Shown here: positions 1-64,000 of the stretch, one piece after another
How the letters are laid out: each line of letters opens with the position of its first letter
Position numbering within the stretch: position 1 is the first letter of the stretch
The notes under the pieces: generated by a model
Told to the model about the DNA's origin: nothing
The model's database searches: none
The model's input: only the letters and a program-made list of their open reading frames with translations
Assembly (NCBI GenBank): GCA_001899315.1
Contig: MOYA01000001.1
Span: 3,148,374 to 3,212,373, forward strand
Direction of reading: 5' to 3'
Source: Candidatus Obscuribacter phosphatis
GTDB taxonomy: Bacteria > Cyanobacteriota > Vampirovibrionia > Obscuribacterales > Obscuribacteraceae
DNA: 64,000 nt
Position numbers and translations under genes: made by a program

Positions 1-717
1 CTGCGAGCCAAAGGCAACTATATGCTCTTTGAATTGACCGAGGAGAAAGCCTGTGAGGCAGCGGGTCGTCGCGATCTGGCCATGGTCTTCAAGCTCAATC
101 CCAAACTCGCCGACGCCCATGACTATCAGGGCGTCTTCTATGCCGCTCAAAACAATATGCCGGAAGCGCTCAAGTGCTTCAACCAAGCCATCAGCCTCAA
201 ACCCGAAAAACCTGAATATTACAAACATAGAGCCCTTGTCTATAATCAGCTCAAGCGTCCCAAAGATGCCCTGAACGATCTGGTCAAGGTGACCCAATTA
301 GATCCAAGAGAATACGGTATTTGGGTCACTCTTGCAGAACAAGCCGACTCGATGGGGCTTTACAAACAATCTATCGATGCTATGAATCAGGCTCTTGTTT
401 TAAGACCGGAAAATTACGACCTAATGCAAAGAAGAGCGGCGATCAATCTAAAGAATCATCGTTTTCAGGAAGCCCTGGTCGACCTCGACAAACTAATCAA
501 AGTCAGTGCTCAAGACGATGATCTATTCCGCATGCGAGCCCAAGCCTATATCGGCCTGAAACAGTACAAAAATGCCTTAAACGACCAAAATCAAGCAGCC
601 AAGTTGAACCCGACTAGCTTTAGTAATTTTGCCGAACGAGCAAAAACCTACAGACTACTTGGCGATGAAAAGAAAGCCAAGCAAGACGAAAACCGTTCTC
701 AATCTTTGCAAAAATAG
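1..717 (+). CDS. TPR-repeat protein, 5'-partial
   Basis: The reading frame is open to the left edge, so the true start lies outside the window; the first Met seen is at 22. The visible 238 residues are almost entirely TPR units, with the usual A-x-x-x-F..A-I-x-L-x-P pattern (for example PEALKCFNQAISLKPE and KQSIDAMNQALVLRPE). TPRs mediate protein-protein contacts; nothing here gives a specific partner. No signal peptide or catalytic domain lies in the visible part, but the N-terminus is missing. It converges with the gene ending at 719, with one base between the two stops. Confident as a TPR protein; role unknown. Confidence 0.8.
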   Translation: MRAKGNYMLFELTEEKACEAAGRRDLAMVFKLNPKLADAHDYQGVFYAAQNNMPEALKCFNQAISLKPEKPEYYKHRALVYNQLKRPKDALNDLVKVTQLDPREYGIWVTLAEQADSMGLYKQSIDAMNQALVLRPENYDLMQRRAAINLKNHRFQEALVDLDKLIKVSAQDDDLFRMRAQAYIGLKQYKNALNDQNQAAKLNPTSFSNFAERAKTYRLLGDEKKAKQDENRSQSLQK

Positions 718-718
718 A

Positions 719-1246
719 CTAAGCTTGCTCTGCTTCCACTTCTACTTCTTCGGTGCCGTCAGAACCGTTAGAACTTGAGGAACCAGAAGATGATTGCGAG
801 CCACCATTGTTAGAGTCGCCTTTGGTTGAGGCGCCACAACTAGGACAAAAAGATTTCTCTTTATTGGCAGGGGCACCGCAAGCCGGACAAGTGAAGCCAG
901 GCGAAGCTGAATAACCAGCTTTAGCTTCCGCTTTCTGACTAGGAGTAGCGTCTGGATCGTTCTTGACTTTGAGCTGGTCAATCTCAGCCTGCAATACAGC
1001 AATCTCGTGGTCAAAAGCTGCAGCTTCGGCAACCAGCTCTTTCAACTTCTCTTCATTGACTTCTTTGTCATGTTCATATTTATCGAAAATAACCCGACCG
1101 ATTTCCATCAGCTTGGCATTCTTTTTGCGCTCGAGCTCGCGTACCTGGCTATTGAGATTGAAGCCTTGCATCATCTCTTGCGAGCGTTCTTGCACCTTAC
1201 CGACTTCCTTAGCCACCGTATTAATGACATTGTCGAAAATGCTCAC
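719..1246 (-). CDS. Coiled-coil protein with C-terminal zinc ribbon
   Basis: A 175-residue protein with a GTG start preceded by a GGGGGT stretch. Residues about 20-95 are Lys/Glu-rich heptads likely to form a coiled coil. Residues about 117-140 hold two CPxCG knuckles (FTCPACGAP and FCPSCGAS), a classic zinc ribbon. The tail is a Ser/Gly/Asn-rich linker ending in an acidic stretch. No signal peptide or membrane segment is seen. Similar architectures occur in uncharacterised bacterial zinc-ribbon proteins; the zinc binding is predicted from the Cys pattern and the function is unknown. Confidence 0.75.
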   Translation of the reverse strand: MSIFDNVINTVAKEVGKVQERSQEMMQGFNLNSQVRELERKKNAKLMEIGRVIFDKYEHDKEVNEEKLKELVAEAAAFDHEIAVLQAEIDQLKVKNDPDATPSQKAEAKAGYSASPGFTCPACGAPANKEKSFCPSCGASTKGDSNNGGSQSSSGSSSSNGSDGTEEVEVEAEQA

Positions 1247-1338
1247 TATTCAATACCCCCAGATGCGGATGTGCTCAATAGACTTTATACCTCCAAACCA
1301 AGAAGATTGCCCGGAATCTTCCGCAATCTATAAACAAA

Positions 1339-3030
1339 TCACACCTTGGCGCCGGCGTCAGCCTCGGTATCGTGCTGCAATGCCACTTTCACACAGTTTC
1401 TGCCACCCGATTTTGCTTTATAGAGAGCTTCATCGGCTTGCGAAAAGAGATCTTCGGCGGTATCACAATGCAAAGGAAAATTAGAAACCCCGAGACTGGC
1501 TGAAATATTGCCGTACTCTGGAATTGTCACTTCGTTAATGCAACGGCGTAAGCGCTCGGCTAGCTGCTCGGCCATGTCTATCTCGGTGTTGGGCAGCAAG
1601 AGACAAAACTCTTCGCCGCCATATCGAGCGACAAAGTCGGTACTGCGGGAACTTTGCTTAAGAACAGCACCAATAGAACGAATTGCTTCATCTCCGGCCA
1701 TATGACCATATTGGTCATTAATCTTTTTCAGATAGTCGAGGTCGACAATAATGAGAGAGAGCGGCTGATCGTAACGCTTAGCCCTTTCAAACTCTTTCAG
1801 CAAATTCTCGTTAAAGCTGCGTCTATTATTGACTCCGGTCAAACCATCGGTAACCGCTTGCATTTCGCGCTCAAGATGCAACTCGGCATTTTCTATAGCC
1901 ACAGACAGGTTGTCGGCAAGTGATCCAATCAGAGAAATATCATCGATACTCCAATCTCTGTCAAAATCGATGTCCTGCAAGAAAAGAGCGCCCAAAATGC
2001 GATCGCGCATGACCAGAGGCACAATTAGCCCGCTTTTGATGCGCAACTCTCGCAGAAAAGCAACATTAAAATAGCCGCCGCCGCTAAGATCGGCACTATC
2101 TATGCTTTCTGGGGTCTCTTTAGCCAAAGCAAGCCTGATGAACTCACGCCCGATATCGGTATAAAAAAGCTCTCGCGAAGCCGATAGACCAGGCTTAATA
2201 TACTCATGCACTTCGATTTCACTGACAGCCGGACCGCTTGCCTCAGCCCGCAAAAGCAAACAACGACTAACACCAAATGTAGTACCAATCTTTTCGACGG
2301 TAATGTCGACGACCTGCTTAATATGCACCGAGCTGCGCACAGCATTAGAAATCCAATAAACCAGACGCTCACGCTCAAGCTGTTTCATTCTGATTGAATC
2401 ACGGGCGGTGATATCGTGAATGAGCTTGAGGGTCTGCTCCTCCATCGAACTGGTTTTCTCTTCTATTTCTTCATACTGCCCGCGCAGACGCTCGTTCTCG
2501 CGCTGCAACTCTTTCATCTCGAAAGCTCGACTGAGGGCAAGAGCAATAGGCGCCCCCGACATCAAATCTTGGGTATGCAATGGGTCGGGCAATTCGCTAC
2601 CGGCAACCAAAACCACTGCGACAAGCTCGCCCTTAAAATAGACCCTTACTTGGTAAACCTTGCCTAGGCTTTCAGTCATGCCCAAAAGCAGAGCGCGATC
2701 GACATTTTCAAGCCAAGCAAGATCGAGCAGATGCACCCTGATATCGGCGTTATGCCTGCTAAGAGGCGGCTCATCGCCGCTGTAAGCGGCAAGTTTATCA
2801 GCCGCCGCACCCAAATAAAGCTCGACCAGCTCTGAAAACTCGCCTTTCATATCGCCATAGATACACTGATCAGAGAACATCTCTAAATCGGCGTCCCACA
2901 TAAGAATTGCCGTGCTCTGCGCCGAAAGAGCCCGGGCGCAAAGCTCATGCACACAAGCCATAACCTCCTCAAGCTCAATAGCCGAGAGGATGTAAATAGT
3001 ATGAGCGCTGATATTCTCGTCGTGTGGCAT
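1339..3030 (-). CDS. Diguanylate cyclase with GAF-type sensor regions
   Basis: A 563-residue protein. The C-terminal GGDEF domain (about 385-550) carries the active-site signature GGEEF at about 471-475, so it should make cyclic di-GMP from two GTP. An RSTD sequence sits five residues upstream of GGEEF, matching the RxxD inhibitory I-site, so product inhibition is predicted. N-terminal to it lie two GAF-like regions (about 15-165 and 225-375) separated by a Glu/Gln-rich coiled coil (about 170-215). There is no transmembrane segment, so it is probably a cytosolic sensor. The ligand is not evident. The activity call is strong; the sensing role is inferred. Confidence 0.9.
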   Translation of the reverse strand: MPHDENISAHTIYILSAIELEEVMACVHELCARALSAQSTAILMWDADLEMFSDQCIYGDMKGEFSELVELYLGAAADKLAAYSGDEPPLSRHNADIRVHLLDLAWLENVDRALLLGMTESLGKVYQVRVYFKGELVAVVLVAGSELPDPLHTQDLMSGAPIALALSRAFEMKELQRENERLRGQYEEIEEKTSSMEEQTLKLIHDITARDSIRMKQLERERLVYWISNAVRSSVHIKQVVDITVEKIGTTFGVSRCLLLRAEASGPAVSEIEVHEYIKPGLSASRELFYTDIGREFIRLALAKETPESIDSADLSGGGYFNVAFLRELRIKSGLIVPLVMRDRILGALFLQDIDFDRDWSIDDISLIGSLADNLSVAIENAELHLEREMQAVTDGLTGVNNRRSFNENLLKEFERAKRYDQPLSLIIVDLDYLKKINDQYGHMAGDEAIRSIGAVLKQSSRSTDFVARYGGEEFCLLLPNTEIDMAEQLAERLRRCINEVTIPEYGNISASLGVSNFPLHCDTAEDLFSQADEALYKAKSGGRNCVKVALQHDTEADAGAKV

Positions 3031-3191
3031 ACTTGCCTAAGTTCTTCCCCGCCAAGGCGCGAAATAATCGCAAATCGAAGATAATCGGGCATTTTCGGCG
3101 TCATAACCCTGACAATGCCAGGCAAAAGCGGCCAAAATCGGTACAATTTAAAAGCGAAAGATAGGTCAGCCGGCCCGGCCGGAGGTAAGAA

Positions 3192-3605
3192 ATGAGCAAG
3201 TACAACTATTTCAAAAGCCCGGACACCTCGGCCAAACTAGTCTGCGCCGCCTGCTATCTAACCGGAGGCATTGCCGGGCTAATCTACAGCATAGCCAACG
3301 GCACTTACAAAGATGCTACTTTCTTTCGCTTTCACTTCTTGCAGGCAATTATGCTGGGCATCATCCAGATCTTTATTTCTATGGGTGGCGGCATCTTGGT
3401 CAGCACCCTCACCGGCATCTTGAGCCTTTTCGGCAGCGCTACCGCCCCCATTAGCGGAGCCATTTCAGACATTTTCATTCTTGCCCTCAACATAATATCC
3501 AAACTCTTTCTGCTTTGTGCTTTAGTGGGTATAGTGCAGAGCCTTCGTGGTAAAAACCTCGAACTGCCAGGAATCTCAATTTTGGTAAGACAAAATATGC
3601 GTTAA
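3192..3605 (+). CDS. Tic20/DUF4870-like small membrane protein
   Basis: A 137-residue protein with a strong GGAGG ribosome site. It has about three to four hydrophobic helices (roughly 16-35, 48-72 and 88-118). The sequence FFRFHFLQAIMLGI resembles the R-x-H-x-x-Q-A-I motif of the Tic20/DUF4870 membrane family found in cyanobacteria and chloroplasts. Its stop codon overlaps the ATG of the next gene (TAATG at 3603-3607), so the two are probably translationally coupled. The function in bacteria is unclear, and the family assignment rests on a short motif plus topology. Confidence 0.6.
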   Translation: MSKYNYFKSPDTSAKLVCAACYLTGGIAGLIYSIANGTYKDATFFRFHFLQAIMLGIIQIFISMGGGILVSTLTGILSLFGSATAPISGAISDIFILALNIISKLFLLCALVGIVQSLRGKNLELPGISILVRQNMR

Positions 3606-4591
3606 TGAGCAGTTCTTTGAGACACCTAGCACTCACCTGGCTTTTGCTCGCCGCCTCTTTTGGCGGCATAACTGCGGCAAGCGGGCAAGATATCATCCCC
3701 GCCCATCCAGATGCACCGGGCGGCGGCAATCCTTTTCAGGGCTTGGGGCGCCCAGACGACCCAGCCCCATCACGCGTTCAAGACTATCTGCCCAAGAGCA
3801 TTTCAGACACGATTATGCAGGCGGTGCAAAAGGGTGACCTTTCCAGCCTAAACGAGCTAAACGGCACATCCAGCAGTCTCTTAGACTCACCATCGGGCAC
3901 CGGCTTAGGTAGCGACCCATCTCAGCCGTCCAGCTTGCAACCCTTAGGCTCTCAACCCTTAAGCTCTCAACCCTTAAGCTCTCAAGATCAAGGCGGCATC
4001 CCCGCGGCGGATGCCAACCCTTCTCCGCTAGACACACCAGGTGGTAGCGCCCTCAACATCGATCCCACTCTGAACGGTGGCTTTGTGGCGGTGCCGGGCG
4101 CAGCCGGCAGAGCCCAAGAACAAATCCCGCCGGCTGCACCTTTCAGCACTTTTGGCCCAAGCTTTGGCAGCAGCCCCGGTCTAACTCTGCCCGACACTGT
4201 GCCACAAAACAATAGTGGCGACCAAAATAGCGAAGCAAATATAGATATAGATAAAAATGCCAATGCCGGTGCCGGTGCCGAACAAAGCCAAGCAAAGGCA
4301 GCAAGCCAAAGAGGACAGACAAATCTCTCACTGAGGCGCCCGCCCGACCCGATGGTCAAAGAAGCCCTGAGAGAAATTAAGCAGGGACGCTACCGCAGCG
4401 CCCTCGACCATTTAGACAATCTCTCCAGACTCTATCAGCAAGCGCCTGAATTAGACTATCTAAAGGGCATCGCCTCGGTGATGAATCATGATTTTGCCCA
4501 AGCTAAAGTCTATTATCAAAGGGTCGTAGAGAGCAGCGCCCCGCTTGAGCTAAAAGACCTGGCCAGGCGCGGTCTAGCCAAACTAGAATAA
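3605..4591 (+). CDS. Exported low-complexity protein with C-terminal TPR-like unit
   Basis: A 328-residue protein whose ATG overlaps the preceding stop. Residues 1-27 are a signal peptide (basic start, LTWLLLAASFGG core). The middle (30-240) is Pro/Ser/Gly/Gln-rich and disordered, including a SQPL-S tandem repeat. The last about 85 residues form a helical TPR-like segment (KEALREIKQGRYRSALDHLDNL...FAQAKVYYQRVVE). It is probably periplasmic or envelope-associated and acts with the upstream membrane protein, judging only from the coupling. No enzyme domain is seen. Confidence 0.7.
   Translation: MSSSLRHLALTWLLLAASFGGITAASGQDIIPAHPDAPGGGNPFQGLGRPDDPAPSRVQDYLPKSISDTIMQAVQKGDLSSLNELNGTSSSLLDSPSGTGLGSDPSQPSSLQPLGSQPLSSQPLSSQDQGGIPAADANPSPLDTPGGSALNIDPTLNGGFVAVPGAAGRAQEQIPPAAPFSTFGPSFGSSPGLTLPDTVPQNNSGDQNSEANIDIDKNANAGAGAEQSQAKAASQRGQTNLSLRRPPDPMVKEALREIKQGRYRSALDHLDNLSRLYQQAPELDYLKGIASVMNHDFAQAKVYYQRVVESSAPLELKDLARRGLAKLE
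3930..3985 (+). repeat. 15-bp tandem repeat inside an exported protein gene
   Basis: Three near-identical copies of a 15-bp unit (CAACCCTTAAGCTCT type) encode repeated SQPLS motifs in the disordered region of the exported protein. In-frame slippage would change linker length only. Confidence 0.75.
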
Positions 4592-4614
4592 AGCTTGGCG
4601 CCTATGACTTAGTG

Positions 4615-5355
4615 CTAAACAGCCACAGCTCTGCCCAAATAGACCATGAGGTCTTCTGGGTCGTCAGTAACAATGCCGTCCAGCGCCAAATCAAGCGAAC
4701 GGCTCCAGTTTTTGCGCCCATTAATGGTCCAAGAATTAACCTGGATGCCGTTTTTATGGCACTCTTCCACAACATCGGCCCGACAAGAATCAAAGCCCGG
4801 ATGATAATATAGCGCGCCAAAACGAGCCAGATAAGCGGGTAAATCTAACACAACAGCGTCATTGAGCACGGCAAGCTTGTACTCGGGGGCAATTTCGGCT
4901 AGACGCGCCAAAACATAATGGTCGAAAGAGCTGATGATTATTGACTCTTTATGCGCATAATCGGCAAGCAAAGCAACCACATCTTCTTCAATATTTTCGT
5001 AAGAGACCGGCGTATTCTTAATCTCAATATTGAGCATGCACTTGCCGTCCACAAGCTCAAGGACTTCTTGCAGGGTGGGCACTTGCTCACCCCGAAAGGC
5101 CTTATCGAACCAAGAACCAGCATCGAGGCGGCGCAGTTCGCCCAGGCTAATATCTGCGACCAAGCCCACGCCGTTTGTGGTGCGCCCGACATCATCGTCA
5201 TGAAAGACAACCAACTCACCAGTGGCGCAGCGCTGCACATCGAGCTCAATGCCGTCGACCTTGAGGTCGAGAGCCTGGCGAAATGCCGCCATAGTATTCT
5301 CCGGCGCCCATTCGCGACCACCCCGATGGGCAATCACCTTAACTTTGCGGGCCAT
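4615..5355 (-). CDS. Glycerophosphodiester phosphodiesterase (GDPD family)
   Basis: About 246 residues from the ATG at 5355; an in-frame ATG at 5388 is also possible and neither has a strong ribosome site. The start chosen places the core at the N-terminus, as usual: IAHRGGREWAPENTMAAF (catalytic HRG with the E-N-T motif), then DGIELDVQ (metal-binding ExD) and LVVFHDDDVGRTTNG (second catalytic His). These are the defining GDPD motifs. It hydrolyses glycerophosphodiesters to glycerol-3-phosphate plus alcohol. There is no signal peptide, so it is cytosolic, probably in phospholipid turnover. The exact substrate is not determinable. Confidence 0.92.
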   Translation of the reverse strand: MARKVKVIAHRGGREWAPENTMAAFRQALDLKVDGIELDVQRCATGELVVFHDDDVGRTTNGVGLVADISLGELRRLDAGSWFDKAFRGEQVPTLQEVLELVDGKCMLNIEIKNTPVSYENIEEDVVALLADYAHKESIIISSFDHYVLARLAEIAPEYKLAVLNDAVVLDLPAYLARFGALYYHPGFDSCRADVVEECHKNGIQVNSWTINGRKNWSRSLDLALDGIVTDDPEDLMVYLGRAVAV

Positions 5356-5414
5356 AGGGTGTTCTTTGGCAGAGAGGCTTCTAGTCATAGGGCTATAGAC
5401 TCTCAGCTTGGAAA

Positions 5415-5815
5415 TTAAAGGTCAAGCACCCTTTGTGGATGCGAAAGACCCATATTCAATGCGAACACCGGCTTGTTGGGCGGCTTCACCATAATTTTCT
5501 CAAGCGGTGCCTCTATGCCATGCGCAATGCCATGCTCGATGCCGAGCAGCCCGGCAATATTCTTGAGCACAAGACAGTCTTTCTCGAAACTAATTTGTAA
5601 GAGCCCAAGCGCTTGGCAGAACCAAAGGTCTCCATCAAAACCCGATTGACCAGATAACCATGCAAAGCAACTCCCGCGGGACGATCTTGCAAAAATTTGA
5701 TCAGACCAGAAAATGGCTCGGCGCAGCACTTGACAATACGGTTAGCCACTTCTATCAATGCTTTCTTCAGCCGCAAAGGTTTCACCAAGTTGAGCGTCGA
5801 GCCCTTTTCGTTCAC
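5415..5815 (-). pseudogene. Frame-disrupted conserved-looking gene
   Basis: Two adjacent minus-strand frames together read as one protein. The first (from a GTG at 5815: NEKGSTLNLVKPLRLKKA...LVNRVLMETFGSAKRLG) runs into a different frame near 5590-5615 (LLQISFEKDC...KIMVKPPNKPVFALNMGL...QRVLDL, stop at 5415). Both halves have the codon style of neighbouring genes, whereas the continuation of the first frame past the junction is Ser/Arg/Cys-rich. A one-base indel would restore about 133 residues. It could be a true pseudogene, a recoding site or a sequence error. The protein is not recognised. Confidence 0.45.
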
Positions 5816-5968
5816 AACGATCGCAAACAACTGAATGACTAACCTATAAATCCGCTTAAACTTAAATGCAATTTTGCCTAATGCAATTCTGCCTAATAAA
5901 GCTGATAATAAGCACTGCTTCAGGCGCCAAAATAGCCCCCACCAGACAAAAGACCAATAACAAGAAAA

Positions 5969-6757
5969 ATGTCTCAAACTAAAAGCAAGTTAAAAGTGGC
6001 TGCGGTACTGCCGGCAAGATATGCCAGCACAAGATTTCCAGGCAAGCCCTTGGTCAAAATCGCCGGCATGACGATGATCGAGCGAGTTTACAGACAAGCA
6101 GAAAAGTGTCGACTGGTGGACGAAGTGCTGGTCGCCACAGACGATGACCGAATCAAAAGCTGCGTAGAAAGCTTCGGCGGCAATTTTGTCATGACCAGAG
6201 ACGACCATCCCACAGGCACTGACCGCCTTGCCGAAGTTGCCTCGCTAAGACCCGATATCGACATCATAGTCAATATCCAAGGCGACGAGCCGCTCATAGA
6301 CCCAGCCCTGGTCGATAAAGTTATCGAACCGGTTCTCAATGCCGACGCCCATGTGGAAATGTCCACCCTGGCCTTCCCGCTCAAAAATCAGGAAGACATC
6401 GAAAATACTTCTATAGTAAAAGCAGTGGTAGGCTTGAATGGTTTCGCCATGTACTTTTCAAGACTACCGGTGCCCTTCGACCGAGACAGCGACAAGCGTC
6501 CCGCCGGCGAAAAAGCCCCCGCCCAGTACCTCGGGCACGCCGGGCTCTATGTCTATAAACGCGACACCCTCTTAAAACTAGCCTCACTACCCGAATCTCC
6601 AATGGAACAAATGGAAAAATTGGAACAGTTGAGAGCCCTTGAAAACGGCATCAGAATTTATGTTGCCGTAGTGGACCACAGGCGCACCCCAGCGGTGGAC
6701 AATCCGGAAGATGTGGCGGTGGTGGAATCTTTTCTTGCCTCACTGACGTCTAAGTAA
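5969..6757 (+). CDS. kdsB: 3-deoxy-manno-octulosonate cytidylyltransferase
   Basis: A 262-residue protein that activates KDO with CTP to CMP-KDO for lipopolysaccharide inner-core synthesis in the cytosol. Family motifs are present: the nucleotide-binding start VLPARYASTRFPGKPL, then VATDDDRI, TGTDRLAE, NIQGDEPLI and GLYVYKRDTL. Length and motif order match KdsB. It is good evidence for an LPS-bearing, Gram-negative cell. No other LPS gene is adjacent. The start has an A-rich site (ACAAGAAAA) just upstream. Confidence 0.96.
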   Translation: MSQTKSKLKVAAVLPARYASTRFPGKPLVKIAGMTMIERVYRQAEKCRLVDEVLVATDDDRIKSCVESFGGNFVMTRDDHPTGTDRLAEVASLRPDIDIIVNIQGDEPLIDPALVDKVIEPVLNADAHVEMSTLAFPLKNQEDIENTSIVKAVVGLNGFAMYFSRLPVPFDRDSDKRPAGEKAPAQYLGHAGLYVYKRDTLLKLASLPESPMEQMEKLEQLRALENGIRIYVAVVDHRRTPAVDNPEDVAVVESFLASLTSK

Positions 6758-6777
6758 ATCTCGTACCATTGCTTTGA

Positions 6778-6805
6778 CCGTTAACCGCTGACCGTTGACC
6801 GTTGA
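6778..6805 (+). repeat. 7-bp tandem repeat upstream of an exported-protein gene
   Basis: Four units of CCGTTGA or close variants (CCGTTAA, CCGCTGA, CCGTTGA, CCGTTGA) lie head to tail about 20 bp before the ATG at 6824. This spacing could affect promoter or leader activity. No factor is known. Confidence 0.7.
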
Positions 6806-6823
6806 GTTGAAGAGAGAAAAAAA

Positions 6824-7699
6824 ATGCTCAATCAAAAAACACTCAGAAAGAAAGTTGCCCTATCGGGCGCACTCGCCCTGACAATTTCAACAGCAACCAG
6901 CATAGCACCGTGGGCGGTGCAGGCTGGCAACGACTCTAGACAAGTGCGATGGGCGCCGTCAAATCAGACAACAAGCAAACCAATCAGAGCCATAGACCCT
7001 AAAAATCTGCCCGACTTTGCCGTCTATGAAGCACCGCCCTATCAAGGCGACAATGCGCAAGATGGGAGCAGCCGCATACAGATGCCAGCCGCCGCAGGCG
7101 ATGGACAATCGGGCACAGCGCTAAAGGCAGATCTTGCCTCTGCCACCTTACCCACCACAACCCATATGAAACTGGTGCTCGAGACCATAGTAGACGCCAA
7201 AACCAGCCAGCCCGGCGATATTTTTGAAGCCCATGTAAAAGACGATCTGTTTATCGGCACAGTTTTACTCTTGCCCAAAGGCAGCCTGGTGAGAGGACGT
7301 GTCTTTGAAGTAACCAAACCGCGTCTGCTTAGCCGTGCAGCCAAAATAGGGCTAAAACTAGAACAAATCGCCACCCCCCAGGGTGAAGTAATTCCTTTAG
7401 ATGCCGCCCTAGAATTTCAAAAAGGCCTGACCAATACCAAAGGACAACTCGACCCCGGCACCAATTTTGGTACCAGAGTAGAATCAAGCGTGCGCTCGGT
7501 GACCGGCATGAATAGCTCAGGCGCTGCCCGCAATGCCCTCATCGCCGCCAACGTTGCCACCTTGGGCGCACCGGCGGTGGCAACCGCCATAGGCAGCTCA
7601 GCAATTGCCATCTTTAAGGCAGGCGACAATGTCAGCCTCGCCCCGGGGCAAGAATTAGAAATTCAGCTCACCAATGACCTAGGCTTACAGCTGAACTAG
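6824..7699 (+). CDS. Exported protein of unknown function
   Basis: A 291-residue protein. Residues 1-35 form a signal peptide (KTLRKKVALSGALALTIST...AVQA). The central region (about 105-200) alternates short beta-like strands (MKLVLETIVDAKTSQPGDIFEAHV, GTVLLLPKGSLVRGRVFEVT), a pattern seen in beta-barrel-like periplasmic domains of secretion or conjugation proteins, though I do not assign one. A Gly/Ala-rich segment (about 225-270) precedes the short C-terminal strand. It is probably periplasmic or envelope-located, with unknown function. Confidence 0.65.
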   Translation: MLNQKTLRKKVALSGALALTISTATSIAPWAVQAGNDSRQVRWAPSNQTTSKPIRAIDPKNLPDFAVYEAPPYQGDNAQDGSSRIQMPAAAGDGQSGTALKADLASATLPTTTHMKLVLETIVDAKTSQPGDIFEAHVKDDLFIGTVLLLPKGSLVRGRVFEVTKPRLLSRAAKIGLKLEQIATPQGEVIPLDAALEFQKGLTNTKGQLDPGTNFGTRVESSVRSVTGMNSSGAARNALIAANVATLGAPAVATAIGSSAIAIFKAGDNVSLAPGQELEIQLTNDLGLQLN

Positions 7700-7793
7700 A
7701 ACGAGCCAAATCAAAGCTAGTTAAACCAAGCTAAAACAAGCTGAATTAGAGCAAATCAAATCAAAGAAAAACAAAGCAAAGCAAACTAAGCAG
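7700..7793. repeat. A-rich degenerate intergenic repeat
   Basis: Repeated CAAGCTAAA, AAATCAAATC and CAAAGCAAAG words fill the space between two convergent genes. A similar AATCAAATC run occurs at about 23835-23890. There is no coding potential. Confidence 0.5.
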
Positions 7794-9044
7794 TTAAGCT
7801 TTGACTGTCTTGCGCTTGGCTGCCGCTTGTTTGATTTGCTCTTTCACCATATGCAAATTGCCATAGAATGTCTTATTAGCAGGCTCAAGATTGAGAGCGC
7901 GTTGAAACTGCTCTTGCGCTTCTTCTAAATAATTGCGCTTCTGATAGATAACCCCGAGATTATTATGAGCCCAGGCATGATTGGGCTGCATTTTGATGCA
8001 AGCCTTAAGCTCTTTGATCGCTTCATTTAGCTTGTTCTGCTTAAAATAAAGATTGGCTAGATTGTAGTGCGCCGAAACAAGATAAAAGTTGTGGTGCAGC
8101 ACTTGCTTATACTGTTCTTCCGCCTCATCATAGCGACCTTCGTCGGCCAGCAACGAACCCAAATTGATGCGTGCCTCTAAATAATCAGGGCGTTTATGAA
8201 CGATATATTCATAACGATCAATTGCTTCTTTATTACGACCCTGCAAGTGCATAATCACAGCACCTTGATGCTGCGCTTCCCAAAAATTGGGCTTGAGACT
8301 GAGAGCTTTGTTCAGTTTGTGCAAAGCTTCTTTGTACTGCTTCTGCTTAGTCAAAGCCACAGCTTCTTTATAATACTTCTCGGGGTCGCGCTCTTCGATA
8401 GGAGAGGCAGGTGCAAGCAAATCTTGCAGCAGCGCTTGTTTTTCTTTACGCTCTTTCTCGTCTAGATATTCTTCCAGCTCAATTTTCTCAGCTTCGTCCT
8501 TGGGCTTATCAATGCCAGGTCTAAAGACTCTGGTCTTCTCTTCGCCCTCTTCTCCCTCTTCACCAACTTCAGATTTTTCGCTGGCTGACTTGGCAGCAGG
8601 TTTTTCAGTGGCTGTCGACTCTTCCTCTGAGTCGTCGGCAATAGGTCGAGCCATCTGCTTAGAAGCAGGTTTAGCGGCAGGTTTAGAAGCACCACCACCG
8701 GTACCATTACCGGTGCCACTACCGGCACCACTACTAGTAGCATCTTTACTCTTGAGGTCGGCCGCGTTCTGATCAGAGCGGGCAGCAGGCTTTGCTGGTT
8801 CCTCCACCTCGTCGGCCTCTTGCACGACTTCTTTCTTTTTGCCGACAAAGGGAATGCTGGGCATCTTTATGGAAGGCATTTTCAGCTCAGGCTTTTTAAA
8901 TGCCAGCGCAGCAGGCGCCGCACCACAAATAATTGAAAGCGACAGAGCCACCGGCAGAACTTTGACCAAGCTGCCAGAAGACTTTCTTGCATTTGATCTT
9001 GCATGGGATCGTGCATCGGAAAGAGCTATTTCAAACATCTGCAT
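7794..9044 (-). CDS. Exported TPR protein
   Basis: A 416-residue protein. An N-terminal basic stretch and hydrophobic core (VKVLPVALSLSIICGAAPAALA, about 28-49) form a signal peptide. Next come a short MPSIKMPSIPF repeat and a long Lys/Glu/Ala-rich disordered region with Glu runs (50-205), then about five TPR units (215-400; for example YKEALHKLNKALSLKPNFWE and LNEAIKELKACIKMQP). It is probably a periplasmic scaffold. The architecture (signal peptide, charged linker, TPR array) recurs several times in this window. Confidence 0.8.
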   Translation of the reverse strand: MQMFEIALSDARSHARSNARKSSGSLVKVLPVALSLSIICGAAPAALAFKKPELKMPSIKMPSIPFVGKKKEVVQEADEVEEPAKPAARSDQNAADLKSKDATSSGAGSGTGNGTGGGASKPAAKPASKQMARPIADDSEEESTATEKPAAKSASEKSEVGEEGEEGEEKTRVFRPGIDKPKDEAEKIELEEYLDEKERKEKQALLQDLLAPASPIEERDPEKYYKEAVALTKQKQYKEALHKLNKALSLKPNFWEAQHQGAVIMHLQGRNKEAIDRYEYIVHKRPDYLEARINLGSLLADEGRYDEAEEQYKQVLHHNFYLVSAHYNLANLYFKQNKLNEAIKELKACIKMQPNHAWAHNNLGVIYQKRNYLEEAQEQFQRALNLEPANKTFYGNLHMVKEQIKQAAAKRKTVKA

Positions 9045-9151
9045 TTGAGTACCTAAGACGGTCTACGAATCTAATATAATAACGGAGCCTGGAGATAATT
9101 GCTTGAGAACATATATACAATCGGCTCCAGCCAAACAGTTAAGCCCTACTC

Positions 9152-9820
9152 ATGAGAAGCCGCATGCGTCTGCATAAAAAACATGAATTTCCTGGAAAGC
9201 TGCTTGTGGTCGAAGGTGTAGACGGCTCGGGCAAGTCGACCCAGCTGGACCTTTTGCGCAATTGGCTAGAGGCAAAAGGGCAGAGCGTAATCTTTACCGA
9301 ATGGAATTCATCGGCGCTAATCTCGAAAACTATCCGCAAAGCCAAAACGGCAAACTCGCTAATACCAGTGACATTCAGCCTTTTGCACGCAACAGACTTT
9401 GCCGACCGCCTCGAGAACATAATCATTCCGGCGCTTAAGGCAGGTTTAACGGTACTAGCCGATAGATACTGTTACACGGCTTTTGCCCGCGACGTAGCCA
9501 GAGGCGTAGATAAAGACTGGGTTAGAAGTCTTTATGGTTTTTCTATAAGACCGGACGGCGCCTTTTATTTTCAGGTGCCGGTGGAAGTTTCACTAAGTCG
9601 CATCGCCACATCGCGCCGCCCGGGCTTTTATGAGTCGGGCATGGACATGGGTATATCGAACGACCCGATAGAATCTTTCCAGATTTTTCAAAGCCGCATA
9701 ATCAATGAATACGACAGAATGGCTGAAGAGTTTGAGTTTCATGTCATGCCCGCCGAAAAACCAATCCACGACCAGCAGGTGATGTTTCGCAAGATCGCCG
9801 CTGACATACTAAACAGTTAA
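9152..9820 (+). CDS. tmk: Thymidylate kinase-like protein
   Basis: A 222-residue P-loop kinase. It begins KLLVVEGVDGSGKSTQ (complete Walker A), followed by the dTMP kinase ADRY motif with DRYCYTAFARD and a SRIATSRRPGFYESG region. dTMP kinase phosphorylates dTMP to dTDP for DNA synthesis. A closely related second copy follows 12 bp downstream with its own GGAG ribosome site, so the two are probably co-transcribed and the result of a tandem duplication. Motifs downstream of the DRY differ from textbook Tmk, so a specialised nucleotide or small-molecule kinase is possible. Confidence 0.8.
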   Translation: MRSRMRLHKKHEFPGKLLVVEGVDGSGKSTQLDLLRNWLEAKGQSVIFTEWNSSALISKTIRKAKTANSLIPVTFSLLHATDFADRLENIIIPALKAGLTVLADRYCYTAFARDVARGVDKDWVRSLYGFSIRPDGAFYFQVPVEVSLSRIATSRRPGFYESGMDMGISNDPIESFQIFQSRIINEYDRMAEEFEFHVMPAEKPIHDQQVMFRKIAADILNS

Positions 9821-9832
9821 GCAGGAGAAGCC

Positions 9833-10507
9833 ATGGAAAAACCAAAACGGCACGAGTATCCGGGCAAACTGGTGGTGATTGAAGGCACCGACGGCGTGGG
9901 GCGCTCGACTCAGGTTGAGCTATTAGCCAACTGGCTGGCGGTGGAAGGCTATGGCGTCACCCGCACCCAGTGGAAGTCTTCGGGCTTGATTGCCAAAGCA
10001 ATCGAAAAGGCTAAAGATAAGAACGCTCTCAATACGATTACCTTTTCGCTTTTGTATGCCACCGATTTAGCAGAGAGGCTGAACAGCACAATCTTGCCCG
10101 CCCTCAAAGCCGGGCTTATCGTTTTGGCTGATCGCTATTATTACACCGCCTTTGCCCGCGACGTGGTGCGCGGCGCCGACCCCAATTGGGTGCGCAAACT
10201 CTATGGCTTTGCGCCCGCGCCCGACATGGTCTTTTATATGAAAATGCCCATCGAGCCTCTGCTGCGCCGCATCATCACCACCCGCGGTGGACTCGACTTT
10301 TACGAATCGGGCAGAGACATAGGCATGTCGACCGATCTCTATCAGTCTTTCAAGCTCTATCAATCGCAGATTATGTATGAGTTTAGCGAGATGGCGGAAG
10401 AGTTTGATTTTAAAGTGCTGGATGCCAGCCAATCTATAGATGAAGTGCAGAAACAGCTGCGCCGGGAGATGATGCCGATCTTGGCGGATAAGAGCCTGGC
10501 TGGGTAG
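9833..10507 (+). CDS. Thymidylate kinase-like paralogue with altered P-loop
   Basis: A 224-residue paralogue of the preceding gene, collinear along its whole length (DRYYYTAFARDVVRG, KLYGFAPAPD, DFYESGRDIGMS). The Walker A reads GTDGVGRST: the normally invariant Lys is Arg (codon CGC near 9904), while the upstream copy has GSGKST. Loss of this Lys usually abolishes or strongly lowers phosphoryl transfer in P-loop kinases, so this copy may be inactive, regulatory or a heterodimer partner. All other motifs are intact and the frame is open, arguing against simple decay. Confidence 0.8.
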   Translation: MEKPKRHEYPGKLVVIEGTDGVGRSTQVELLANWLAVEGYGVTRTQWKSSGLIAKAIEKAKDKNALNTITFSLLYATDLAERLNSTILPALKAGLIVLADRYYYTAFARDVVRGADPNWVRKLYGFAPAPDMVFYMKMPIEPLLRRIITTRGGLDFYESGRDIGMSTDLYQSFKLYQSQIMYEFSEMAEEFDFKVLDASQSIDEVQKQLRREMMPILADKSLAG

Positions 10508-10825
10508 GGGTTGGCTTTGTATTGATTTGGGGTTGGCTGGACTTGGTGTGTCAGGTCAGGGCTTGGTTAGTTTGGGGCGTGATTAAATCTTGGTCGTGGT
10601 CTTGGTCGTGCGAGGCGACTGCGAAGTCTAAGGGCATAGTGCAAGTTGGACTAAACTGTGTGGGCGCTTCTGCTTAGACATCCACTTGAAATGCCAGCTT
10701 GTAAAGCGGCAATTCGGACGGTTCTGCTAAAAAGAGATTTTTCTGAGGAGAGTTGCTCAGGGTATTAGCACATATTAATGAGCAAGTGGTTTGAAGAGAG
10801 GTTTCTCGTTCACTATAAGCAAAAC
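10508..10825. other. Intergenic, G/T-rich, no gene seen
   Basis: The space lies between the kinase pair and the end of dtd. The first 110 bp are G/T-rich with loose repeats (GGGGTTGGCT, TTGGTCGTGGTC). No RNA gene, credible small gene or clear terminator was found. Confidence 0.5.
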
Positions 10826-11299
10826 CTAGACCGGCTTTCCGTCGCGACTCTCCAGCAAAAGGGTGACCGGACCGCTATTAATCAGGCTAACTTCCATATG
10901 GGCGCCAAAGACGCCGGTGCCTACTTTGAGACCGCGCTTCTTGAGCTCTTCCACAAAATGCAGATAGAGACGCTCGCCCTCGGCAGGCGCGGCGGCCTTG
11001 GTGAAACCCGGGCGCCTGCCTTTCTTCCAATCTGCCAGCAAGGTAAATTGAGAGACCACGATGACATTGCCACCGGCTTCCACCACCGAAAGGTTCATCT
11101 TATCGGCTTCATCATTAAAGATGCGCAGTTCGGTGGCTTTGCCCGCCAGGTAGACACTATCGGCTTCGCTGTCGCCTTCTTCCACCCCAAGCAAGATGAG
11201 AAGCCCGCAAGCTTTGCCGTCTTCGGACGAAAAGGAGCTGACTAGCTTACCTTCCACCTCGACGCTGGCTCGTGAAGCACGTTGTAACACTGCCTTCAT
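10826..11299 (-). CDS. dtd: D-aminoacyl-tRNA deacylase
   Basis: A 157-residue protein, the normal DTD length. It hydrolyses D-amino acids mis-attached to tRNA, protecting translation. Diagnostic motifs are SQFTLLADWKKGRRPGF (active-site SQFTL) and the Gly-cisPro motif NSGPVTLLLES. It starts MKAVLQRAS with an AGGAG site about nine bases upstream. It stands alone here, next to the initiator tRNA gene on the opposite strand. Confidence 0.96.
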   Translation of the reverse strand: MKAVLQRASRASVEVEGKLVSSFSSEDGKACGLLILLGVEEGDSEADSVYLAGKATELRIFNDEADKMNLSVVEAGGNVIVVSQFTLLADWKKGRRPGFTKAAAPAEGERLYLHFVEELKKRGLKVGTGVFGAHMEVSLINSGPVTLLLESRDGKPV

Positions 11300-11413
11300 T
11301 ATTTAAACTCCTGCTCCCTGCGGGGTTTCGGCGCATTTGACGCCAACTTGGACAGTATTAGAATAACCTCTCAGCAATTCTTGGGTTGTAGTGTGTTAAC
11401 ATTCAAATATCGA

Positions 11414-11490
<77 letters not shown>

Positions 11491-11502
11491 AAAGAGAAAT
11501 AG

Positions 11503-11537
11503 AAAACCGGTGGTTTCGAAAGAAACGCCGGTTTTTG
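11503..11537 (+). terminator. Rho-independent terminator after tRNA-fMet
   Basis: A stem of AACCGG..GTTTC with GAAA loop and GAAAC..CCGGTT, followed by a T-run, begins 12 bp after the tRNA CCA. Confidence 0.8.
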
Positions 11538-11541
11538 TTTG

Positions 11542-11843
11542 GGGTAGGCAGAAAGCAGTTGCCTTACCCATGGGTTGGCAGAGCAAATAGTTCTATCGCC
11601 ACCATATATGGTGACTCGCCGGATGCCAGTTCGAATCGTCGTTAGCGCGCCGCCTATGTCCATGATACGATGTCGGCATGAAAGTCCATGTAACTATATT
11701 AACGACCGTCAAAGCGCTGCCAGCCAATAGAGGTTAGGAGCAGCTCGTCGCGTATTAGGACTGGACTAAAATTTTCGATTCCAAATTTGCCGACGAAGCT
11801 GCTCATGAAAGCATCTGTGTCCAGCTGGCTGAGAGGAAGAGAA
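11542..11843. other. Intergenic at the left edge of the accessory island
   Basis: It opens with a hairpin at 11542-11569 (GGGTAGGCA against TGCC-T-TACCC, one bulged T) that lacks a T-run. At about 11627-11640 there is an isolated T-loop-like GTTCGAATC, perhaps a tRNA remnant. Nothing else was recognised before the metallophosphoesterase gene. Confidence 0.4.
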
Positions 11844-12437
11844 GTGGCTATCTGGTTTACGTCCGACCATCATTTCGGACATGCTAACATCATCAAATAC
11901 TGCGAACGTCCGTTCAACTCGGTCGGGCACATGAACGCTTCCATGATTGAATCGTGGAACGGGGTTGTGGCGCACGAGGACACCGTCTATTACCTGGGCG
12001 ATTTTGCCATGCAACCACACTTGGTGGCAGATATCTTGCCACAGTTAAACGGGAAGAAGCTTCTCATCGCAGGAAACCACGACCGCTGTCACCCGAAGAT
12101 TGGCAGCCCCAGTAAGTGGCTTCAGGCATACATGGATGCCGGGTTCGAGTCTGTGGAGATTGACATGCAAATGGAGATCGCTGGCGAGATGGTTCTGCTG
12201 CACCACTTTCCATATCGTGCTGAAACAGAGCCAAAGCAGAAGTATTATGGTCAGCGCCCCGTGGACGGCGGTGGCTGGCTAATTCACGGGCACGTTCATA
12301 ATCGATGGAAGGTTTCCGGGCGGCAGATTAACGTCAGCGTAGAGAACTGGAACTTTGAACCGGTCGGACTTGACGCGATAGCTGCGATTATTGAGGCTGG
12401 TCCGCAATCGGCAGCCGAGGGACGCTCTTACGATTGA
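11844..12437 (+). CDS. Calcineurin-like metallophosphoesterase
   Basis: A 197-residue protein from the GTG at 11844, chosen because a GAGGAAGAG site precedes it and because the paralogue at 15627 starts at the same position. All metallophosphoesterase blocks are present: SDHHFGH, GDF, LIAGNHDR and HGHVH, which bind two metals. The small phage- and island-type members act on phosphodiesters or nucleotides; the substrate is unknown. It is the first gene of the island that follows the initiator tRNA. Part of it is duplicated 3.8 kb downstream. Confidence 0.88.
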   Translation: MAIWFTSDHHFGHANIIKYCERPFNSVGHMNASMIESWNGVVAHEDTVYYLGDFAMQPHLVADILPQLNGKKLLIAGNHDRCHPKIGSPSKWLQAYMDAGFESVEIDMQMEIAGEMVLLHHFPYRAETEPKQKYYGQRPVDGGGWLIHGHVHNRWKVSGRQINVSVENWNFEPVGLDAIAAIIEAGPQSAAEGRSYD

Positions 12438-12481
12438 GGTCGCCCCAACGCGTCCTTGAGGCATTTTCCACCAAATGCTAG

Positions 12482-12505
12482 TTTTCTCGCGCGAGAAAAT
12501 ATAAT
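12482..12505 (+). promoter_or_regulatory. Perfect 18-bp palindrome abutting a -10 box
   Basis: TTTTCTCGC/GCGAGAAAA (12482-12499) is a perfect inverted repeat, followed directly by TATAAT (12500-12505) and, 13 bp later, the ATG of the AbiEi-like gene. An operator touching the -10 box is typical of autoregulated toxin-antitoxin operons. The binding protein is not known; the winged-helix protein encoded downstream is the first candidate. Confidence 0.65.
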
Positions 12506-12518
12506 ATAACAGGAAATT

Positions 12519-13610
12519 ATGGAAGCAGAAAAAGACATCCTGGAATATGTACAGTCCGGCCAGCTAGAGCTGCCGCCGCTCAAATTCATGCCGATAGCTG
12601 AATCCATTGAAAGAAGCGACATTGAGCCTGATGTAATGCTTCAGACCAACTGGCAAGGAAGGACGTTTACCTTTGTCGGGGAAGTTAAGCGGTACGGAAG
12701 CGACAAGTCTGTAAGCCAGGCGGCAGAACAGGCGCGGTATTACGCGGAAAGGCTCCAGGTCAATCCGCTTGTAATAGTGCCTTGGCTTTCAAATGAGCAG
12801 CTTATGTCTCTTGAACAGCGAAGCATAAGTGGTGTGGATCTCTGCGGCAACGGAGTGGTTGTCGTGCCGGGGGAGGTATTGGTATTCAGGACCGGGCAAC
12901 CAAACAAGTTTCCGACATCGCGGCTCATACGGCGCGTTTATGAGGGGACCAGTTCTCTCGTTGCGCGCGTTTTTCTATTGCGCCCGCAGTATAATTCTGT
13001 CTCCGAAATTCTCGCCGAGATAACAGCGAGAGGCGGAAGTATAACTCTTCCCACTGTTTCCAAAGCATTGAAGCAGCTGGAAGAGGACGTGATAATCGAG
13101 AAGTCCTCGAAGCGCATCCGAATTTTGCAAGCGGACAAACTATTGGACCGGCTCAAGTCGAACTATGAGCCGCCAAGGCCACGCGGCTTTGTTCGATATA
13201 AGCTAACCACCAAAAACAATGCCAGTATCGGCGAGATTCTCCTCGATGCAGCCAAAGAAGTGGGTGTAAGAATTGTGCTCTCAGGAGAAAGCTCGGCGAA
13301 TTTTTACGCGACTCTGGCAAAGGAGCCGATTGATACTTTCTATTGCACTGAGACGACTTCACTACAGTTTGAAAAATGGAATGCCGAGATGGATATCTTC
13401 AGCCGATTTCCGAACGTCGAACTTAAAAAGTGCGACTCAGACATTGTTTACTTCGACATGCGCAACATGAAAGGCTATAACGTTGCTTCTCCGATTCAGT
13501 CCTACCTTGAACTTGCAACGTCGGACAAGCGCGGGCAGGAAGTTGCAGAACAGATTCGAAAGAAGATCATTCAAGACGTGAAAGATCTTCAGGGGAAATC
13601 AGGCGAATGA
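12519..13610 (+). CDS. PD-(D/E)xK + winged-helix protein, AbiEi-like antitoxin or regulator
   Basis: A 363-residue protein. Residues 37-57 carry EPDVM...GEVKRYG, matching a PD-(D/E)xK nuclease core (P37-D38, E55-x-K57) with following beta/alpha segments (LVIVPWLS). Residues about 150-205 look like a winged helix (VSEILAEITARGGSITLPTVSKALKQLEED). The C-terminus has PIQSYLELATSDKRGQEVAEQIRK, a pattern seen at the end of AbiEi-family antitoxins. The next gene overlaps by ATGA (13607-13610) and begins like an AbiEii nucleotidyltransferase toxin, which supports a toxin-antitoxin origin. Whether the nuclease-like domain is active is not known. Confidence 0.65.
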   Translation: MEAEKDILEYVQSGQLELPPLKFMPIAESIERSDIEPDVMLQTNWQGRTFTFVGEVKRYGSDKSVSQAAEQARYYAERLQVNPLVIVPWLSNEQLMSLEQRSISGVDLCGNGVVVVPGEVLVFRTGQPNKFPTSRLIRRVYEGTSSLVARVFLLRPQYNSVSEILAEITARGGSITLPTVSKALKQLEEDVIIEKSSKRIRILQADKLLDRLKSNYEPPRPRGFVRYKLTTKNNASIGEILLDAAKEVGVRIVLSGESSANFYATLAKEPIDTFYCTETTSLQFEKWNAEMDIFSRFPNVELKKCDSDIVYFDMRNMKGYNVASPIQSYLELATSDKRGQEVAEQIRKKIIQDVKDLQGKSGE

Positions 13611-13714
13611 GCGATCTAGATCTCTTCAACACCTTTATTGATTTGCATGAGAACCTCTCAGGCAGGGGCATTTCGATCATTCTGGGCGGTGGTTTGGGGT
13701 TGTATCTAAAGTGA
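13607..13714 (+). pseudogene. N-terminal stub of an AbiEii-like nucleotidyltransferase toxin
   Basis: The ATG overlaps the stop of the upstream gene (ATGA), as in a coupled operon. Only 35 codons are read: an N-terminal helix, then SIILGGGLGLYLK. The helix plus GGG-x-x-x-Y-LK matches the start of AbiEii-type nucleotidyltransferases, which are about 250-300 residues long. The frame ends at a TGA that is also the first three bases of a sequence resembling an insertion-sequence tip. The catalytic part (GS-x-x-DxD region) is missing, so no active toxin is made from here. Confidence 0.6.
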
Positions 13715-13792
13715 CCTGTCCCAGGTTTAATGGACAAAAGCTGAAGAAACCAAGTTAAAAGCTTGCTGATTGAACCAGCCTTGTCCGAGACC
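13712..13792. mobile_element. Possible IS3-type insertion-sequence end, remnant
   Basis: The sequence TGACCTGTCCCAGG followed by TTTAATGGACA resembles IS3-family terminal inverted repeats, which begin with TGNCCTG and contain an inner TGGACA. It starts exactly where the toxin gene stops. No transposase and no second end are visible, so at most about 80 bp survive. This is recognition from memory of the family pattern; a database comparison would decide. Confidence 0.35.
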
Positions 13793-15346
13793 TTAGCCAG
13801 GCACATTATCGAAACCATCAAATGCATCTCGAACAATTTCCTCCAGCGCAATCAACTCTTCCTCTTTTAGTGCAACGAATTCTCTCTCTCTCCTATTTTT
13901 GGGAAGCGTTCCACCATTTCTATGCACAAACAACACAAACTGCTCTGCAATGAGATCCGGCATCTCAACAACGTTCATAACCTCTCTTACGGCTTGGTCG
14001 CGACGCGTGAGATAGTCAATCTCTCTCGGAAGGTCCGCTTCTACAGTTCGTCTGACACAGCTGTAGAGAAACTCCGCAGACTCAGTACAATCGAAGTATC
14101 TATAGAGATCCGCAGTATCATTTAAGACATGTATATTCCCTTTGGCAGCTGGCTCCCATTCAATGAACTCCATAAGTCGAGCTGAATGAGACTGAAGTGT
14201 CTCGCGATACTTGTCTATCCAGTCCAGCATCACAGACGAAACAGGGAAAAGCATTCCAGGCGGCGTGAACTGTCGGTCTGATAGAGTGTGATGAATTAGA
14301 CATCGGTGCAGTCTTCCGTTCCCATCAGCAAATGGATGAACATAGACAAATCCAAAAGCGGTTGCAGCCGCTTGAAGAACCGGGTCTAAACCGCCCTCCT
14401 TCATGATTGTATTCGCTTCGATTAGCGAATTCATCAGGTCCGCAAGAGCATCCGGTTTCGCGCCGATGAACTCGGGAAGCGGCTCACCATCAGCAGTGTG
14501 TTCGCCGAGAAAAACGCCATCAGTACGCAACCCGCCTTGTACAAAACGATTGTCTTCGATAAGAATTCCATGAAGACGAATTATTTCTTCGACGGACAGG
14601 GGATTTTTGCCCGCCTGCATGATTGCCCTTCCCCATCGTTCGATTCGATTTCGAGCCGGCCGTTCACCTTCTATCTGAAAACTAGCCTGACTATCTGCCA
14701 AGAGCAAGAAACTTGCAGCGCGAGAAACTACAGACTTGCTCACACGTCCAATGATACTTAGCGCGGACTTGGATAAGTTGCTCTCAACTAAGGTCTTCAG
14801 CAATTCCGTCTTTCTGATAATTGGGCAGAAGCGCGCAGTGCCTAAAAGATTGTCACGCACTTTATGGCGACGCGATAATGTGCCACTAGCCTTGGTGAAA
14901 TACTTGTCGGTATCTAGCAAATCAACTGATGTGACATTAGGTGCATCAGGGACTGCAAGCATATTTCCAGTTAGCAATTCATAAAGATACCAGGCGCGGC
15001 GAGTCAGCACGCTATTGGGCGCGGACAATACATATTGCTCGATTGCTTCCGCAGGCAGAGAAATGAACACACGCTTTAGTACAAGTAAATCAATGTTTTC
15101 ATAACGCATCGCGAAATTTAGATGCGCCTGAACAGTTGGTTCCAGCTCGTACCGCTTGCTGTAGATTTTCCATCCACGCTCTTCTTTTATATGCCCTTTG
15201 ATGTTTTGCTCAGTGATACAACTGGATTGTCGGACTGGAGCTTGGACGTTGAAGGCATGAACGAGGGCGGACAGTCCGGCAAGAGTTGTACCAGACGGCA
15301 AAGTTACCCCCTGAAACAGAGCTGGTTTTTGGATTGGTAAGTCCAT
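13793..15346 (-). CDS. Fic-domain protein, class II (autoinhibited)
   Basis: A 517-residue protein. The Fic signature HPFADGNGRLHR starts at His337 and is complete (His, Asp, GNGR, Arg), so AMP transfer from ATP to a target protein is predicted. Upstream, S222-FQI-E226-G227 matches the (S/T)xxxE(G/N) inhibitory helix located N-terminal to the Fic core, so the activity should be self-inhibited. About 220 N-terminal residues and 115 C-terminal residues flank the core; the latter are helical and may form a winged-helix-like segment. No antitoxin partner is adjacent, which fits class II Fic proteins. It may act in toxin or stress signalling; the target is unknown. Confidence 0.88.
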   Translation of the reverse strand: MDLPIQKPALFQGVTLPSGTTLAGLSALVHAFNVQAPVRQSSCITEQNIKGHIKEERGWKIYSKRYELEPTVQAHLNFAMRYENIDLLVLKRVFISLPAEAIEQYVLSAPNSVLTRRAWYLYELLTGNMLAVPDAPNVTSVDLLDTDKYFTKASGTLSRRHKVRDNLLGTARFCPIIRKTELLKTLVESNLSKSALSIIGRVSKSVVSRAASFLLLADSQASFQIEGERPARNRIERWGRAIMQAGKNPLSVEEIIRLHGILIEDNRFVQGGLRTDGVFLGEHTADGEPLPEFIGAKPDALADLMNSLIEANTIMKEGGLDPVLQAAATAFGFVYVHPFADGNGRLHRCLIHHTLSDRQFTPPGMLFPVSSVMLDWIDKYRETLQSHSARLMEFIEWEPAAKGNIHVLNDTADLYRYFDCTESAEFLYSCVRRTVEADLPREIDYLTRRDQAVREVMNVVEMPDLIAEQFVLFVHRNGGTLPKNRREREFVALKEEELIALEEIVRDAFDGFDNVPG

Positions 15347-15352
15347 TTCGAA

Positions 15353-15510
15353 GTTCCAAATCGTTCTTTTCAGGTTCCAGATGTATATATTTTACCCATA
15401 ATGGTTCCAAAATAGTCGAAAACTGACATTGGAGTTCCAAATCATTCAAAATCTCCCCACACTGCCAAAAATCATTGACCGGGGTCCAATCTCTTCAAAG
15501 TGGTTCCAAA
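15353..15510 (-). promoter_or_regulatory. Repeated GTTCCAAA motif array upstream of fic
   Basis: On the plus strand GTTCCAAA/GTTCCAGA-like words start at 15353, 15374, 15404, 15434 and 15503 (a weaker GGTCCAAT at 15483), all in one orientation. Spacings of 21, 30, 30 and 69 bp are near multiples of the DNA turn. The copy nearest fic overlaps its ribosome site. It may be an operator array; an ancient coding repeat is the alternative because the spacings are also multiples of three. Confidence 0.45.
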
Positions 15511-15626
15511 TTATTCTTTTTTGATGCCATGAGCCCCACTTTATCTTCCAGGCACAAGTTCTTCTATCGCGTTCGGCCGCCAACGTGTCTTTCCGGCGCC
15601 TTACCCGGCGGTCAAAAAGGAGAGTA

Positions 15627-15827
15627 ATGTCTATCTGGTTTACGTCCGATCATCATTTTGGACATGCCAACATCATCAAATACTGCGAACGTCCGTTTAA
15701 CTCGGTCGAGCAAATGAACATTTCCATGATTGGTTCATGGAACCGAGTTGTCGCGCCGAACGACACTGTATATTCCGTGGGCGATTTCGCCATGCAACTG
15801 CGGTTAGTGGCAGAAGAGAGCGCTTAA
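15627..15827 (+). pseudogene. Truncated second metallophosphoesterase copy
   Basis: An ATG preceded by AAGGAGAG starts a 66-codon frame very similar to the first half of the protein at 11844 (IWFTSDHHFGHANIIKYCER is shared). It keeps the first metal motif and the GDF motif but stops after LVAEESA, lacking the GNHD and HGHVH blocks. The nucleotide match is clear but diverged, so the duplication is not very recent. It is not expected to be active. Confidence 0.85.
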
Positions 15828-15842
15828 GACTGATTCTCCGAC

Positions 15843-16520
15843 TTAACGAGCTGCAGGCTCGTAATGCGTGAACCTTTCTTTGCCTTCTCTTCTGAGTAAT
15901 CCCGCGTTCACAAAATTGGTCAGCTGGCGTTGCGCTTTCTTCCGGTCAGAGTCCATTGCTTTTGCATAGTCAGGAGTTGTAATCGATGGTCTTGACGCTA
16001 TAAACTTCCAGCCTTCGCGCTCTTCAGCATTTAACAATTCGAGAAGCCGGGGATCCAAGGTAGCAACAGCATCCTCGGCGCTGCCGTGCAACTTAAGCAC
16101 CAAATAAGGTGCCTCATAAGAATATTTCGGCAATGGAAGGCCCAAAGATTCAGGTATCGTTCTGAGGGTAGCCATTCCCAAACCACATTCCGCTGCTAGT
16201 TTCATACGACTGAATATATAGTGAAGTTGCGGGTTACGACTCAACATTGGAGCCCGGAACGACTTCATTTGCTCAAGGGCTATTGGTGACACTGGTGTCC
16301 CAGGACTCTTTATCTGCATCGAATGTGGCGTAAGAAGCAATTGGGCTTTTGCTCCTGCAACATCGCAATCACGATGGACTAGCGCGTTAATAATTGATTC
16401 TCGGAGCAGCTTCATGACATCGCCGGCTCGTTCATGTCTCTGCATTCTCTTTCGAGTGACGATGTTGGGCAGACGAATACGCAGCCATGCTTCTACATCT
16501 TCTGGATTGATCTATTTTCA
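15843..16520 (-). pseudogene. 5'-truncated AlbA_2/RecG-like ATPase-type regulator
   Basis: The recognisable protein begins at about 16520 (INPEDVEAWLRIRLP) directly after in-frame stops and continues to 15843. An ATG at 16445 could start a 200-residue product. LLRESIINALVHRDCD, IKSPGTPVS and SRNPQLHYIFSRM match the C-terminal HATPase-like half of proteins whose N-terminus is an AlbA_2 (Schlafen-type) DNA-binding domain. That N-terminal half is absent. The C-terminus (about 135-195) looks like a winged helix (TPDYAKAMDSDRKKAQRQL). It is judged a remnant, although the downstream part could still be translated. Confidence 0.65.
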
Positions 16521-16900
16521 GACATCAGGACAGGGACAAAAAGTCGGCAAAAGTGCTGCTATTTCGCAGAAGCGCTGGCGCTTGTCCGATGGAGGGATGC
16601 CGCCCGACCATGCCGACCGTGCCGATCATGCCGCTGCCGTTGCCGTTGCCGTGCCGCCGGGGTTTGCCTTCTTCTAAAAACGGTGCACTGAGCCAAGCAC
16701 TGATTAGATCGAGCAAAGCGCGTACTCTTGAGATTTTGGCAGTTGCTGATAGGAAAATGAACAGTATTGCACTTCTTAACTGTATACCTAACCGCGGCCT
16801 CCGCCGAGCCAATGGGGAGAAGCTGCAAGACAGGCAGCAACAGTTTACAAACGCTCTGACAGCAAAAATTCTAAAGCAGTAGAAAAAATACTCCCTCAAT
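16521..16900. other. Non-coding right flank of the accessory island
   Basis: It contains a simple-sequence stretch of GCCGTTGCC/CCATGCCGACC words at about 16600-16660. Open frames here are compositionally driven (Ala/Arg/His-rich or Pro-rich) and not credible. No RNA gene was seen. Confidence 0.5.
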
Positions 16901-18652
16901 CTATGGCAAAGTTCTGGACCACTTCAAAACTTGGTCACGAAGCACAATCTTAGCCTCGCTGAAATAGAGATCAGATGCAGCCTTTGCATCAGCATGAGCT
17001 TTATCAAAATTGCCTAGCCCTGCTTCCGCCTGAGCCCTAAAAAACAATGCACCAGCTATATCTTTGGGTGAGACCAAGGCTCTCTCGCAAGCACCAAGAG
17101 CTTCTCTATACTGTTTGTTCTTCACATATAGCCCTGCCAGTCTAGTATAGAGCTCAACTGTCTCAGGACCAGGAATACGTTCGCCAATGAACTCTTTAAG
17201 ATGCTCTATTGCACCTTCTAGATTTCCCATCTTTTCTTCAACAAGAGACAGTTGATCAAGATAAGAGCGGCCGCCGAGAGTAACGGCTCGCCTTGCATCG
17301 ACCAAGGCCTCGGCAAAGCGCCCGAGGGCGCAGTAAGCAATAGCTCTATCTACAAATAGACTAACCATTTTGTCATCTCGCTCAATGGCTTTGGTAAGTA
17401 TGCTGACTTTCTTTTCGTCATTGTTCCAACAACCGAGAGCCCTCATCTTGAGCTGATCTAGCGAGAGTTCTTTCTCTGGACGAAAGGTCACAAACCTAAT
17501 ATCCTTCAAAACGCGAGCGCCGCCACGCCCAAACCGCAGTAATAGCTGACCGGAGGGTAGCTTCCAGCCCTCCCAATACTGGGGAACCTCAAACTCGCAG
17601 GCAGAGAGAATTCTGCCACCATTTGCCGTGAGTAATGAGCATACTTCAGACTGAGGAACACAACACTGGTCTACCGCAATTCCCAGACTCACGGACTCAC
17701 CAGTTTGCAGCTTACTCTCATCTGACCGGTACTCCAAACTACAAAACGGGTTAATATCACCAACTTTTTGATATACATTGCGCCAAGTCTCGCCAGGCAA
17801 CTTAATTCGAGCACCTACAATTCGATTCAACTGAGCGATGCTCAACGGTTTCTTTGATGTGCTAAAAAAATTCACTAACTCAACTACTCTATCCTTCCCC
17901 TCTGCCGGAAGTTGCGATGCGTTGAGCTCAAAAGGCGCACCTAGTTTGATTCGTTCCATGAGAAGGTTCGCCGCACGGACACAACTCTCTGCACCTTCAC
18001 TATCATCTCGATAGTAAATTACGGCCGCTTCCTTCAAATCTCTAACTGCGCGTTCATAGCGCCTCAAGCGGTACTCGACTAAAGCCCGAAACTGAAGCCA
18101 AGGACCTAGCTCTTGTGCACTGTGATATTTGGAGTAAGAAATTCTGCTATCACGAACACTATTGTCTGCAATTTCTCTGGCCTCCTCAAATCGGCCTTCT
18201 TGCAAAAGAAGTCTGGCAATCAAGGCGTTCGAAGCCGACAGCTTGGCGTGCCGAATGGCATCATCAATTCTTCCAACCCGTTCACAAGCTATTGCAAACT
18301 CATACTCAGCCGGCTGCCGGAAAAATTGAGCAACATCCCACTTTGGCAAGCCCTCAGTGTAGTCGGCAATAGCTTCCTTATAATGCCCGGCCGCTAAAAG
18401 ATTGCGAGCACGGCGAAGCTGCAATGGAAGCCGGAGTCTAGAGCCAGATGGACGCTCCTCATCCTGCTCAGGGGTGCTGTGCGCCGGGAAACAATACGTT
18501 TTCTGCATTAAGTTTGGCAACGGAACGACAACTTCGCCAGTTACTAAGTCTGGATCGTAAGTGGCGGCTAAGGCGCAATTCGCAGGCTTAGTTGATCCGA
18601 CAATCAAAAACAAAATAGCTAAAGCAGCTTGCCTTCTTTGATAGAGACTCAC
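16901..18652 (-). CDS. Exported TPR protein
   Basis: A 583-residue protein with a GTG start and GAAGGTAA site. The signal peptide is at 1-30 (RRQAALAILFLIVGS...CALA). TPR-like helices occupy about 75-225 (NLLAAGHYKEAIADYTEGL, YERAVRDLKEAAVIYY). A non-repeat central region (about 245-385) includes IAQLNRIVGARIKLPGETW and may be a separate globular domain. A second TPR block lies at 395-575 (FAEALVDARRAVTL, YREALGACERALV). It is predicted periplasmic. The central domain is not recognised. Confidence 0.75.
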   Translation of the reverse strand: MSLYQRRQAALAILFLIVGSTKPANCALAATYDPDLVTGEVVVPLPNLMQKTYCFPAHSTPEQDEERPSGSRLRLPLQLRRARNLLAAGHYKEAIADYTEGLPKWDVAQFFRQPAEYEFAIACERVGRIDDAIRHAKLSASNALIARLLLQEGRFEEAREIADNSVRDSRISYSKYHSAQELGPWLQFRALVEYRLRRYERAVRDLKEAAVIYYRDDSEGAESCVRAANLLMERIKLGAPFELNASQLPAEGKDRVVELVNFFSTSKKPLSIAQLNRIVGARIKLPGETWRNVYQKVGDINPFCSLEYRSDESKLQTGESVSLGIAVDQCCVPQSEVCSLLTANGGRILSACEFEVPQYWEGWKLPSGQLLLRFGRGGARVLKDIRFVTFRPEKELSLDQLKMRALGCWNNDEKKVSILTKAIERDDKMVSLFVDRAIAYCALGRFAEALVDARRAVTLGGRSYLDQLSLVEEKMGNLEGAIEHLKEFIGERIPGPETVELYTRLAGLYVKNKQYREALGACERALVSPKDIAGALFFRAQAEAGLGNFDKAHADAKAASDLYFSEAKIVLRDQVLKWSRTLP

Positions 18653-19012
18653 ACTAAATTACCTTCGACTGATAGTTGAGCAAGCAGCATCAATTGATGC
18701 GGAAGAAGCTATAGCACTGGCATACTATCGCATTTAAGTCCGCGCGAACAATAGTTCATCGCTTACAAAGCCTTATTGTACAGCGCTCCATCATTACTTA
18801 CCAAAAACTGGGCCCCATCGACTCGGTTCTATTCCATAATACATATGCTTCTTTTCTTGAAAGGCACGTGAAAGTCCATCACAGACTCTCAAATAACCCG
18901 CTTCACTCATCAAAAATTTCCAATTTCAGCCCTCCCCACACCCAAATCTCACCCAAAATCGCCAGATTCTGCTAACTTATGCAGACCCCTAACTGATCAA
19001 GCGAAGGTGAAC
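18653..19012. other. Divergent intergenic region
   Basis: The space lies between divergently transcribed genes, so it should hold both promoters. I could not pick convincing -35/-10 pairs. There is no RNA gene or coding signal. Confidence 0.4.
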
Positions 19013-19240
19013 ATGCCCCATATAGTCGTGAAACTCTGGCCAGGCAGCACAGAGGAACAGAAGCAGAAGCTTGCCGATGAAATTGTCAAAGCCGGTGCTG
19101 ACATTTTGGGCAAGGGTGACGCCTATTTTTCGGTTGACATAGAAGAAGTCGAATCAACCGACTGGGCCGAGCAAGTCTATAAACCCGAAATAATTGGGCG
19201 TTGGGATAATCTCTATCGCAAACCCGGGTACAAAATGTGA
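19013..19240 (+). CDS. 4-oxalocrotonate tautomerase-family protein
   Basis: A 75-residue protein. The ATG at 19013 is chosen over the GTG at 19007 because it gives Met-Pro, and Pro1 after Met removal is the catalytic base of this family; AAGGTG sits at the right distance. PHIVVKLWPGSTEEQKQKLADEIV matches the family's beta-alpha start. Length is near the usual 60-80. It should catalyse keto-enol tautomerisation; the substrate is unknown. Its stop overlaps the GTG of the lipase gene (GTGA), so the two are co-translated. Confidence 0.85.
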   Translation: MPHIVVKLWPGSTEEQKQKLADEIVKAGADILGKGDAYFSVDIEEVESTDWAEQVYKPEIIGRWDNLYRKPGYKM

Positions 19241-21222
19241 TCTTAAAATTCAAAGCCACAGCAAAGCGAAGCAGCCGCGTAGCTTCGCCAGCATCGCCTA
19301 CCCTTGCCTCTTGCGCTCTAATGTCGGCACTAGTTTCCACTCTCGGTTTGCTGACAATTTTGCCAGCCACAACTGCCCGGGCCCAAGAACTCGACCAAGA
19401 ACCAGACCAAAGCCAACTCCAATCCCAAAGCCAATCCCAAAGCCAAACTCAAACACAATCCCAATCCCACCCCCAAAGCTCTCTTCAAACAGCATCTCAA
19501 TCTACAAGTAAGCCGGACAGCCAAAATGCTGTTCCTCAAAACATCTTCAACCTAGACCTTTGCACTCTCGCCTATCAGCTCTATCATCAGTCTTTGTGCC
19601 TGCCACTCGACCCTTGGTACGACATGATGTCGAGGGTGGGCAGCGACAGACGCGACAATATCTGTCGCTTCACCCACGAATACGCCGCCGCTCTAGGCGC
19701 TCGCCCTAGCTTTTACAGCGGGCCCAATGCCATTCGCGGCTGGGGTAACAGCAATCTCAATTTAGACCCCATTTTGACCAACTATAAAACACTCGACGTC
19801 ACCTTACCCGCTTTTACCCGAGATGGTGAGCGCTATCTGGCAGTTGCGGCACCAGACCATATAACAAAAAACATCAAAACTATCGAAGGCATTCGTTACC
19901 GCTCAAAACCAACAGCCTATCCTCACAACGACACTGAAAGATTTTCAATCAAAGACTATGCAAAAGGCAGCGACCATATAGTAGTTTTTGAAGGCGGCAC
20001 CGGCAGTGATGGCAGTAAAGATCCTTCTTGGAGTCTAATGGGCTTTGTCTTGATGCACAAGACCGCCACCGGATATGATGCTCATATTGTCTTTAGAGGC
20101 AGTCGCAGTGGCGCATCGCTGTCAAAAACAGTCTGGAGAGCGCAGAACATTATCGGCGAGCACAAAGGCAATCCTGATTGGATTACCGACCTGCGCAGCA
20201 ATAGTCAAATAGAGAAACCACTGCTTAGCAAAGTCGGCAAAGTCACTGCCGGCTTTGCTGATTCTTTGCCCACTATGCTTGGTACAATCAGCGCCGCCTG
20301 CCAATATCTTGCGGCGAAATATCCGCCGCCCGAGCATATTTATATAACCGGTCACAGCCTTGGTGCCGGTCTAGCCAGTCAATTCACTGGTGCACTGGCA
20401 CAAGGTGAGTATGGGCAGCAGCTGCGCCAAGAAGTAAATTCATGGGACTGGAATAAAGCGGCTCTGGTGGCTTATGCCCAGCCGATTGCCGGCAGCCCCG
20501 AGTTTGCTCAAAATTTTGACAAGCTGATGCCCAATGCCGAACACTACTGGGTGGAAGGCGACACCGTGGTTGAAGCCACCGAAAACGGCATAGTCGGTCT
20601 TTTGATAGACAAAGGCGAGCACTGCGGCAAACAAATCAAACTAATGCCTGTGGCTAACTGCCAAGACAATGTGCACGAAGTCTTTGTCATTAGAGACGCT
20701 CTGGTGCGCGACTTAGCCAAAAGCCAAACCGAGCTGGCGAGCGCCCTGGGTCAATATAACAGCTGGGGCTATTATCAAACAATGCTCAAGATGCTCGACG
20801 GCAAAGCCGACAACTATGTCTATCCGGGTGCAACAGCCCCTAAACTGGTCACCACTGAAAACTTGCCAAAGATGCTACAGAACTATGCATTTGGGCAAGA
20901 GTTTGCTGCCTGGCTTGAGAATGTCTATGCCCGCATGATCGCCGAAAAGAGTAGCTATATTGGTCCAAAGTTTCAAAGCACCCTTGATGAAAGGAAGCAG
21001 GTTGTACTCGATTTGGTGAAACGTATGCGCCAACCAAGAGAAATAGACGCACTAGAAAGAGAAGCCACTTTGCTGGATGGCAACTTGGGGCTCACCAATG
21101 AAGAGCAGTGGATTTATTGCGGCACGATTCTATCTGAAATTGAAAAGGCAAATCTGCCTCTTCCCGAGCTTTTGACTAAGCCTGCCATCAAGACTAATCT
21201 CGACTCAAAATTTGACGAATAA
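19237..21222 (+). CDS. Exported class 3 lipase-like protein
   Basis: A 661-residue protein with a GTG start overlapping the tautomerase stop. The signal peptide is at about 1-50 (LASCALMSALVSTLGLLTILPATTARA). A Gln/Ser repeat linker occupies about 55-85. The alpha/beta-hydrolase nucleophile elbow is GHSLGAG with Ser374, preceded by IYITGHS, as in class 3 lipases. Asp and His partners are plausible further on (GDTVVEATENG; DNVHEVFV). It probably hydrolyses lipid esters outside the cytoplasm. The C-terminal 150 residues are helical and unassigned. Confidence 0.8.
   Translation: MILKFKATAKRSSRVASPASPTLASCALMSALVSTLGLLTILPATTARAQELDQEPDQSQLQSQSQSQSQTQTQSQSHPQSSLQTASQSTSKPDSQNAVPQNIFNLDLCTLAYQLYHQSLCLPLDPWYDMMSRVGSDRRDNICRFTHEYAAALGARPSFYSGPNAIRGWGNSNLNLDPILTNYKTLDVTLPAFTRDGERYLAVAAPDHITKNIKTIEGIRYRSKPTAYPHNDTERFSIKDYAKGSDHIVVFEGGTGSDGSKDPSWSLMGFVLMHKTATGYDAHIVFRGSRSGASLSKTVWRAQNIIGEHKGNPDWITDLRSNSQIEKPLLSKVGKVTAGFADSLPTMLGTISAACQYLAAKYPPPEHIYITGHSLGAGLASQFTGALAQGEYGQQLRQEVNSWDWNKAALVAYAQPIAGSPEFAQNFDKLMPNAEHYWVEGDTVVEATENGIVGLLIDKGEHCGKQIKLMPVANCQDNVHEVFVIRDALVRDLAKSQTELASALGQYNSWGYYQTMLKMLDGKADNYVYPGATAPKLVTTENLPKMLQNYAFGQEFAAWLENVYARMIAEKSSYIGPKFQSTLDERKQVVLDLVKRMRQPREIDALEREATLLDGNLGLTNEEQWIYCGTILSEIEKANLPLPELLTKPAIKTNLDSKFDE
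19395..19500 (+). repeat. Hexamer-like repeat coding a Gln/Ser linker
   Basis: Runs of CCAAAG and CCAATC words encode alternating Gln-Ser after the signal peptide of the lipase. Such tracts are prone to slippage and vary in length between strains. Confidence 0.7.
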
Positions 21223-21373
21223 ATCGAATCAAAGCCCCCTATCATCTAGAACACAAAATACTTAGCCAGACAAATATCAACCCAAAGCTTTAGCTCTTAA
21301 GCATGATGGCCACCAAGCTCGCCTCTGCCAGACTATTGGCAAAACACTTGCTGACGGAAACGCTGAGGTAAAG

Positions 21374-23221
21374 ATGGGGCATCTAAGCAGTCTACGAAAT
21401 CTACATAATATTGGTGGGCAGAGGCAAAGAAAGCCGCTGCAAGCGCTATTATGTGCCGCGCTTCTGCTCGTCCCCAGTATTGCCGCGACCACACCGGCGA
21501 TAGCCGCAGCCCCACAGGTCAAACAATTGAAAGCGCCAGCAGCTCAGACCCAAGACCGACCAATCAAAGATAAATGGGCGCTGGTTGTGGGCATCAGTCA
21601 GTTTGCCGACAAAGGCATCAACCTAAAGTATCCAGCTAAAGATGCCACCGACTTCTATAATTTTCTTATTGGCCCGGGGCATTTCAGCAAAGACCATGTG
21701 CGCCTATTGACCAACGAAAAGGCTACGCGCGCCAATATCCTGGCCACAATAGGCGACCGCTGGTTGCCGAGGGTGGCTCATCCAGACGACTTAGTGGTGG
21801 TCTATATCAGCAGCCACGGCAGCCCAGCCGACCTTGATGTCGGCGGCGTCAACTATATCGTCGCCCACGATACAGATCCCGAATCGCTCTATGCCACAGG
21901 CATACCTATACAAGACTTGATGCGCATTATCAAGGCGAGGGTGCATTGCGAAAGAGTTGTGATTATCTTAGATGCCTGCCACAGCGGTGCGGCATCGACC
22001 GATAGCAAAGGGCTCTCTCGCACTGCCAACGTCAGTGCCGATGCAGTGGTCGCCGGCACCGGACAGCTGGTTATCGCGTCAAGCAAGCCCGACCAAGTCT
22101 CATGGGAAAGCAAGAACTACCAAAACAGTGTTTTCACATATAGATTAATAGAAGCCCTCAAGCAGAATGGAGGAAAAACACCGCTTGGTGCAGTCTTTCA
22201 AAACATGAAAGACAATGTCGAGAATGAGGTTCTGCGCGACCGTGGTCATATGCAGAGTCCCGAGATGAAGAGCCGCTGGGATGGAAGCGAATTATGCCTG
22301 GCGGCGCCGCCGACCGCGCCGAGGGCGGGTCTTGAACTGCCGGAAGCACTCGATATTACTTCCACTAGCGTTGGCGCTGGGCAAAATAATGCAGGCAGCA
22401 GTCAAAAATCAGAGAGTGCCTCGCAACCGAAAGAGAGACCGCTGCCGCCAAAGACCGTTCTAAATAACGGTAATATTTATCGCGTCTTTAACAGCCCAAG
22501 CAAACCATGTCGCTTTGAAATAGATGGATCGGCGCTTGTCACCTATCTAATGAGCTATCACTGGAACGAAGGTCGAGGAAAAACACCGGGCACACTTAGT
22601 TTAAGACGGGCGGACGGCACTACTTATGGACCATTTCAAACCGAAGGCAAACCTGGTCAAGGCGGTGTGCCTGACGCATACTGGGAATGCCAGCCCATGG
22701 TGACGATTGCACCGGGCAGCTACACTGTGATAGACAGCGACCCGTCCACATGGTCTCAAAACGACCTATCGGGTAATGCTGGCATTGCCAAAGTGAAGGT
22801 GGCACCGGCGAAAAGTACGTCGGTAACTATGCGCAATTTAAAGCGAGAGCCAATCAACACAGTCTTTAACAACGGCAATATCGCCGCGGTCTTCAATCGA
22901 CCAAGTCGTCTCACCTGGTTTAGCATCAAAGCGCCGCTGCTTGTCACCAATATGATGAACTATCACTGGAATGATGCACATGGACAAGACCCTGGTGAGA
23001 TTGGACTGGTACATCAGGACGGTACTATTTATGGACCTTGGCGCACTCATACCGCCCCTGGTCAGGGCGGTGTGCCAAATGCCTATTGGCTATGCGAACC
23101 CGAGGTGGTTCTCAAACCCGGCATTTATATGGTCACCGACAGTGATACCAGCACTTGGTCGCAAAATATTGAAAGCAAAAATCAGGGCATCACCGAAATC
23201 AAAGGTGTCTTTCAAGATTGA
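21374..23221 (+). CDS. Exported caspase-like peptidase (C14) with twin C-terminal domain
   Basis: A 615-residue protein; GAGGTAAAG precedes the ATG. The signal peptide is at about 1-48. The caspase domain spans about 60-290: KWALVVGISQF, then the catalytic dyad His148 in SSHGSP and Cys202 in DACHSGA. It is therefore predicted to be an active cysteine peptidase of the metacaspase/paracaspase type. After a Ser/Gln linker come two tandem copies of about 120 residues (about 355-480 and 495-612), sharing NNGN, YHWN, GQGGVP-x-AYW and DSD-x-STWSQN. That repeat domain is not recognised and may bind a ligand or surface. The caspase core is closely related to the one encoded at 35679. Confidence 0.88.
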   Translation: MGHLSSLRNLHNIGGQRQRKPLQALLCAALLLVPSIAATTPAIAAAPQVKQLKAPAAQTQDRPIKDKWALVVGISQFADKGINLKYPAKDATDFYNFLIGPGHFSKDHVRLLTNEKATRANILATIGDRWLPRVAHPDDLVVVYISSHGSPADLDVGGVNYIVAHDTDPESLYATGIPIQDLMRIIKARVHCERVVIILDACHSGAASTDSKGLSRTANVSADAVVAGTGQLVIASSKPDQVSWESKNYQNSVFTYRLIEALKQNGGKTPLGAVFQNMKDNVENEVLRDRGHMQSPEMKSRWDGSELCLAAPPTAPRAGLELPEALDITSTSVGAGQNNAGSSQKSESASQPKERPLPPKTVLNNGNIYRVFNSPSKPCRFEIDGSALVTYLMSYHWNEGRGKTPGTLSLRRADGTTYGPFQTEGKPGQGGVPDAYWECQPMVTIAPGSYTVIDSDPSTWSQNDLSGNAGIAKVKVAPAKSTSVTMRNLKREPINTVFNNGNIAAVFNRPSRLTWFSIKAPLLVTNMMNYHWNDAHGQDPGEIGLVHQDGTIYGPWRTHTAPGQGGVPNAYWLCEPEVVLKPGIYMVTDSDTSTWSQNIESKNQGITEIKGVFQD

Positions 23222-23378
23222 GACAGTCCCCCTAAAGTTGAGAGATACCCAGTTGACGATTTATTGCAATTTCATTTGCAAAGCATCAGAGTTGTGGTAC
23301 AAATAAAATATAGAAGTAATAGCAAGCAGCTTTGTGCACCAGTTAATCAAACGGGTCAAGAACAGTGTTTACGTTAAT

Positions 23379-23455
23379 CTCCCTCGGTAAAAGCAAGAGT
23401 CAGCGCCGCTCCTGGCGCCGGTCATCTTCGTTTGCATGTTTTACCGCGTCGGGAG
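23379..23455 (+). ncRNA. Candidate structured RNA or leader element
   Basis: Nested pairing: CTCCC (23379) with GGGAG (23451); CGGTAAAA (23385) with TTTTACCG (23439), eight pairs; and an inner GCGCC/GGCGC hairpin near 23403-23418. There is no T-run, so it is not a simple terminator. The 3' GGGAG is a possible ribosome site for a small frame at 23465, so the stem could mask it. No known RNA family was recognised. Confidence 0.4.
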
Positions 23456-23464
23456 TACAACACA

Positions 23465-23578
23465 ATGCTTTATCTAAATTCTCAAAATAGAATCAATTCA
23501 TCGCTCCACCATGTCTCAGCAAAGCCGCACAAGTTCTTGATTTCGTGCGTGCATTTCTGGCGTTCAGAAATAGAGTAG
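23465..23578 (+). CDS. Possible 37-residue small protein
   Basis: The ATG lies nine bases after GGGAG and the frame closes with TAG at 23576-23578. The product (MLYLNSQNRINSSLHH...FWRSEIE) has no recognisable motif. It is supported only by the ribosome-site spacing; it could equally be chance. Confidence 0.25.
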   Translation: MLYLNSQNRINSSLHHVSAKPHKFLISCVHFWRSEIE

Positions 23579-23651
23579 CGCCCAGCTAATTGGCAATATA
23601 CAAAAAGAATGCAGATCAAAAGATGTAGCTAATCCTACATCTCTCACTTCT

Positions 23652-23723
23652 GCGTCGCAGGACATGGTGTCCAAACTTCCTCCAAAGTTGTAGGAGCAGG
23701 TTCGATTCCTGCGCGGCGCGCCA
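23652..23723 (+). tRNA. tRNA-like sequence, irregular (possibly degenerate)
   Basis: The acceptor arms GCGTCGC/GCGGCGC pair over all seven positions (one T:G), the T-arm GCAGG TTCGATT CCTGC is perfect and CCA is encoded. The D-arm is very short (GAC/GTC with about five loop bases). The anticodon arm pairs as AACTT/AAGTT with a six-base loop CCTCCA, one base too few. A CTCCAAA string would fit tRNA-Trp but breaks the stem. It may be a decayed or misread tRNA; identity is undecided. Confidence 0.45.
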
Positions 23724-23724
23724 T

Positions 23725-23810
23725 GGGTACGAAGCGAATTGGAAAGCAGCCTGTCTTGAAAACAGGTGCCCCAAAAGGGTTGTAGGTTCGAGTCCATACC
23801 GTACCCGCCA
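23725..23810 (+). tRNA. tRNA-Ser(TGA)-like, with one-base irregularities
   Basis: Perfect acceptor GGGTACG/CGTACCC with encoded GCCA, anticodon stem CCTGT/ACAGG with loop CTTGAAA (anticodon TGA), and a long variable arm GCCC-CAAAA-GGGT as in serine tRNAs. The T-stem pairs GTAGG with CC-TAC only if one A is bulged, and one extra G lies between the D-arm and anticodon stem. It may be functional, decayed or affected by a sequence error. Confidence 0.6.
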
Positions 23811-23886
23811 CTTCAAAATAAATCAGTCACAAAAGGAGCCAGAAGTAAAACTCGAATTAAATCAAATCGAATCAATTCAATTCAAA

Positions 23887-26322
23887 TCAACCAGATAGCG
23901 TGCTGAGCCAGTGCTTTCCCGATGACCAACCGAGAAAGCGCCTACCACCACCGGCAGTGCCACCCGAGCTGTCGAAAGATTGCCCTGCCGAAATATCTCT
24001 CAAACCAATTAAGATTGGCGCCAATCTATTATCGAGGTCTTTCTGACTCGCACGTTCAGAAAGCTTTGCCAGATGCTCTTCCATAAATAGCAAACAAGGT
24101 TCGATAGAAATGCCCTTGCTCTGCAATAAAGAAAGATAGAAAACTATTTGTCGAAATCCGTAGGCAGCATTTTTGATTCGACGCAATTCAATGCGCCAAT
24201 CGTTGACCCTCATCGACAAAAGAGCCACTATAGAAACGAAAGCAGACTGCACCATGTTCTCTAGATGCAGCCTAGCGTCAGACTTAAGATCAAGAGCGAC
24301 AACCAGCGAAGCCATATTGTGCGTGGTGACAATCTGTGCTTGCTCGATGATGCGCCCGTTCTCAGCACAATTTCTTCTACCACTGCCACCGGTCTCTGCC
24401 AGCCCGGCCATTCTAGTGCAAACGCGCCCAAACTCTTTCGATAGCCTGACACCCTCTGTTTCACCCGGTGCGGCGATACTTCTTATCTCAGAATAATCAA
24501 TGCCGTAATAACTTTGATATAAAGACCCCTCCAACAATTGGGCAGCATCTCTTGCGGCAAACAAAAACTTCTCACTGAAGTCACCCATAAAGATATCCAC
24601 AGCCAGCTCATAGATCAGCGGCACCTTAAGCCCAGCTGCGGCAGTGAGGGTCAAAAGCTCGCTCACCACCTTGTTTGGCAAAATAGAATGAGGGAAATAA
24701 TTGAGCACCAAACAAAGAGCATCGGCAAGCGCCTCTTTAGCAGCAGCCCGCAGAGAACCCTCCTCGGCCATATCTAAAATGAAGGGCGACAAGGCAGAAA
24801 CCCAGGGCAGTTCGGCAAAGCGCACCTGGCTTTCATAATTGAGCAATAAAAGTGAGCGCCGCTGTCTAAAGGCGCTATACAAAGCCAAATACAAGTTGGC
24901 AAGCCTCTCATCAGAAAGATTGCGCACCAAGGTAAGTCCGGTTAGCTCGGGTAAAAATCGACCAAACTCTTCACTAGAAGAAATTAGTCTTGCCTCAAGC
25001 AAGCCAGCAATGGGCATAGCGAGTCCTTTGCGCAGCTTGGCAGCAAAATAACCGGGAAAAGCGAGTTTATCGTCAGGCCCTGGTGACGGCAGCAAGTGCT
25101 TCAGCTCATCATCAGTAATATCAGAAAGAAGCGCCTCTATATTCTCAGCGGATAGACCGCTCTCTGGGTCAAACTTTCTAAGCCTGGCCGCCACAATTTT
25201 TCCATATTGAAAATGCGGACGCTGAGAGGCTTGCCTTTGCTGCATAGCTCTCAGGCTTTTTAGTTTTTCACTGCCCGGCAGTCCATTCTTATATATGTAC
25301 GCTGCCAAAAGCGACTTAATCCAAGAGGGCTTGATGCGCTCAGCCTTGCGATTCTCTACAAAATCTTGGAAGCACAAAAAGAGCTTATGCTTAATTGACT
25401 TTTCATACTTACAAGATTTGAGCTTGGGTAAATCTGCTTTGCATAAAGACAGTATCTTAGCGGCACGATCAAACCACCCAGCATCGACTTTTTGAAGAGG
25501 CTCACCGCCGTGCACCAAAGGTTGCTTAAACTGATCACGCACTAAACCATTACCGTCGCGCACAAATTGCGGCGCTTCACCAACAACAGTTTCAAGCAAA
25601 AGAGCCACCATCTGATCATATAGCGGCAATGAAGCAAGCACCTGCTTCATCAGCTTTACATCAGAGGTTTCTTGCATGTTGTCGAACTTGCGGCTCAGCT
25701 CAAAGCATGTCATTACCGAAAAGAGATCACCGCCGGGCGCCTGACTTACAACACCATGACTTACATCACAATAAATGCCAGCCACCGGATAAAAAGCCAA
25801 CTCTGAAAAGAAAGGCACCAGCTTATCTATCAAGTCTTGAGCCCGTTCCACTTCACCCTTTTCCACCAAATAGCAAGCCACCAGCAAAGCACCATGTTCC
25901 GGCACTAGCAAACGATAGCTCTTAGCAGTCAAAAGTCTGGACAAATCTTGAGCGCCGCTTTCTTCTAGAAAATAACTATTGAGCGCCGCCCGCATGGCGG
26001 CAGGCCCTGGTTGAGCCGGGAAATCACCAGGAGACTTAGCGGCAATCTCGGCATATTTTGCTCTTTCAGCTTGACAAACTTCGCCGCCGGCCAGAAATCG
26101 TCCGGTGGCAAAGCCCCCTTTCACCACTTCAAGAGTGACCCAAGGCGGTGTGTTCTTGACCGGGGCGCGAGAGCCCACCGAAACTTCACCAGAGAGAATG
26201 CCCCAGACAACGTCGTACCAAGCCCGGACTTTCTTAGCCTTGACCGGACTATTGCCGGCCATCGCCTCCAGCAGTCGTGCCATAGGATACAGCGCACCAA
26301 CTCTTGGTTTATCGTCTGACAT
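23887..26322 (-). CDS. Large protein of unknown function
   Basis: About 811 residues from the ATG at 26322, chosen for its GAGGTC site; an upstream in-frame start at 26400 lacks one. The protein is mostly alpha-helical and Leu/Ala-rich, with no signal peptide and no convincing membrane helix. Helical pairs such as LLVACYLVEKGEVERAQDLIDKLVPFF resemble TPR- or HEAT-like solenoids. I recognise no catalytic motif. It is divergent from the DUF429-like gene. Function unknown. Confidence 0.6.
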   Translation of the reverse strand: MSDDKPRVGALYPMARLLEAMAGNSPVKAKKVRAWYDVVWGILSGEVSVGSRAPVKNTPPWVTLEVVKGGFATGRFLAGGEVCQAERAKYAEIAAKSPGDFPAQPGPAAMRAALNSYFLEESGAQDLSRLLTAKSYRLLVPEHGALLVACYLVEKGEVERAQDLIDKLVPFFSELAFYPVAGIYCDVSHGVVSQAPGGDLFSVMTCFELSRKFDNMQETSDVKLMKQVLASLPLYDQMVALLLETVVGEAPQFVRDGNGLVRDQFKQPLVHGGEPLQKVDAGWFDRAAKILSLCKADLPKLKSCKYEKSIKHKLFLCFQDFVENRKAERIKPSWIKSLLAAYIYKNGLPGSEKLKSLRAMQQRQASQRPHFQYGKIVAARLRKFDPESGLSAENIEALLSDITDDELKHLLPSPGPDDKLAFPGYFAAKLRKGLAMPIAGLLEARLISSSEEFGRFLPELTGLTLVRNLSDERLANLYLALYSAFRQRRSLLLLNYESQVRFAELPWVSALSPFILDMAEEGSLRAAAKEALADALCLVLNYFPHSILPNKVVSELLTLTAAAGLKVPLIYELAVDIFMGDFSEKFLFAARDAAQLLEGSLYQSYYGIDYSEIRSIAAPGETEGVRLSKEFGRVCTRMAGLAETGGSGRRNCAENGRIIEQAQIVTTHNMASLVVALDLKSDARLHLENMVQSAFVSIVALLSMRVNDWRIELRRIKNAAYGFRQIVFYLSLLQSKGISIEPCLLFMEEHLAKLSERASQKDLDNRLAPILIGLRDISAGQSFDSSGGTAGGGRRFLGWSSGKHWLSTLSG

Positions 26323-26560
26323 AAAGACCTCAAAAGATGCGAAGTTAAAGCTTAAGCTCTCAGGAAAAGCAGTTTTAGAGCAAAGCGCCAAAAGTGCCAA
26401 AAGTGCTGCCGGAAAGTTTCGAATGGCTAAGGGCGACCATTGGCTGAAATTTAGTGGTTACCCGCCGAAGACGACTTTGCAAGACGAGAGTGTCTATAAT
26501 AACTCTGTTTTCAGCTTAACTGCCTGAAGCAAAGCGAGAGCCTTGTCAGGAGCCAATTTA

Positions 26561-27451
26561 ATGACCACAAAATCTGACAAAACAGACAAAGTAGTCGGCG
26601 GAGTCGACCTCACCGGCACCAAAGAAAATCCAACCGAGGCTTGGCTTGTGGTGGGGCGCATTTCTAATCTTGGCTTGGAGATAATCGAAGTCAAGAAAAC
26701 CGGCTCACATTTGCTGGCAAGAGACCTGGCCGCGTACAAAACTATCGAAGCGTTGGGTGTGAATTGTCCGCTGTCGCTGCCGCAAAAGTTTCTTGACTTT
26801 CTTGCCCAAAAGAAACTGAAGAAAAACTATGAAGAGTGGCATCAGGTCGTGGAAGATTTAGTCTTTACGCCCTACGATGAATTTCTTAGCATAGCTAAAG
26901 AATTCGCCAAAGAACCAAAGCGCATCACCGACACCGCCAGTGGTGCCAATGCAGCCAGCCCGCTTAAACGCGGTAATCCACCCATGCTGCATCTAACCCA
27001 TCATGCCATTCGTTTTCTTGCCACCCTCGACCCGGCACGCTATTTTGTGCGCCCCATGCAAGATCCGATTGCTTTTGGTTGCGCCGTCATGGAAGTCTGC
27101 CCCCAGTCGACCATGAATTTTTTGAAGCTGCAAGACATCAGCTATGAAAGTAAAGATAAGGGAGATCAGTCGCGAGACAAAGACGAGCTGCGCCGAGAGA
27201 AATTAGTTCATAATCTAAGCAAAATCAAAGAGAGAAAAGCTCTTACTTTCAAAGACTTTCCGGCGCTAATTATCAACCAGCGCAATTTGATGCATAATTT
27301 TCTGCACTCAGATAAAGCAGTAGAAGCCTTGCTTGCCTGCTATGCCACATCAGTCTATGCTGTCAGCCCCGAACATTTCGAGGACCCCTTTGCCGCCGAC
27401 GCCTTAGAAGTTTTAACCGAAGGCTGGACCTATCGGCTGAAAAACCTCTAA
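26561..27451 (+). CDS. DUF429-like (predicted RNase H-fold) protein
   Basis: 296 residues from the ATG at 26561 with AGGAG eight bases before it. VVGGVDLTGTK at the start and MEVCPQSTMNF in the middle resemble the G-V-D and E-x-x-P motifs of the DUF429 family, a predicted RNase H-like nuclease group. CPLSLPQKF and the PPM...R-x-L region also fit that family. Nuclease activity is unproven. It is not obviously linked to its neighbours. Confidence 0.6.
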   Translation: MTTKSDKTDKVVGGVDLTGTKENPTEAWLVVGRISNLGLEIIEVKKTGSHLLARDLAAYKTIEALGVNCPLSLPQKFLDFLAQKKLKKNYEEWHQVVEDLVFTPYDEFLSIAKEFAKEPKRITDTASGANAASPLKRGNPPMLHLTHHAIRFLATLDPARYFVRPMQDPIAFGCAVMEVCPQSTMNFLKLQDISYESKDKGDQSRDKDELRREKLVHNLSKIKERKALTFKDFPALIINQRNLMHNFLHSDKAVEALLACYATSVYAVSPEHFEDPFAADALEVLTEGWTYRLKNL

Positions 27452-27505
27452 GGCATCAGCTTTTGCAAGGGGTAATGAATAATTCTGTAATTTAGTCGGC
27501 GTCGG

Positions 27506-28465
27506 CTAAGCGTTGGGTCTGATATCAAAACTGGTATCAACACTAAAGCCTATTGTAGTGCGCTTGGCCTTTAGATCTCTCCTGCTGATAAAGCGGTCGG
27601 AGCGCACTTCTCGAGCTGCTTCAGTCGGTCTAAAAGAATAGACACCCACCAGATTTGCGGCTTCTCTCACAGCATCTAGGTCAGTCACACTGCAGACACC
27701 ACGACCTCTTTGCGGAGCCGGCGGCTGCGCACTCTGACCAAGCAGACTGAAAGTCAAAGCCTCAGCCGCACCACCGGCAGTGACCATCGAATTAGCCATA
27801 ATCTGAGCCTTGTGCCTTTGAATATACTGCTTGAGAGAGCGCAGATCTTTATCTTTCACTTGCCCATTCAATGAATTAATGCCAAGCAAAGAACCACCTG
27901 ACAGATAGAGGAAACAGACCGGATTGCCGGCTTCATCAAGCACTGCCACAGAACCAGGCGACTCTAGGTCGTGAATATATTGCATACAGTCGGCGAGTGA
28001 AGCCAGTTTATCTTCGGCGGGCGAGGGGCTAATCACCCCACCATGAAACATGGCGGCAGCCGACTCGACTAGTTCATCAGCGAGGACATAGCTCACAAGT
28101 TCGCTATTCACCGAGTTAATTTCACTCATCATCAGACCATAGGCTTCAGGGCCAAAGATTTGTTCAGAGCGCGACTTGCTGCCATAAACACAGGCAATCA
28201 CTCGACCCTTATAGATGAGAGCGGCCGAGCGCGATTTAAAACGACTCGACTCCATCTTTATACAACCAGAAAGTTTCTGAGCCTCAATGCTGACCAACTG
28301 AGGCAAAATAGGTTGTCTATTAGAGAAAGAAAAATTCAAACCAACTTTAGGCGACAGGTTTCGACCCGGCAAATAGTTTATGGCGCGCCGGCTTGTGCCT
28401 TGAAATTCCGGCTCCGGCCGTTTGATTCGACCCAGTGGCCCCCTAAAACGAAGATTAGCTAACAT
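27506..28465 (-). CDS. Conserved-looking protein of unknown function
   Basis: A 319-residue protein, no signal peptide. Residues about 65-95 (LSGCIKMESSRFKSRSAALIYKG) resemble the beginning of DUF4388-type domains, which is a weak match. A middle segment, GSVAVLDEAGNPVCFLYLSGG, suggests a small alpha/beta domain. The N-terminus is basic and the C-terminus contains several Arg pairs. Function unknown. Confidence 0.5.
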   Translation of the reverse strand: MLANLRFRGPLGRIKRPEPEFQGTSRRAINYLPGRNLSPKVGLNFSFSNRQPILPQLVSIEAQKLSGCIKMESSRFKSRSAALIYKGRVIACVYGSKSRSEQIFGPEAYGLMMSEINSVNSELVSYVLADELVESAAAMFHGGVISPSPAEDKLASLADCMQYIHDLESPGSVAVLDEAGNPVCFLYLSGGSLLGINSLNGQVKDKDLRSLKQYIQRHKAQIMANSMVTAGGAAEALTFSLLGQSAQPPAPQRGRGVCSVTDLDAVREAANLVGVYSFRPTEAAREVRSDRFISRRDLKAKRTTIGFSVDTSFDIRPNA

Positions 28466-28501
28466 GGCTGCTCCAGTCTAATTCGAGAGGTAGTAAAAAT
28501 T

Positions 28502-28654
28502 ATGCAAAGCTCAAGCCCAACCTATTTGGTCAAACCAAAAGGCTACAGATCAGCTCGACCGGTTAGAACACCAGTCGCTTTGAGGCGACAAGCGCAAGAC
28601 GGCGAGCCAAACAATTGGGCCAGTGAGGCTACTCAAGGCTCTTTCTGCTTTTAG
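28502..28654 (+). CDS. Small basic protein, 50 residues
   Basis: The ATG follows GAGAGG about twelve bases upstream, and the frame closes with TAG at 28652. The product (MQSSSPTYLVKPKGYRSARP... ending GSFCF) is basic in its first half. Codon choice is like the neighbours. It lies divergent from the gene at 28465. It is small and without known relatives, so it remains a candidate only. Confidence 0.4.
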   Translation: MQSSSPTYLVKPKGYRSARPVRTPVALRRQAQDGEPNNWASEATQGSFCF

Positions 28655-28997
28655 TAAGTTACACAGCAAGGCTAAAATTGCCTCACTCCGACCAAAGGGC
28701 CGGGCCGAATAAGTTTTTCACTCCTTCTAGCTGCCGCCGATTCTATACCTATATTTCACGGTTGTAAAGTGGGCAAAGCGAGAAAATTCGCCTCCTCGTC
28801 AATTTAATCTTCAAGGCAATGGCCGCGCCCTCAATTAACTCACTGACTTTATCCAAAAATCCAATTGATGATCCAAATAAAAATCCAACCAATTCCTTTG
28901 CCAAGACTTTTACAAAGTATGGGTATAGTCTGACTACACACCGCTGGACTCCGCAAGCCCCGGCAGGCCCCCGCCGAAATAGTTCGGGAGATTTACT
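28655..28997. other. Intergenic, no supported gene
   Basis: The region precedes the gene at 28998. A 60-codon frame at 28819 has unremarkable composition (Asn/Thr/Pro-rich) and no ribosome site. No RNA structure stood out. Confidence 0.4.
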
Positions 28998-29636
28998 ATG
29001 AAAGAGATTGAAAACAAGCCGCAGCAAAGGCAAGAAGCCGCCGAAGAGCAAGAAACCCCTGTGCTTGTGCTTGATTCGGCCAAAGCTATGACAACACCAG
29101 TTGGCGCGGGCAGCGACCTAGCATCAAAAATAAACGGTCGAGAAGACGAAAAGAAATCGGCAGATCAATTGCTAAATGCGCCTGGTCAATTTGAACTGGT
29201 TAGTGCAAACGGCGACCAACTTATCAAAACCCAAGCACCCAATCCGGAAGATGTACAAAAAGGTATTCGCGCCTTGCTTGGAGACGCGCTTAAGGGCGAG
29301 AAATGGAGCCAAGATTCGGTGGATACTTTCAATCGCATCTTCAAAGAAGAATCTAGCCTGCCAAACGCCAGCCCAGAGTCTATCGCCCGAGCTTTAAATA
29401 CCATTGGTGGTGCGATAAATAATCGGGTCAGCCCAGAACTAGCAAACGACAGCAGTCGTCGCCCCGAACCAGTCGGCATGGGTGTCGTACAAAACCCAGA
29501 CGGCAGCTATAGCTATTATATGACTCTCAATAAAGATAACGCCGCACTGGCCGCCAATAGGCTAAGCATAATCAGCGGTCAAAGCAGCGACACTGTCATT
29601 AAGCTTGGCCCATTCAAAAAAGGCACCGCTATCTAG
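28998..29636 (+). CDS. Hydrophilic protein of unknown function
   Basis: A 212-residue, Asp/Glu/Asn-rich protein without signal peptide. The first 70 residues are likely disordered. The C-terminal half has a short beta hairpin (GVVQNPDGSYSYYMTLN). No family recognised. Its stop lies 15 bp from the convergent SEC-C gene. Confidence 0.55.
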   Translation: MKEIENKPQQRQEAAEEQETPVLVLDSAKAMTTPVGAGSDLASKINGREDEKKSADQLLNAPGQFELVSANGDQLIKTQAPNPEDVQKGIRALLGDALKGEKWSQDSVDTFNRIFKEESSLPNASPESIARALNTIGGAINNRVSPELANDSSRRPEPVGMGVVQNPDGSYSYYMTLNKDNAALAANRLSIISGQSSDTVIKLGPFKKGTAI

Positions 29637-29651
29637 ATTTATCGCTTTATT

Positions 29652-30803
29652 CTAAGAGCCGCAGCAGCGCTTATATTTCTTGCCGCTGCCGCAAGGACAG
29701 GGCTGTTTCCGTCCCACTTCAGAGTCGAGAGCCGGCATCGGCCGTGCCTGCACAGTGGAAGTATTCATTTCAGCCTTGGGACGAGACTCTTCTTGCAAAA
29801 GTGCAGGACCCATCTTGAGCAACTTACCGAGAATATTATCGAAAGAATTTTTGAGATCTTCCGGAGAATTCTCTTCGTTGAGACCAAGTCGACGAGCAAA
29901 GCCACCGGAAGAAAAGGCTTCCTTACCTCTCAAATCGTATTCTTCGGCAAGACTGTCATTGCCTTGCATACGATAGTGGTTGCCCAAGTTCATATAGACC
30001 GTGCCTTTATCGTCAAGGTCTTCATTTTCGAGCGCTTTCTTCAAAATCGCTTCGCGCTTTTCGGGTGTCTCATCAAAACTATCGGCATAAAAGACCCAAC
30101 CGTCAGCCCAGGTAGGATCTTCACTGAGCCATTTTTCAAAGAGGGCTTCAAACCCTTCCCCTTCGTTAATCTCACGCACACTTTCTGCCATGGCCATGCG
30201 CCAAAAGCTATCAGGTCGTGCCGATGCCGGCTGCTTTGTGCTCTTTTCCGCTTCTGCAAAACATTCGATCAAACCAGCGGCCATATCGCGGCGGCGCTCC
30301 ATCCAGGCAGCATCATCCAGAGCCTGCGACCAAATTTCTTCAAAGGCTTCCGGAATCCAGTCATAAATGCTGACATTTACACCAAACTCTAATTCTTTGA
30401 GATTCTTGACACCATAGTCACGGCCAATTTTGACCACCCCTTCCAGGGCTTCTCCCCACAGTATTGCAGCCTCTTGCTCTTGACCTTCTTCATAGATCTC
30501 ATAGCCTTTCATGACGTCGAGTTCTATCAGTTCGGCGCAAGGTACATCTTTCAGCCAACGGCGCCACAGTTCTACAACACAGGCATAAGCCCAAGAAGCC
30601 GGGTCTTTCACCTGCTGACTGCGAAAAGCGCGCTTTTGCCACAGATCAAAGGTAACCTTGCTGGCACGCCATTGCTTGCGACAAAGCTTTTCAAACTCAG
30701 CTCTCTCAACTTTTACACCTAAAAGCTTGAGCTTCTTCAAAATATCTTCGTCGCTAAGACGAGCCACTTCGGCAAGATTTCTAGCTATGGCTGAGACTCT
30801 CAT
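29652..30803 (-). CDS. TPR-like protein with C-terminal SEC-C zinc motif
   Basis: A 383-residue protein. The final residues QPCPCGSGKKYKRCCGS are a textbook SEC-C motif (CxC...CC), which binds zinc and, in SecA, contacts SecB or the ribosome. The rest is helical with degenerate TPR-like pairs (about 215-310: FEALFEKWLSEDPTWADGW, REAILKKALENED). SEC-C fused to helical repeats is common in uncharacterised bacterial proteins. It is cytosolic, with a possible role in protein handling. Confidence 0.8.
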   Translation of the reverse strand: MRVSAIARNLAEVARLSDEDILKKLKLLGVKVERAEFEKLCRKQWRASKVTFDLWQKRAFRSQQVKDPASWAYACVVELWRRWLKDVPCAELIELDVMKGYEIYEEGQEQEAAILWGEALEGVVKIGRDYGVKNLKELEFGVNVSIYDWIPEAFEEIWSQALDDAAWMERRRDMAAGLIECFAEAEKSTKQPASARPDSFWRMAMAESVREINEGEGFEALFEKWLSEDPTWADGWVFYADSFDETPEKREAILKKALENEDLDDKGTVYMNLGNHYRMQGNDSLAEEYDLRGKEAFSSGGFARRLGLNEENSPEDLKNSFDNILGKLLKMGPALLQEESRPKAEMNTSTVQARPMPALDSEVGRKQPCPCGSGKKYKRCCGS

Positions 30804-30837
30804 GAAACTGTCCTCTCAAGGCAGATGGAAATAACGA

Positions 30838-31392
30838 TTAGGCTTCCACAAGTTCGGCGTGCAGAGTTGTCGAAGAAACCAGATCAATCTCTACGTTCAA
30901 CTCATCGGCTATGTGACTGAGATCTTTGCTCAGCTGTTCATATGAAAGTGTTTCGGGCACGGCAATCTCAGCGTGCATTGTGAATAGCGGCAGACCGGTG
31001 ACAGGCGCGTTGACGATGTCGGTTTGCACATTATGAATGTTGACTTTAGCGCTAGAGAGATAGGATGAAACACGATGAACGATGCCTTCTTGATCAGCAC
31101 CAGTCAAGTGAATGTCATAAAACTTGTGTTTTTTGCTGTCTACAGGCACTGAACGAGTGCGCTTGCAAGCGACAGTGAGCCCGTCTTTGCTTAAATCAGC
31201 CAGGGCTTTTTCAAGAGCTGCCAATTTTTCGTCGGCAACTGTAACCAGTGAAATAGCAGCAAACTCACCACCCAAAAGCGACATGCGACTGGCTTCAAGA
31301 TTGCCGCCGTGCGATGCGAAAACTTCACTAAGACGAGCCACAATGCCGGGACGGTCCTCGCCAAAAGCAGTAACAAGAAGCTGATTTCGCAT
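30838..31392 (-). CDS. Double ACT-domain protein (GcvR-like)
   Basis: A 184-residue protein made of two ACT domains: about 1-80 (LLVTAFGEDRPGIVARLSEVFASHGGNLE) and about 90-175 (YDIHLTGADQEGIVHRVSSYLSSAKVNIHN). This is the arrangement of GcvR, the regulator of glycine cleavage in Enterobacteria, and of related amino-acid sensing proteins. It probably binds a small amino acid. No gcv gene is in the window, so the regulatory target is unknown. Confidence 0.85.
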   Translation of the reverse strand: MRNQLLVTAFGEDRPGIVARLSEVFASHGGNLEASRMSLLGGEFAAISLVTVADEKLAALEKALADLSKDGLTVACKRTRSVPVDSKKHKFYDIHLTGADQEGIVHRVSSYLSSAKVNIHNVQTDIVNAPVTGLPLFTMHAEIAVPETLSYEQLSKDLSHIADELNVEIDLVSSTTLHAELVEA

Positions 31393-31593
31393 TGCTGAAA
31401 ATCTCCCAATAGATATGAAGTATGCAGATTGTAGCCGATTATGCGCCAGAAATAGGGATAAGCACCTCGAACTGGAAAGATTGGCTAAGCGGTTTCAGAA
31501 AATAAAGAGGCAGAATAACGCCCTTGAGAAAATTGCTGATATTGCGCTATCATTCTCGTTAAATCAGTACAAAATTCAATTGAGGCAATGGTC

Positions 31594-32826
31594 ATGCTTC
31601 TTGACTGGCTTATCGTGGGTGGCGGCATCCACGGTACCTTTTTGTCCAACTATTTACTCAAGCGCAAAGGCGTAGACCGCGATAAGTTGGCTGTCTTAGA
31701 TAACCAAGCGAAGCCGCTTGCCAACTGGCTACAGCAAACCGATGCTGTAGCTATGAAGTACTTGCGCTCACCTGTTGAACACAACCTAGATGTGGGTGGG
31801 CAAGCTTTACGCAAATGGTCCCATGACAACAACATTCCAGATACCGACCTGTATTCAAAGTACGACAGGCCCTCCTTGCGCTCCTTCAATAGTCATGCGC
31901 TAGAACTTATCGATCGCAATCAATTGGAATCTCTGCGCATTATTGGTGCGGCAAAAGTTCTAAGCAAGCATAAAGAAAACTATCTACTCAAGACTGACGA
32001 TCCAGACTTAGTGCTTAGCGCCAAAAATGTCATTATCTGCACCGGACAAGCCAATCGCTTAGCCATCCCGGCTTGGGCAAGACTTTCTTGCAAAATCGAG
32101 AGTGCTCCCATTGTTCATCTCTTTGACAAACGCTATCAGACCATTTGTAAAACAGTAAACGACGGCCATATTGTCATTATCGGCGGTGGCATCAGCGCCG
32201 TGCAGGCAGCGCTCTCTTTGTCAGAAAAACATCCGGGCAAAGTAGTCTTATTGCATCGCTATCCGCTTCAAACATATCAATTCGATGCAGATCCTTGTTG
32301 GCTTTCAACGCGCTGCCTAAGTCTTTTAAGACAGACTAAGAACTTAACGCATCGACGCAGAATTGTAGAGGGGGCTCGCCATAAAGGCAGTTTTCCCTCA
32401 GACATCGCCAAACAATTAGATGCAGCTCTAGATCTAGGGCAATTGCGCTGCCATCTCGGGGAGGTTAGCTGCTTCGACCACCATGAGCACTTGCTCAACT
32501 TGGTCTGCGGTAAAAAACTGCCATGCGACCTCTTGGTATTAGCCACAGGATTTGCTGAGAACTCAACCAGCGATTTTGTGCGAGACTCTATGCAGGCTCT
32601 CAATCTAAAGGCTACACCATGCGGTATTCCAGAAATTGATTATTTCTTGCGAGCAGACAAAGGTCTTTTTGTCAGCGGTCCGCTTGCCGAGTTGGAACTA
32701 GGACCTGCCGCTCGAAACATCGTCGGAGCAAGAATCGCCGCTGAACGCATCTGCCAAATTGGACGCAGCAAAAAACCGCATCCCAAAGAGTACAACTATT
32801 ATTTTATGGCAAGCAAAAGGGGCTAA
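31594..32826 (+). CDS. FAD-dependent oxidoreductase, monooxygenase-like
   Basis: About 410 residues from the second ATG (31594), which has better spacing to GAGG than the first at 31588. The N-terminal Rossmann motif LIVGGGIHGTF binds FAD. A second one, HIVIIGGGISAVQAALSL (about 190-207), should bind NAD(P)H. LLVLATGF fits the flavoprotein ATG motif. This layout is typical of flavin monooxygenases and SidA/IucD-like enzymes; the substrate is unknown. Its stop overlaps the stop of the convergent threonine dehydratase gene by three to four bases. Confidence 0.8.
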   Translation: MLLDWLIVGGGIHGTFLSNYLLKRKGVDRDKLAVLDNQAKPLANWLQQTDAVAMKYLRSPVEHNLDVGGQALRKWSHDNNIPDTDLYSKYDRPSLRSFNSHALELIDRNQLESLRIIGAAKVLSKHKENYLLKTDDPDLVLSAKNVIICTGQANRLAIPAWARLSCKIESAPIVHLFDKRYQTICKTVNDGHIVIIGGGISAVQAALSLSEKHPGKVVLLHRYPLQTYQFDADPCWLSTRCLSLLRQTKNLTHRRRIVEGARHKGSFPSDIAKQLDAALDLGQLRCHLGEVSCFDHHEHLLNLVCGKKLPCDLLVLATGFAENSTSDFVRDSMQALNLKATPCGIPEIDYFLRADKGLFVSGPLAELELGPAARNIVGARIAAERICQIGRSKKPHPKEYNYYFMASKRG

Positions 32827-33815
32827 ACTTTACCCGCCGAAAGCAACTGCTCGCCGACTATCTCGCGCCAAGTGCTGCGATCTATATTGCCGCCGCAGAC
32901 GACTACACCGACGCGCTCACGGGGCTTAAATTCAACATACTTACTGGAAATAGCTGCGATGGCGCAGGCGGCGGCGCCTTCAATGAGCATGCCTTCGTGT
33001 TCGAGGAAATCAAAGACGGCTTGTCTGATATCACGCTCTTCCACTGTCACCCATTCGTCGACAACTTCTTGTACGAGGGGGAAAGTAATGGTCTCAGGAT
33101 CGATATTACCGGCGATACCATCGGCAATAGTGTCGTGTTGCATAACTCTGACAACATGACCAGACTGCACCGCTGTGCGCATCGAAGGCGATGCCGCCGG
33201 CACCACGCCAACGATGCGGACTTTCGGGTTAATTACCTTGGCTACCAAGCCGATGCCAGAAATTAGACCGCCACCACCGACGGCGACAACTATTGTAGAG
33301 AGCTTAGGCACAAGCTCATACATTTCCAAACCGACCGTGCCCTGCCCGGCGATAACTTCGCGGTTGTTATAGGGCGAGATATAAAGACCTTTCTTTTCCT
33401 GAGCCAGACGGGCAGCGTATTGCTCGGTCAGTTCCATATCGTCGCCATGCTGAGTGATGCCGACGCTGAACATTTCTAGCTTTGCCTTTTTAATTGGCGA
33501 AACATTGGTGGGTAAACAGATAGTGGTCTCGCGCTCGGTGGTGCGGGCCGCCTCGGCCATACCAAGGGCATGATTGCCGGCTGATGCAGTAAAGACCTTG
33601 GTCAAGCCGCGCTCTTTAGCAAAAGTCATGGCGTTCAAGGCGCCGCGATATTTGAAGCTGCCGGTGACTTGTAGATTCTCAAGCTTCATCCACACTTCGG
33701 CGGTGGAAACATCCGACATCCAGTGACTTTTTCTCAAAGGTGTATTGGTGACAAAGCCGGTGATCCGCTTTCTAGCGACCAGCACATCTGAAATACTAAG
33801 ACGTTCTTGAGCCAC
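32823..33815 (-). CDS. Threonine/serine dehydratase, PLP-dependent
   Basis: 330 residues from the GTG at 33815, chosen because AAAGGA precedes it; an ATG at 33881 would add 22 atypical residues. The PLP-binding Lys is in GSFKYRGALNAM, and the Gly loop is VAVGGGGLISGIG. Length and the lack of C-terminal regulatory domains fit the catabolic (TdcB) or racemase-like branch rather than biosynthetic IlvA. It deaminates threonine to 2-oxobutanoate, or serine to pyruvate. Confidence 0.92.
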   Translation of the reverse strand: MAQERLSISDVLVARKRITGFVTNTPLRKSHWMSDVSTAEVWMKLENLQVTGSFKYRGALNAMTFAKERGLTKVFTASAGNHALGMAEAARTTERETTICLPTNVSPIKKAKLEMFSVGITQHGDDMELTEQYAARLAQEKKGLYISPYNNREVIAGQGTVGLEMYELVPKLSTIVVAVGGGGLISGIGLVAKVINPKVRIVGVVPAASPSMRTAVQSGHVVRVMQHDTIADGIAGNIDPETITFPLVQEVVDEWVTVEERDIRQAVFDFLEHEGMLIEGAAACAIAAISSKYVEFKPRERVGVVVCGGNIDRSTWREIVGEQLLSAGKV

Positions 33816-33947
33816 AGTTGAGGTCCTTTCTGTCTGCGCCCGACCGAAAAAAGACAATCGGTAGACGCCTTGGTTATGCAAGATGGGTCTATCTTAGCGC
33901 AACTAAACCGAAATGCGACTTTTGCTTGGAATATTCAGTTTGAAAAA

Positions 33948-34021
33948 TGGAGCGGGTAGCGGGAATCGAACCCGCGTGTGCAGCTTGGAAGGCTGCCATT
34001 CTACCATTGAACTACACCCGC
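33948..34021 (-). tRNA. tRNA-Gly (TCC)
   Basis: A 74-nt minus-strand tRNA with encoded CCA. Acceptor GCGGGTG/TACCCGC, anticodon loop CTTCCAA (TCC) and T-arm GCGGG TTCGATT CCCGC are all regular. It is a useful contrast to the irregular tRNA-like pair at 23.7 kb. Confidence 0.96.
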
Positions 34022-34473
34022 GTACTTCAGGCTAGTTTTCGTAATTTAGCATATCTTGCCGCAGTTGTGCAGCATCTTATGCAAATCGGGTGCAAATCTG
34101 AGCAAATCTGCGCAACAGAAATCTATATATAGGTCCGCCTTAAGCCAGACTCATCTTGAGAACCAACTTGAGACTCAAGTTGTCAAACGTCGATTTCGAA
34201 TTTGCTTCAGGATTCGCAAAGGAAATCTAAAAGTTTTCTGAACCAAGCTAAAAAGCTATGTCATTAATTTGTCGTGAAGACATTAAAGTGATACTTTTTA
34301 TATCGAACTGAGAGCTAAGAGCGGATGTCGGATGACAAGCCGTTCCTAATTCTCATCAGCCGGTGCTTGTTTAATGCTTCTCGCGAAATTATCCTTGCAC
34401 CAAACCAACAGGGTTAGTCGCTAACTAGAGTAATTTCAAAATCCCACCAAATTCTTGAAAGAACAAGGAAGCC
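34022..34473. other. Long intergenic region before hisC
   Basis: Apart from the iterons and the dyad noted at 34081-34182, I see no gene, RNA family or attenuator with a His-rich leader peptide. Confidence 0.45.
34081..34182 (+). promoter_or_regulatory. GCAAATC iterons and 19-bp dyad upstream of hisC
   Basis: GCAAATC occurs at 34081, 34092 and 34102 (about one helical turn apart). A near-perfect dyad, CAACTTGAG-A-CTCAAGTTG, lies at 34164-34182. Both are in the long leader region before hisC and may bind regulators; none is identified. Confidence 0.5.
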
Positions 34474-35667
34474 ATGGCAACATTCATCCAACAATTAGCT
34501 TCGATGTCTCAACAACTAGCCCTCGTGTCGGATCCCAAAAACACAATTCGCTTTAGCCCAGATTCGCAGCCGGAAGTGCCTAAGCGCCTGGTTCCGCCGC
34601 ACGTAGAATCACTCAAGCCCTATCAACCCGGTCGCCCACCGGAAGAGCTGAAAAAAGAGCTTGGTATTGAACGCTTCGTCAACATGGCGTCCAACGAGAA
34701 CCCTCTGGGACCGCCGCCATCAGCCCTGGCGGCCATACAGGCCAACCTCACCGAGATCAACCGCTATCCCGACCTCTGCGGCACCAAACTAAGAGAAGCC
34801 CTGGCTGAAAGATTTGCCACCAAGGTGGACAATATCGCCTTGGGCAGCGGCTCTGAGTCGACCATGGCCAATATCATCCGTGCCTTCTTGCACGACGATG
34901 ATGAAGTGCTCACTTCGCAAGGTACATTTATCGGACTCTATGTTCTGGTCAAAGCCCAGGGCATCAAGCTCAATACTGTTCCGCTCAAAAACTATCATTT
35001 CGACCTCGACGCCATCGCCGACGCGGTCACACCCAAGACCAAAATAATCTACCTGTGCAACCCCAATAACCCCACAGGCACAATCTTCACCCGCACCGAA
35101 TTCGAAAACTTCATTCGCAAAGTACCCGAGCATGTGCTCGTCATACTCGACGAAGCCTATTACGAATTCGCCGCTCACAACCCGGAATATCCCGATTCGA
35201 TGCGTTATCGCCTCGACAACGTCTTGACCCTGAGAACTTTCGCCAAAGCCTATGGCATGGCCGGCATCAGATTGGGTTATGGACTCGGTCACGAATATTT
35301 GATTGACTATGTCAACCGCATCAAGCTGCCCTTCGAGCCCAATATTCTCGCTCAGTCAGCTGGTCTTGCCGCTCTCCATGATGACGAGTATCTCGAACAT
35401 ACTCTACTCAACAACGAAGAAGGCATGGCTTACCTAACCGGCGAATTCGACAAGCTCGGTTTGCAGCGCATCCCCTCCTACTCCAATTTCATCATGATTG
35501 AAATGGGCAGCCAGGAGAAAGTGGCTCGTATACACGAAGGACTTCTGCGCCACGGCATCGCTATCAGACCGCTGACAGCCTTTGGACTGCCCACTTGCTG
35601 GAGAGTTTCAATCGGCTTGCCGCAAGAAAACGAACTCCTCATCAAAGCTCTCAAGAACATCCTCTAA
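34474..35667 (+). CDS. hisC: Histidinol-phosphate aminotransferase
   Basis: A 397-residue protein with AAGGAAG before the ATG. It is a class I/II PLP aminotransferase: LKPYQPGRP and NMASNENPLGPPP at the start, NRYPD, LCNPNNPTG, and TFAKAYGMAGIRLGYG with the Schiff-base Lys. The reaction converts imidazole-acetol phosphate to histidinol phosphate in histidine synthesis; many relatives also serve phenylalanine or tyrosine. The N-terminus is about 35 residues longer than usual. No other his gene is nearby, and the HPPD gene 4 kb away hints at aromatic use. Confidence 0.9.
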   Translation: MATFIQQLASMSQQLALVSDPKNTIRFSPDSQPEVPKRLVPPHVESLKPYQPGRPPEELKKELGIERFVNMASNENPLGPPPSALAAIQANLTEINRYPDLCGTKLREALAERFATKVDNIALGSGSESTMANIIRAFLHDDDEVLTSQGTFIGLYVLVKAQGIKLNTVPLKNYHFDLDAIADAVTPKTKIIYLCNPNNPTGTIFTRTEFENFIRKVPEHVLVILDEAYYEFAAHNPEYPDSMRYRLDNVLTLRTFAKAYGMAGIRLGYGLGHEYLIDYVNRIKLPFEPNILAQSAGLAALHDDEYLEHTLLNNEEGMAYLTGEFDKLGLQRIPSYSNFIMIEMGSQEKVARIHEGLLRHGIAIRPLTAFGLPTCWRVSIGLPQENELLIKALKNIL

Positions 35668-35678
35668 CCAGTAGGTAA

Positions 35679-38129
35679 ATGAACAGAGTTTTCAAAAGGC
35701 GAAAGATTGCGTTAAGAGGCAAATCTCTCGCCTTTTGTGTATCTATTTGTGCAGCCCTGAGTTCCTATATATGGATAGCTGGGCAAGCACCGGCGCTGGC
35801 CCAGGTTAGCCTGGTCAACACACTGCTTGATACAGCCCAAATTGAATATAACAAGGGCAGCTATCAGTCAGCTTTATCGGTGAGCGAAAGAGCCCTGGAA
35901 ACAGCCAAAGAGCTAAAGGGTCAACCCTTTTTGCAAGCCAAGGCACTCTTGAATGTGGCCAGCACTCTCACCGCCCTTGGTCGCTACAAAGAAGCAGAAG
36001 AGCACTATAAGAGCTTGATGGCTCTCTTAGAAGCAAACAAGCTTATCTATACCGAGGCAGGACTGCTTGCCTTCAATAACTATGCTTCGCAAGCCCAGTC
36101 GCTCGGGCGTTACACCGAAGCTTCGGCACTTTTGAGCAAGGCCGTTAGCATCGGTGATTCCAGTTTTGGACCACTGTCTATGCAAAACGTGCTGAGCATA
36201 AACAACTTGGCTGCGCTCTATTTAGGTTGGGGCAAGCAAGACGAAGCGGTGCCCCTGATTGAGCGCGCCGCCAAAATTGCCAAAACGCCCAAGGGCAAGA
36301 AATCAATCGCCCTGCCTTATGCTCTCTGTAACGCCGCAAAATTAGCTGAGCTTAGAGGCAATTACAAACAATCGGAAGAACTCTGCCAACAGGCGCTCTT
36401 AGCCACCAAAGCCATTTTCGGCGAAAAGCATCCCTATGTTGCCTTGGTCTACAAAAATGGTCTAGCCCAGACAGCAGTAAAAAACCAAGACTATGAAACC
36501 GCCGAAAAGTATCTTGCTTTTGCCCTAGAAATAGACCAAAAAGCCAACGGTACCGAGTCGCTTACCTATGCCGACACCTTGGTTACTTTGGCAGACATTG
36601 AAAGCAAAGCCGGTAAGTACACCAAAGCCATGGAACACTTAGAAAAGGCGAAAGCCATTTATAAAGCGGTTTTGGCCGGCAACGACACAATCAATTCTAT
36701 TGCCGCAGATGTAACCGAAGGCAGCATAGAAAGCCGCTTGGGCAATTATGACAGTGCCATAGAAAAGCTCAATTCTTCCCTCTTAAAAGTGAAAGCCATA
36801 TTGGGCAACAGTCACATCTTTGTCGCCAAGCTTTATAAAGAAATCGCCGAAGCCGAGTCTTTTCACAATCCTAAACTAGCCACTGAAAGAATCGAGGAGG
36901 CGCTGAACAGCGCCCGCAACAGCGTCGCCAAGACCAATCCAGACTTCATCGACATCGAAAGAACGGCAGGGCGAATCTATCGCCTCGCCGGCATGAACGA
37001 CAAAGCGAGAACCTATCTAGAAGACGCCCTGGCTAATGCTCAAGTTTGTTTCTCAGCAGAATCATTGGCCAGCCTTTCTATTCAAAGAGAGCTAGCCAAT
37101 TTAGAAGAAGACCTTGGCGAGAACCAGAAAGCCTGCGAACGGCTTAAATCTGTAATCAGTCAAATCGAGAAAAATCACGGCGCCGAAAGCCCGCTCTTGA
37201 TAGCAGATCTGCAAGACTTGGCAGAGCTGCAAAAGCGGCTAAACCAGGGTGAGGAAGCACGAGCAAATATAAATCGTGCCGCCGCCCTCTTGGAAAAGAT
37301 GCCGGGAGCAAGCGAACAAACAGCAGTCAAGCTCGATCTCAAGGCTGGTTCCAACAAGCCAATTACAGACAAGTGGGCTCTGGTCGTCGGCATCAGCAAT
37401 TTTAGAGATTCATCCATCAATCTCAAGTATGCCGCCAAAGACGCCACCGACTTTGCTAATTTTCTCACCCAGAAAGCCGGCTTTAAAAAAGACCATGTCA
37501 AATTGCTCTTAAACGATAACGCCACTAGAGACGGTATCATTCGCAACATGGGCGAGAACTGGCTCGGGCGCCTAGCCAACCCAGACGACCTTGTCGTAGT
37601 CTATGTTTCCAGCCATGGCTCACCCTCAAACGATGCCGCCGACGGCGTCAATTTCTTAGTTGCCCATGATACAAATAAAGACAGCTTGGTCTCCACCGGC
37701 ATTCCCATGCAGTGGCTCAGCAAAATGGTGAAAGAGCAAGTTCATTCAAATAGAGTCGTCTTGATTCTAGATGTCTGCCACAGTGCAGCCGCTTCCGGCG
37801 CCAAAGGCTTGATCAAGCAGCCGGCCAATACGCCCGAGACTCTAAAAATCGGCGAAGGACAGCTTGTCATCTGCTCATCCAGCAAAGATCAAGTAAGCTG
37901 GGAGTCAAAGAATTATCCCAATAGCGTCTTCACCCGTAAACTGATAGAAGCCCTGAGCGAGGCACCTCGCCCGGTGACTGAAGCTTTTGAACAAATGAAA
38001 GACGATGTGCAGAAAGAAGTCTTACGAGATCGAGCCAGCCTGCAAACACCAATTCTCTGGAGCAAACAGTGGCTGGGTAGCCCACCCGTACTTTCGGTAC
38101 AGCCGGTGGCACCGAGGCAGGGTCTCTGA
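35679..38129 (+). CDS. Exported TPR-caspase (C14) protein
   Basis: An 816-residue protein starting 12 bp after hisC. A signal peptide or N-terminal anchor is at about 15-42. Some ten TPR units span 45-535 (YQSALSVSERALETAKEL, YKEAEEHYKSLMALLEA). The caspase domain is at about 555-800: KWALVVGISNF, catalytic His646 in SSHGSP and Cys700 in DVCHSAA. The TPR array probably senses or recruits partners that gate the peptidase, as in TPR-CHAT systems, but that is analogy. It is followed 8 bp downstream by a kinase gene. The core is very similar to the caspase at 21374. Confidence 0.9.
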   Translation: MNRVFKRRKIALRGKSLAFCVSICAALSSYIWIAGQAPALAQVSLVNTLLDTAQIEYNKGSYQSALSVSERALETAKELKGQPFLQAKALLNVASTLTALGRYKEAEEHYKSLMALLEANKLIYTEAGLLAFNNYASQAQSLGRYTEASALLSKAVSIGDSSFGPLSMQNVLSINNLAALYLGWGKQDEAVPLIERAAKIAKTPKGKKSIALPYALCNAAKLAELRGNYKQSEELCQQALLATKAIFGEKHPYVALVYKNGLAQTAVKNQDYETAEKYLAFALEIDQKANGTESLTYADTLVTLADIESKAGKYTKAMEHLEKAKAIYKAVLAGNDTINSIAADVTEGSIESRLGNYDSAIEKLNSSLLKVKAILGNSHIFVAKLYKEIAEAESFHNPKLATERIEEALNSARNSVAKTNPDFIDIERTAGRIYRLAGMNDKARTYLEDALANAQVCFSAESLASLSIQRELANLEEDLGENQKACERLKSVISQIEKNHGAESPLLIADLQDLAELQKRLNQGEEARANINRAAALLEKMPGASEQTAVKLDLKAGSNKPITDKWALVVGISNFRDSSINLKYAAKDATDFANFLTQKAGFKKDHVKLLLNDNATRDGIIRNMGENWLGRLANPDDLVVVYVSSHGSPSNDAADGVNFLVAHDTNKDSLVSTGIPMQWLSKMVKEQVHSNRVVLILDVCHSAAASGAKGLIKQPANTPETLKIGEGQLVICSSSKDQVSWESKNYPNSVFTRKLIEALSEAPRPVTEAFEQMKDDVQKEVLRDRASLQTPILWSKQWLGSPPVLSVQPVAPRQGL

Positions 38130-38137
38130 CAAACTCG

Positions 38138-39094
38138 ATGAAGAAAGCTAGTTCGCGTCTGCGTATCAACGAGGGGCAAACTTTCGCCGGGCGTTATCGC
38201 ATTCTTGAGCGAATTGGGCGCGGGGGCTTGAGCGTAGTCTATAAGGCAGAATGTCTTGAAGATCAAAAACTTGTGGCGGTCAAGCTTTATCTGCCCAAGC
38301 TCAATCTAGACTTTGAAAAGGCTCAAAATTTGGCGAGCAGCAATGCCGACCTAGATAAGCGCATCGTGCCCCTCATCGAATTTGGTTTTGATGAACCGGC
38401 AAAATTACACTATGCCGTCATGCCCTATATACAAGGGCAGACCCTAACCGATCTAATCTTGCTAAAGGGGCGCCTAGACGAAGGCGAAGCCGTACTCTTC
38501 CTCACCGAAATAGCTTCGGTGATCAAAGCCGCCCACGACTGCGGTATCACCCATGGTGACATAAATCCAGGCAATATTATCATCTGCGAAACAAGAGAAG
38601 CCGAAGCTCCGGTACTAAAGCTAATTGACTTCGCTGTTCATAGCACCGAAAACACAGAGCTGATTGGCTCACCTTCTTTTATGAGCCCAGAGCAGTGTCA
38701 GGGCAAGGTAGGCGGCAAGGCAAGCGATATTTATGCCTTAGGTTCCCTCTTGTACTATTTAGTAACCGGCAATCCGCCCTTTCAAGAAGCAACGGCCGAA
38801 GCGATCATCTTAAGTAAGCTGGCCGGCAAGCATCCGCCCTTTGAAGCCATGCCTTTCACGAGCCACGTGAAAAGCATTTTCCGCCGCACTCTCAAAAGGA
38901 AAAAAGAAGAGCGCTATGAGAGTGTCGATGAACTCCTGCAAGATTTAGCCTTAGCCAAAGGTTCAATAAACATTGAAAACGCTCAGTTAGCCAAGGGGCA
39001 TGAAAAGAGACTACCGCCCCAGCTAAAGATTGCCATGCTGCTTGCTTTGGCTTGTATCGCCTATGCCATGGTCAACCTCATAGGTAGGCACTAA
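38138..39094 (+). CDS. Ser/Thr protein kinase with C-terminal membrane anchor
   Basis: A 318-residue protein. The Gly-rich loop is RIGRGGLSVVYKA, the ATP-binding Lys is Lys49 (VAVK) and the catalytic loop is HGDINPGN (Asp141), so it is a non-RD kinase with Gly in place of Arg. The DFG motif is changed to DFA (164-166). APE-like SPEQ and DIYALGSLLYYLVTG are present. A hydrophobic helix at about 294-313 would anchor it in the membrane. It is probably co-transcribed with the TPR-caspase gene, so it may act in the same signalling path. Confidence 0.87.
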   Translation: MKKASSRLRINEGQTFAGRYRILERIGRGGLSVVYKAECLEDQKLVAVKLYLPKLNLDFEKAQNLASSNADLDKRIVPLIEFGFDEPAKLHYAVMPYIQGQTLTDLILLKGRLDEGEAVLFLTEIASVIKAAHDCGITHGDINPGNIIICETREAEAPVLKLIDFAVHSTENTELIGSPSFMSPEQCQGKVGGKASDIYALGSLLYYLVTGNPPFQEATAEAIILSKLAGKHPPFEAMPFTSHVKSIFRRTLKRKKEERYESVDELLQDLALAKGSINIENAQLAKGHEKRLPPQLKIAMLLALACIAYAMVNLIGRH

Positions 39095-39308
39095 AGACTT
39101 GCTTTGTGTCAAAACTCGATTTGAGTAAGCAGAGCTACAGCTATCTGTTGAGGCTCTAAATCTGCTTTCGCGATTCTTTCAAAACCCGCAAAGCAAGCCG
39201 GAACAAACTTGCCAAGAGAAAAACCTAATCAGATCTTAAAACCAGCTAAACTTAGCAAAAACGGCATTACTATTGCATTTGTCACACACCACTCCTCGGA
39301 GTCGAATA

Positions 39309-39788
39309 ATGCAAACCACAGCAATCAAAAAAACAGTCGTTGAAGCCACCTGGAATCTCGCTCAAGTTCAACAAGAAGCAGCTCGCGAAATCGGCACTCA
39401 ATTTGCCACCATCATGAGCATTCTTCCCCAGTACGGCGTAAAGGCTGTAGAAGAGTTTCGCTCCGCTATGCAAGCCAAAAAACTTGCCCATCTTCACACC
39501 CTCGGTATCAAAACCCCTTATGAACTCGTCAAAGCCACAGCTGAATTCGAAACCAATGTTTTCGGCAGCAAAATTGAAATCTGGGGCGACGAGAAAGAAG
39601 CCGGCATGACCTATCTTTCCTGCGGCATGTGGGAAGCTATGAACAAAGTCACCACAATGACCAAAGAGCAGCAAGATGAAATGGCCAAAGGTTGGGAAAC
39701 CTGCGTAACCACCATGGCTACCAAACTCGGCTACACCGCCAAGCTTGAAATGACCGAAACCGCCTGCACCATTACTTACACCAAGTAA
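39309..39788 (+). CDS. Small soluble protein of unknown function
   Basis: 159 residues from the ATG at 39309, chosen for the GGAG eight bases upstream. It is acidic/helical, with the C-terminal part KEQQDEMAKGWETCVTTMATKLGYTA. The codon use is biased towards well-used codons, as in highly expressed genes. No family is recognised. It is followed by two terminator hairpins, which suggests a separately transcribed unit. Confidence 0.65.
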   Translation: MQTTAIKKTVVEATWNLAQVQQEAAREIGTQFATIMSILPQYGVKAVEEFRSAMQAKKLAHLHTLGIKTPYELVKATAEFETNVFGSKIEIWGDEKEAGMTYLSCGMWEAMNKVTTMTKEQQDEMAKGWETCVTTMATKLGYTAKLEMTETACTITYTK

Positions 39789-39813
39789 TTTCCAGCAGCA
39801 CCTGAAATCCCAA

Positions 39814-39890
39814 AGAAGAGAGAGCCCTAGGGCTCTCTCTTCTTGTATTTTGTGAATCAAAGAGAGCTTCGCTCTCTCTTCTTGTATTTT
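39814..39890 (+). terminator. Two duplicated terminator hairpins
   Basis: AAGAGAGAGCCC/GGGCTCTCTCTT (39816-39841) and AGAGAGC/GCTCTCT (39861-39877) are each followed by TCTTGTATTTT, repeated with a 39-bp period. The second is a shortened duplicate of the first. Confidence 0.75.
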
Positions 39891-39896
39891 CAACAA

Positions 39897-39931
39897 CAAT
39901 AAAAGAGAGCGCCCCTGATGGAGCGCTCTCT
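39897..39931 (-). terminator. Terminator of hpd
   Basis: AGAGAGCGC/GCGCTCTCT stem with a ten-base loop. On the minus strand it is followed by TTTTATTG, placed 26 bp after the hpd stop. Confidence 0.75.
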
Positions 39932-39956
39932 CGATTTAGCTTTGAAGATGCTCTCT

Positions 39957-41081
39957 TTAGAGATTGCCTCTTTGTGCTTGTTCTCTTTCAATCGATTCAA
40001 AGAGAGCCATGAAATTACCTTTACCGAAACCTGTGGCACCCTTGCGTTGAATGATTTCAAAGAAGAGTGTCGGTCTATCTTGCACCGGCTTGGTGAAAAT
40101 CTGCAGCAAATAGCCTTCCGATTCGCGGTCGACAAGAATACCCAACTTTGCTAGTTCGTTGATGTCTTCATCAATCTCGCCCACTCTTTCTTTCAGAGTT
40201 TCATAATAGGTCATGGGCACGGTCAAAAATTCTATGCCGCGCTTGCGCAACTCGCCCACCGTTTTGATGATATCGCGGGTGGTGATGGCAATATGCTGCA
40301 CGCCGGGCGCATTGTAATAGTCAATATATTCTTGAATTTGAGACTTGCGCAGACCTTGCTCGTAAGGCTCGTTGATAGGCATCTTAATTGTGCCGCTCTT
40401 GTTTGCCATTACTTTTGAGACAAGCGCTGAATATTTGGTGCTGATATCTTCGGCATCGAAATATTGGAAGATATGGAAGCCGAAAATCTGACTGTAGAAG
40501 TCGACCCACTTTTGCAAATTGTCGGCCTCGACATTACCGACGATGTGATCGATATGAACCAAGCCGGTGCTGTTGCCGCTCTTACCAAGGATAGTCTTGA
40601 AGCCAGGTGCGAAACCTTTATAGTTGCTTCTGTCTATGAAAGTGTGGATGGTGTCGCCATAAGTAGCAACAGCAGCCGAAACATAGGTGCCGTGCTCATC
40701 TTCCACTACTTTGGGGGCATAAATGCTCTTGGCACCGCGAGAGACAGCGGTTTCATACGAGGCTTTTACATCTCTGACACGCATGCCGATGCTTTTCACA
40801 CCGTCGCCGTGTTCTTTGACGTGCTCGGCGACTTCAGTAGAAGCATTCATCGAACCGGTGAGAACAATTTTGACATGGTCTTGTTCAAGCACATAAGAGA
40901 CCATATCGCGGCTGCCGGTCTCAAGACCTCGATAACCGACGATATCGAAGCCGAAGCCACGGTTATAGTAGTAACAGGCTTGCAGGGCATTGCCCACATA
41001 AAACTCGACATAGTCGAAACCGTCGATATTTATTTCTTGCACCGGGTTCTCTTCTTTGACTTTGGTAGCTTCTTTTGCCAT
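39957..41081 (-). CDS. hpd: 4-hydroxyphenylpyruvate dioxygenase
   Basis: 374 residues from the ATG at 41081 with GAGG six bases upstream. The enzyme converts 4-hydroxyphenylpyruvate to homogentisate in tyrosine breakdown or tocopherol/plastoquinone synthesis. The three iron ligands are visible: His179 (VHIDHI), His263 (GVQHIA) and Glu342 (FFEIIQRKG). Length and the C-terminal FGKGNF-x-ALFE match the family. No homogentisate enzyme is nearby. Confidence 0.95.
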   Translation of the reverse strand: MAKEATKVKEENPVQEINIDGFDYVEFYVGNALQACYYYNRGFGFDIVGYRGLETGSRDMVSYVLEQDHVKIVLTGSMNASTEVAEHVKEHGDGVKSIGMRVRDVKASYETAVSRGAKSIYAPKVVEDEHGTYVSAAVATYGDTIHTFIDRSNYKGFAPGFKTILGKSGNSTGLVHIDHIVGNVEADNLQKWVDFYSQIFGFHIFQYFDAEDISTKYSALVSKVMANKSGTIKMPINEPYEQGLRKSQIQEYIDYYNAPGVQHIAITTRDIIKTVGELRKRGIEFLTVPMTYYETLKERVGEIDEDINELAKLGILVDRESEGYLLQIFTKPVQDRPTLFFEIIQRKGATGFGKGNFMALFESIEREQAQRGNL

Positions 41082-41317
41082 GACCAACCTCGTTTTCTTG
41101 TCGCTTTTTGCAAAGCAAAAATTTAAATGATAAGACCGGCTGAAGCCGCGTTGAACTTCGCCTATCTATTTGATATCGACATTGTACTTCCAAATTTCTT
41201 AAGAATCAGCCTGACATGCAGATCTTAGTCAAAACTAAGCAAAGCGCAATTGCCGCTACAGCAAAAGAAAAGGGCTACTCTAATCGTGCAGGGTAGCAAG
41301 TCTTACCGAAAGACCAG

Positions 41318-41992
41318 TTATTTTCCCTCTTTACTCTTAGCTGCCGGCTTGGCTTGTTTGCCTTCCGCCAGCGCCTTCTTAAACTCCAAAGCTTCTTTGT
41401 GATCAGGGCGTATCTTCAAGCAAGATTCAAGCAATTTCTGCCCTTCGGCAGAGTTTTTGTCTTGGCACAAAAGACAATAAGCCAAGCCAAAATCAAACGG
41501 TTCGCGAAAAATATCATCGCCGCCGCTCTTTTCAATTAGCTTGCGATAGAGCGGAATCGCCTCGTCAAAACGACCGGTTTCGCGCAGGGCATCAGCCAAG
41601 CGATAACGGTGCATCATGCTGTATTCGTTACCCGCCGCCGCCTTGCGAAAATGCACCAGGGCTTCTTCTTTTTTGCCGAAATGATCTTTGACCTGACCGA
41701 GCATAAGCTCTATGGTCTGCACTGCCGGATAGCGTTTTTGCAAGTCTTCCAACTTGGCTACTGCGCCCTTCTCATCACCTTTGAGAGCCTGGCGCCAGGC
41801 TTCCACACATTTGGTCGAGACCTCTTCTTCCATGGCCATATTGACCTGAAATAGTGAAGGACTAGTGGCTTGTTGCTCGCCTTTCTGCACCTGAGTGAGA
41901 TGCATACCCTCGGTCTGAACCTGACCGCTGCAACCGCTCAAAAGAAAAACAGAAATTACTGAAATCGAGGCAAGGACAGAGTATTTTTTCAT
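41318..41992 (-). CDS. TPR lipoprotein
   Basis: A 224-residue protein. The N-terminus MKKYSVLASISVISVFLLSGC ends in a lipobox (LSGC), so Cys21 is probably lipidated and the protein membrane-attached. Helical repeats (about 60-200; KKEALVHFRKAAAGN, FDEAIPLYRKLIEKS) are TPR-like. It lies 50 bp from the next TPR gene in the same direction, so the two may form an operon. Confidence 0.82.
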   Translation of the reverse strand: MKKYSVLASISVISVFLLSGCSGQVQTEGMHLTQVQKGEQQATSPSLFQVNMAMEEEVSTKCVEAWRQALKGDEKGAVAKLEDLQKRYPAVQTIELMLGQVKDHFGKKEEALVHFRKAAAGNEYSMMHRYRLADALRETGRFDEAIPLYRKLIEKSGGDDIFREPFDFGLAYCLLCQDKNSAEGQKLLESCLKIRPDHKEALEFKKALAEGKQAKPAAKSKEGK

Positions 41993-42044
41993 TTATATCT
42001 CATCATGCTGGGCATGCTGCATATTGAGCACACTACAAGCAAAC

Positions 42045-42761
42045 TTAAGGAAGTAAGGTGGCATGACCAAATCCTTGCATAACTCTAGGCTCTTTCACCT
42101 TAGAAATAGAAAGGTCTCGGTTTAGAGTGGTCTCGGGCAAGGGCGGCGGCGCAGTTTCCATTTGTTCATCGGTGATATGCGACTGTTTGTCGAGAGCGTG
42201 CGAATCTTTAGCCTTAGCCTGCATCAGTCTAATGCGGTTGCTTACCTTTTGAGAGTATTTTTCGGGCACTTCGTTGTTGTAGACCATATCTATCAAGACC
42301 TTGGCCGCCTCGAAGTAATCACCTTTCTTTTCATAAAGCTCAGAAAGCGCCACACGCAAAAGCAGATCTTTTGGCCTTTCATCTTTTAGATAATTGAGAC
42401 GACCTAAAGCTTCATCGACAATATGCTTATCGCTGGCAATGACGGCAATCTGGTGGTAAGCATGATAGAAAGTCGGCTCGCTCTCAGTCACTTGCAAATA
42501 CTCGCGGGCAGCTTCTTTCATTTGCCCAGAGCGGCGCAAAGCTTCAGCCAGACTGAAGCGCAATTTGGCATCGCCTGGTTCAGACTCAACTTTTGCTTTG
42601 AGGGCGGCAATCTCTTCCGCTGTTGGCTTTGCAACTACAGCACCAGCCTTGGTTTGGGCATGATGGGTGCTTTGAGCCCTTGCCTCTTCGCCCAGCACCA
42701 GACCGGCTACAAGCGCCAGTACAAGCAAAGCTGATTTATTTCTCTCTTTTTCCAAGGTCAT
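42045..42761 (-). CDS. Exported TPR protein
   Basis: 238 residues from the ATG at 42761; the upstream TTG at 42785 is less likely. A signal peptide is at about 8-30 (SALLVLALVAGLVLGEEARAQ). TPR-like pairs occupy about 45-165 (LRFSLAEALRRSGQMKEAAREYLQV). The C-terminal tail is charged/Pro-rich. It is probably periplasmic and in an operon with the lipoprotein downstream. Confidence 0.75.
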   Translation of the reverse strand: MTLEKERNKSALLVLALVAGLVLGEEARAQSTHHAQTKAGAVVAKPTAEEIAALKAKVESEPGDAKLRFSLAEALRRSGQMKEAAREYLQVTESEPTFYHAYHQIAVIASDKHIVDEALGRLNYLKDERPKDLLLRVALSELYEKKGDYFEAAKVLIDMVYNNEVPEKYSQKVSNRIRLMQAKAKDSHALDKQSHITDEQMETAPPPLPETTLNRDLSISKVKEPRVMQGFGHATLLP

Positions 42762-42812
42762 CTCTACCACCAAATTGAGACCCAATTGTAACCCCAGAGG
42801 CCAAGTATTAGC

Positions 42813-43034
42813 CTAGGCGCGCTTAATGAGCACTCTAAAACTCTTATCGGTTTGTTCTTCAGTGCTCTCAATCAAGTGTCCTTCACTCTTTACCGACTCT
42901 GAAACACTTTCCACCGGCTCACCGGGATCTAAGTAGACGCACAGAAGAGCGCCTGGTTCCATCTTGTCGAGTTTCAGGCGAGTCTTCACAAAGTTCATGG
43001 GGCATTTCACCCCTCGCAAATCTAGTTCTTCCAT
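42813..43034 (-). CDS. TusA-family sulfur-carrier protein
   Basis: A 73-residue protein, the normal TusA length. LDLRGVKCPMNFVKTRLKL holds the active-site Cys in CPM, where TusA proper has CPxP. The family relays persulfide sulfur to tRNA thiolation, molybdopterin or sulfur oxidation. A Cys-rich gene 50 bp upstream is probably in the same operon. The exact branch is undetermined. Confidence 0.85.
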   Translation of the reverse strand: MEELDLRGVKCPMNFVKTRLKLDKMEPGALLCVYLDPGEPVESVSESVKSEGHLIESTEEQTDKSFRVLIKRA

Positions 43035-43083
43035 TTTTTGCTTTAGTCAGTTCTTTATTTGGTCATTTACTTTTCAGGTTCTC

Positions 43084-43395
43084 TTAAAGACCTGGGCCAA
43101 AGCATACTGCAGGCAAGCAGCCGCCGGGGTTAGGACAATAGCTTCTGTCGCAGTAACGAATCCACTCTTTGTGAAAACATTCGCGCCCTTGAATATACTG
43201 CGAAAGCTTGACCAGCAGGTCTTCGGCACTGCTCTCGTTCTCTTGGGCAAGACAGGGCAAACACAGCAAAGTCTCGTCTTCGCCCAAAGCCAAATTAAGT
43301 ACCTGCTGCCTCAAACAGATGGCAACCCGACAGCGGGCGCAAACCACAGGCAGCCCTTCTATTAAAATCTCTTTAGCTTCTTTACGGTCGCTCAT
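43084..43395 (-). CDS. Cys-rich protein beside the TusA-like gene
   Basis: A 103-residue protein with ten Cys, in pairs (VCARCRVAIC, CLPC, ECFHKEWIRYC, SYCPNPGGCLPAVCFG). The arrangement suggests zinc or Fe-S binding. It lies just upstream of the TusA-like gene on the same strand, so a role in sulfur or metal handling is likely but unproven. No signal peptide. Confidence 0.6.
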   Translation of the reverse strand: MSDRKEAKEILIEGLPVVCARCRVAICLRQQVLNLALGEDETLLCLPCLAQENESSAEDLLVKLSQYIQGRECFHKEWIRYCDRSYCPNPGGCLPAVCFGPGL

Positions 43396-43525
43396 ATTGG
43401 GGAAATCACGTAGTCGGATAGGGAATCTTACCTTACTAAAAAGACTATAAAACGTTAATCTAGCCCCGGGTTGCCAAGAGAAGGCAATTGCTCAACAGGC
43501 GTGTTCGGCAAGGGGTCAACTAGTT

Positions 43526-46243
43526 TTGGTTTCATTCAATGACGCAGCAGCGCACGAGAAAAAAGCCCAGCCCATAGACCAGGGAAGGCAAACCGGGGCG
43601 TCTTTAGAAGGCGCAAACCGCCTCGACCTTTTGTCGTTATCGCAACCGACCGACAAATTAAAGGCAGGCACACTGGCTTTTACACCGGCCGTTGAGCTTG
43701 AAAACGCCGAATCAGCAAAGAAAAGCTTGGAACAAACCAAATTCAGCCAAGCCACAAAAGACAATCAAAAGTCTGGTTTCACCCATGCAGCCATCGAAGT
43801 CGGCAGTTCATTGACCGCCGGCATAGGCGGCACGGTGGGCTACTCGCTCTTGCGCAGCGCGCCTTTGCCGCCTCTAGCCCGAGCCCTATCGCTGCCGGCT
43901 GCCATGGCCGCAGGAGGCATTCTCAAATACGGCAGCAAAACCGGCATGGAATATGCCACTCTAGATAAGAGCGAGCATACCGCTTCTAGCAAAGACCTAG
44001 TATGGGGCGCCGTAGATGCCATTTCAGGCATAGGCGCCTCAAAAGTAGAAAGACTGGTTTCTACTCAATATTTCACCGCCCTTGGTCGCCACGAACTAGG
44101 GGCCTCGGTGGCGCAGCCGGTGGCTCAGCATACAGGTTACTTACTGGCCAAAGAATCGCTCAGTGCCGGCTTTAAGTCGAACACCCTGCGCGGTCTGACA
44201 GGCGGTGCGGCTGGTGCAGCTATTTGGAGCACACCGCATCGAGTCAGCGAAAACTGGCAAGAGATAAAGGAAAAGCCAATCGACGGTTTACTGAAATCGA
44301 GCGGGCAAATTGCCTCTGATACCGCCTTTGGTAGTGTAATGGGCGGCGGACTGGGCTTTCTTGGTACCGGCGCGGCAAGATATAAAGACGTTTACGGCAA
44401 GGTAAAAGCCAAGGTCAATCCCGATACAGATGTGCTGCGCCTCGACAACTATCACATCAATGACTTCCATAGCAACACCGAAGCCCTGCCCCGCCTGACC
44501 ACCTTGGTGCGCGACTTGCAAAACGACTCGGCTAAGCGCGGTGTGGACGGACGCTTCTTTGTACCCGGCGATATCGAATCGGGTCGCGTCAACTTTGCCT
44601 TCACCCAAGGCGGCAAGGTTGAAAACGAAATTTTGATCAAAGCCGGAGCCAAAGAACTGGTGCCGGGCAACCACGCCTATGATGCACCGGGCGGTAAAGG
44701 AGACGTCGCCCGCTATCCAGCCATCATGGAACCGCTCTTGCAGAAAAATCCGGATGTATCTTTGCTTGCCGCCAACTTAGATGTTTCGGCTTATCCGCAG
44801 TATGAGCGCATCTTGAAACCATACAGTGTGCGCACGGTCAAAGCCGACGGCGTCGAACATAAAGTTGCCACCATCGGTCTTACCACCGAAGAAGGCGCCA
44901 TCGAAGGACTGAAATATATAGATGCCGCTCAGGCAGCAGAGAAAGCCATAAGAGAGCTGAATGCCCAAGGCGTAAAGATAATCAACATACACTCTCATCT
45001 TGGTCTGGGTGAAGACATAAAGCTGGCTCAGCATCTAATTTCTAAAGATCTGAAAGTAGCCGGCATTTTCGGTGGGCATTCTCATGATGCCCTGCCTCGC
45101 CCGCTCTGGGTCGGCGCCCGCGGCTCTAATCCCGAGTCAAGCCCGCTTTCACTCTTGCCCTTTGTCAGATCAAGCCAACCAGGTAATTTCGAAATACCTA
45201 TCGCCCAAGCCGGACACAGCGGCAATTGGGTTGGTGAAATGCGCCAGGCAATCAGACCGGACGGCACCGCCCACCGCTATCAAACCACCGGCAGATTGCA
45301 CCAAGTAAGCGCCGACATTGCCGAAGACCCAGCCACTCGCCAATTCCTCGATGCCAATTTAACCGACATCAAAGCTCTCAAAGATCAAAGCTATGGAGCT
45401 TCTGCAGCAAACACCTATGAAGTAGCCAATAGCCGCAACAGAGAAACCGCCCTGGCTAACTTGATGGCCGACTCGATCTATGAGGGTCTCAAGAAACGCC
45501 TAGGCGACCAGGCACCACAGGCGGTGATGGTCCATTCAGGCGGCATCAGGGCCGACCTGCCGGCCAGTCAAAATCTCACCCGCCTTGACATAGCCAATAT
45601 AGTCATGAATGCCGGCAAGCGTGAAGGCGAGCAAAAAGAGCTGGTCATGGTCACCTTGAAAGGCAGCGAACTAAAGAATGCCATCGAATATGGTTTGCGC
45701 GAGCGGACAATGACCAAACCACCAAGCCTGGCAGACAGATTCAAGGCTATGTTTAAAGAACCACACTCAGAGTTGGTGGACGAGCCCGGTAACTTCGTGC
45801 AAGCAAGCGGACTGCGCTATAGCTTCGATGCTTCAAGAGCACCGATAACCCCGACAAGCACCGGTGACAGAGTAGTAAATCTAGAAATTCGCAATGCCCA
45901 AGGTCAGTTCGAGGCAGTCAAACCGGACGGTACCTACACAATAGCCACTCGCTTCCACCCTCTTGAAAAATGGTACAAGTTCAATATCTTTGGACCCAAC
46001 CGCACGCTCGATGATGTGCACAAACAAGTCAATGCCACAGCGCTGCCTTATTCGCAAGTAGACCTTATAGGCGAACATATAAGCGGCAAAACCATCGACC
46101 CGCTAAAGGTCAGCCCGGTTGAAGGCCGCATCACCGACCTCAGCAAAACAGCCGAAAACGAGCTCTTGCACCCTGGCAAATCGCTCTTTACCCAGCCTAT
46201 AATTGCCGGTAGAGAAACTGATAAGAAAGGCGAAAACAAGTAA
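43526..46243 (+). CDS. Large 5'-nucleotidase/UshA-like metallophosphatase
   Basis: A 905-residue protein from a TTG with AAGGGG upstream; the start is not certain. Residues about 1-300 are an unusual Gly/Ala-rich region (VGSSLTAGIGGTVGYSLL) of unknown fold. A metallophosphatase domain begins near 308 (YHINDFHSN; PGDIESG; GNHAYD near 381; GGHSHD near 515). The C-terminal 5'-nucleotidase domain has HSGGIRADLP (about 668) and FHPLEKWYKFNIFG. It hydrolyses nucleotides or related phosphate esters. No normal signal peptide is seen, which is odd for this family. The next gene starts one base after its stop. Confidence 0.82.
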   Translation: MVSFNDAAAHEKKAQPIDQGRQTGASLEGANRLDLLSLSQPTDKLKAGTLAFTPAVELENAESAKKSLEQTKFSQATKDNQKSGFTHAAIEVGSSLTAGIGGTVGYSLLRSAPLPPLARALSLPAAMAAGGILKYGSKTGMEYATLDKSEHTASSKDLVWGAVDAISGIGASKVERLVSTQYFTALGRHELGASVAQPVAQHTGYLLAKESLSAGFKSNTLRGLTGGAAGAAIWSTPHRVSENWQEIKEKPIDGLLKSSGQIASDTAFGSVMGGGLGFLGTGAARYKDVYGKVKAKVNPDTDVLRLDNYHINDFHSNTEALPRLTTLVRDLQNDSAKRGVDGRFFVPGDIESGRVNFAFTQGGKVENEILIKAGAKELVPGNHAYDAPGGKGDVARYPAIMEPLLQKNPDVSLLAANLDVSAYPQYERILKPYSVRTVKADGVEHKVATIGLTTEEGAIEGLKYIDAAQAAEKAIRELNAQGVKIINIHSHLGLGEDIKLAQHLISKDLKVAGIFGGHSHDALPRPLWVGARGSNPESSPLSLLPFVRSSQPGNFEIPIAQAGHSGNWVGEMRQAIRPDGTAHRYQTTGRLHQVSADIAEDPATRQFLDANLTDIKALKDQSYGASAANTYEVANSRNRETALANLMADSIYEGLKKRLGDQAPQAVMVHSGGIRADLPASQNLTRLDIANIVMNAGKREGEQKELVMVTLKGSELKNAIEYGLRERTMTKPPSLADRFKAMFKEPHSELVDEPGNFVQASGLRYSFDASRAPITPTSTGDRVVNLEIRNAQGQFEAVKPDGTYTIATRFHPLEKWYKFNIFGPNRTLDDVHKQVNATALPYSQVDLIGEHISGKTIDPLKVSPVEGRITDLSKTAENELLHPGKSLFTQPIIAGRETDKKGENK

Positions 46244-46882
46244 TTGACCAATCAGGCTGATGCCTCAGAAGCACTGAAAGCAGCCCAATTAGTGGCTTGC
46301 CCGGGTGTTTTGCTTTGTGCGCCGCTTTTAGACGGTGACAACAACGCTGCCAAGCAAACCCAAAATACTGCTAGCAAAGCACACCCCTCGAAAGCAGATC
46401 TGCCAAAAGCAAGAGTAATGATCAGCACACTGTCTTACGCCAGCTTGTCCCCTCTGATTTTTGCCAGCAATCTAGCAGCCACAAGCCGCACAGGTCAGAG
46501 CATCATGGCATGTGGTCTGACTGTGGCCTCGGTGCTCGCCCAGCAACACCGCCCTATGATCGAAGCTCTTACGGCGGCACAAAACTCAAAAATCAAACCG
46601 GACGATGCTCATTTGCTTTTGCAAGAATGCGGCTTTCAAACCGCGCTCTACGAGACCCCGGCTGGTGCCCTGCCCTATATCAAAGATGCAGCCGTCGCCC
46701 TCTATCTAACTTTGCACTCCAGCCAAAATCTACCCGAGAGTATTCTCGCCTTACTCGAATTTGGCGCACTATTATGCTATGACGAGACAATGCCGCCGTT
46801 AATCAGATACAATCGCAACTGGATAGTTACCGCGCTTAGTAACGTTCAGTCTCAATACGGCAGTGACAAATACCCTGTATAA
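46244..46882 (+). CDS. Protein of unknown function
   Basis: 212 residues from a TTG that immediately follows the stop of the nucleotidase gene, with AAAGG upstream, suggesting coupling. It is Ala/Leu-rich with a hydrophobic stretch near 95-110, not clearly a membrane helix. No family recognised. Its end overlaps the start of the next gene by 20 bp. Confidence 0.5.
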   Translation: MTNQADASEALKAAQLVACPGVLLCAPLLDGDNNAAKQTQNTASKAHPSKADLPKARVMISTLSYASLSPLIFASNLAATSRTGQSIMACGLTVASVLAQQHRPMIEALTAAQNSKIKPDDAHLLLQECGFQTALYETPAGALPYIKDAAVALYLTLHSSQNLPESILALLEFGALLCYDETMPPLIRYNRNWIVTALSNVQSQYGSDKYPV

Positions 46883-47732
46883 AACATTCATCCCTTTCGC
46901 TTTACTCTTGCTGGTCACAGCTCTAGAGCCGGTGCAGTCGGTTGCCGCACAGACACCACCAGCAAGCACGCAACCGCCTGTCTCTAATTTGCAGAGCGCC
47001 CCGGCTCATGCCAATACAGAAAGTAACGGGCTGGAGCTTCTCTATCAGGGACGCAATTTCTATCAACAAGGCAGATTGCCCGAGGCCTTGAACAGCTTCA
47101 AACAATTCGCCATGGCCCGCCCCAACAACCTATCTGTGCATTTCTGGCTTGCCACAGTGCTTGATGAAATGGGCAGAGCCGCAGAAGCAGTGGAAGAATA
47201 CAACGCCTCACTCAAGCTTGCTGCTTCAGTGGGCATGGATTCGCCCGAAGTACGCATAAATCTGGGCAACAGCCTCTGCCGCATCGGTCACGCCAAAGAA
47301 GCGCGCATTGATTTTGAACGCAGCCTAGAAATAGACAAGCGTTACAACATGGCTTATCTAGGACTGGCCAAGTGCATGCTTGCCGAAGGCGATTATGAAG
47401 GTGCCGCCCTGGCCGTGGAAAAGTATCAGAGAGATGGCGGCACCGATATCAATTCGTCTTTGCTGATGGGTCTGAGCTTAGCTGGACAAGGTCAAGCCCT
47501 GAAAGCACAATATCATTTGAGACTATTTCTAAAACTGGCGGTGCCCGGTCTAGAGTACAGCCCCGGTCGAGCGGCAGCGGCAGTAAATGGCGCCAATAGC
47601 AATGCAAACACCGGTAATGCAAGCACCGGTAATGCAAGCAATGGCAATCTTGGCACCGCCCCCGGTGCCAACACCACCAGCCAAGCTATAGAACTGGCTA
47701 GACAGACTTTGGCAGCTATTTCGGACCTCTAG
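46863..47732 (+). CDS. Exported TPR protein
   Basis: 289 residues from a GTG inside the end of the previous gene. A signal peptide lies at about 1-33 (FIPFALLLLVTALEPVQSVAA). TPR units occupy about 60-215 (LPEALNSFKQFAMARPNN, AEAVEEYNASLKLAASV). A Gly/Asn/Ala/Thr tandem-repeat tail (about 240-272, GNASTGN) precedes the end. It is probably periplasmic. Confidence 0.78.
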   Translation: MTNTLYKTFIPFALLLLVTALEPVQSVAAQTPPASTQPPVSNLQSAPAHANTESNGLELLYQGRNFYQQGRLPEALNSFKQFAMARPNNLSVHFWLATVLDEMGRAAEAVEEYNASLKLAASVGMDSPEVRINLGNSLCRIGHAKEARIDFERSLEIDKRYNMAYLGLAKCMLAEGDYEGAALAVEKYQRDGGTDINSSLLMGLSLAGQGQALKAQYHLRLFLKLAVPGLEYSPGRAAAAVNGANSNANTGNASTGNASNGNLGTAPGANTTSQAIELARQTLAAISDL

Positions 47733-47802
47733 AGCTGCAAATAGAGCTGCAAATAAAGCTGCAAATAGAGCTGCGAATAAAACTGCGAATAAAACTGCAA
47801 AA
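47731..47802 (+). repeat. Six copies of a 12-bp tandem repeat
   Basis: AGAGCTGCAAAT-type units run head to tail directly from the stop codon of the TPR gene, with one or two substitutions each. The repeat lies 118 bp before the next gene. No hairpin or T-run, so it is not a terminator. Confidence 0.85.
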
Positions 47803-47920
47803 CAAAGCTAAATTAAATTACTTTGACAGCTTTCTTAAGCGGCTCTTGTGTAAATCACAGCGCTGTATGCAAAAATGCCGGTTTTATTGCAATCTTTCAA
47901 ATTAAATTACCCAGCCCGCC

Positions 47921-49162
47921 GTGAAAAAAATAGAAGTTCGCATAGAAGAAGACAATCTCGGTCAGATGGAAGTGCCGGAACAAGCCCTCTGGGGGGTACG
48001 CACGGCGCGTTGGTTGAGCCGCGCCCGGGCAGGCGCTTTCAAATACGGGGAAAGCAAGTTGCACCCCCTGCTTTTAGAAAGTCTTTGTTTGGTACAAAAG
48101 GCTAAACTACTTACTATTAGATGCCTATCATCTACAGGCGAAACTTCTGTAAATGCCGGAGTTTCAGTTAAACCGATATCGGTTAATAACTCGGTTAATT
48201 CGGTTAATTCGCTAATCAGCCTGCGCCTGCAGGTCTTAGACGAATTATTGAACGGACAGCACAGCGCCGAAATAGTGGTCGACCCGAGACTCTCACTTTG
48301 CGGAGAGTCACTATTCGACAACCTAAACGAAGTGATGACCGGACGTAGTCGACAGCTTGTTGGCTTGAAGGCGCATAGCGAAGCCGATAAAAGCGCTGAG
48401 GAGAGCTCCGCACCGACCGCTGGACAGACAATTTGCGATTTCAGGGGCAGCGACTATTTTCATTTAGCCTTGCGGTTAGCCGTCTTTAACAGCTTCAGAG
48501 ATATCGAAGCCACCCTGCTAGACCTGGAAAGACTCTTGCGGAGACAGTCGCTCAGCCTTGAGAAAGAATTACTTTTAAGCGGCAGAGAAGCGCCTGAAGA
48601 CCTGCAAATTGCTGAAATATTCAGCCAGTTCGGCAATCTAGCCGAAAGGAATATGCGCAAATTTAAAGAAAGCCGCAGCAAACTGCTAGAGATGAGCCTC
48701 AGCGAAGAAAGCGCCTTTCAAAAGCAATATTTTCTAGAACTAACCAAGCTGACTGGTTTAGGCATCACACCGGCGGCCGAAAGCACGACGCCACAGTCTC
48801 TCTTGGTACGCAGTTATTTTCAAGCTGATTATGCCGATCTGCTCAAAGCCTCATCAAGTTTGCAAGAACTAGCCCTCGATATCAACCAAATGTGCCAGGT
48901 CCTGGCAGATCTGGAAGTAAAAGGCCTGCTTGCCCTGGCACCGGACGAAGAAAAGGCGAGAGCCAGCCTCACCGCCCTCAAGCTGGCTTGCCTGCGTGTG
49001 CAAGCCACCGGTAATCTGGTCGGACTAGCCCTGAACAACACCGCCTCAAGCCTTGCCGGCACAGCCTTGCTTGAAAGTAGTGACGCCATCAAGGGCGCTC
49101 TGCGCAGCTGCAATTACACCTACATTAATCGAATAATTCTTTACACCAGTAAGAAAAGATAA
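47921..49162 (+). CDS. Fumarase/aspartase-fold protein, probable pseudoenzyme
   Basis: 413 residues from a GTG. The first 30 residues (IEEDNLGQMEVPEQALWGV) match the start of aspartate ammonia-lyase and class II fumarase. The middle is long helices, as in the superfamily core. The catalytic loop signature GSxxMPxKxNP is absent: the position is occupied by divergent sequence. So it probably keeps the fold but not the activity. Sequence is also rich in Ser/Asn (SVNNSVNSVNS insert). Function unknown. Confidence 0.6.
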   Translation: MKKIEVRIEEDNLGQMEVPEQALWGVRTARWLSRARAGAFKYGESKLHPLLLESLCLVQKAKLLTIRCLSSTGETSVNAGVSVKPISVNNSVNSVNSLISLRLQVLDELLNGQHSAEIVVDPRLSLCGESLFDNLNEVMTGRSRQLVGLKAHSEADKSAEESSAPTAGQTICDFRGSDYFHLALRLAVFNSFRDIEATLLDLERLLRRQSLSLEKELLLSGREAPEDLQIAEIFSQFGNLAERNMRKFKESRSKLLEMSLSEESAFQKQYFLELTKLTGLGITPAAESTTPQSLLVRSYFQADYADLLKASSSLQELALDINQMCQVLADLEVKGLLALAPDEEKARASLTALKLACLRVQATGNLVGLALNNTASSLAGTALLESSDAIKGALRSCNYTYINRIILYTSKKR

Positions 49163-49557
49163 AGCGAAAGCGGCGCACCACCGCGCCACCACTAGTGGTG
49201 CCACCTTTGTTTTCTACATCTTTTCTACTGTCCTCTGAGAATATTTTATCTTCGGTTCTCATCAGCCTTCCGGCGTGTCTTGTCGTCAGCCTGTGCCCAT
49301 TTCAAAGTCGGCAAGCGAAAGCGAGATATACAAACAGGCAAGACTCAATAAGCCCAAGCTATAAAAACAGAACATAAGAAAAGCAATTATGAAAGCGATT
49401 TGATCTGGCAAATCGTTCAAATTTGGTTACCATTAATATCCGCATGGCAACGCTCACTATCCACTTAACGGCCTTGCATCCACATAATCGAGTGAGCTGA
49501 GAAAAATCTTGCCCGCCAGGGCGGCTCTTCACTGACCCCAGGGAGACTAAACCTAAT
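49163..49557. other. Intergenic before thymidine kinase
   Basis: It contains a perfect palindrome CACCACTAGTGGTG (49187-49200) followed by CCACCTTTGTTTT, which may end the upstream transcript. No gene or RNA seen otherwise. Confidence 0.45.
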
Positions 49558-50196
49558 ATGTTCAGCGGATACCGTTTTGAGATGATTGTCGGCTGCATGA
49601 GCGCCGGAAAATCAAGCGAACTGATCAGGCGTATCGAAAGAGCCAGACTGGCTTATTTGCCCACCATCATTCTCAGACCGGCAACAGATACGCGTTCTAA
49701 ACCCAACCACGTTGAGTCGCGCAACGGCATGACCTCGCAAGCGATAGTGGTTGAAGAATGCAAAGACATATTGAAGTATTCTTCGCATGCCGTGGTTATT
49801 GGCTTAGATGAATGCCAATTCTTTGGCGACGGCGTAGTGGAAGTAATTCAGACCCTCTTGCGCCAGAAAAAGAAAATCATTGCCTCCGGTCTCGATCTCG
49901 ACTATCGCGGCAAGCCTTTCGGACCAGTGCCCGAGCTTTTGGCTATGGCCGACCGCGTTGATAAACTTCTGGCTGTCTGCCGCAAGTGCGGTTCAGACTT
50001 TGCCTGCCGCACCCAGCGCCTGGTGCATTCAAGCGAACAAATCTTGGTGGGCGACGCCCAATACGAAGCCCGCTGCATTCACTGTTTTGAACCACCAGGT
50101 GAATACCAGCTGCGTCTTGACCTACCTAAAGTAGAACAGCAAGTACCCACTCTTGTGCTGGCCGGTGTCGACGCTGCCGTGGAAATGGCAAGCTAA
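49558..50196 (+). CDS. tdk: Thymidine kinase
   Basis: A 212-residue type II thymidine kinase: P-loop GCMSAGKSSE, Mg-binding DECQFF, lid region DYRGKPFG, and zinc-binding CRKCG...CIHC. It phosphorylates thymidine to dTMP in salvage. The product is the substrate of the Tmk-like kinases encoded at 9-10 kb, though they are far apart. GGGAG precedes the ATG at a slightly long distance. Confidence 0.95.
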   Translation: MFSGYRFEMIVGCMSAGKSSELIRRIERARLAYLPTIILRPATDTRSKPNHVESRNGMTSQAIVVEECKDILKYSSHAVVIGLDECQFFGDGVVEVIQTLLRQKKKIIASGLDLDYRGKPFGPVPELLAMADRVDKLLAVCRKCGSDFACRTQRLVHSSEQILVGDAQYEARCIHCFEPPGEYQLRLDLPKVEQQVPTLVLAGVDAAVEMAS

Positions 50197-50270
50197 GCAG
50201 CCAAAATCGAGAAGTTACAAAGAAACACACTTCTTGGCAGCCGTCCTAAAGTAAAAAGCTAAGCAGTTAT

Positions 50271-50303
50271 TAGCCCACGAGCAAAAAGCCGTGGGCTTTA
50301 ATT
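50271..50303 (+). terminator. Terminator after tdk
   Basis: AGCCCACG/CGTGGGCT stem with ten-base loop, followed by TTAATTG. Confidence 0.7.
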
Positions 50304-50426
50304 GTTTACACGGCTTAACCTCTTGGATACTGCCGTTACCGGCGAAAACCCTCGGGAATACTTAGCACGAAGAGTGCGACAAATTTTTTCCTTAGATACT
50401 GCCTTTAGAGCGTGGAGCTAATTACT

Positions 50427-50840
50427 ATGATTTCCTTTCAAAACTTTATTGACCAAATTCGCCACCTTATTCATTCGTCCTGCGCCCCCAAAAAACAGCA
50501 AGTTGAAACTCCCGAAGTCAATCCCTGGCGCGAGAACCTGGACAGATTGGCGCAAGAACATGGCGACCAACCAAGTTGTTCTAATCCTTCAACAGTAGAG
50601 GAACAGTTTCAGGTTTTGATTGAACAAGCCAAAATGGAAAAGACCAAGGAAGCACTGCGCAAGCAACAGGAACTGCTGCAAAACGGGGGAAGACGCGCCG
50701 CTCGCCCCAACGATAAAACTGTTACAGACGCCAAAGCTTGGTGGGGACAGGCTGTTGCCACTTGGGACCCGGAAGACAGTAAAAACGTGACCCTAGAGGA
50801 CAGACGCCACCCCAAGCAGCACAAGTGGTTCAATCAATAA
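50427..50840 (+). CDS. Small charged protein of unknown function
   Basis: 137 residues from the ATG at 50427 with GGAG ten bases before; an upstream GTG at 50412 is possible. It is hydrophilic, with a Lys/Glu/Gln-rich helix (LIEQAKMEKTKEALRKQQELLQN). No family, signal peptide or membrane segment. Confidence 0.5.
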   Translation: MISFQNFIDQIRHLIHSSCAPKKQQVETPEVNPWRENLDRLAQEHGDQPSCSNPSTVEEQFQVLIEQAKMEKTKEALRKQQELLQNGGRRAARPNDKTVTDAKAWWGQAVATWDPEDSKNVTLEDRRHPKQHKWFNQ

Positions 50841-50873
50841 TATAGGATTTTCGAGACATTAGCCGCTATAAGT

Positions 50874-50900
50874 TTGACGCCCCGGGGCAAGTGGTATGAT
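50874..50900 (+). promoter_or_regulatory. Extended -10 promoter candidate
   Basis: TTGACG at 50874 and TGGTATGAT ending at 50900 (TATGAT with a TG extension), with a short 15-bp spacer. It is followed about 65 bp later by the start of the small exported protein. Confidence 0.5.
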
Positions 50901-50966
50901 CCAGACACGTACCTGCAACGGCATAGATTAAAAGCATCCAGATTTTGGGTGCTAATTGGGGGTCTG

Positions 50967-51317
50967 ATGCTCAAACATTCGGCATTGCTATTTTCCACCG
51001 CAGCACTTTTGGCGGTATCTTCCAACTTGGTCATTCAACCGGATGCTCAAGCTAAGGGCAAAGGAAAAGCACGCCCGAGAACTGGACACGCATACTTGGT
51101 TCCGCCTCCTCCGGCTTACGCTCCTTCTATATTGCCAGAGATGCGTCGCAGCCAACAGGCTCATCCCACCGGCACAACCAACCGCTTAGTGGAAGAAGCC
51201 GATGCCAGCGAAGCCCAACCCGAGCAAGCACCCAAATATATTTATTCGACCACCGGTCAAGAACCCAAGGCGGTCAAACAAAATCGTTATGTCACCATCT
51301 GGAACAGCAAAAGCTAA
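50967..51317 (+). CDS. Small exported basic protein
   Basis: 116 residues from the ATG at 50967; GGGGG is upstream and the promoter at 50874 overlaps any longer start. The signal peptide is about 1-29 (LLFSTAALLAVSS...DAQA). The mature part is Lys/Pro-rich (KGKGKARPRTG, PPPPAYAP). Its transcript ends in a clear terminator. Role unknown; possibly envelope-associated. Confidence 0.6.
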   Translation: MLKHSALLFSTAALLAVSSNLVIQPDAQAKGKGKARPRTGHAYLVPPPPAYAPSILPEMRRSQQAHPTGTTNRLVEEADASEAQPEQAPKYIYSTTGQEPKAVKQNRYVTIWNSKS

Positions 51318-51355
51318 CTCTCCAGATACTCTTAAGGACCTCTGAAAGAATTGAG

Positions 51356-51382
51356 AAAACCGGCGCTAAGCCGGTTTTTTTT
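51356..51382 (+). terminator. Rho-independent terminator
   Basis: AAAACCGGC-GCTA-AGCCGG stem followed by eight T. Confidence 0.9.
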
Positions 51383-51439
51383 CGTATGAAAGAACAGGTA
51401 AACTGGGTAAAACTAAAAGGCCCACCGCAGAGATGTCAT

Positions 51440-51880
51440 ATGACTCAAGGCACTAACCGCAAAAAAGCAAAGCTGAGTTCGGCAAGTTTTAGCCTTGCTC
51501 TGCTTCTCATCTCTTGCTCGGTCTTATCTTGCTTGGTCGCCTCTGTGCCGCAAGCCCAGTGTCGCCGTGCATACTCAAGCTATGGCGATGTTGACGAAAA
51601 AGTATTGGACGAAATCTTGCACGGCAAAAGACAAAGCGCCAAAAGCAACAAAGGCAAAGAGCCGAGCCGCAAAGGCAAGCGTAAAACGGGCAAAGAACTA
51701 GATCAGAGCAACTCGGTGAATTCAGATAGCGGCACCATTCAAGTAACAAGCCTAGCCAAAAGCAAAAGCAAGAAAGTCTCAACCGGCAATGAAGCACAGC
51801 TATTGGCACGTCTTTCGCCCATTCAGCCGATGACGCCGCCGAACTCTGTCGCAATTCAAAAGTTGAAAACTGCAAAGTAA
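51440..51880 (+). CDS. Exported basic, Lys/Ser-rich protein
   Basis: 146 residues from the ATG at 51440; the ATG at 51386 is only a few bases past a terminator and so unlikely. A hydrophobic segment (SLALLLISCSVLSCLVASV, about 15-35) is a signal peptide, perhaps lipoprotein-like. The mature region is Lys/Arg-rich and probably disordered. No family. Confidence 0.5.
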   Translation: MTQGTNRKKAKLSSASFSLALLLISCSVLSCLVASVPQAQCRRAYSSYGDVDEKVLDEILHGKRQSAKSNKGKEPSRKGKRKTGKELDQSNSVNSDSGTIQVTSLAKSKSKKVSTGNEAQLLARLSPIQPMTPPNSVAIQKLKTAK

Positions 51881-51887
51881 GCCAATC

Positions 51888-53630
51888 GTGAATAATGCAA
51901 ATCACCACGACGAAGACGATGATTCTCTCGAACCCTTACAAGAGAGAGGAGAGCAAAGCGCCCAGGACAATCGCTCCGCCATGGAAAAACGCTTTTCTGT
52001 AACCGGTTTTCCTAGCCCGCCGCCTGACCGTGTTAATAAACCTGGGGTGAAAAAAATCACGCAGCTAGAATGGCTGATGCCTGACTATGACAAGCAAGAA
52101 GTGCCAGAGCCGGTGAAAGAAATTGCCAACTTGGCAGAAGAAATCGAGACTGCAGCCGGTGTGCAAAGGAAACAACAAGAGGCAGCCCAGCCAAAGTCCC
52201 TAGACCCGCAAAACGAGCCCTATCCCAAGCGAGCCTCTCCAGAAATTAGACAAAGCCCAGAGACGCCGCCGCACAGCCAAGAAGTCAGACAAAGCCCTCA
52301 GGCTTATCTGCAAGAAGTTCAAAACGAGCAAAACTTTCAAAACGAGCAAAACTTAGACGGTCTAGATGCGACGAGGGTGCCACCGCTGCCACGCTCGCTG
52401 GCGACGCCCGCCGATCTAGAAAATACCATGCCCTCAAAAGATAACAACCAGAAAATACAGTCTCAAGAAAATGCGGCAGCCTATTCAAAAGAAGCTTTAG
52501 CAGCCATTCCGACACCGCGTGCCACCACAGAGAGCAAACGACCAATCACCGAAAACAAACGCCCACTTGCAGAAGAACCAAGCGAACCAGCAGTAAGGAA
52601 AAGCCGACTGCCTCGTTCTTTCACTAAAGGCGACGAGCGCCAAGATGAAGAAGCAGAATCAAGAGGAGCAAGGCGAACCCGCAGCCTATCGAGAAGCCTC
52701 GAGCGCCCCTCAGCCCTTGGTGGCATTTTCGAAAGCCGTCGCAGCAAAATCACAGCCATTCTAGTGGGCAGTATCGCCCTCGGTTTCACCATCGGCTTAA
52801 CTGCTTTTCTGGTCATGCCCCGCAGCGATAAAGATAAAGACAGAGATTTGGCCAATTACAATACCGCGGATGCCACCAGCGAAGGCAGAATTTCGGCACC
52901 GAATAAGACACCAAATACAACACCGAATAAGACACCAACTCTGCCGTTTCTAAAGCTTGATACTAATTACAAAACCTTAGAAGAAGCAGAAGCAGGCTTT
53001 GACGAAGCGGTCGCCAAAGGCGAGCTCAACGATGCGCAAAAAGCCCTAGACCAAGCCCAAAAACTAGCCCCTGAAAGCTTGAGCGCCCAAGAGAAGCAAG
53101 GACTTTTGCATCATCTTAAGGGCGACTCTGATAGTGCCTTACAAGTGCTGAGCGAAGTCTTACAAAAGAGTCCCCGTCACCTGCCGGCTCTCTTTGACCG
53201 AGCATTTATCTATTTTGCCCAAGGAAAATTCAAGAAAGCGCAGTTAGATTACACCCTTATCAATGCCATAGAACCAGGCAACGAAAATGCCTTGCTTGGT
53301 TTGGCATTGTGCAAACTAAGGACCGGAGAAACTGAAGCGGGACTTTCTACTTTAAGTAAAATCACCGCAGAAAATCCTAGCAATACGCTGGCGCATAGAG
53401 CCGCCGGAGAAGAATTTCTCAAAGCCGGCGACTATGAAAGAGCAGTAAGCGCCTTTAGTCGCGCCCTCGATTCAAGCAGCTCTGATGCTGAAATACTAGC
53501 TCTCCGAGCTAGAGCCTACTTACTTGGCGGCAACAAAGATAAAGCAGTAGCCGACTATGCGGAAGCCATATCGATAAATAGCAAACCAGAGTGGAAAGCA
53601 GATTTAGAAGTTGCCAGAAGCCAACCCTAA
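51888..53630 (+). CDS. Membrane-anchored TPR protein
   Basis: A 580-residue protein with GTG start. The first 280 residues are Pro/Glu/Ser-rich and disordered, followed by one transmembrane helix (about 284-307, ITAILVGSIALGFTIGLTAF). The C-terminal 220 residues are TPR units (LNDAQKALDQAQKLAPESL, YERAVSAFSRALDSSSSD). The predicted topology puts the acidic N-terminal region in the cytoplasm and the TPR array outside, or the reverse. It is a scaffold candidate. Confidence 0.72.
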   Translation: MNNANHHDEDDDSLEPLQERGEQSAQDNRSAMEKRFSVTGFPSPPPDRVNKPGVKKITQLEWLMPDYDKQEVPEPVKEIANLAEEIETAAGVQRKQQEAAQPKSLDPQNEPYPKRASPEIRQSPETPPHSQEVRQSPQAYLQEVQNEQNFQNEQNLDGLDATRVPPLPRSLATPADLENTMPSKDNNQKIQSQENAAAYSKEALAAIPTPRATTESKRPITENKRPLAEEPSEPAVRKSRLPRSFTKGDERQDEEAESRGARRTRSLSRSLERPSALGGIFESRRSKITAILVGSIALGFTIGLTAFLVMPRSDKDKDRDLANYNTADATSEGRISAPNKTPNTTPNKTPTLPFLKLDTNYKTLEEAEAGFDEAVAKGELNDAQKALDQAQKLAPESLSAQEKQGLLHHLKGDSDSALQVLSEVLQKSPRHLPALFDRAFIYFAQGKFKKAQLDYTLINAIEPGNENALLGLALCKLRTGETEAGLSTLSKITAENPSNTLAHRAAGEEFLKAGDYERAVSAFSRALDSSSSDAEILALRARAYLLGGNKDKAVADYAEAISINSKPEWKADLEVARSQP

Positions 53631-53671
53631 ATCTGCATAGAGCACACCGAATAATATAGGAAGGTGAAACT

Positions 53672-54490
53672 ATGCCAGGTCCAAACCAAATGCCTCCGGT
53701 ACCAGCTGTCGGGCTCACTCTCGCTCAGCCGAAAGAGCGCGTAGAACAAGCTCTAGATCAAGCCATTGCCAAAGGTCGCAACTTGCTTTCGCGCAAGGCA
53801 GACTCGCCACAAATGATGGACGATTTGAAGCGCCAGAATTGGAGCTGGGTGCTCGAGACTTCCGAAATGCTCAAGTCTTGCTTCTCAACAGAATCTGTTC
53901 AGCTTTACTTTGCCTCGAATGTATATTTCGTACCAAGCCTTAAGGCAAACGATTTTGAGCGAGACCTAGACGAATTTCCAATGATAGTGAATGGGCGCGT
54001 CGACCGACTGAACGGCTTTCGCAAAATGGCAGCAGTAATACCTGAACCACCTTGCGGTGATTTTCTTGCCGCCTTGTCTCATCCGGCAATTTATCATTCC
54101 TGCTGGCGTCCGTTTGAATTAGGACAGCACGGCAAAGCGATTGCCTTGGCAGTGAAAGAAGTGGAAGACGCCATTAGACTTGCCACCAGCGGCAATATCA
54201 AAGAATCAGGCGCCGAATTAGTACGCAAAGCCTTTGACGCGGAAGAAGGTATTTTAGCCAGCCCGGAAAACCCGCCTATTGAAAACGAAGGCATAGCCGA
54301 TATCATCGCCGGATTCTTCAAACGTTATAAAGGAATTCCAGAGAACGCACCTATCGCCATTCAGCAAACAGCTCGCATAATGTCTTTAGCAAGCTATATC
54401 ATGCACACTCTCGACAGCATACATATTGCCCCTAAAGAAAGCAGCGAACCAGCGGCTGAACCATACGAGTTTGAGTTTCTCAAAGATTGA
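53672..54490 (+). CDS. TIGR02391/Ymh-like protein
   Basis: A 272-residue protein with GGAAGGTG before the ATG. The C-terminal half resembles the TIGR02391 (Ymh/Abi-like) domain: HPAIYHSCWRPFELGQHGKAIALAVKEVE and GAELVRKAF. This family is frequent in phage-related and defence-like loci; its molecular function is unsettled. The N-terminal half is unassigned. The match is by pattern only. Confidence 0.55.
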   Translation: MPGPNQMPPVPAVGLTLAQPKERVEQALDQAIAKGRNLLSRKADSPQMMDDLKRQNWSWVLETSEMLKSCFSTESVQLYFASNVYFVPSLKANDFERDLDEFPMIVNGRVDRLNGFRKMAAVIPEPPCGDFLAALSHPAIYHSCWRPFELGQHGKAIALAVKEVEDAIRLATSGNIKESGAELVRKAFDAEEGILASPENPPIENEGIADIIAGFFKRYKGIPENAPIAIQQTARIMSLASYIMHTLDSIHIAPKESSEPAAEPYEFEFLKD

Positions 54491-54531
54491 TTTGAAAGAA
54501 AGCAAATTTGAAGGAGAACTGGACTAACCCA

Positions 54532-55182
54532 ATGCAAAGCTATAAAGACAGAATCGCTGCTTATTTGAAAAACGAGAAAGCAGCTGTCGGGATGCCCATC
54601 TCTCCCAAAGCCTTTATCATTCTCAACCTCATAACCCTAGGCGCCTTTACCCAGGTCTGGGCTTATCATAATTTCCAAAAAGATCAACATTACAAAAAAC
54701 ATCCCAAGTTGATAGCTTTTGTCAAATGTCTCTTTCTGCCCATCACCCTAATTACCTTGCTCAACTATTTAGAAGAAGCAGCAAAGCAGCTGGGCAGCGC
54801 TCTCAAAATTCCTAAGAATCTAATTGCTTTCTGCTATCTGCTCAGCTTGGCAGTCAATATCTATTCAGTGCTCATGGACAACGCCATCTCTTCCTCGCTT
54901 CGCCTAACAGTGTGGGTATGCTGCGGCTTTGTGCAACTTTTTATGCTTGTCTTTGTGCAACTGGAAATCAATAGAATTAACGAAGAGCTGCGCCCATCGG
55001 TCAATCTGAATAAATACAAAATGAACCTGCGCAAGTACTTTGCGGCAGTAATTTTTTCTTTTCTCTTTCTAGCTTCTAATCTGCTCAGCTCCATCTTTCT
55101 GAACGCCATGGCACAGGCTGTAGGAAGAGACGAGGCGGAACAAGACATTCACCCGCAAAGACGAAAACACCAGATAAACTAA
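54532..55182 (+). CDS. DUF4234-like membrane protein 1
   Basis: 216 residues from the ATG at 54532; a TTG start at 54508 is possible, and AAGGAG lies 15 bases before the ATG. About four transmembrane helices. KAFIILNLITLGAFTQVWAYHNF corresponds to the DUF4234-type opening, repeated in the paralogue at 56225 (KAFIILNIVTLGLYQLFWGFYQF). Function unknown; the pair flanks the gene at 55228. Confidence 0.6.
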   Translation: MQSYKDRIAAYLKNEKAAVGMPISPKAFIILNLITLGAFTQVWAYHNFQKDQHYKKHPKLIAFVKCLFLPITLITLLNYLEEAAKQLGSALKIPKNLIAFCYLLSLAVNIYSVLMDNAISSSLRLTVWVCCGFVQLFMLVFVQLEINRINEELRPSVNLNKYKMNLRKYFAAVIFSFLFLASNLLSSIFLNAMAQAVGRDEAEQDIHPQRRKHQIN

Positions 55183-55227
55183 GGTGTTCGACTCTGCGAC
55201 TCTCGCTTCTTTTAAGGCATCTAGCGC

Positions 55228-56106
55228 ATGCACCAGCCCCGTTCCAATTGCCGCCTCTATGTTCTGCTTGCTAGAGATTCAAGCGACGCAGTGATTATTA
55301 GACGTGGTCCCTCCAAGCGAGTGCAATTAGTGAGCTGGCAGAGAGACGAAGACAAGTTTGCGTCAGGCCAATGGTTCAAGGGACGCATTTATGAAAGGCG
55401 CTGCGACCTCTCTCCATCGGGCAAATATCTGCTTTACTTTGCCGCTAGCCATAAACCACCTCTTTATGCATGGACAGCAGTAAGTCGTCCGCCCTTTCTA
55501 TCAGCCCTGGCACTATGGCCCAAAGGTGACTGCTGGGGTGGTGGCGGACTCTTTGTTCAAGAGAGAGAAATTCACTTGAATCACCCAGCGCATCAAATGG
55601 ACCTAGCTGAGAAAAATTCGCTGCCAAAACATTTCAAGATAGGGCGCACAAATGAACAAGCCGGTTGTGGTGAAGACTTTCCCATTTATCATCTGCGCCT
55701 TCTGCGAGACGGCTGGCAGCCTATAGAAAAGGAAGAGTGTAATGCAAAAGAGAAAACAGAGCCGCTCTTTCATTTCAATCTGCCGATAACATATAGCAAA
55801 ACCCGCCCTGCCGAGGCTAGCAAGCGCAACAACGGCGACCAGCTCAAGATGAGCATCTGCGGCATCGCCGAGCCAAATAATCCTTGGTATATAGTTGAAT
55901 ATCAAATCGAAGCAAGCAGCGGCACAATTTTAAAAGAGCTTGGTCGGCTAGACTGGGCAGACTGGGACAGTAACGGCGATCTGTTATTTGCTAAACAAGG
56001 CAAGATTTTTCGCTCGAAAAACCTGATTGACTCGTTGGAACTAATCGATCTAAGAACTAATCTCTACCAAGAGATTGCACCTGAACCTTGGGCAACGCGG
56101 TGGTAG
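55228..56106 (+). CDS. Conserved hypothetical protein
   Basis: A 292-residue soluble protein that begins NCRLYVLLARDSSDAVIIRRG and contains GQWFKGRIYERRCDLSPSGKYLLYFAA and LWPKGDCWGGGG. The sequence is dense in Trp, Arg and Gly with few gaps, typical of a conserved single-domain protein (probably beta-rich). I cannot assign a function. It lies between the two DUF4234-like genes, suggesting one functional group. Confidence 0.55.
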   Translation: MHQPRSNCRLYVLLARDSSDAVIIRRGPSKRVQLVSWQRDEDKFASGQWFKGRIYERRCDLSPSGKYLLYFAASHKPPLYAWTAVSRPPFLSALALWPKGDCWGGGGLFVQEREIHLNHPAHQMDLAEKNSLPKHFKIGRTNEQAGCGEDFPIYHLRLLRDGWQPIEKEECNAKEKTEPLFHFNLPITYSKTRPAEASKRNNGDQLKMSICGIAEPNNPWYIVEYQIEASSGTILKELGRLDWADWDSNGDLLFAKQGKIFRSKNLIDSLELIDLRTNLYQEIAPEPWATRW

Positions 56107-56224
56107 ACCTAAAATTACTACCGCTCTTTACGTTTGCGTCAAAAGCTGATGGCAATTCAAGATATGATATGCGCTAGAATGTCACACATATCGGTTACAA
56201 AGCAAATCTCAGCAGCAGGGACAC

Positions 56225-56812
56225 ATGACAGCAAAAGCAGAAATAGAGAAAAGAATCACTGAACACTTAGAAGATCCTGCCAATTCACTGGGCGCTGAAA
56301 TCGACTTAAAAGCCTTTATCATCTTGAACATAGTCACGCTTGGACTTTACCAGCTTTTCTGGGGCTTCTATCAATTCAGAAATACCTTTCTATATTTCAA
56401 GCATCCGCGCTTTGGCGCGATTGTTTCGACACTGTTTTTGCCCATTGCCCTTAACGGACTGATTGAATATTACGAAATGGTAGCGGGAAAGTTGGGTGAC
56501 AGGCTGCGCCTGCCGCTGCCGAGAATTCCACTTGCCATAATTTTCTTTGCTACGGCAGTAGTGCAAAGATTGAGCGACAAAATATCAGAACCATTGGGCA
56601 CAATAGTTGGGCTCGGCGCTGAAATAGCCGGCATTGTCATCTTGGGTTTCATTCAGTCTGAAATCAATCGTCTCAATCGGCAGTTTCGTCCGGAGCGAAC
56701 TAATAAAGGTTTCAGCCTGACATGGAAACATATAGTCGGGCTTATCGCCGGTGTAATCAGTCTATTGGCGATTTTACTAGCAGCAGGTTTGATGCAAGAA
56801 GCAAGTAGATAG
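56225..56812 (+). CDS. DUF4234-like membrane protein 2
   Basis: 195 residues with about four transmembrane helices (about 27-48, 62-82, 100-118, 130-150, 170-190). It is a paralogue of the protein at 54532, with the same opening motif and the same R-x-N-R-x-E/Q-R segment (SEINRLNRQFRPE against LEINRINEELRPS). Role unknown. Confidence 0.65.
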   Translation: MTAKAEIEKRITEHLEDPANSLGAEIDLKAFIILNIVTLGLYQLFWGFYQFRNTFLYFKHPRFGAIVSTLFLPIALNGLIEYYEMVAGKLGDRLRLPLPRIPLAIIFFATAVVQRLSDKISEPLGTIVGLGAEIAGIVILGFIQSEINRLNRQFRPERTNKGFSLTWKHIVGLIAGVISLLAILLAAGLMQEASR

Positions 56813-56853
56813 TTAATTGGCTATCTTAAAAGCGGGCGGGCGACTGTTGCCCT

Positions 56854-57345
56854 TTACTTATAGAACCGACATTTTCGCAAGTTTTCATTAAGCACAGCCA
56901 GTTCAGCCTTTATTGTTGGACTATCTTCAGCGCAAGCCAAGGCGGCATAACTAAAGATGGCAAAATCGATTTTGTTTGGAGGCGAGATATGAGCAATCTG
57001 CCAGAACCAGATCTTTAGGTCATCGTCGTCTTCTCTTTCGGTTTTGCTATAACTCACTATTGCTGAAGTTCCATCTGGAAGAGCCTCAATTGGAGATATC
57101 AGGCAAGCCTCTTCAGGAATGGATAGTGTCTCGAGAGCATGTACTGCCTCGTTCCTGGCAGAGGGCTTACCAGAAAACTGGTTAAATGGCTCTTTGGCGC
57201 TAAAAGAGAGCACACTCAAACGTAAGGCCCCCGAATCTTGGGAACTGTCGTAGAATAACCCGCCGCCAGCTTCTCCGTATTCTTCTATCCAGTGAGATGG
57301 AATTTGAAAGGTGACAACTCCACCGCGATAATTGATAGTTTTCAT
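56854..57345 (-). CDS. Small protein of unknown function
   Basis: About 163 residues from the ATG at 57345; ATG at 57363 is also possible. It has a beta-rich N-terminus (GGVVTFQIPSHWIEEYGEAGGG) and an acidic mid-section (EREDDDD). No family recognised. It is divergent from the ankyrin-SUKH gene. Confidence 0.5.
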   Translation of the reverse strand: MKTINYRGGVVTFQIPSHWIEEYGEAGGGLFYDSSQDSGALRLSVLSFSAKEPFNQFSGKPSARNEAVHALETLSIPEEACLISPIEALPDGTSAIVSYSKTEREDDDDLKIWFWQIAHISPPNKIDFAIFSYAALACAEDSPTIKAELAVLNENLRKCRFYK

Positions 57346-57566
57346 CAGCTGTAGTTTCCACATAATTACCAAGCTATAGACAAAGAAAGCCGGTACTTGT
57401 CAATGCTCTGCCTGACTTTTTACTTTGCAGTAAGAACAAAACTAGAGCTAATTGTAGCTTGCACACTAAGGCAAAGATAGCGGTAAGAGAGAGACCGACT
57501 ACAAAATTGATGTACTATGAACAAAAGCAAGGCAGCTGGGCAAATTTTGTTGAGGGTAGCAAACCA

Positions 57567-58841
57567 ATGGCTTATAAAGACCAGCCGGTGCACGAAGCGG
57601 CAAGAGGCGAGCCGGAAAGACTCAAGTGCCTCATAGAGCAAGATCCCCATCTAGTTCATGTGAAGGCTTTCCTGGGTCAAACTCCTCTGCATGCTGCTGT
57701 TGAAGACAACAATATCGAATCGATAAATATACTGCTCAATGCCGGAGCGGACGTAAACGCCTTAGATGAAAGAGGATACCCTCCGGCATTTGAGGCCAGT
57801 TCTAGAAAAGCCTTGGAAACTCTTGTGGGTGCCGGCGCAAGACTCGACATATACTGTAAACACGGGCTAAATGGTTTCCTACACTGCGCTCGATACATTC
57901 GAAATATTGAGACCCTGGATTTTTGGTACGAACTGGGCGAGCCAATCAATAAAGATCCCCAGTCAGGCGCAGCTGCTCTTGTCGGTCTTTGCTCTCAGGT
58001 AAGTGATACTGATGAGATTGAAGAAGCGCTCCAGGTAATCAGGTATCTGCTCAAGAAGGGCGCCGATATCGATTTACAAAAACGTAGCGATACTACAGCG
58101 CTAATTGAAGCGTGCTGGAATCAGACGCTTCCAATAGTGACACTCTTGCTGGAAGCCGGAGCAGACACAAATAAGAACAACATCGAAGGAAATACACCAC
58201 TCCACTATGCAATTACAAGAAAAAACGAAAAACTGGTTGAGTTGCTCTTAAAACACGGGGGCGATATCAACCGGCCAAACAGGTTTCACGATGCACCTAT
58301 AGATTTAGCTAGAAATCTAAACTTTTACCTTGAACGATTGGAACCCCTTTACATACCAAAACCGATCAGACCATGGCCGAAAGCAGAAGACTTAATCGAA
58401 AGACTTACGAAAATTCCAGAATTCAAAAATTGCTCCCTACAGGGCTGCAGCGAAGAGGAAATCTGCAAACTAGAAAAACATTTCAACCTTTCACTTCCGG
58501 CAGTTTATCGAGATTTCTTAAGAACACTCGGCAAAGGCTTCGGGAGTTTCATGTCATCTGATCATATTTCTTTCGAATTTGACCAACTGTTTGATCAAGC
58601 CCAGCATCCTTCTTATGCAGAGTATTGCCAGCTTACAGCAAAGTCATTCGTGTTTGCAGAAAGGGGTTGGGAGAATTTCTACTATTTTGAAGCCGATGAT
58701 AGCTCTGACGATCCACCGGTCTTTATGTTTGAATGCGGCGAATTCGGCTCGCGTCAGGTGTATCGTAGTTTCTGGGAATTTATTGAAGATCGGGTCGTTG
58801 ACTACGAAATCTTGTCAGAAGGACGTTGCTTTGCTGAATAA
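57567..58841 (+). CDS. Ankyrin-repeat protein with C-terminal SUKH (SMI1/KNR4) domain
   Basis: 424 residues from the ATG at 57567, chosen because GAGGGTAG precedes it; longer GTG/ATG starts exist at 57459 and 57510. Ankyrin repeats span about 5-245 (GQTPLHAAVEDNNIESINILLNAGADVN, GNTPLHYAITRKNEKLVELLLKHGGDIN). The C-terminal 130 residues match the SUKH fold (SEEEICKLEKHFNLSLPAVYRDFLRTLG). SUKH domains are found in immunity proteins that neutralise toxins. No toxin gene is adjacent, so the partner is unknown. Confidence 0.82.
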   Translation: MAYKDQPVHEAARGEPERLKCLIEQDPHLVHVKAFLGQTPLHAAVEDNNIESINILLNAGADVNALDERGYPPAFEASSRKALETLVGAGARLDIYCKHGLNGFLHCARYIRNIETLDFWYELGEPINKDPQSGAAALVGLCSQVSDTDEIEEALQVIRYLLKKGADIDLQKRSDTTALIEACWNQTLPIVTLLLEAGADTNKNNIEGNTPLHYAITRKNEKLVELLLKHGGDINRPNRFHDAPIDLARNLNFYLERLEPLYIPKPIRPWPKAEDLIERLTKIPEFKNCSLQGCSEEEICKLEKHFNLSLPAVYRDFLRTLGKGFGSFMSSDHISFEFDQLFDQAQHPSYAEYCQLTAKSFVFAERGWENFYYFEADDSSDDPPVFMFECGEFGSRQVYRSFWEFIEDRVVDYEILSEGRCFAE

Positions 58842-58880
58842 ATAGGAGCCCTTTGGCTCAGTAGAATCTCGCCAACTAAA

Positions 58881-60047
58881 CTAGGACAATTCAGTTTTTA
58901 TTTCTGACTCTGCCACTTCAGCCAAGTCTTTAGATTCTTCAACATTATCTTCGGCGTCATCATCTTCTTCTGGAACTTCATCAGCTACAGGCGCTGGCTC
59001 TGGCGGCGGCACATAGACAGGCAGAGTGCTAGGCTTTTCAAAGCCAAGTTCAGACAACTGTTTCTTATCTGGAAAAGAATGCAAAATAATGCGCGGCGGG
59101 AAATTTTCATCCACTTCCATTCGCGCCCCGAGACCAGCCCTGGCGCGGTTCAGGCTGACAACCGCCAGACTTTCATACTGCCCTTCCGCCCCTTCTCTGA
59201 AAAACTCTAGATACTCGGCAAGAGGCAAGATACTGCGCCGCCCTTCAGGAACAATCACCTTTGTATATAGACGCCCTTCGTCAAAGTCTTGCACAAGCTC
59301 TAGACTGGGTGAGAAGACACTGTCATTTGTTTCTATGGCAATGCGCTCAGACTCCTGCTGATACATCAAGTTTAAAGCAGCTAGACTAAACAACTTCAGA
59401 TCGTAGTAACAGGGATGATCGGGTGGCAACTTGAGAATATCCCAGGTGCCGGAGCGAAAAAGCAAGGGCAGCATTGGTATCGGCCGCGGTGCTTGCCAGA
59501 GCGAGGCGGCAATCTCAAACATAAGCATCATCGCCGAAATATCAAAGGCGTCACAAAGCAAAATGCGATCGGCAGAAGGGGCGATGACTACCAAGGGTCC
59601 TTTAATGCCGCCGGGGCTACCGGCAAATATTTCAGGCACCAAAAGTCTTGCTGAAGTATGCTCATCGGGCCAGGCGGCGACAAAAAGATTGATACCATCT
59701 TCGATGCGTCTAAAATCTGGGGGCGAGATCTTCTTGAGATTGGTCACGGCTACATCCATAGCCGCCTTAATCGTCAGATTCCATTGGCCAAGCTCGACAT
59801 CACGCACATGAGCAAAAGTATCGCCTTGGTCATATAAAAGACCGACACCGAGTTGTTCAGCCAGGGGCAGATAGACCAGCTTGCCGTTATAACCGCGCGA
59901 GGCGTTAGAGCGGCCCAGTGGCTTCCACTCATAAATATCGGCATTTTTGCGGTCAAAAGTAACTTTCGCCCGCACACAAGGAAAGAGAGTCCCCTTCAGC
60001 GTCTCTAATATGCGCTTGCGCTCTCTTTCCTCTGGCGAATCTCTCAT
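58881..60047 (-). CDS. Protein of unknown function, DUF1444-like pattern
   Basis: 388 residues from the ATG at 60047, chosen because the ATG at 60158 lies inside the thiolase gene. Mixed alpha/beta sequence with DVAVTNLKKI and a Glu/Asp-rich C-terminal tail (EEDDDAEDNVEE). It resembles DUF1444 only weakly (DVAVTNL). It lies 50 bp after the thiolase gene, probably in one operon. Confidence 0.5.
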   Translation of the reverse strand: MRDSPEERERKRILETLKGTLFPCVRAKVTFDRKNADIYEWKPLGRSNASRGYNGKLVYLPLAEQLGVGLLYDQGDTFAHVRDVELGQWNLTIKAAMDVAVTNLKKISPPDFRRIEDGINLFVAAWPDEHTSARLLVPEIFAGSPGGIKGPLVVIAPSADRILLCDAFDISAMMLMFEIAASLWQAPRPIPMLPLLFRSGTWDILKLPPDHPCYYDLKLFSLAALNLMYQQESERIAIETNDSVFSPSLELVQDFDEGRLYTKVIVPEGRRSILPLAEYLEFFREGAEGQYESLAVVSLNRARAGLGARMEVDENFPPRIILHSFPDKKQLSELGFEKPSTLPVYVPPPEPAPVADEVPEEDDDAEDNVEESKDLAEVAESEIKTELS

Positions 60048-60097
60048 ATCTAAACTCGCTGCCCAACTAAATCTTTCTGCTAAATTCTCTCTACTTA

Positions 60098-61279
60098 CTA
60101 AATTCTCTCTACAATCATGGCTATGCCCATGCCGCCGCCGACGCAGAGACTGACGCAACCATAGCGCAATTTGCGTTTTTGCAGTTCGATACCGATAGAG
60201 AGCAAAAGCCTGGCGCCGGTAGCACCAAAGGGATGACCAAGGGCAATGGCACCACCGTTGACGTTCACTTTTTCGCGAGGTAGATGCAATTCTTTCTCGC
60301 AGGCAAGATACTGCACGGCAAAAGCTTCATTGATCTCGAACAAATCAATCTGCTCCATTTTCAGTCCGGCTTTCTCAAGAGCCATCGGTATGGCAGGCAC
60401 AGGACCAATACCCATAATCTCTGGCGGCACACCGGCAACAGCCCAAGAAACCACCCGCATCATGGGCGACAGAGACAATGCTTCGGCTTTCTTAGCCGAA
60501 GTAACGACCAGAGCTGCCGCACCGTCCACGATACCGCAAGCATTGCCGGCAGTAACGGTACCACCCTGTCTAAAGACAGGCTTGAGCTTAGCCAAGCCTT
60601 CCAGGGTCGTCTCCGGTCTAGCATGCTCATCTTTCTCGATAATGGTGTTGCCTTTTTTACCGGGCACTTCCACCCCGACAATTTCTTCCCGCAGACGTCC
60701 GCTTTCCATGGCTTTTGCCGCCAAAGTTTGACTGCGCAAAGCAAACTCGTCTTGGGCTTCTCTACTTATATTGTATTTTTCGCGCAAGTTTTCGGCGGTC
60801 TCACCCATTGAGGCACGGGCATAGGTATCGCGAATATCTAGACCATCCCAAAGTTCCATGTGACCCATGCGACAGCCCCAACGGTTGCTCCAGTTCAGAT
60901 AGGGTGTCATCGATAGAGCATCGGTACCGCCGGCCAGTACCACCGATGACATACCCGAGCGAATCTGCATGGCGGCAGTGGCTACGGCATTGACCCCTGA
61001 TCCGCAAAGCAGATTGAGAATCAAACCAGGCGTGGTGTCTTTCAGACCATTGCGCAGGGCCACATGTCTTGCTAGATAGATGGCGTCTTTGCTGGTTTGG
61101 ATGACATTGCCCATGACCACAGAATCGACAACTTCCGGCTTGACGCCGGACCTTTCCATGGCACCGGCGGCAGCTGCCACGGCTAGGTCGGTGGCAGACT
61201 TAGACGCCAACCCGCCGCCAAAGGCACCGAAAGCGGTACGGGCACCGTTAACGATAACTATTTCATCCATTTCACTCAT
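60098..61279 (-). CDS. Acetyl-CoA C-acetyltransferase (thiolase)
   Basis: A 393-residue protein, the normal thiolase length. The acyl-binding Cys is in LNLLCGSG, the His in GGAIALGHPFGATG and the second Cys in CVGGGMG. It condenses two acetyl-CoA to acetoacetyl-CoA or cleaves the reverse. It may serve polyhydroxybutyrate, ketone or degradative metabolism. No partner gene (reductase, CoA transferase) is present nearby. Confidence 0.95.
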   Translation of the reverse strand: MSEMDEIVIVNGARTAFGAFGGGLASKSATDLAVAAAAGAMERSGVKPEVVDSVVMGNVIQTSKDAIYLARHVALRNGLKDTTPGLILNLLCGSGVNAVATAAMQIRSGMSSVVLAGGTDALSMTPYLNWSNRWGCRMGHMELWDGLDIRDTYARASMGETAENLREKYNISREAQDEFALRSQTLAAKAMESGRLREEIVGVEVPGKKGNTIIEKDEHARPETTLEGLAKLKPVFRQGGTVTAGNACGIVDGAAALVVTSAKKAEALSLSPMMRVVSWAVAGVPPEIMGIGPVPAIPMALEKAGLKMEQIDLFEINEAFAVQYLACEKELHLPREKVNVNGGAIALGHPFGATGARLLLSIGIELQKRKLRYGCVSLCVGGGMGIAMIVERI

Positions 61280-61550
61280 TACATCGAACCTTATCTAACC
61301 GAACCAAAACTCTAGGGCTAGTATCTCACCATGGAAACCACTGAAGCGAACTATCGTTATTCTCAAGCAAATTAGCAAGCGAAGGTGTGAGATCGGCTCT
61401 CAAAGAGGCAAATAAAAAATCAACACTTGGCAAGACTGTCAGAAGCAAAAATAAACAATCTATCAAGAGCATATTAGTTTTAAATACATCAGGCTAAAAT
61501 TTGCCTTCTGGAGCCGAATAGGCATTTATCACTTATTGGAGGGTCGAACC
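61280..61550. other. Divergent promoter region of thiolase and ald
   Basis: No gene or stable structure seen. It should contain promoters for both genes. Confidence 0.35.
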
Positions 61551-62651
61551 TTGGCTAAGGTTGGAATACCGAAAGAAATCAAAGACAACGAATACCGCGT
61601 TGCCATCACCCTGGCTGGAGTCAAATCACTTGCTTCGGAAGGTCATACCGTCTATGTGGAAAAGAATGCCGGTGTCGGCAGCGGGATGAGCGACGACGAA
61701 TACAAAGCCGCCGGGGCGACCATATTGCCCGACGCCGCTTCGGTGTTCGGTGAGTCCGACCTGATCTTGAAAGTGAAAGAGCCCCAAGCTCAAGAAGTGC
61801 CGCTCCTCAAAAAAGGACAATTGCTCTTCACTTATCTGCACTTGGCTGCCATGCCTAAACTGGCCCACGACCTGGCCAAAACCGGCGCCACCTGCATTGC
61901 CTACGAAACAGTGCAATTGGCAAACGGTCAACTGCCCTTGCTCACCCCCATGTCTGAAATTGCCGGACGTCTCGCTACCCAGATTGGTGCCAATTATCTT
62001 GAGCGCCCCATGGGTGGACGCGGCGTGTTGCTCGGCGGCGTCCCCGGCGTTGAGCCCGGCGAGATAATCATCGTCGGCGGCGGCGTGGTCGGTACAAACG
62101 CAGCCAAGATCGCTCTCGGTCTCGGCGCCCGCGTCACAATCTTCGACCTCTCACTAGAAAGACTGCGTTATCTTGATGATGTCTTCGGCGGTCAGGTTCG
62201 CACAGTCTTCTCGGTAGGCCACTATCTCGAGAGTCTACTTCCTCATGCCGACCTGGTTATCGGCGCCGTGCTTATCCCCGGTAAGCAAGCACCCAAGCTA
62301 ATCACCAGAGACATGGTCAGCAAAATGAAGAAAGGCGCCGTCATCGTTGACGTAGCCATCGACCAAGGTGGTTGTATCGAGACCATCAAAGCCACCACTC
62401 ACTCGCAACCGGTTTACGAAGTAGACGGTGTTGTACACTACGGCGTCGCCAACATCCCCGGTGCCGTACCGTGGACTTCTACCCGCGCTCTCACCAACGC
62501 CACCATGCCTTACGCTATGAAACTGGCTCGCTTCGGCTATCAAGCCGTTCTCGACGATCCGGCTCTCAACTTGGGCGTAAACATCCACGAAGGTCAGATC
62601 GTACACCCAGGCGTGTTGGAAGCTGTCGGCAGCCCTGTTGCCGCCAAGTAA
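61551..62651 (+). CDS. ald: Alanine dehydrogenase
   Basis: 366 residues from the TTG at 61551, chosen because GGAGGG lies nine bases before it and the protein then begins MAKVGIPKEIKDNEYRV, the standard Ald N-terminus; a TTG at 61536 is an alternative. NAD-binding IIIVGGGVVGTNAAKIALG and the catalytic region TYLHLAAMPKLA fit. It converts alanine to pyruvate plus ammonia with NAD. A strong terminator follows. Confidence 0.95.
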   Translation: MAKVGIPKEIKDNEYRVAITLAGVKSLASEGHTVYVEKNAGVGSGMSDDEYKAAGATILPDAASVFGESDLILKVKEPQAQEVPLLKKGQLLFTYLHLAAMPKLAHDLAKTGATCIAYETVQLANGQLPLLTPMSEIAGRLATQIGANYLERPMGGRGVLLGGVPGVEPGEIIIVGGGVVGTNAAKIALGLGARVTIFDLSLERLRYLDDVFGGQVRTVFSVGHYLESLLPHADLVIGAVLIPGKQAPKLITRDMVSKMKKGAVIVDVAIDQGGCIETIKATTHSQPVYEVDGVVHYGVANIPGAVPWTSTRALTNATMPYAMKLARFGYQAVLDDPALNLGVNIHEGQIVHPGVLEAVGSPVAAK

Positions 62652-62669
62652 ACAAACTGGTTAAAATGC

Positions 62670-62705
62670 AAAGAACAAGCCTCCCGGGGCTTGTTCTTTC
62701 TTTTA
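62670..62705 (+). terminator. Terminator after ald
   Basis: AAAGAACAAGCC/GGCTTGTTCTTT, a 12-bp perfect stem, followed by CTTTTAC. Confidence 0.9.
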
Positions 62706-62729
62706 CTATCTGTGAGAGGTTAGTCAGTG

Positions 62730-63707
62730 ATGAGTTTTATAAAGACCATAGTGGGCTGGCTAACAGGCAAAAAAGCGGAAGCACCGGTCGAATTCACTGT
62801 AGTCTTCAAGTTAACGGCTCACAAGTTAAAAATGCCTGTCGGCATGCAATCTGAGCCAATGACCAATTCTGGCGACGATGAAACACTAGACGCCTTCTGG
62901 TCTGATGAAGTAGAAAGCGCCAAACTAAAGCAAAAGCGATTCACCGAGCTGATGGCGGAAGCTTTGCAAAAGAGAGACCCGGAAAACACTTACGTTTGCT
63001 CCGACAAATTTTATATCACGGTGACCACTAAAGACGGTCAAAACGGAAGCATCTTCAGCGAAAACATCTGGAGGGAAGTAGCCCACTGTCCAGGCGAGCG
63101 CAAGCCAAAACTGCGAACAACATTAGCCATGGGCGAAATGACGAAAGAGTGCTCGCTCAAGGGAAACCTCGACCGCATCATTCCAACAAGCCGAGGTAAA
63201 AACTACATCGAATATTGCACCAATCAAATGGAAGACAAAATCTTCTATGAAGAGATGACTAAAGATCTCTATATGAGTTTTGTCCTGGACTTGCCCGATC
63301 TCTTCCAATCTGTTTCTAGAGAAGACATAGATGAATGCGGAAAATCGCTGGCTGAACTAAAGGAAATCGCCAAAGACAATTTACGCCGCTGCCTGCCCGA
63401 AGCCATTGATGTGCTCAGTCGAGACAGACGCATCTTTATGCTGGCAGCGGGTGGCAATTATGAAGCCTATACAATTCACTTGCCGGAATGTCTGCAGCAA
63501 ATTCGCACGACCTTGGAGCGAGACTTCGCCTTTGCTATACCTGGTCGCGACCTATTTATATTTTGCAAAGCAGATGACGGCGAAGCCATGTTCACTCTGC
63601 AAGAGCAAGCCAAGCTATTGTTCAAAGATCATTCCCGTCCAATAACGCCGGGCTTGTTTCTATTTGAAGATGGACAAATGAAGGCAATCGAAATAAGCGC
63701 CAGCTGA
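62730..63707 (+). CDS. Protein of unknown function
   Basis: 325 residues from the ATG at 62730 with GAGGTTAG upstream. Soluble, mixed alpha/beta, with several Cys. RDRRIFMLAAGGNYEAYTIHLP and PGRDLFIFCKADDGEA resemble the DUF1444-type proteins only loosely. It starts with a short amphipathic stretch (SFIKTIVGWLTGKK) that may bind membranes. Function unknown. Confidence 0.5.
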   Translation: MSFIKTIVGWLTGKKAEAPVEFTVVFKLTAHKLKMPVGMQSEPMTNSGDDETLDAFWSDEVESAKLKQKRFTELMAEALQKRDPENTYVCSDKFYITVTTKDGQNGSIFSENIWREVAHCPGERKPKLRTTLAMGEMTKECSLKGNLDRIIPTSRGKNYIEYCTNQMEDKIFYEEMTKDLYMSFVLDLPDLFQSVSREDIDECGKSLAELKEIAKDNLRRCLPEAIDVLSRDRRIFMLAAGGNYEAYTIHLPECLQQIRTTLERDFAFAIPGRDLFIFCKADDGEAMFTLQEQAKLLFKDHSRPITPGLFLFEDGQMKAIEISAS

Positions 63708-63730
63708 AGCCAGCAAGACACCTTAGAGAT

Positions 63731-64000
63731 TTATCTAGTGGCAGGCACCGAGCCGGCACCAACCATGACACCACTACCGGTTAACCTGGCGGCGATGCGC
63801 TGATTGCTGCATATTGCATCAGCAACCGCGCTAAAGAGCTTGGTGCCGCCTTTGAGATTTAAATGGGCGCAATCTTCAAAATCATCCAAATCATAACCAT
63901 TAGTTTTTCCAGGCTCTACAATCGGCACCTGATACCTAGAGGCAACCTCTTGCACAGTATCTTCAAAGCGCTTGAGGTCGTACTTGCCTTTCTGCATCAA
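63731..64000 (-). CDS. SGNH/GDSL hydrolase-like protein, C-terminal part
   Basis: The frame is open at the right edge, so only the last 90 residues are seen. CAHLNLKGG with the preceding Asp (DLDDFEDCAHLN) resembles the D-x-x-H block at the C-terminus of SGNH-fold hydrolases. The Ser nucleophile block would be outside the window. Assignment is provisional. Confidence 0.5.
   Translation of the reverse strand: MMQKGKYDLKRFEDTVQEVASRYQVPIVEPGKTNGYDLDDFEDCAHLNLKGGTKLFSAVADAICSNQRIAARLTGSGVMVGAGSVPATR

Follow-up and report, generated by a model that had tools for sequence, protein, structure and literature searches.

In the window, i.e., the whole 64,000-nucleotide stretch of DNA analysed here (contig MOYA01000001.1) from Candidatus Obscuribacter phosphatis, an uncultured member of the Obscuribacterales related to cyanobacteria, a gene encoding an exported TPR-caspase is directly followed by a gene encoding a membrane-anchored protein of the Ser/Thr kinase fold. 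This compact arrangement raises the question whether both products take part in one process, and which process that might be. A preliminary description of the locus had likened the pair to programmed-death or defence signalling, and had proposed the TPR region of the caspase as a candidate substrate of the kinase.

Gene organization and the encoded proteins

The caspase gene (35679-38129, + strand, 816 amino acids) and the kinase gene (38138-39094, + strand, 318 amino acids) are separated by 8 nt (38130-38137), which confirms the spacing of eight bases given in the preliminary description. They are preceded by a hisC-like gene for a class I/II aminotransferase (34474-35667, + strand; TIGR01141 hisC above cut-off), the stop codon of which lies 11 nt upstream of the caspase start; order and strand are shared with G001 and G002, the two other species of the genus that were compared with the own genome (G000). 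On basis of this close, co-directional spacing, hisC, caspase and kinase likely constitute a transcription unit, of which hisC is the probable first gene. Counts of internal promoters and terminators were at the level of shuffled sequence and thereby uninformative, so that it is from the gene arrangement that we infer co-transcription. The genes around the caspase-kinase pair are metabolic.

The export and the domain composition claimed previously for the caspase were borne out. Its N-terminus resembles a Sec signal peptide (residues 1-41; 35679-35801, + strand), with an AxA cleavage site (APALA before the predicted cut and QV behind it) that is kept in three species, reading APVQA and APVFA in the orthologues. 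A kinesin-light-chain-like TPR solenoid follows (residues about 46-540; 35814-37298, + strand), as predicted by a TPR_12 match (Pfam, 5e-56), an all-helical structure model, and PDB matches among which the TPRs of kinesin light chain were the most similar. The C14 caspase domain (residues 565-795; 37371-38063, + strand) matches Peptidase_C14 (PF00656) at 4.5e-24 and 85.8 bits, versus a Pfam cut-off of 21.4, and has an intact catalytic dyad, His646 in SSHGS and Cys700 in DVCHSA, which is invariant across 16 homologues. Metacaspase-1 (4F6O) and metacaspase-4 are the closest solved relatives; when the whole protein was used for a PDB fold search, the matches were essentially TPRs and other structures of helical repeats, and the structure model is good in the TPR region and poorer in parts of the C14 domain. 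An Asp two positions before the catalytic Cys is typical of metacaspases that cleave after Arg or Lys, and the DxC motif suggests this specificity for the present protein. Moreover, a crude hydropathy rule classed 94 of the 97 complete caspases of the family as exported, versus 47% of other genes, and this contrast is strong even though the rule overcalls, as the latter figure illustrates.

The second protein displays a Pkinase match (PF00069, Pfam) at residues 20-268 (5e-31, 108.5 bits), and its structure model (pLDDT 87.6) adopts the PknA/PknB fold, with PknB, Stk1, and PknA as best Foldseek matches. The membrane anchor, the non-RD loop, and the DFA motif of the preliminary description were all retrieved. 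A single C-terminal transmembrane helix (residues about 297-315; 39026-39091, + strand) is predicted by hydropathy and corresponds to a helix at 294-316 in the model, leaving about 3 residues beyond it, on the outside. The catalytic loop reads HGDINPGN (38552-38575, + strand), in which H139-G140-D141 replaces HRD and N143 replaces the catalytic-loop Lys, and D164-F165-A166 (38627-38635, + strand) stands for DFG. Besides, the alphaC Glu is changed to Leu65, and the activation loop is about 13 residues short. Given that the alphaC Glu and the DFG Gly are gone and the activation loop is shortened, the kinase of G000 and G002 is most likely a nucleotide-binding regulator with weak or no catalysis. 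As the VAIK Lys49, the catalytic Asp141, Asn146, and the DFG Asp164 are retained, some kinase activity is possible, and HGD loops also occur in active kinases of the aminoglycoside-phosphotransferase type.

Most kinases of the family have HRDxKPxN at the catalytic loop position, and of 30 own-genome kinases sampled with a simple pattern, 28 have HRD and 28 have DFG. When 50 family genomes were searched for HGDxNPxN, the loop was detected, as far as kinases of this type are concerned, only in the cassette kinases of G000, G001, and G002 and in one TPR-kinase of G029. The latter (L272, G029:C266) contains DFG, its C-terminal region is TPR-like, and no match to a caspase model was obtained in its 3-kb locus. 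The loop HGDINPGN is shared by G000 and G002, and the G001 orthologue has HGDLNPGN but has kept the alphaC Glu as well as DFG; HGD and the Asn thus characterize the whole genus, and DFA and the loss of the Glu are confined to G000 and G002. As judged from these sequences, the decay of the kinase is an event within the genus, in which the most distant species, G001, has DFG and Glu intact and the two closer species have lost both. The dN/dS values of G000 versus G002 (0.024 and 0.043 for the two genes) point to purifying selection on both, with synonymous distances that are already high between these species and, for the kinase, saturated relative to G001.

Conservation of the pair and the meaning of adjacency

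Adjacency of the two genes, the conservation of which in relatives the preliminary description had named as its criterion, gave a mixed picture: it was found in the three species examined of the genus, in a block that is syntenic across G000, G001, and G002, and not outside the genus, neither the kinase orthologue nor the pair being found among 33 other family genomes. Identities to G000 in G002 and G001, respectively, are 96 and 60% for the caspase, 90 and about 42-45% for the kinase, and 99 and 94% for hisC. Beyond the genus, the caspases closest in sequence (G009, G014, G022, and G005; 37-39% identity) lack a co-directional kinase as neighbour, and the homologue of G009 has a divergent kinase beside it. 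In G001, a gene for an exported TPR protein (L133:6298-7272) directly follows the cassette kinase, and it is absent from this position in G000 and G002.

These patterns are compatible with neighbours that share transcription only, members of two expanded families that met in the ancestor of the genus and do unrelated work, an explanation that we regard as possible, albeit on the unlikely side. Synteny of the block in all three species and the lack of a downstream kinase in the nearest homologues beyond the genus agree with it, as does the abundance of both families, since the own genome holds 95 Pkinase matches (a few kinases counting as two matches) and 12 C14 matches. Kinases fill about 3% of the gene positions near caspases. 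For the counts that follow, about 90 caspase loci of the family were gathered on account of their similarity to the window caspase, a simple longest-ORF rule served to assign neighbours, and duplicated loci (L129, L132) and G002 copies were left out. With orthologues included, kinases occupied 10 of 173 positions directly beside caspases versus 20 of 691 positions at a distance of two to six genes (P = 0.058). Without the orthologous copies of G001 the former count was 8 of 169 (P = 0.18), and upon removal of both own-genome tandems as well it was 6 of 163 (P = 0.44). Enrichment beside caspases was therefore rejected as proof of linkage, being not significant once orthologues were collapsed, and kinase-caspase adjacency is about what such a density of kinases yields. 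The features of the genes themselves are not due to chance, and their adjacency alone is unremarkable. Chance is countered by the tight spacing, which was kept despite divergence to 60% (caspase) and about 42-45% (kinase) identity alongside a hisC at 94%, and by the existence of further co-directional kinase-caspase tandems. Separately, caspase genes were seen to form tandem arrays, with two to four members each, at L176 and L181 (G001) and at L221 (G012).

A second tandem in the own genome (G000:C1:257668-261415) also bears on the adjacency question. It comprises a kinase with intact HRD and DFG followed by another TPR-caspase, and the same kinase-then-caspase order occurs in G001, G002, G006, G027, G061, G030, G060, and G013, spanning three genera (g1, g5, and g12). 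Like the cassette, it pairs an exported TPR-caspase with a co-directional membrane Ser/Thr kinase; unlike the cassette, it has the reverse order, an HRD/DFG kinase with an extracytoplasmic tail, another TPR region, and a position within a larger syntenic block. The genes on its flanks, among them those for a methyltransferase-aminotransferase fusion and for a short-chain dehydrogenase, have been conserved along with the pair, so that this tandem belongs to a longer block and is by itself not evidence of a two-gene unit; its value as a sign of pair-specific linkage across genera is weakened accordingly. The block (L125:3682-13631, G000:C1) is syntenic in three genera and contains genes for a Metal_resist-like protein, an unknown 426-amino-acid protein, the kinase, the TPR-caspase, the fusion protein of 1065 amino acids, which has a layout like that of methionine S-methyltransferase, and the short-chain dehydrogenase.

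Membrane topology and candidate functions

In the topology deduced from the signal peptide and the position of the C-terminal helix, an exported caspase and a cytoplasmic kinase domain lie on opposite sides of the membrane. That the kinase directly phosphorylates the TPR region, as had been suggested earlier, is therefore unlikely, since the reaction would have to cross the membrane. Together with the export contrast in the family (94/97 versus 47%), the opposite locations favour an envelope protease with a co-expressed regulator on the cytoplasmic side. As the most likely reading, at about even odds, we regard the locus as a lineage-specific accessory operon in which an envelope protease is accompanied by a regulatory (pseudo)kinase, and as no dedicated death or defence system. 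The intact dyad, the pattern of losses in the kinase, purifying selection on both genes, the presence of the pair throughout the genus and its absence beside the nearest caspase homologues elsewhere, and the metabolic neighbours without PADLOC matches agree with this reading. In the corresponding model, a caspase-fold protease would be exported by Sec, as read from its signal peptide, and its TPR solenoid would bind protein targets and present them, either in the periplasm or on the surface of the cell, where the protease may cut after Arg or Lys with a metacaspase-like His/Cys dyad, as its motifs suggest. The co-directional kinase gene would provide a tail-anchored protein with its kinase domain toward the cytoplasm, and this (pseudo)kinase could tune an envelope process in which the protease is involved, leaving the protease itself unmodified. 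What the sequences themselves display is the gene order, the motifs, the topology signals, and the decay of the kinase within the genus; the activity and specificity of the protease, the loss of activity of the kinase, and a function in common are what we infer here; a joint process in particular is suggested by gene order, within a region that is syntenic anyway.

A transmembrane signalling pair, in which the exported TPR-caspase senses or cuts outside and signals to the kinase via its membrane helix or via another protein, e.g., the exported TPR protein of G001, appears unlikely. The kinase is unusually small, since among some 90 own-genome kinase frames only about 5 are this short and most have long extra regions, and a separate exported protein could stand in for a lost sensor; the G001 gene immediately 3' of the kinase and the second tandem kept in three genera fit such an arrangement. 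However, the kinase of G000 exposes only about 3 residues on the outside, which offers no obvious part to bind or cut, the decay of the kinase speaks against catalytic signalling, and the G001 gene is missing from the locus in G000 and G002. The broader proposition that Obscuribacterales recurrently pair exported TPR-caspases with membrane Ser/Thr kinases for proteolysis-coupled transmembrane signalling, with the present cassette as its pseudokinase version, seems to us quite doubtful.

Finally, the anti-phage or programmed-death module implied by the preliminary description, with the kinase triggering the caspase, is highly improbable: both domains recur among the effectors of conflict systems predicted for bacteria (PMC7159879, PMC8195603), and there are a weak match to a PADLOC caspase model and broad matches to PADLOC kinase models, but the membrane separates the exported caspase from the cytoplasmic kinase, the kinase matches (PD-T4-6, MAD6, PglW, and others) reflect the generic kinase fold, the defining conflict-system partners (NTPase, EACC1) are not beside the genes, no defence genes lie nearby, the ten neighbouring genes having no PADLOC match at 1e-10, and the pair is inherited in a syntenic metabolic region, not in a mobile island.

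Significance and relation to known systems

The pair is real, limited to the genus, and built from two known kinds of protein, and as a system claim it is ordinary. If both proteins act jointly, the pair would connect an exported caspase-fold protease with a kinase on the other side of the bacterial envelope, and the decay within the genus would provide a natural series that leads from an active kinase to a pseudokinase. For now, the pair mainly documents the extent of the expansion of exported caspases and kinases in Obscuribacterales, and it cautions against inferring a system from adjacency alone when the neighbours belong to families as expanded as these. A literature search for a described kinase-caspase pair of this kind returned none, an absence that is weak evidence.

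The caspase shares with prokaryotic orthocaspases and metacaspases that contain TPRs the C14 domain and the His/Cys dyad in SSHG and DxCHS motifs, and differs from known metacaspases by its kinesin-light-chain-type TPR array of about 500 residues. According to the portion of PMC3501461 considered here, fusion to TPRs and an N-terminal helix or signal are common in bacterial metacaspases, nearly half of which occur in predicted operons with varied partners; that portion mentions no kinase as an operon partner of a metacaspase. The kinase resembles PknB/PknA-type Ser/Thr kinases in its fold and in the membrane helix behind the kinase domain, and differs from these by HGD with Asn for Lys, DFA, the missing alphaC Glu, a short activation loop, and the lack of an extracytoplasmic sensor.

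Elsewhere in the window, a second caspase gene, encoding an N-terminal caspase domain, lies 151 bases behind a class-3 lipase gene on the same strand (19237-23221), in an order kept in G002 (L135); this arrangement may be compared with the VMAP conflict systems, from which caspases with alpha/beta-hydrolase neighbours are known (PMC7159879). The same source describes EACC1-caspase, which, like the cassette, consists of two genes, one encoding a single membrane helix and the other a caspase. The cassette caspase scores 92.6 bits with the model of EACC1-associated caspases, well below its cut-off of 140 bits, and the cassette differs from that system in that the partner is a kinase and not EACC1, and in that its caspase domain is C-terminal and exported.
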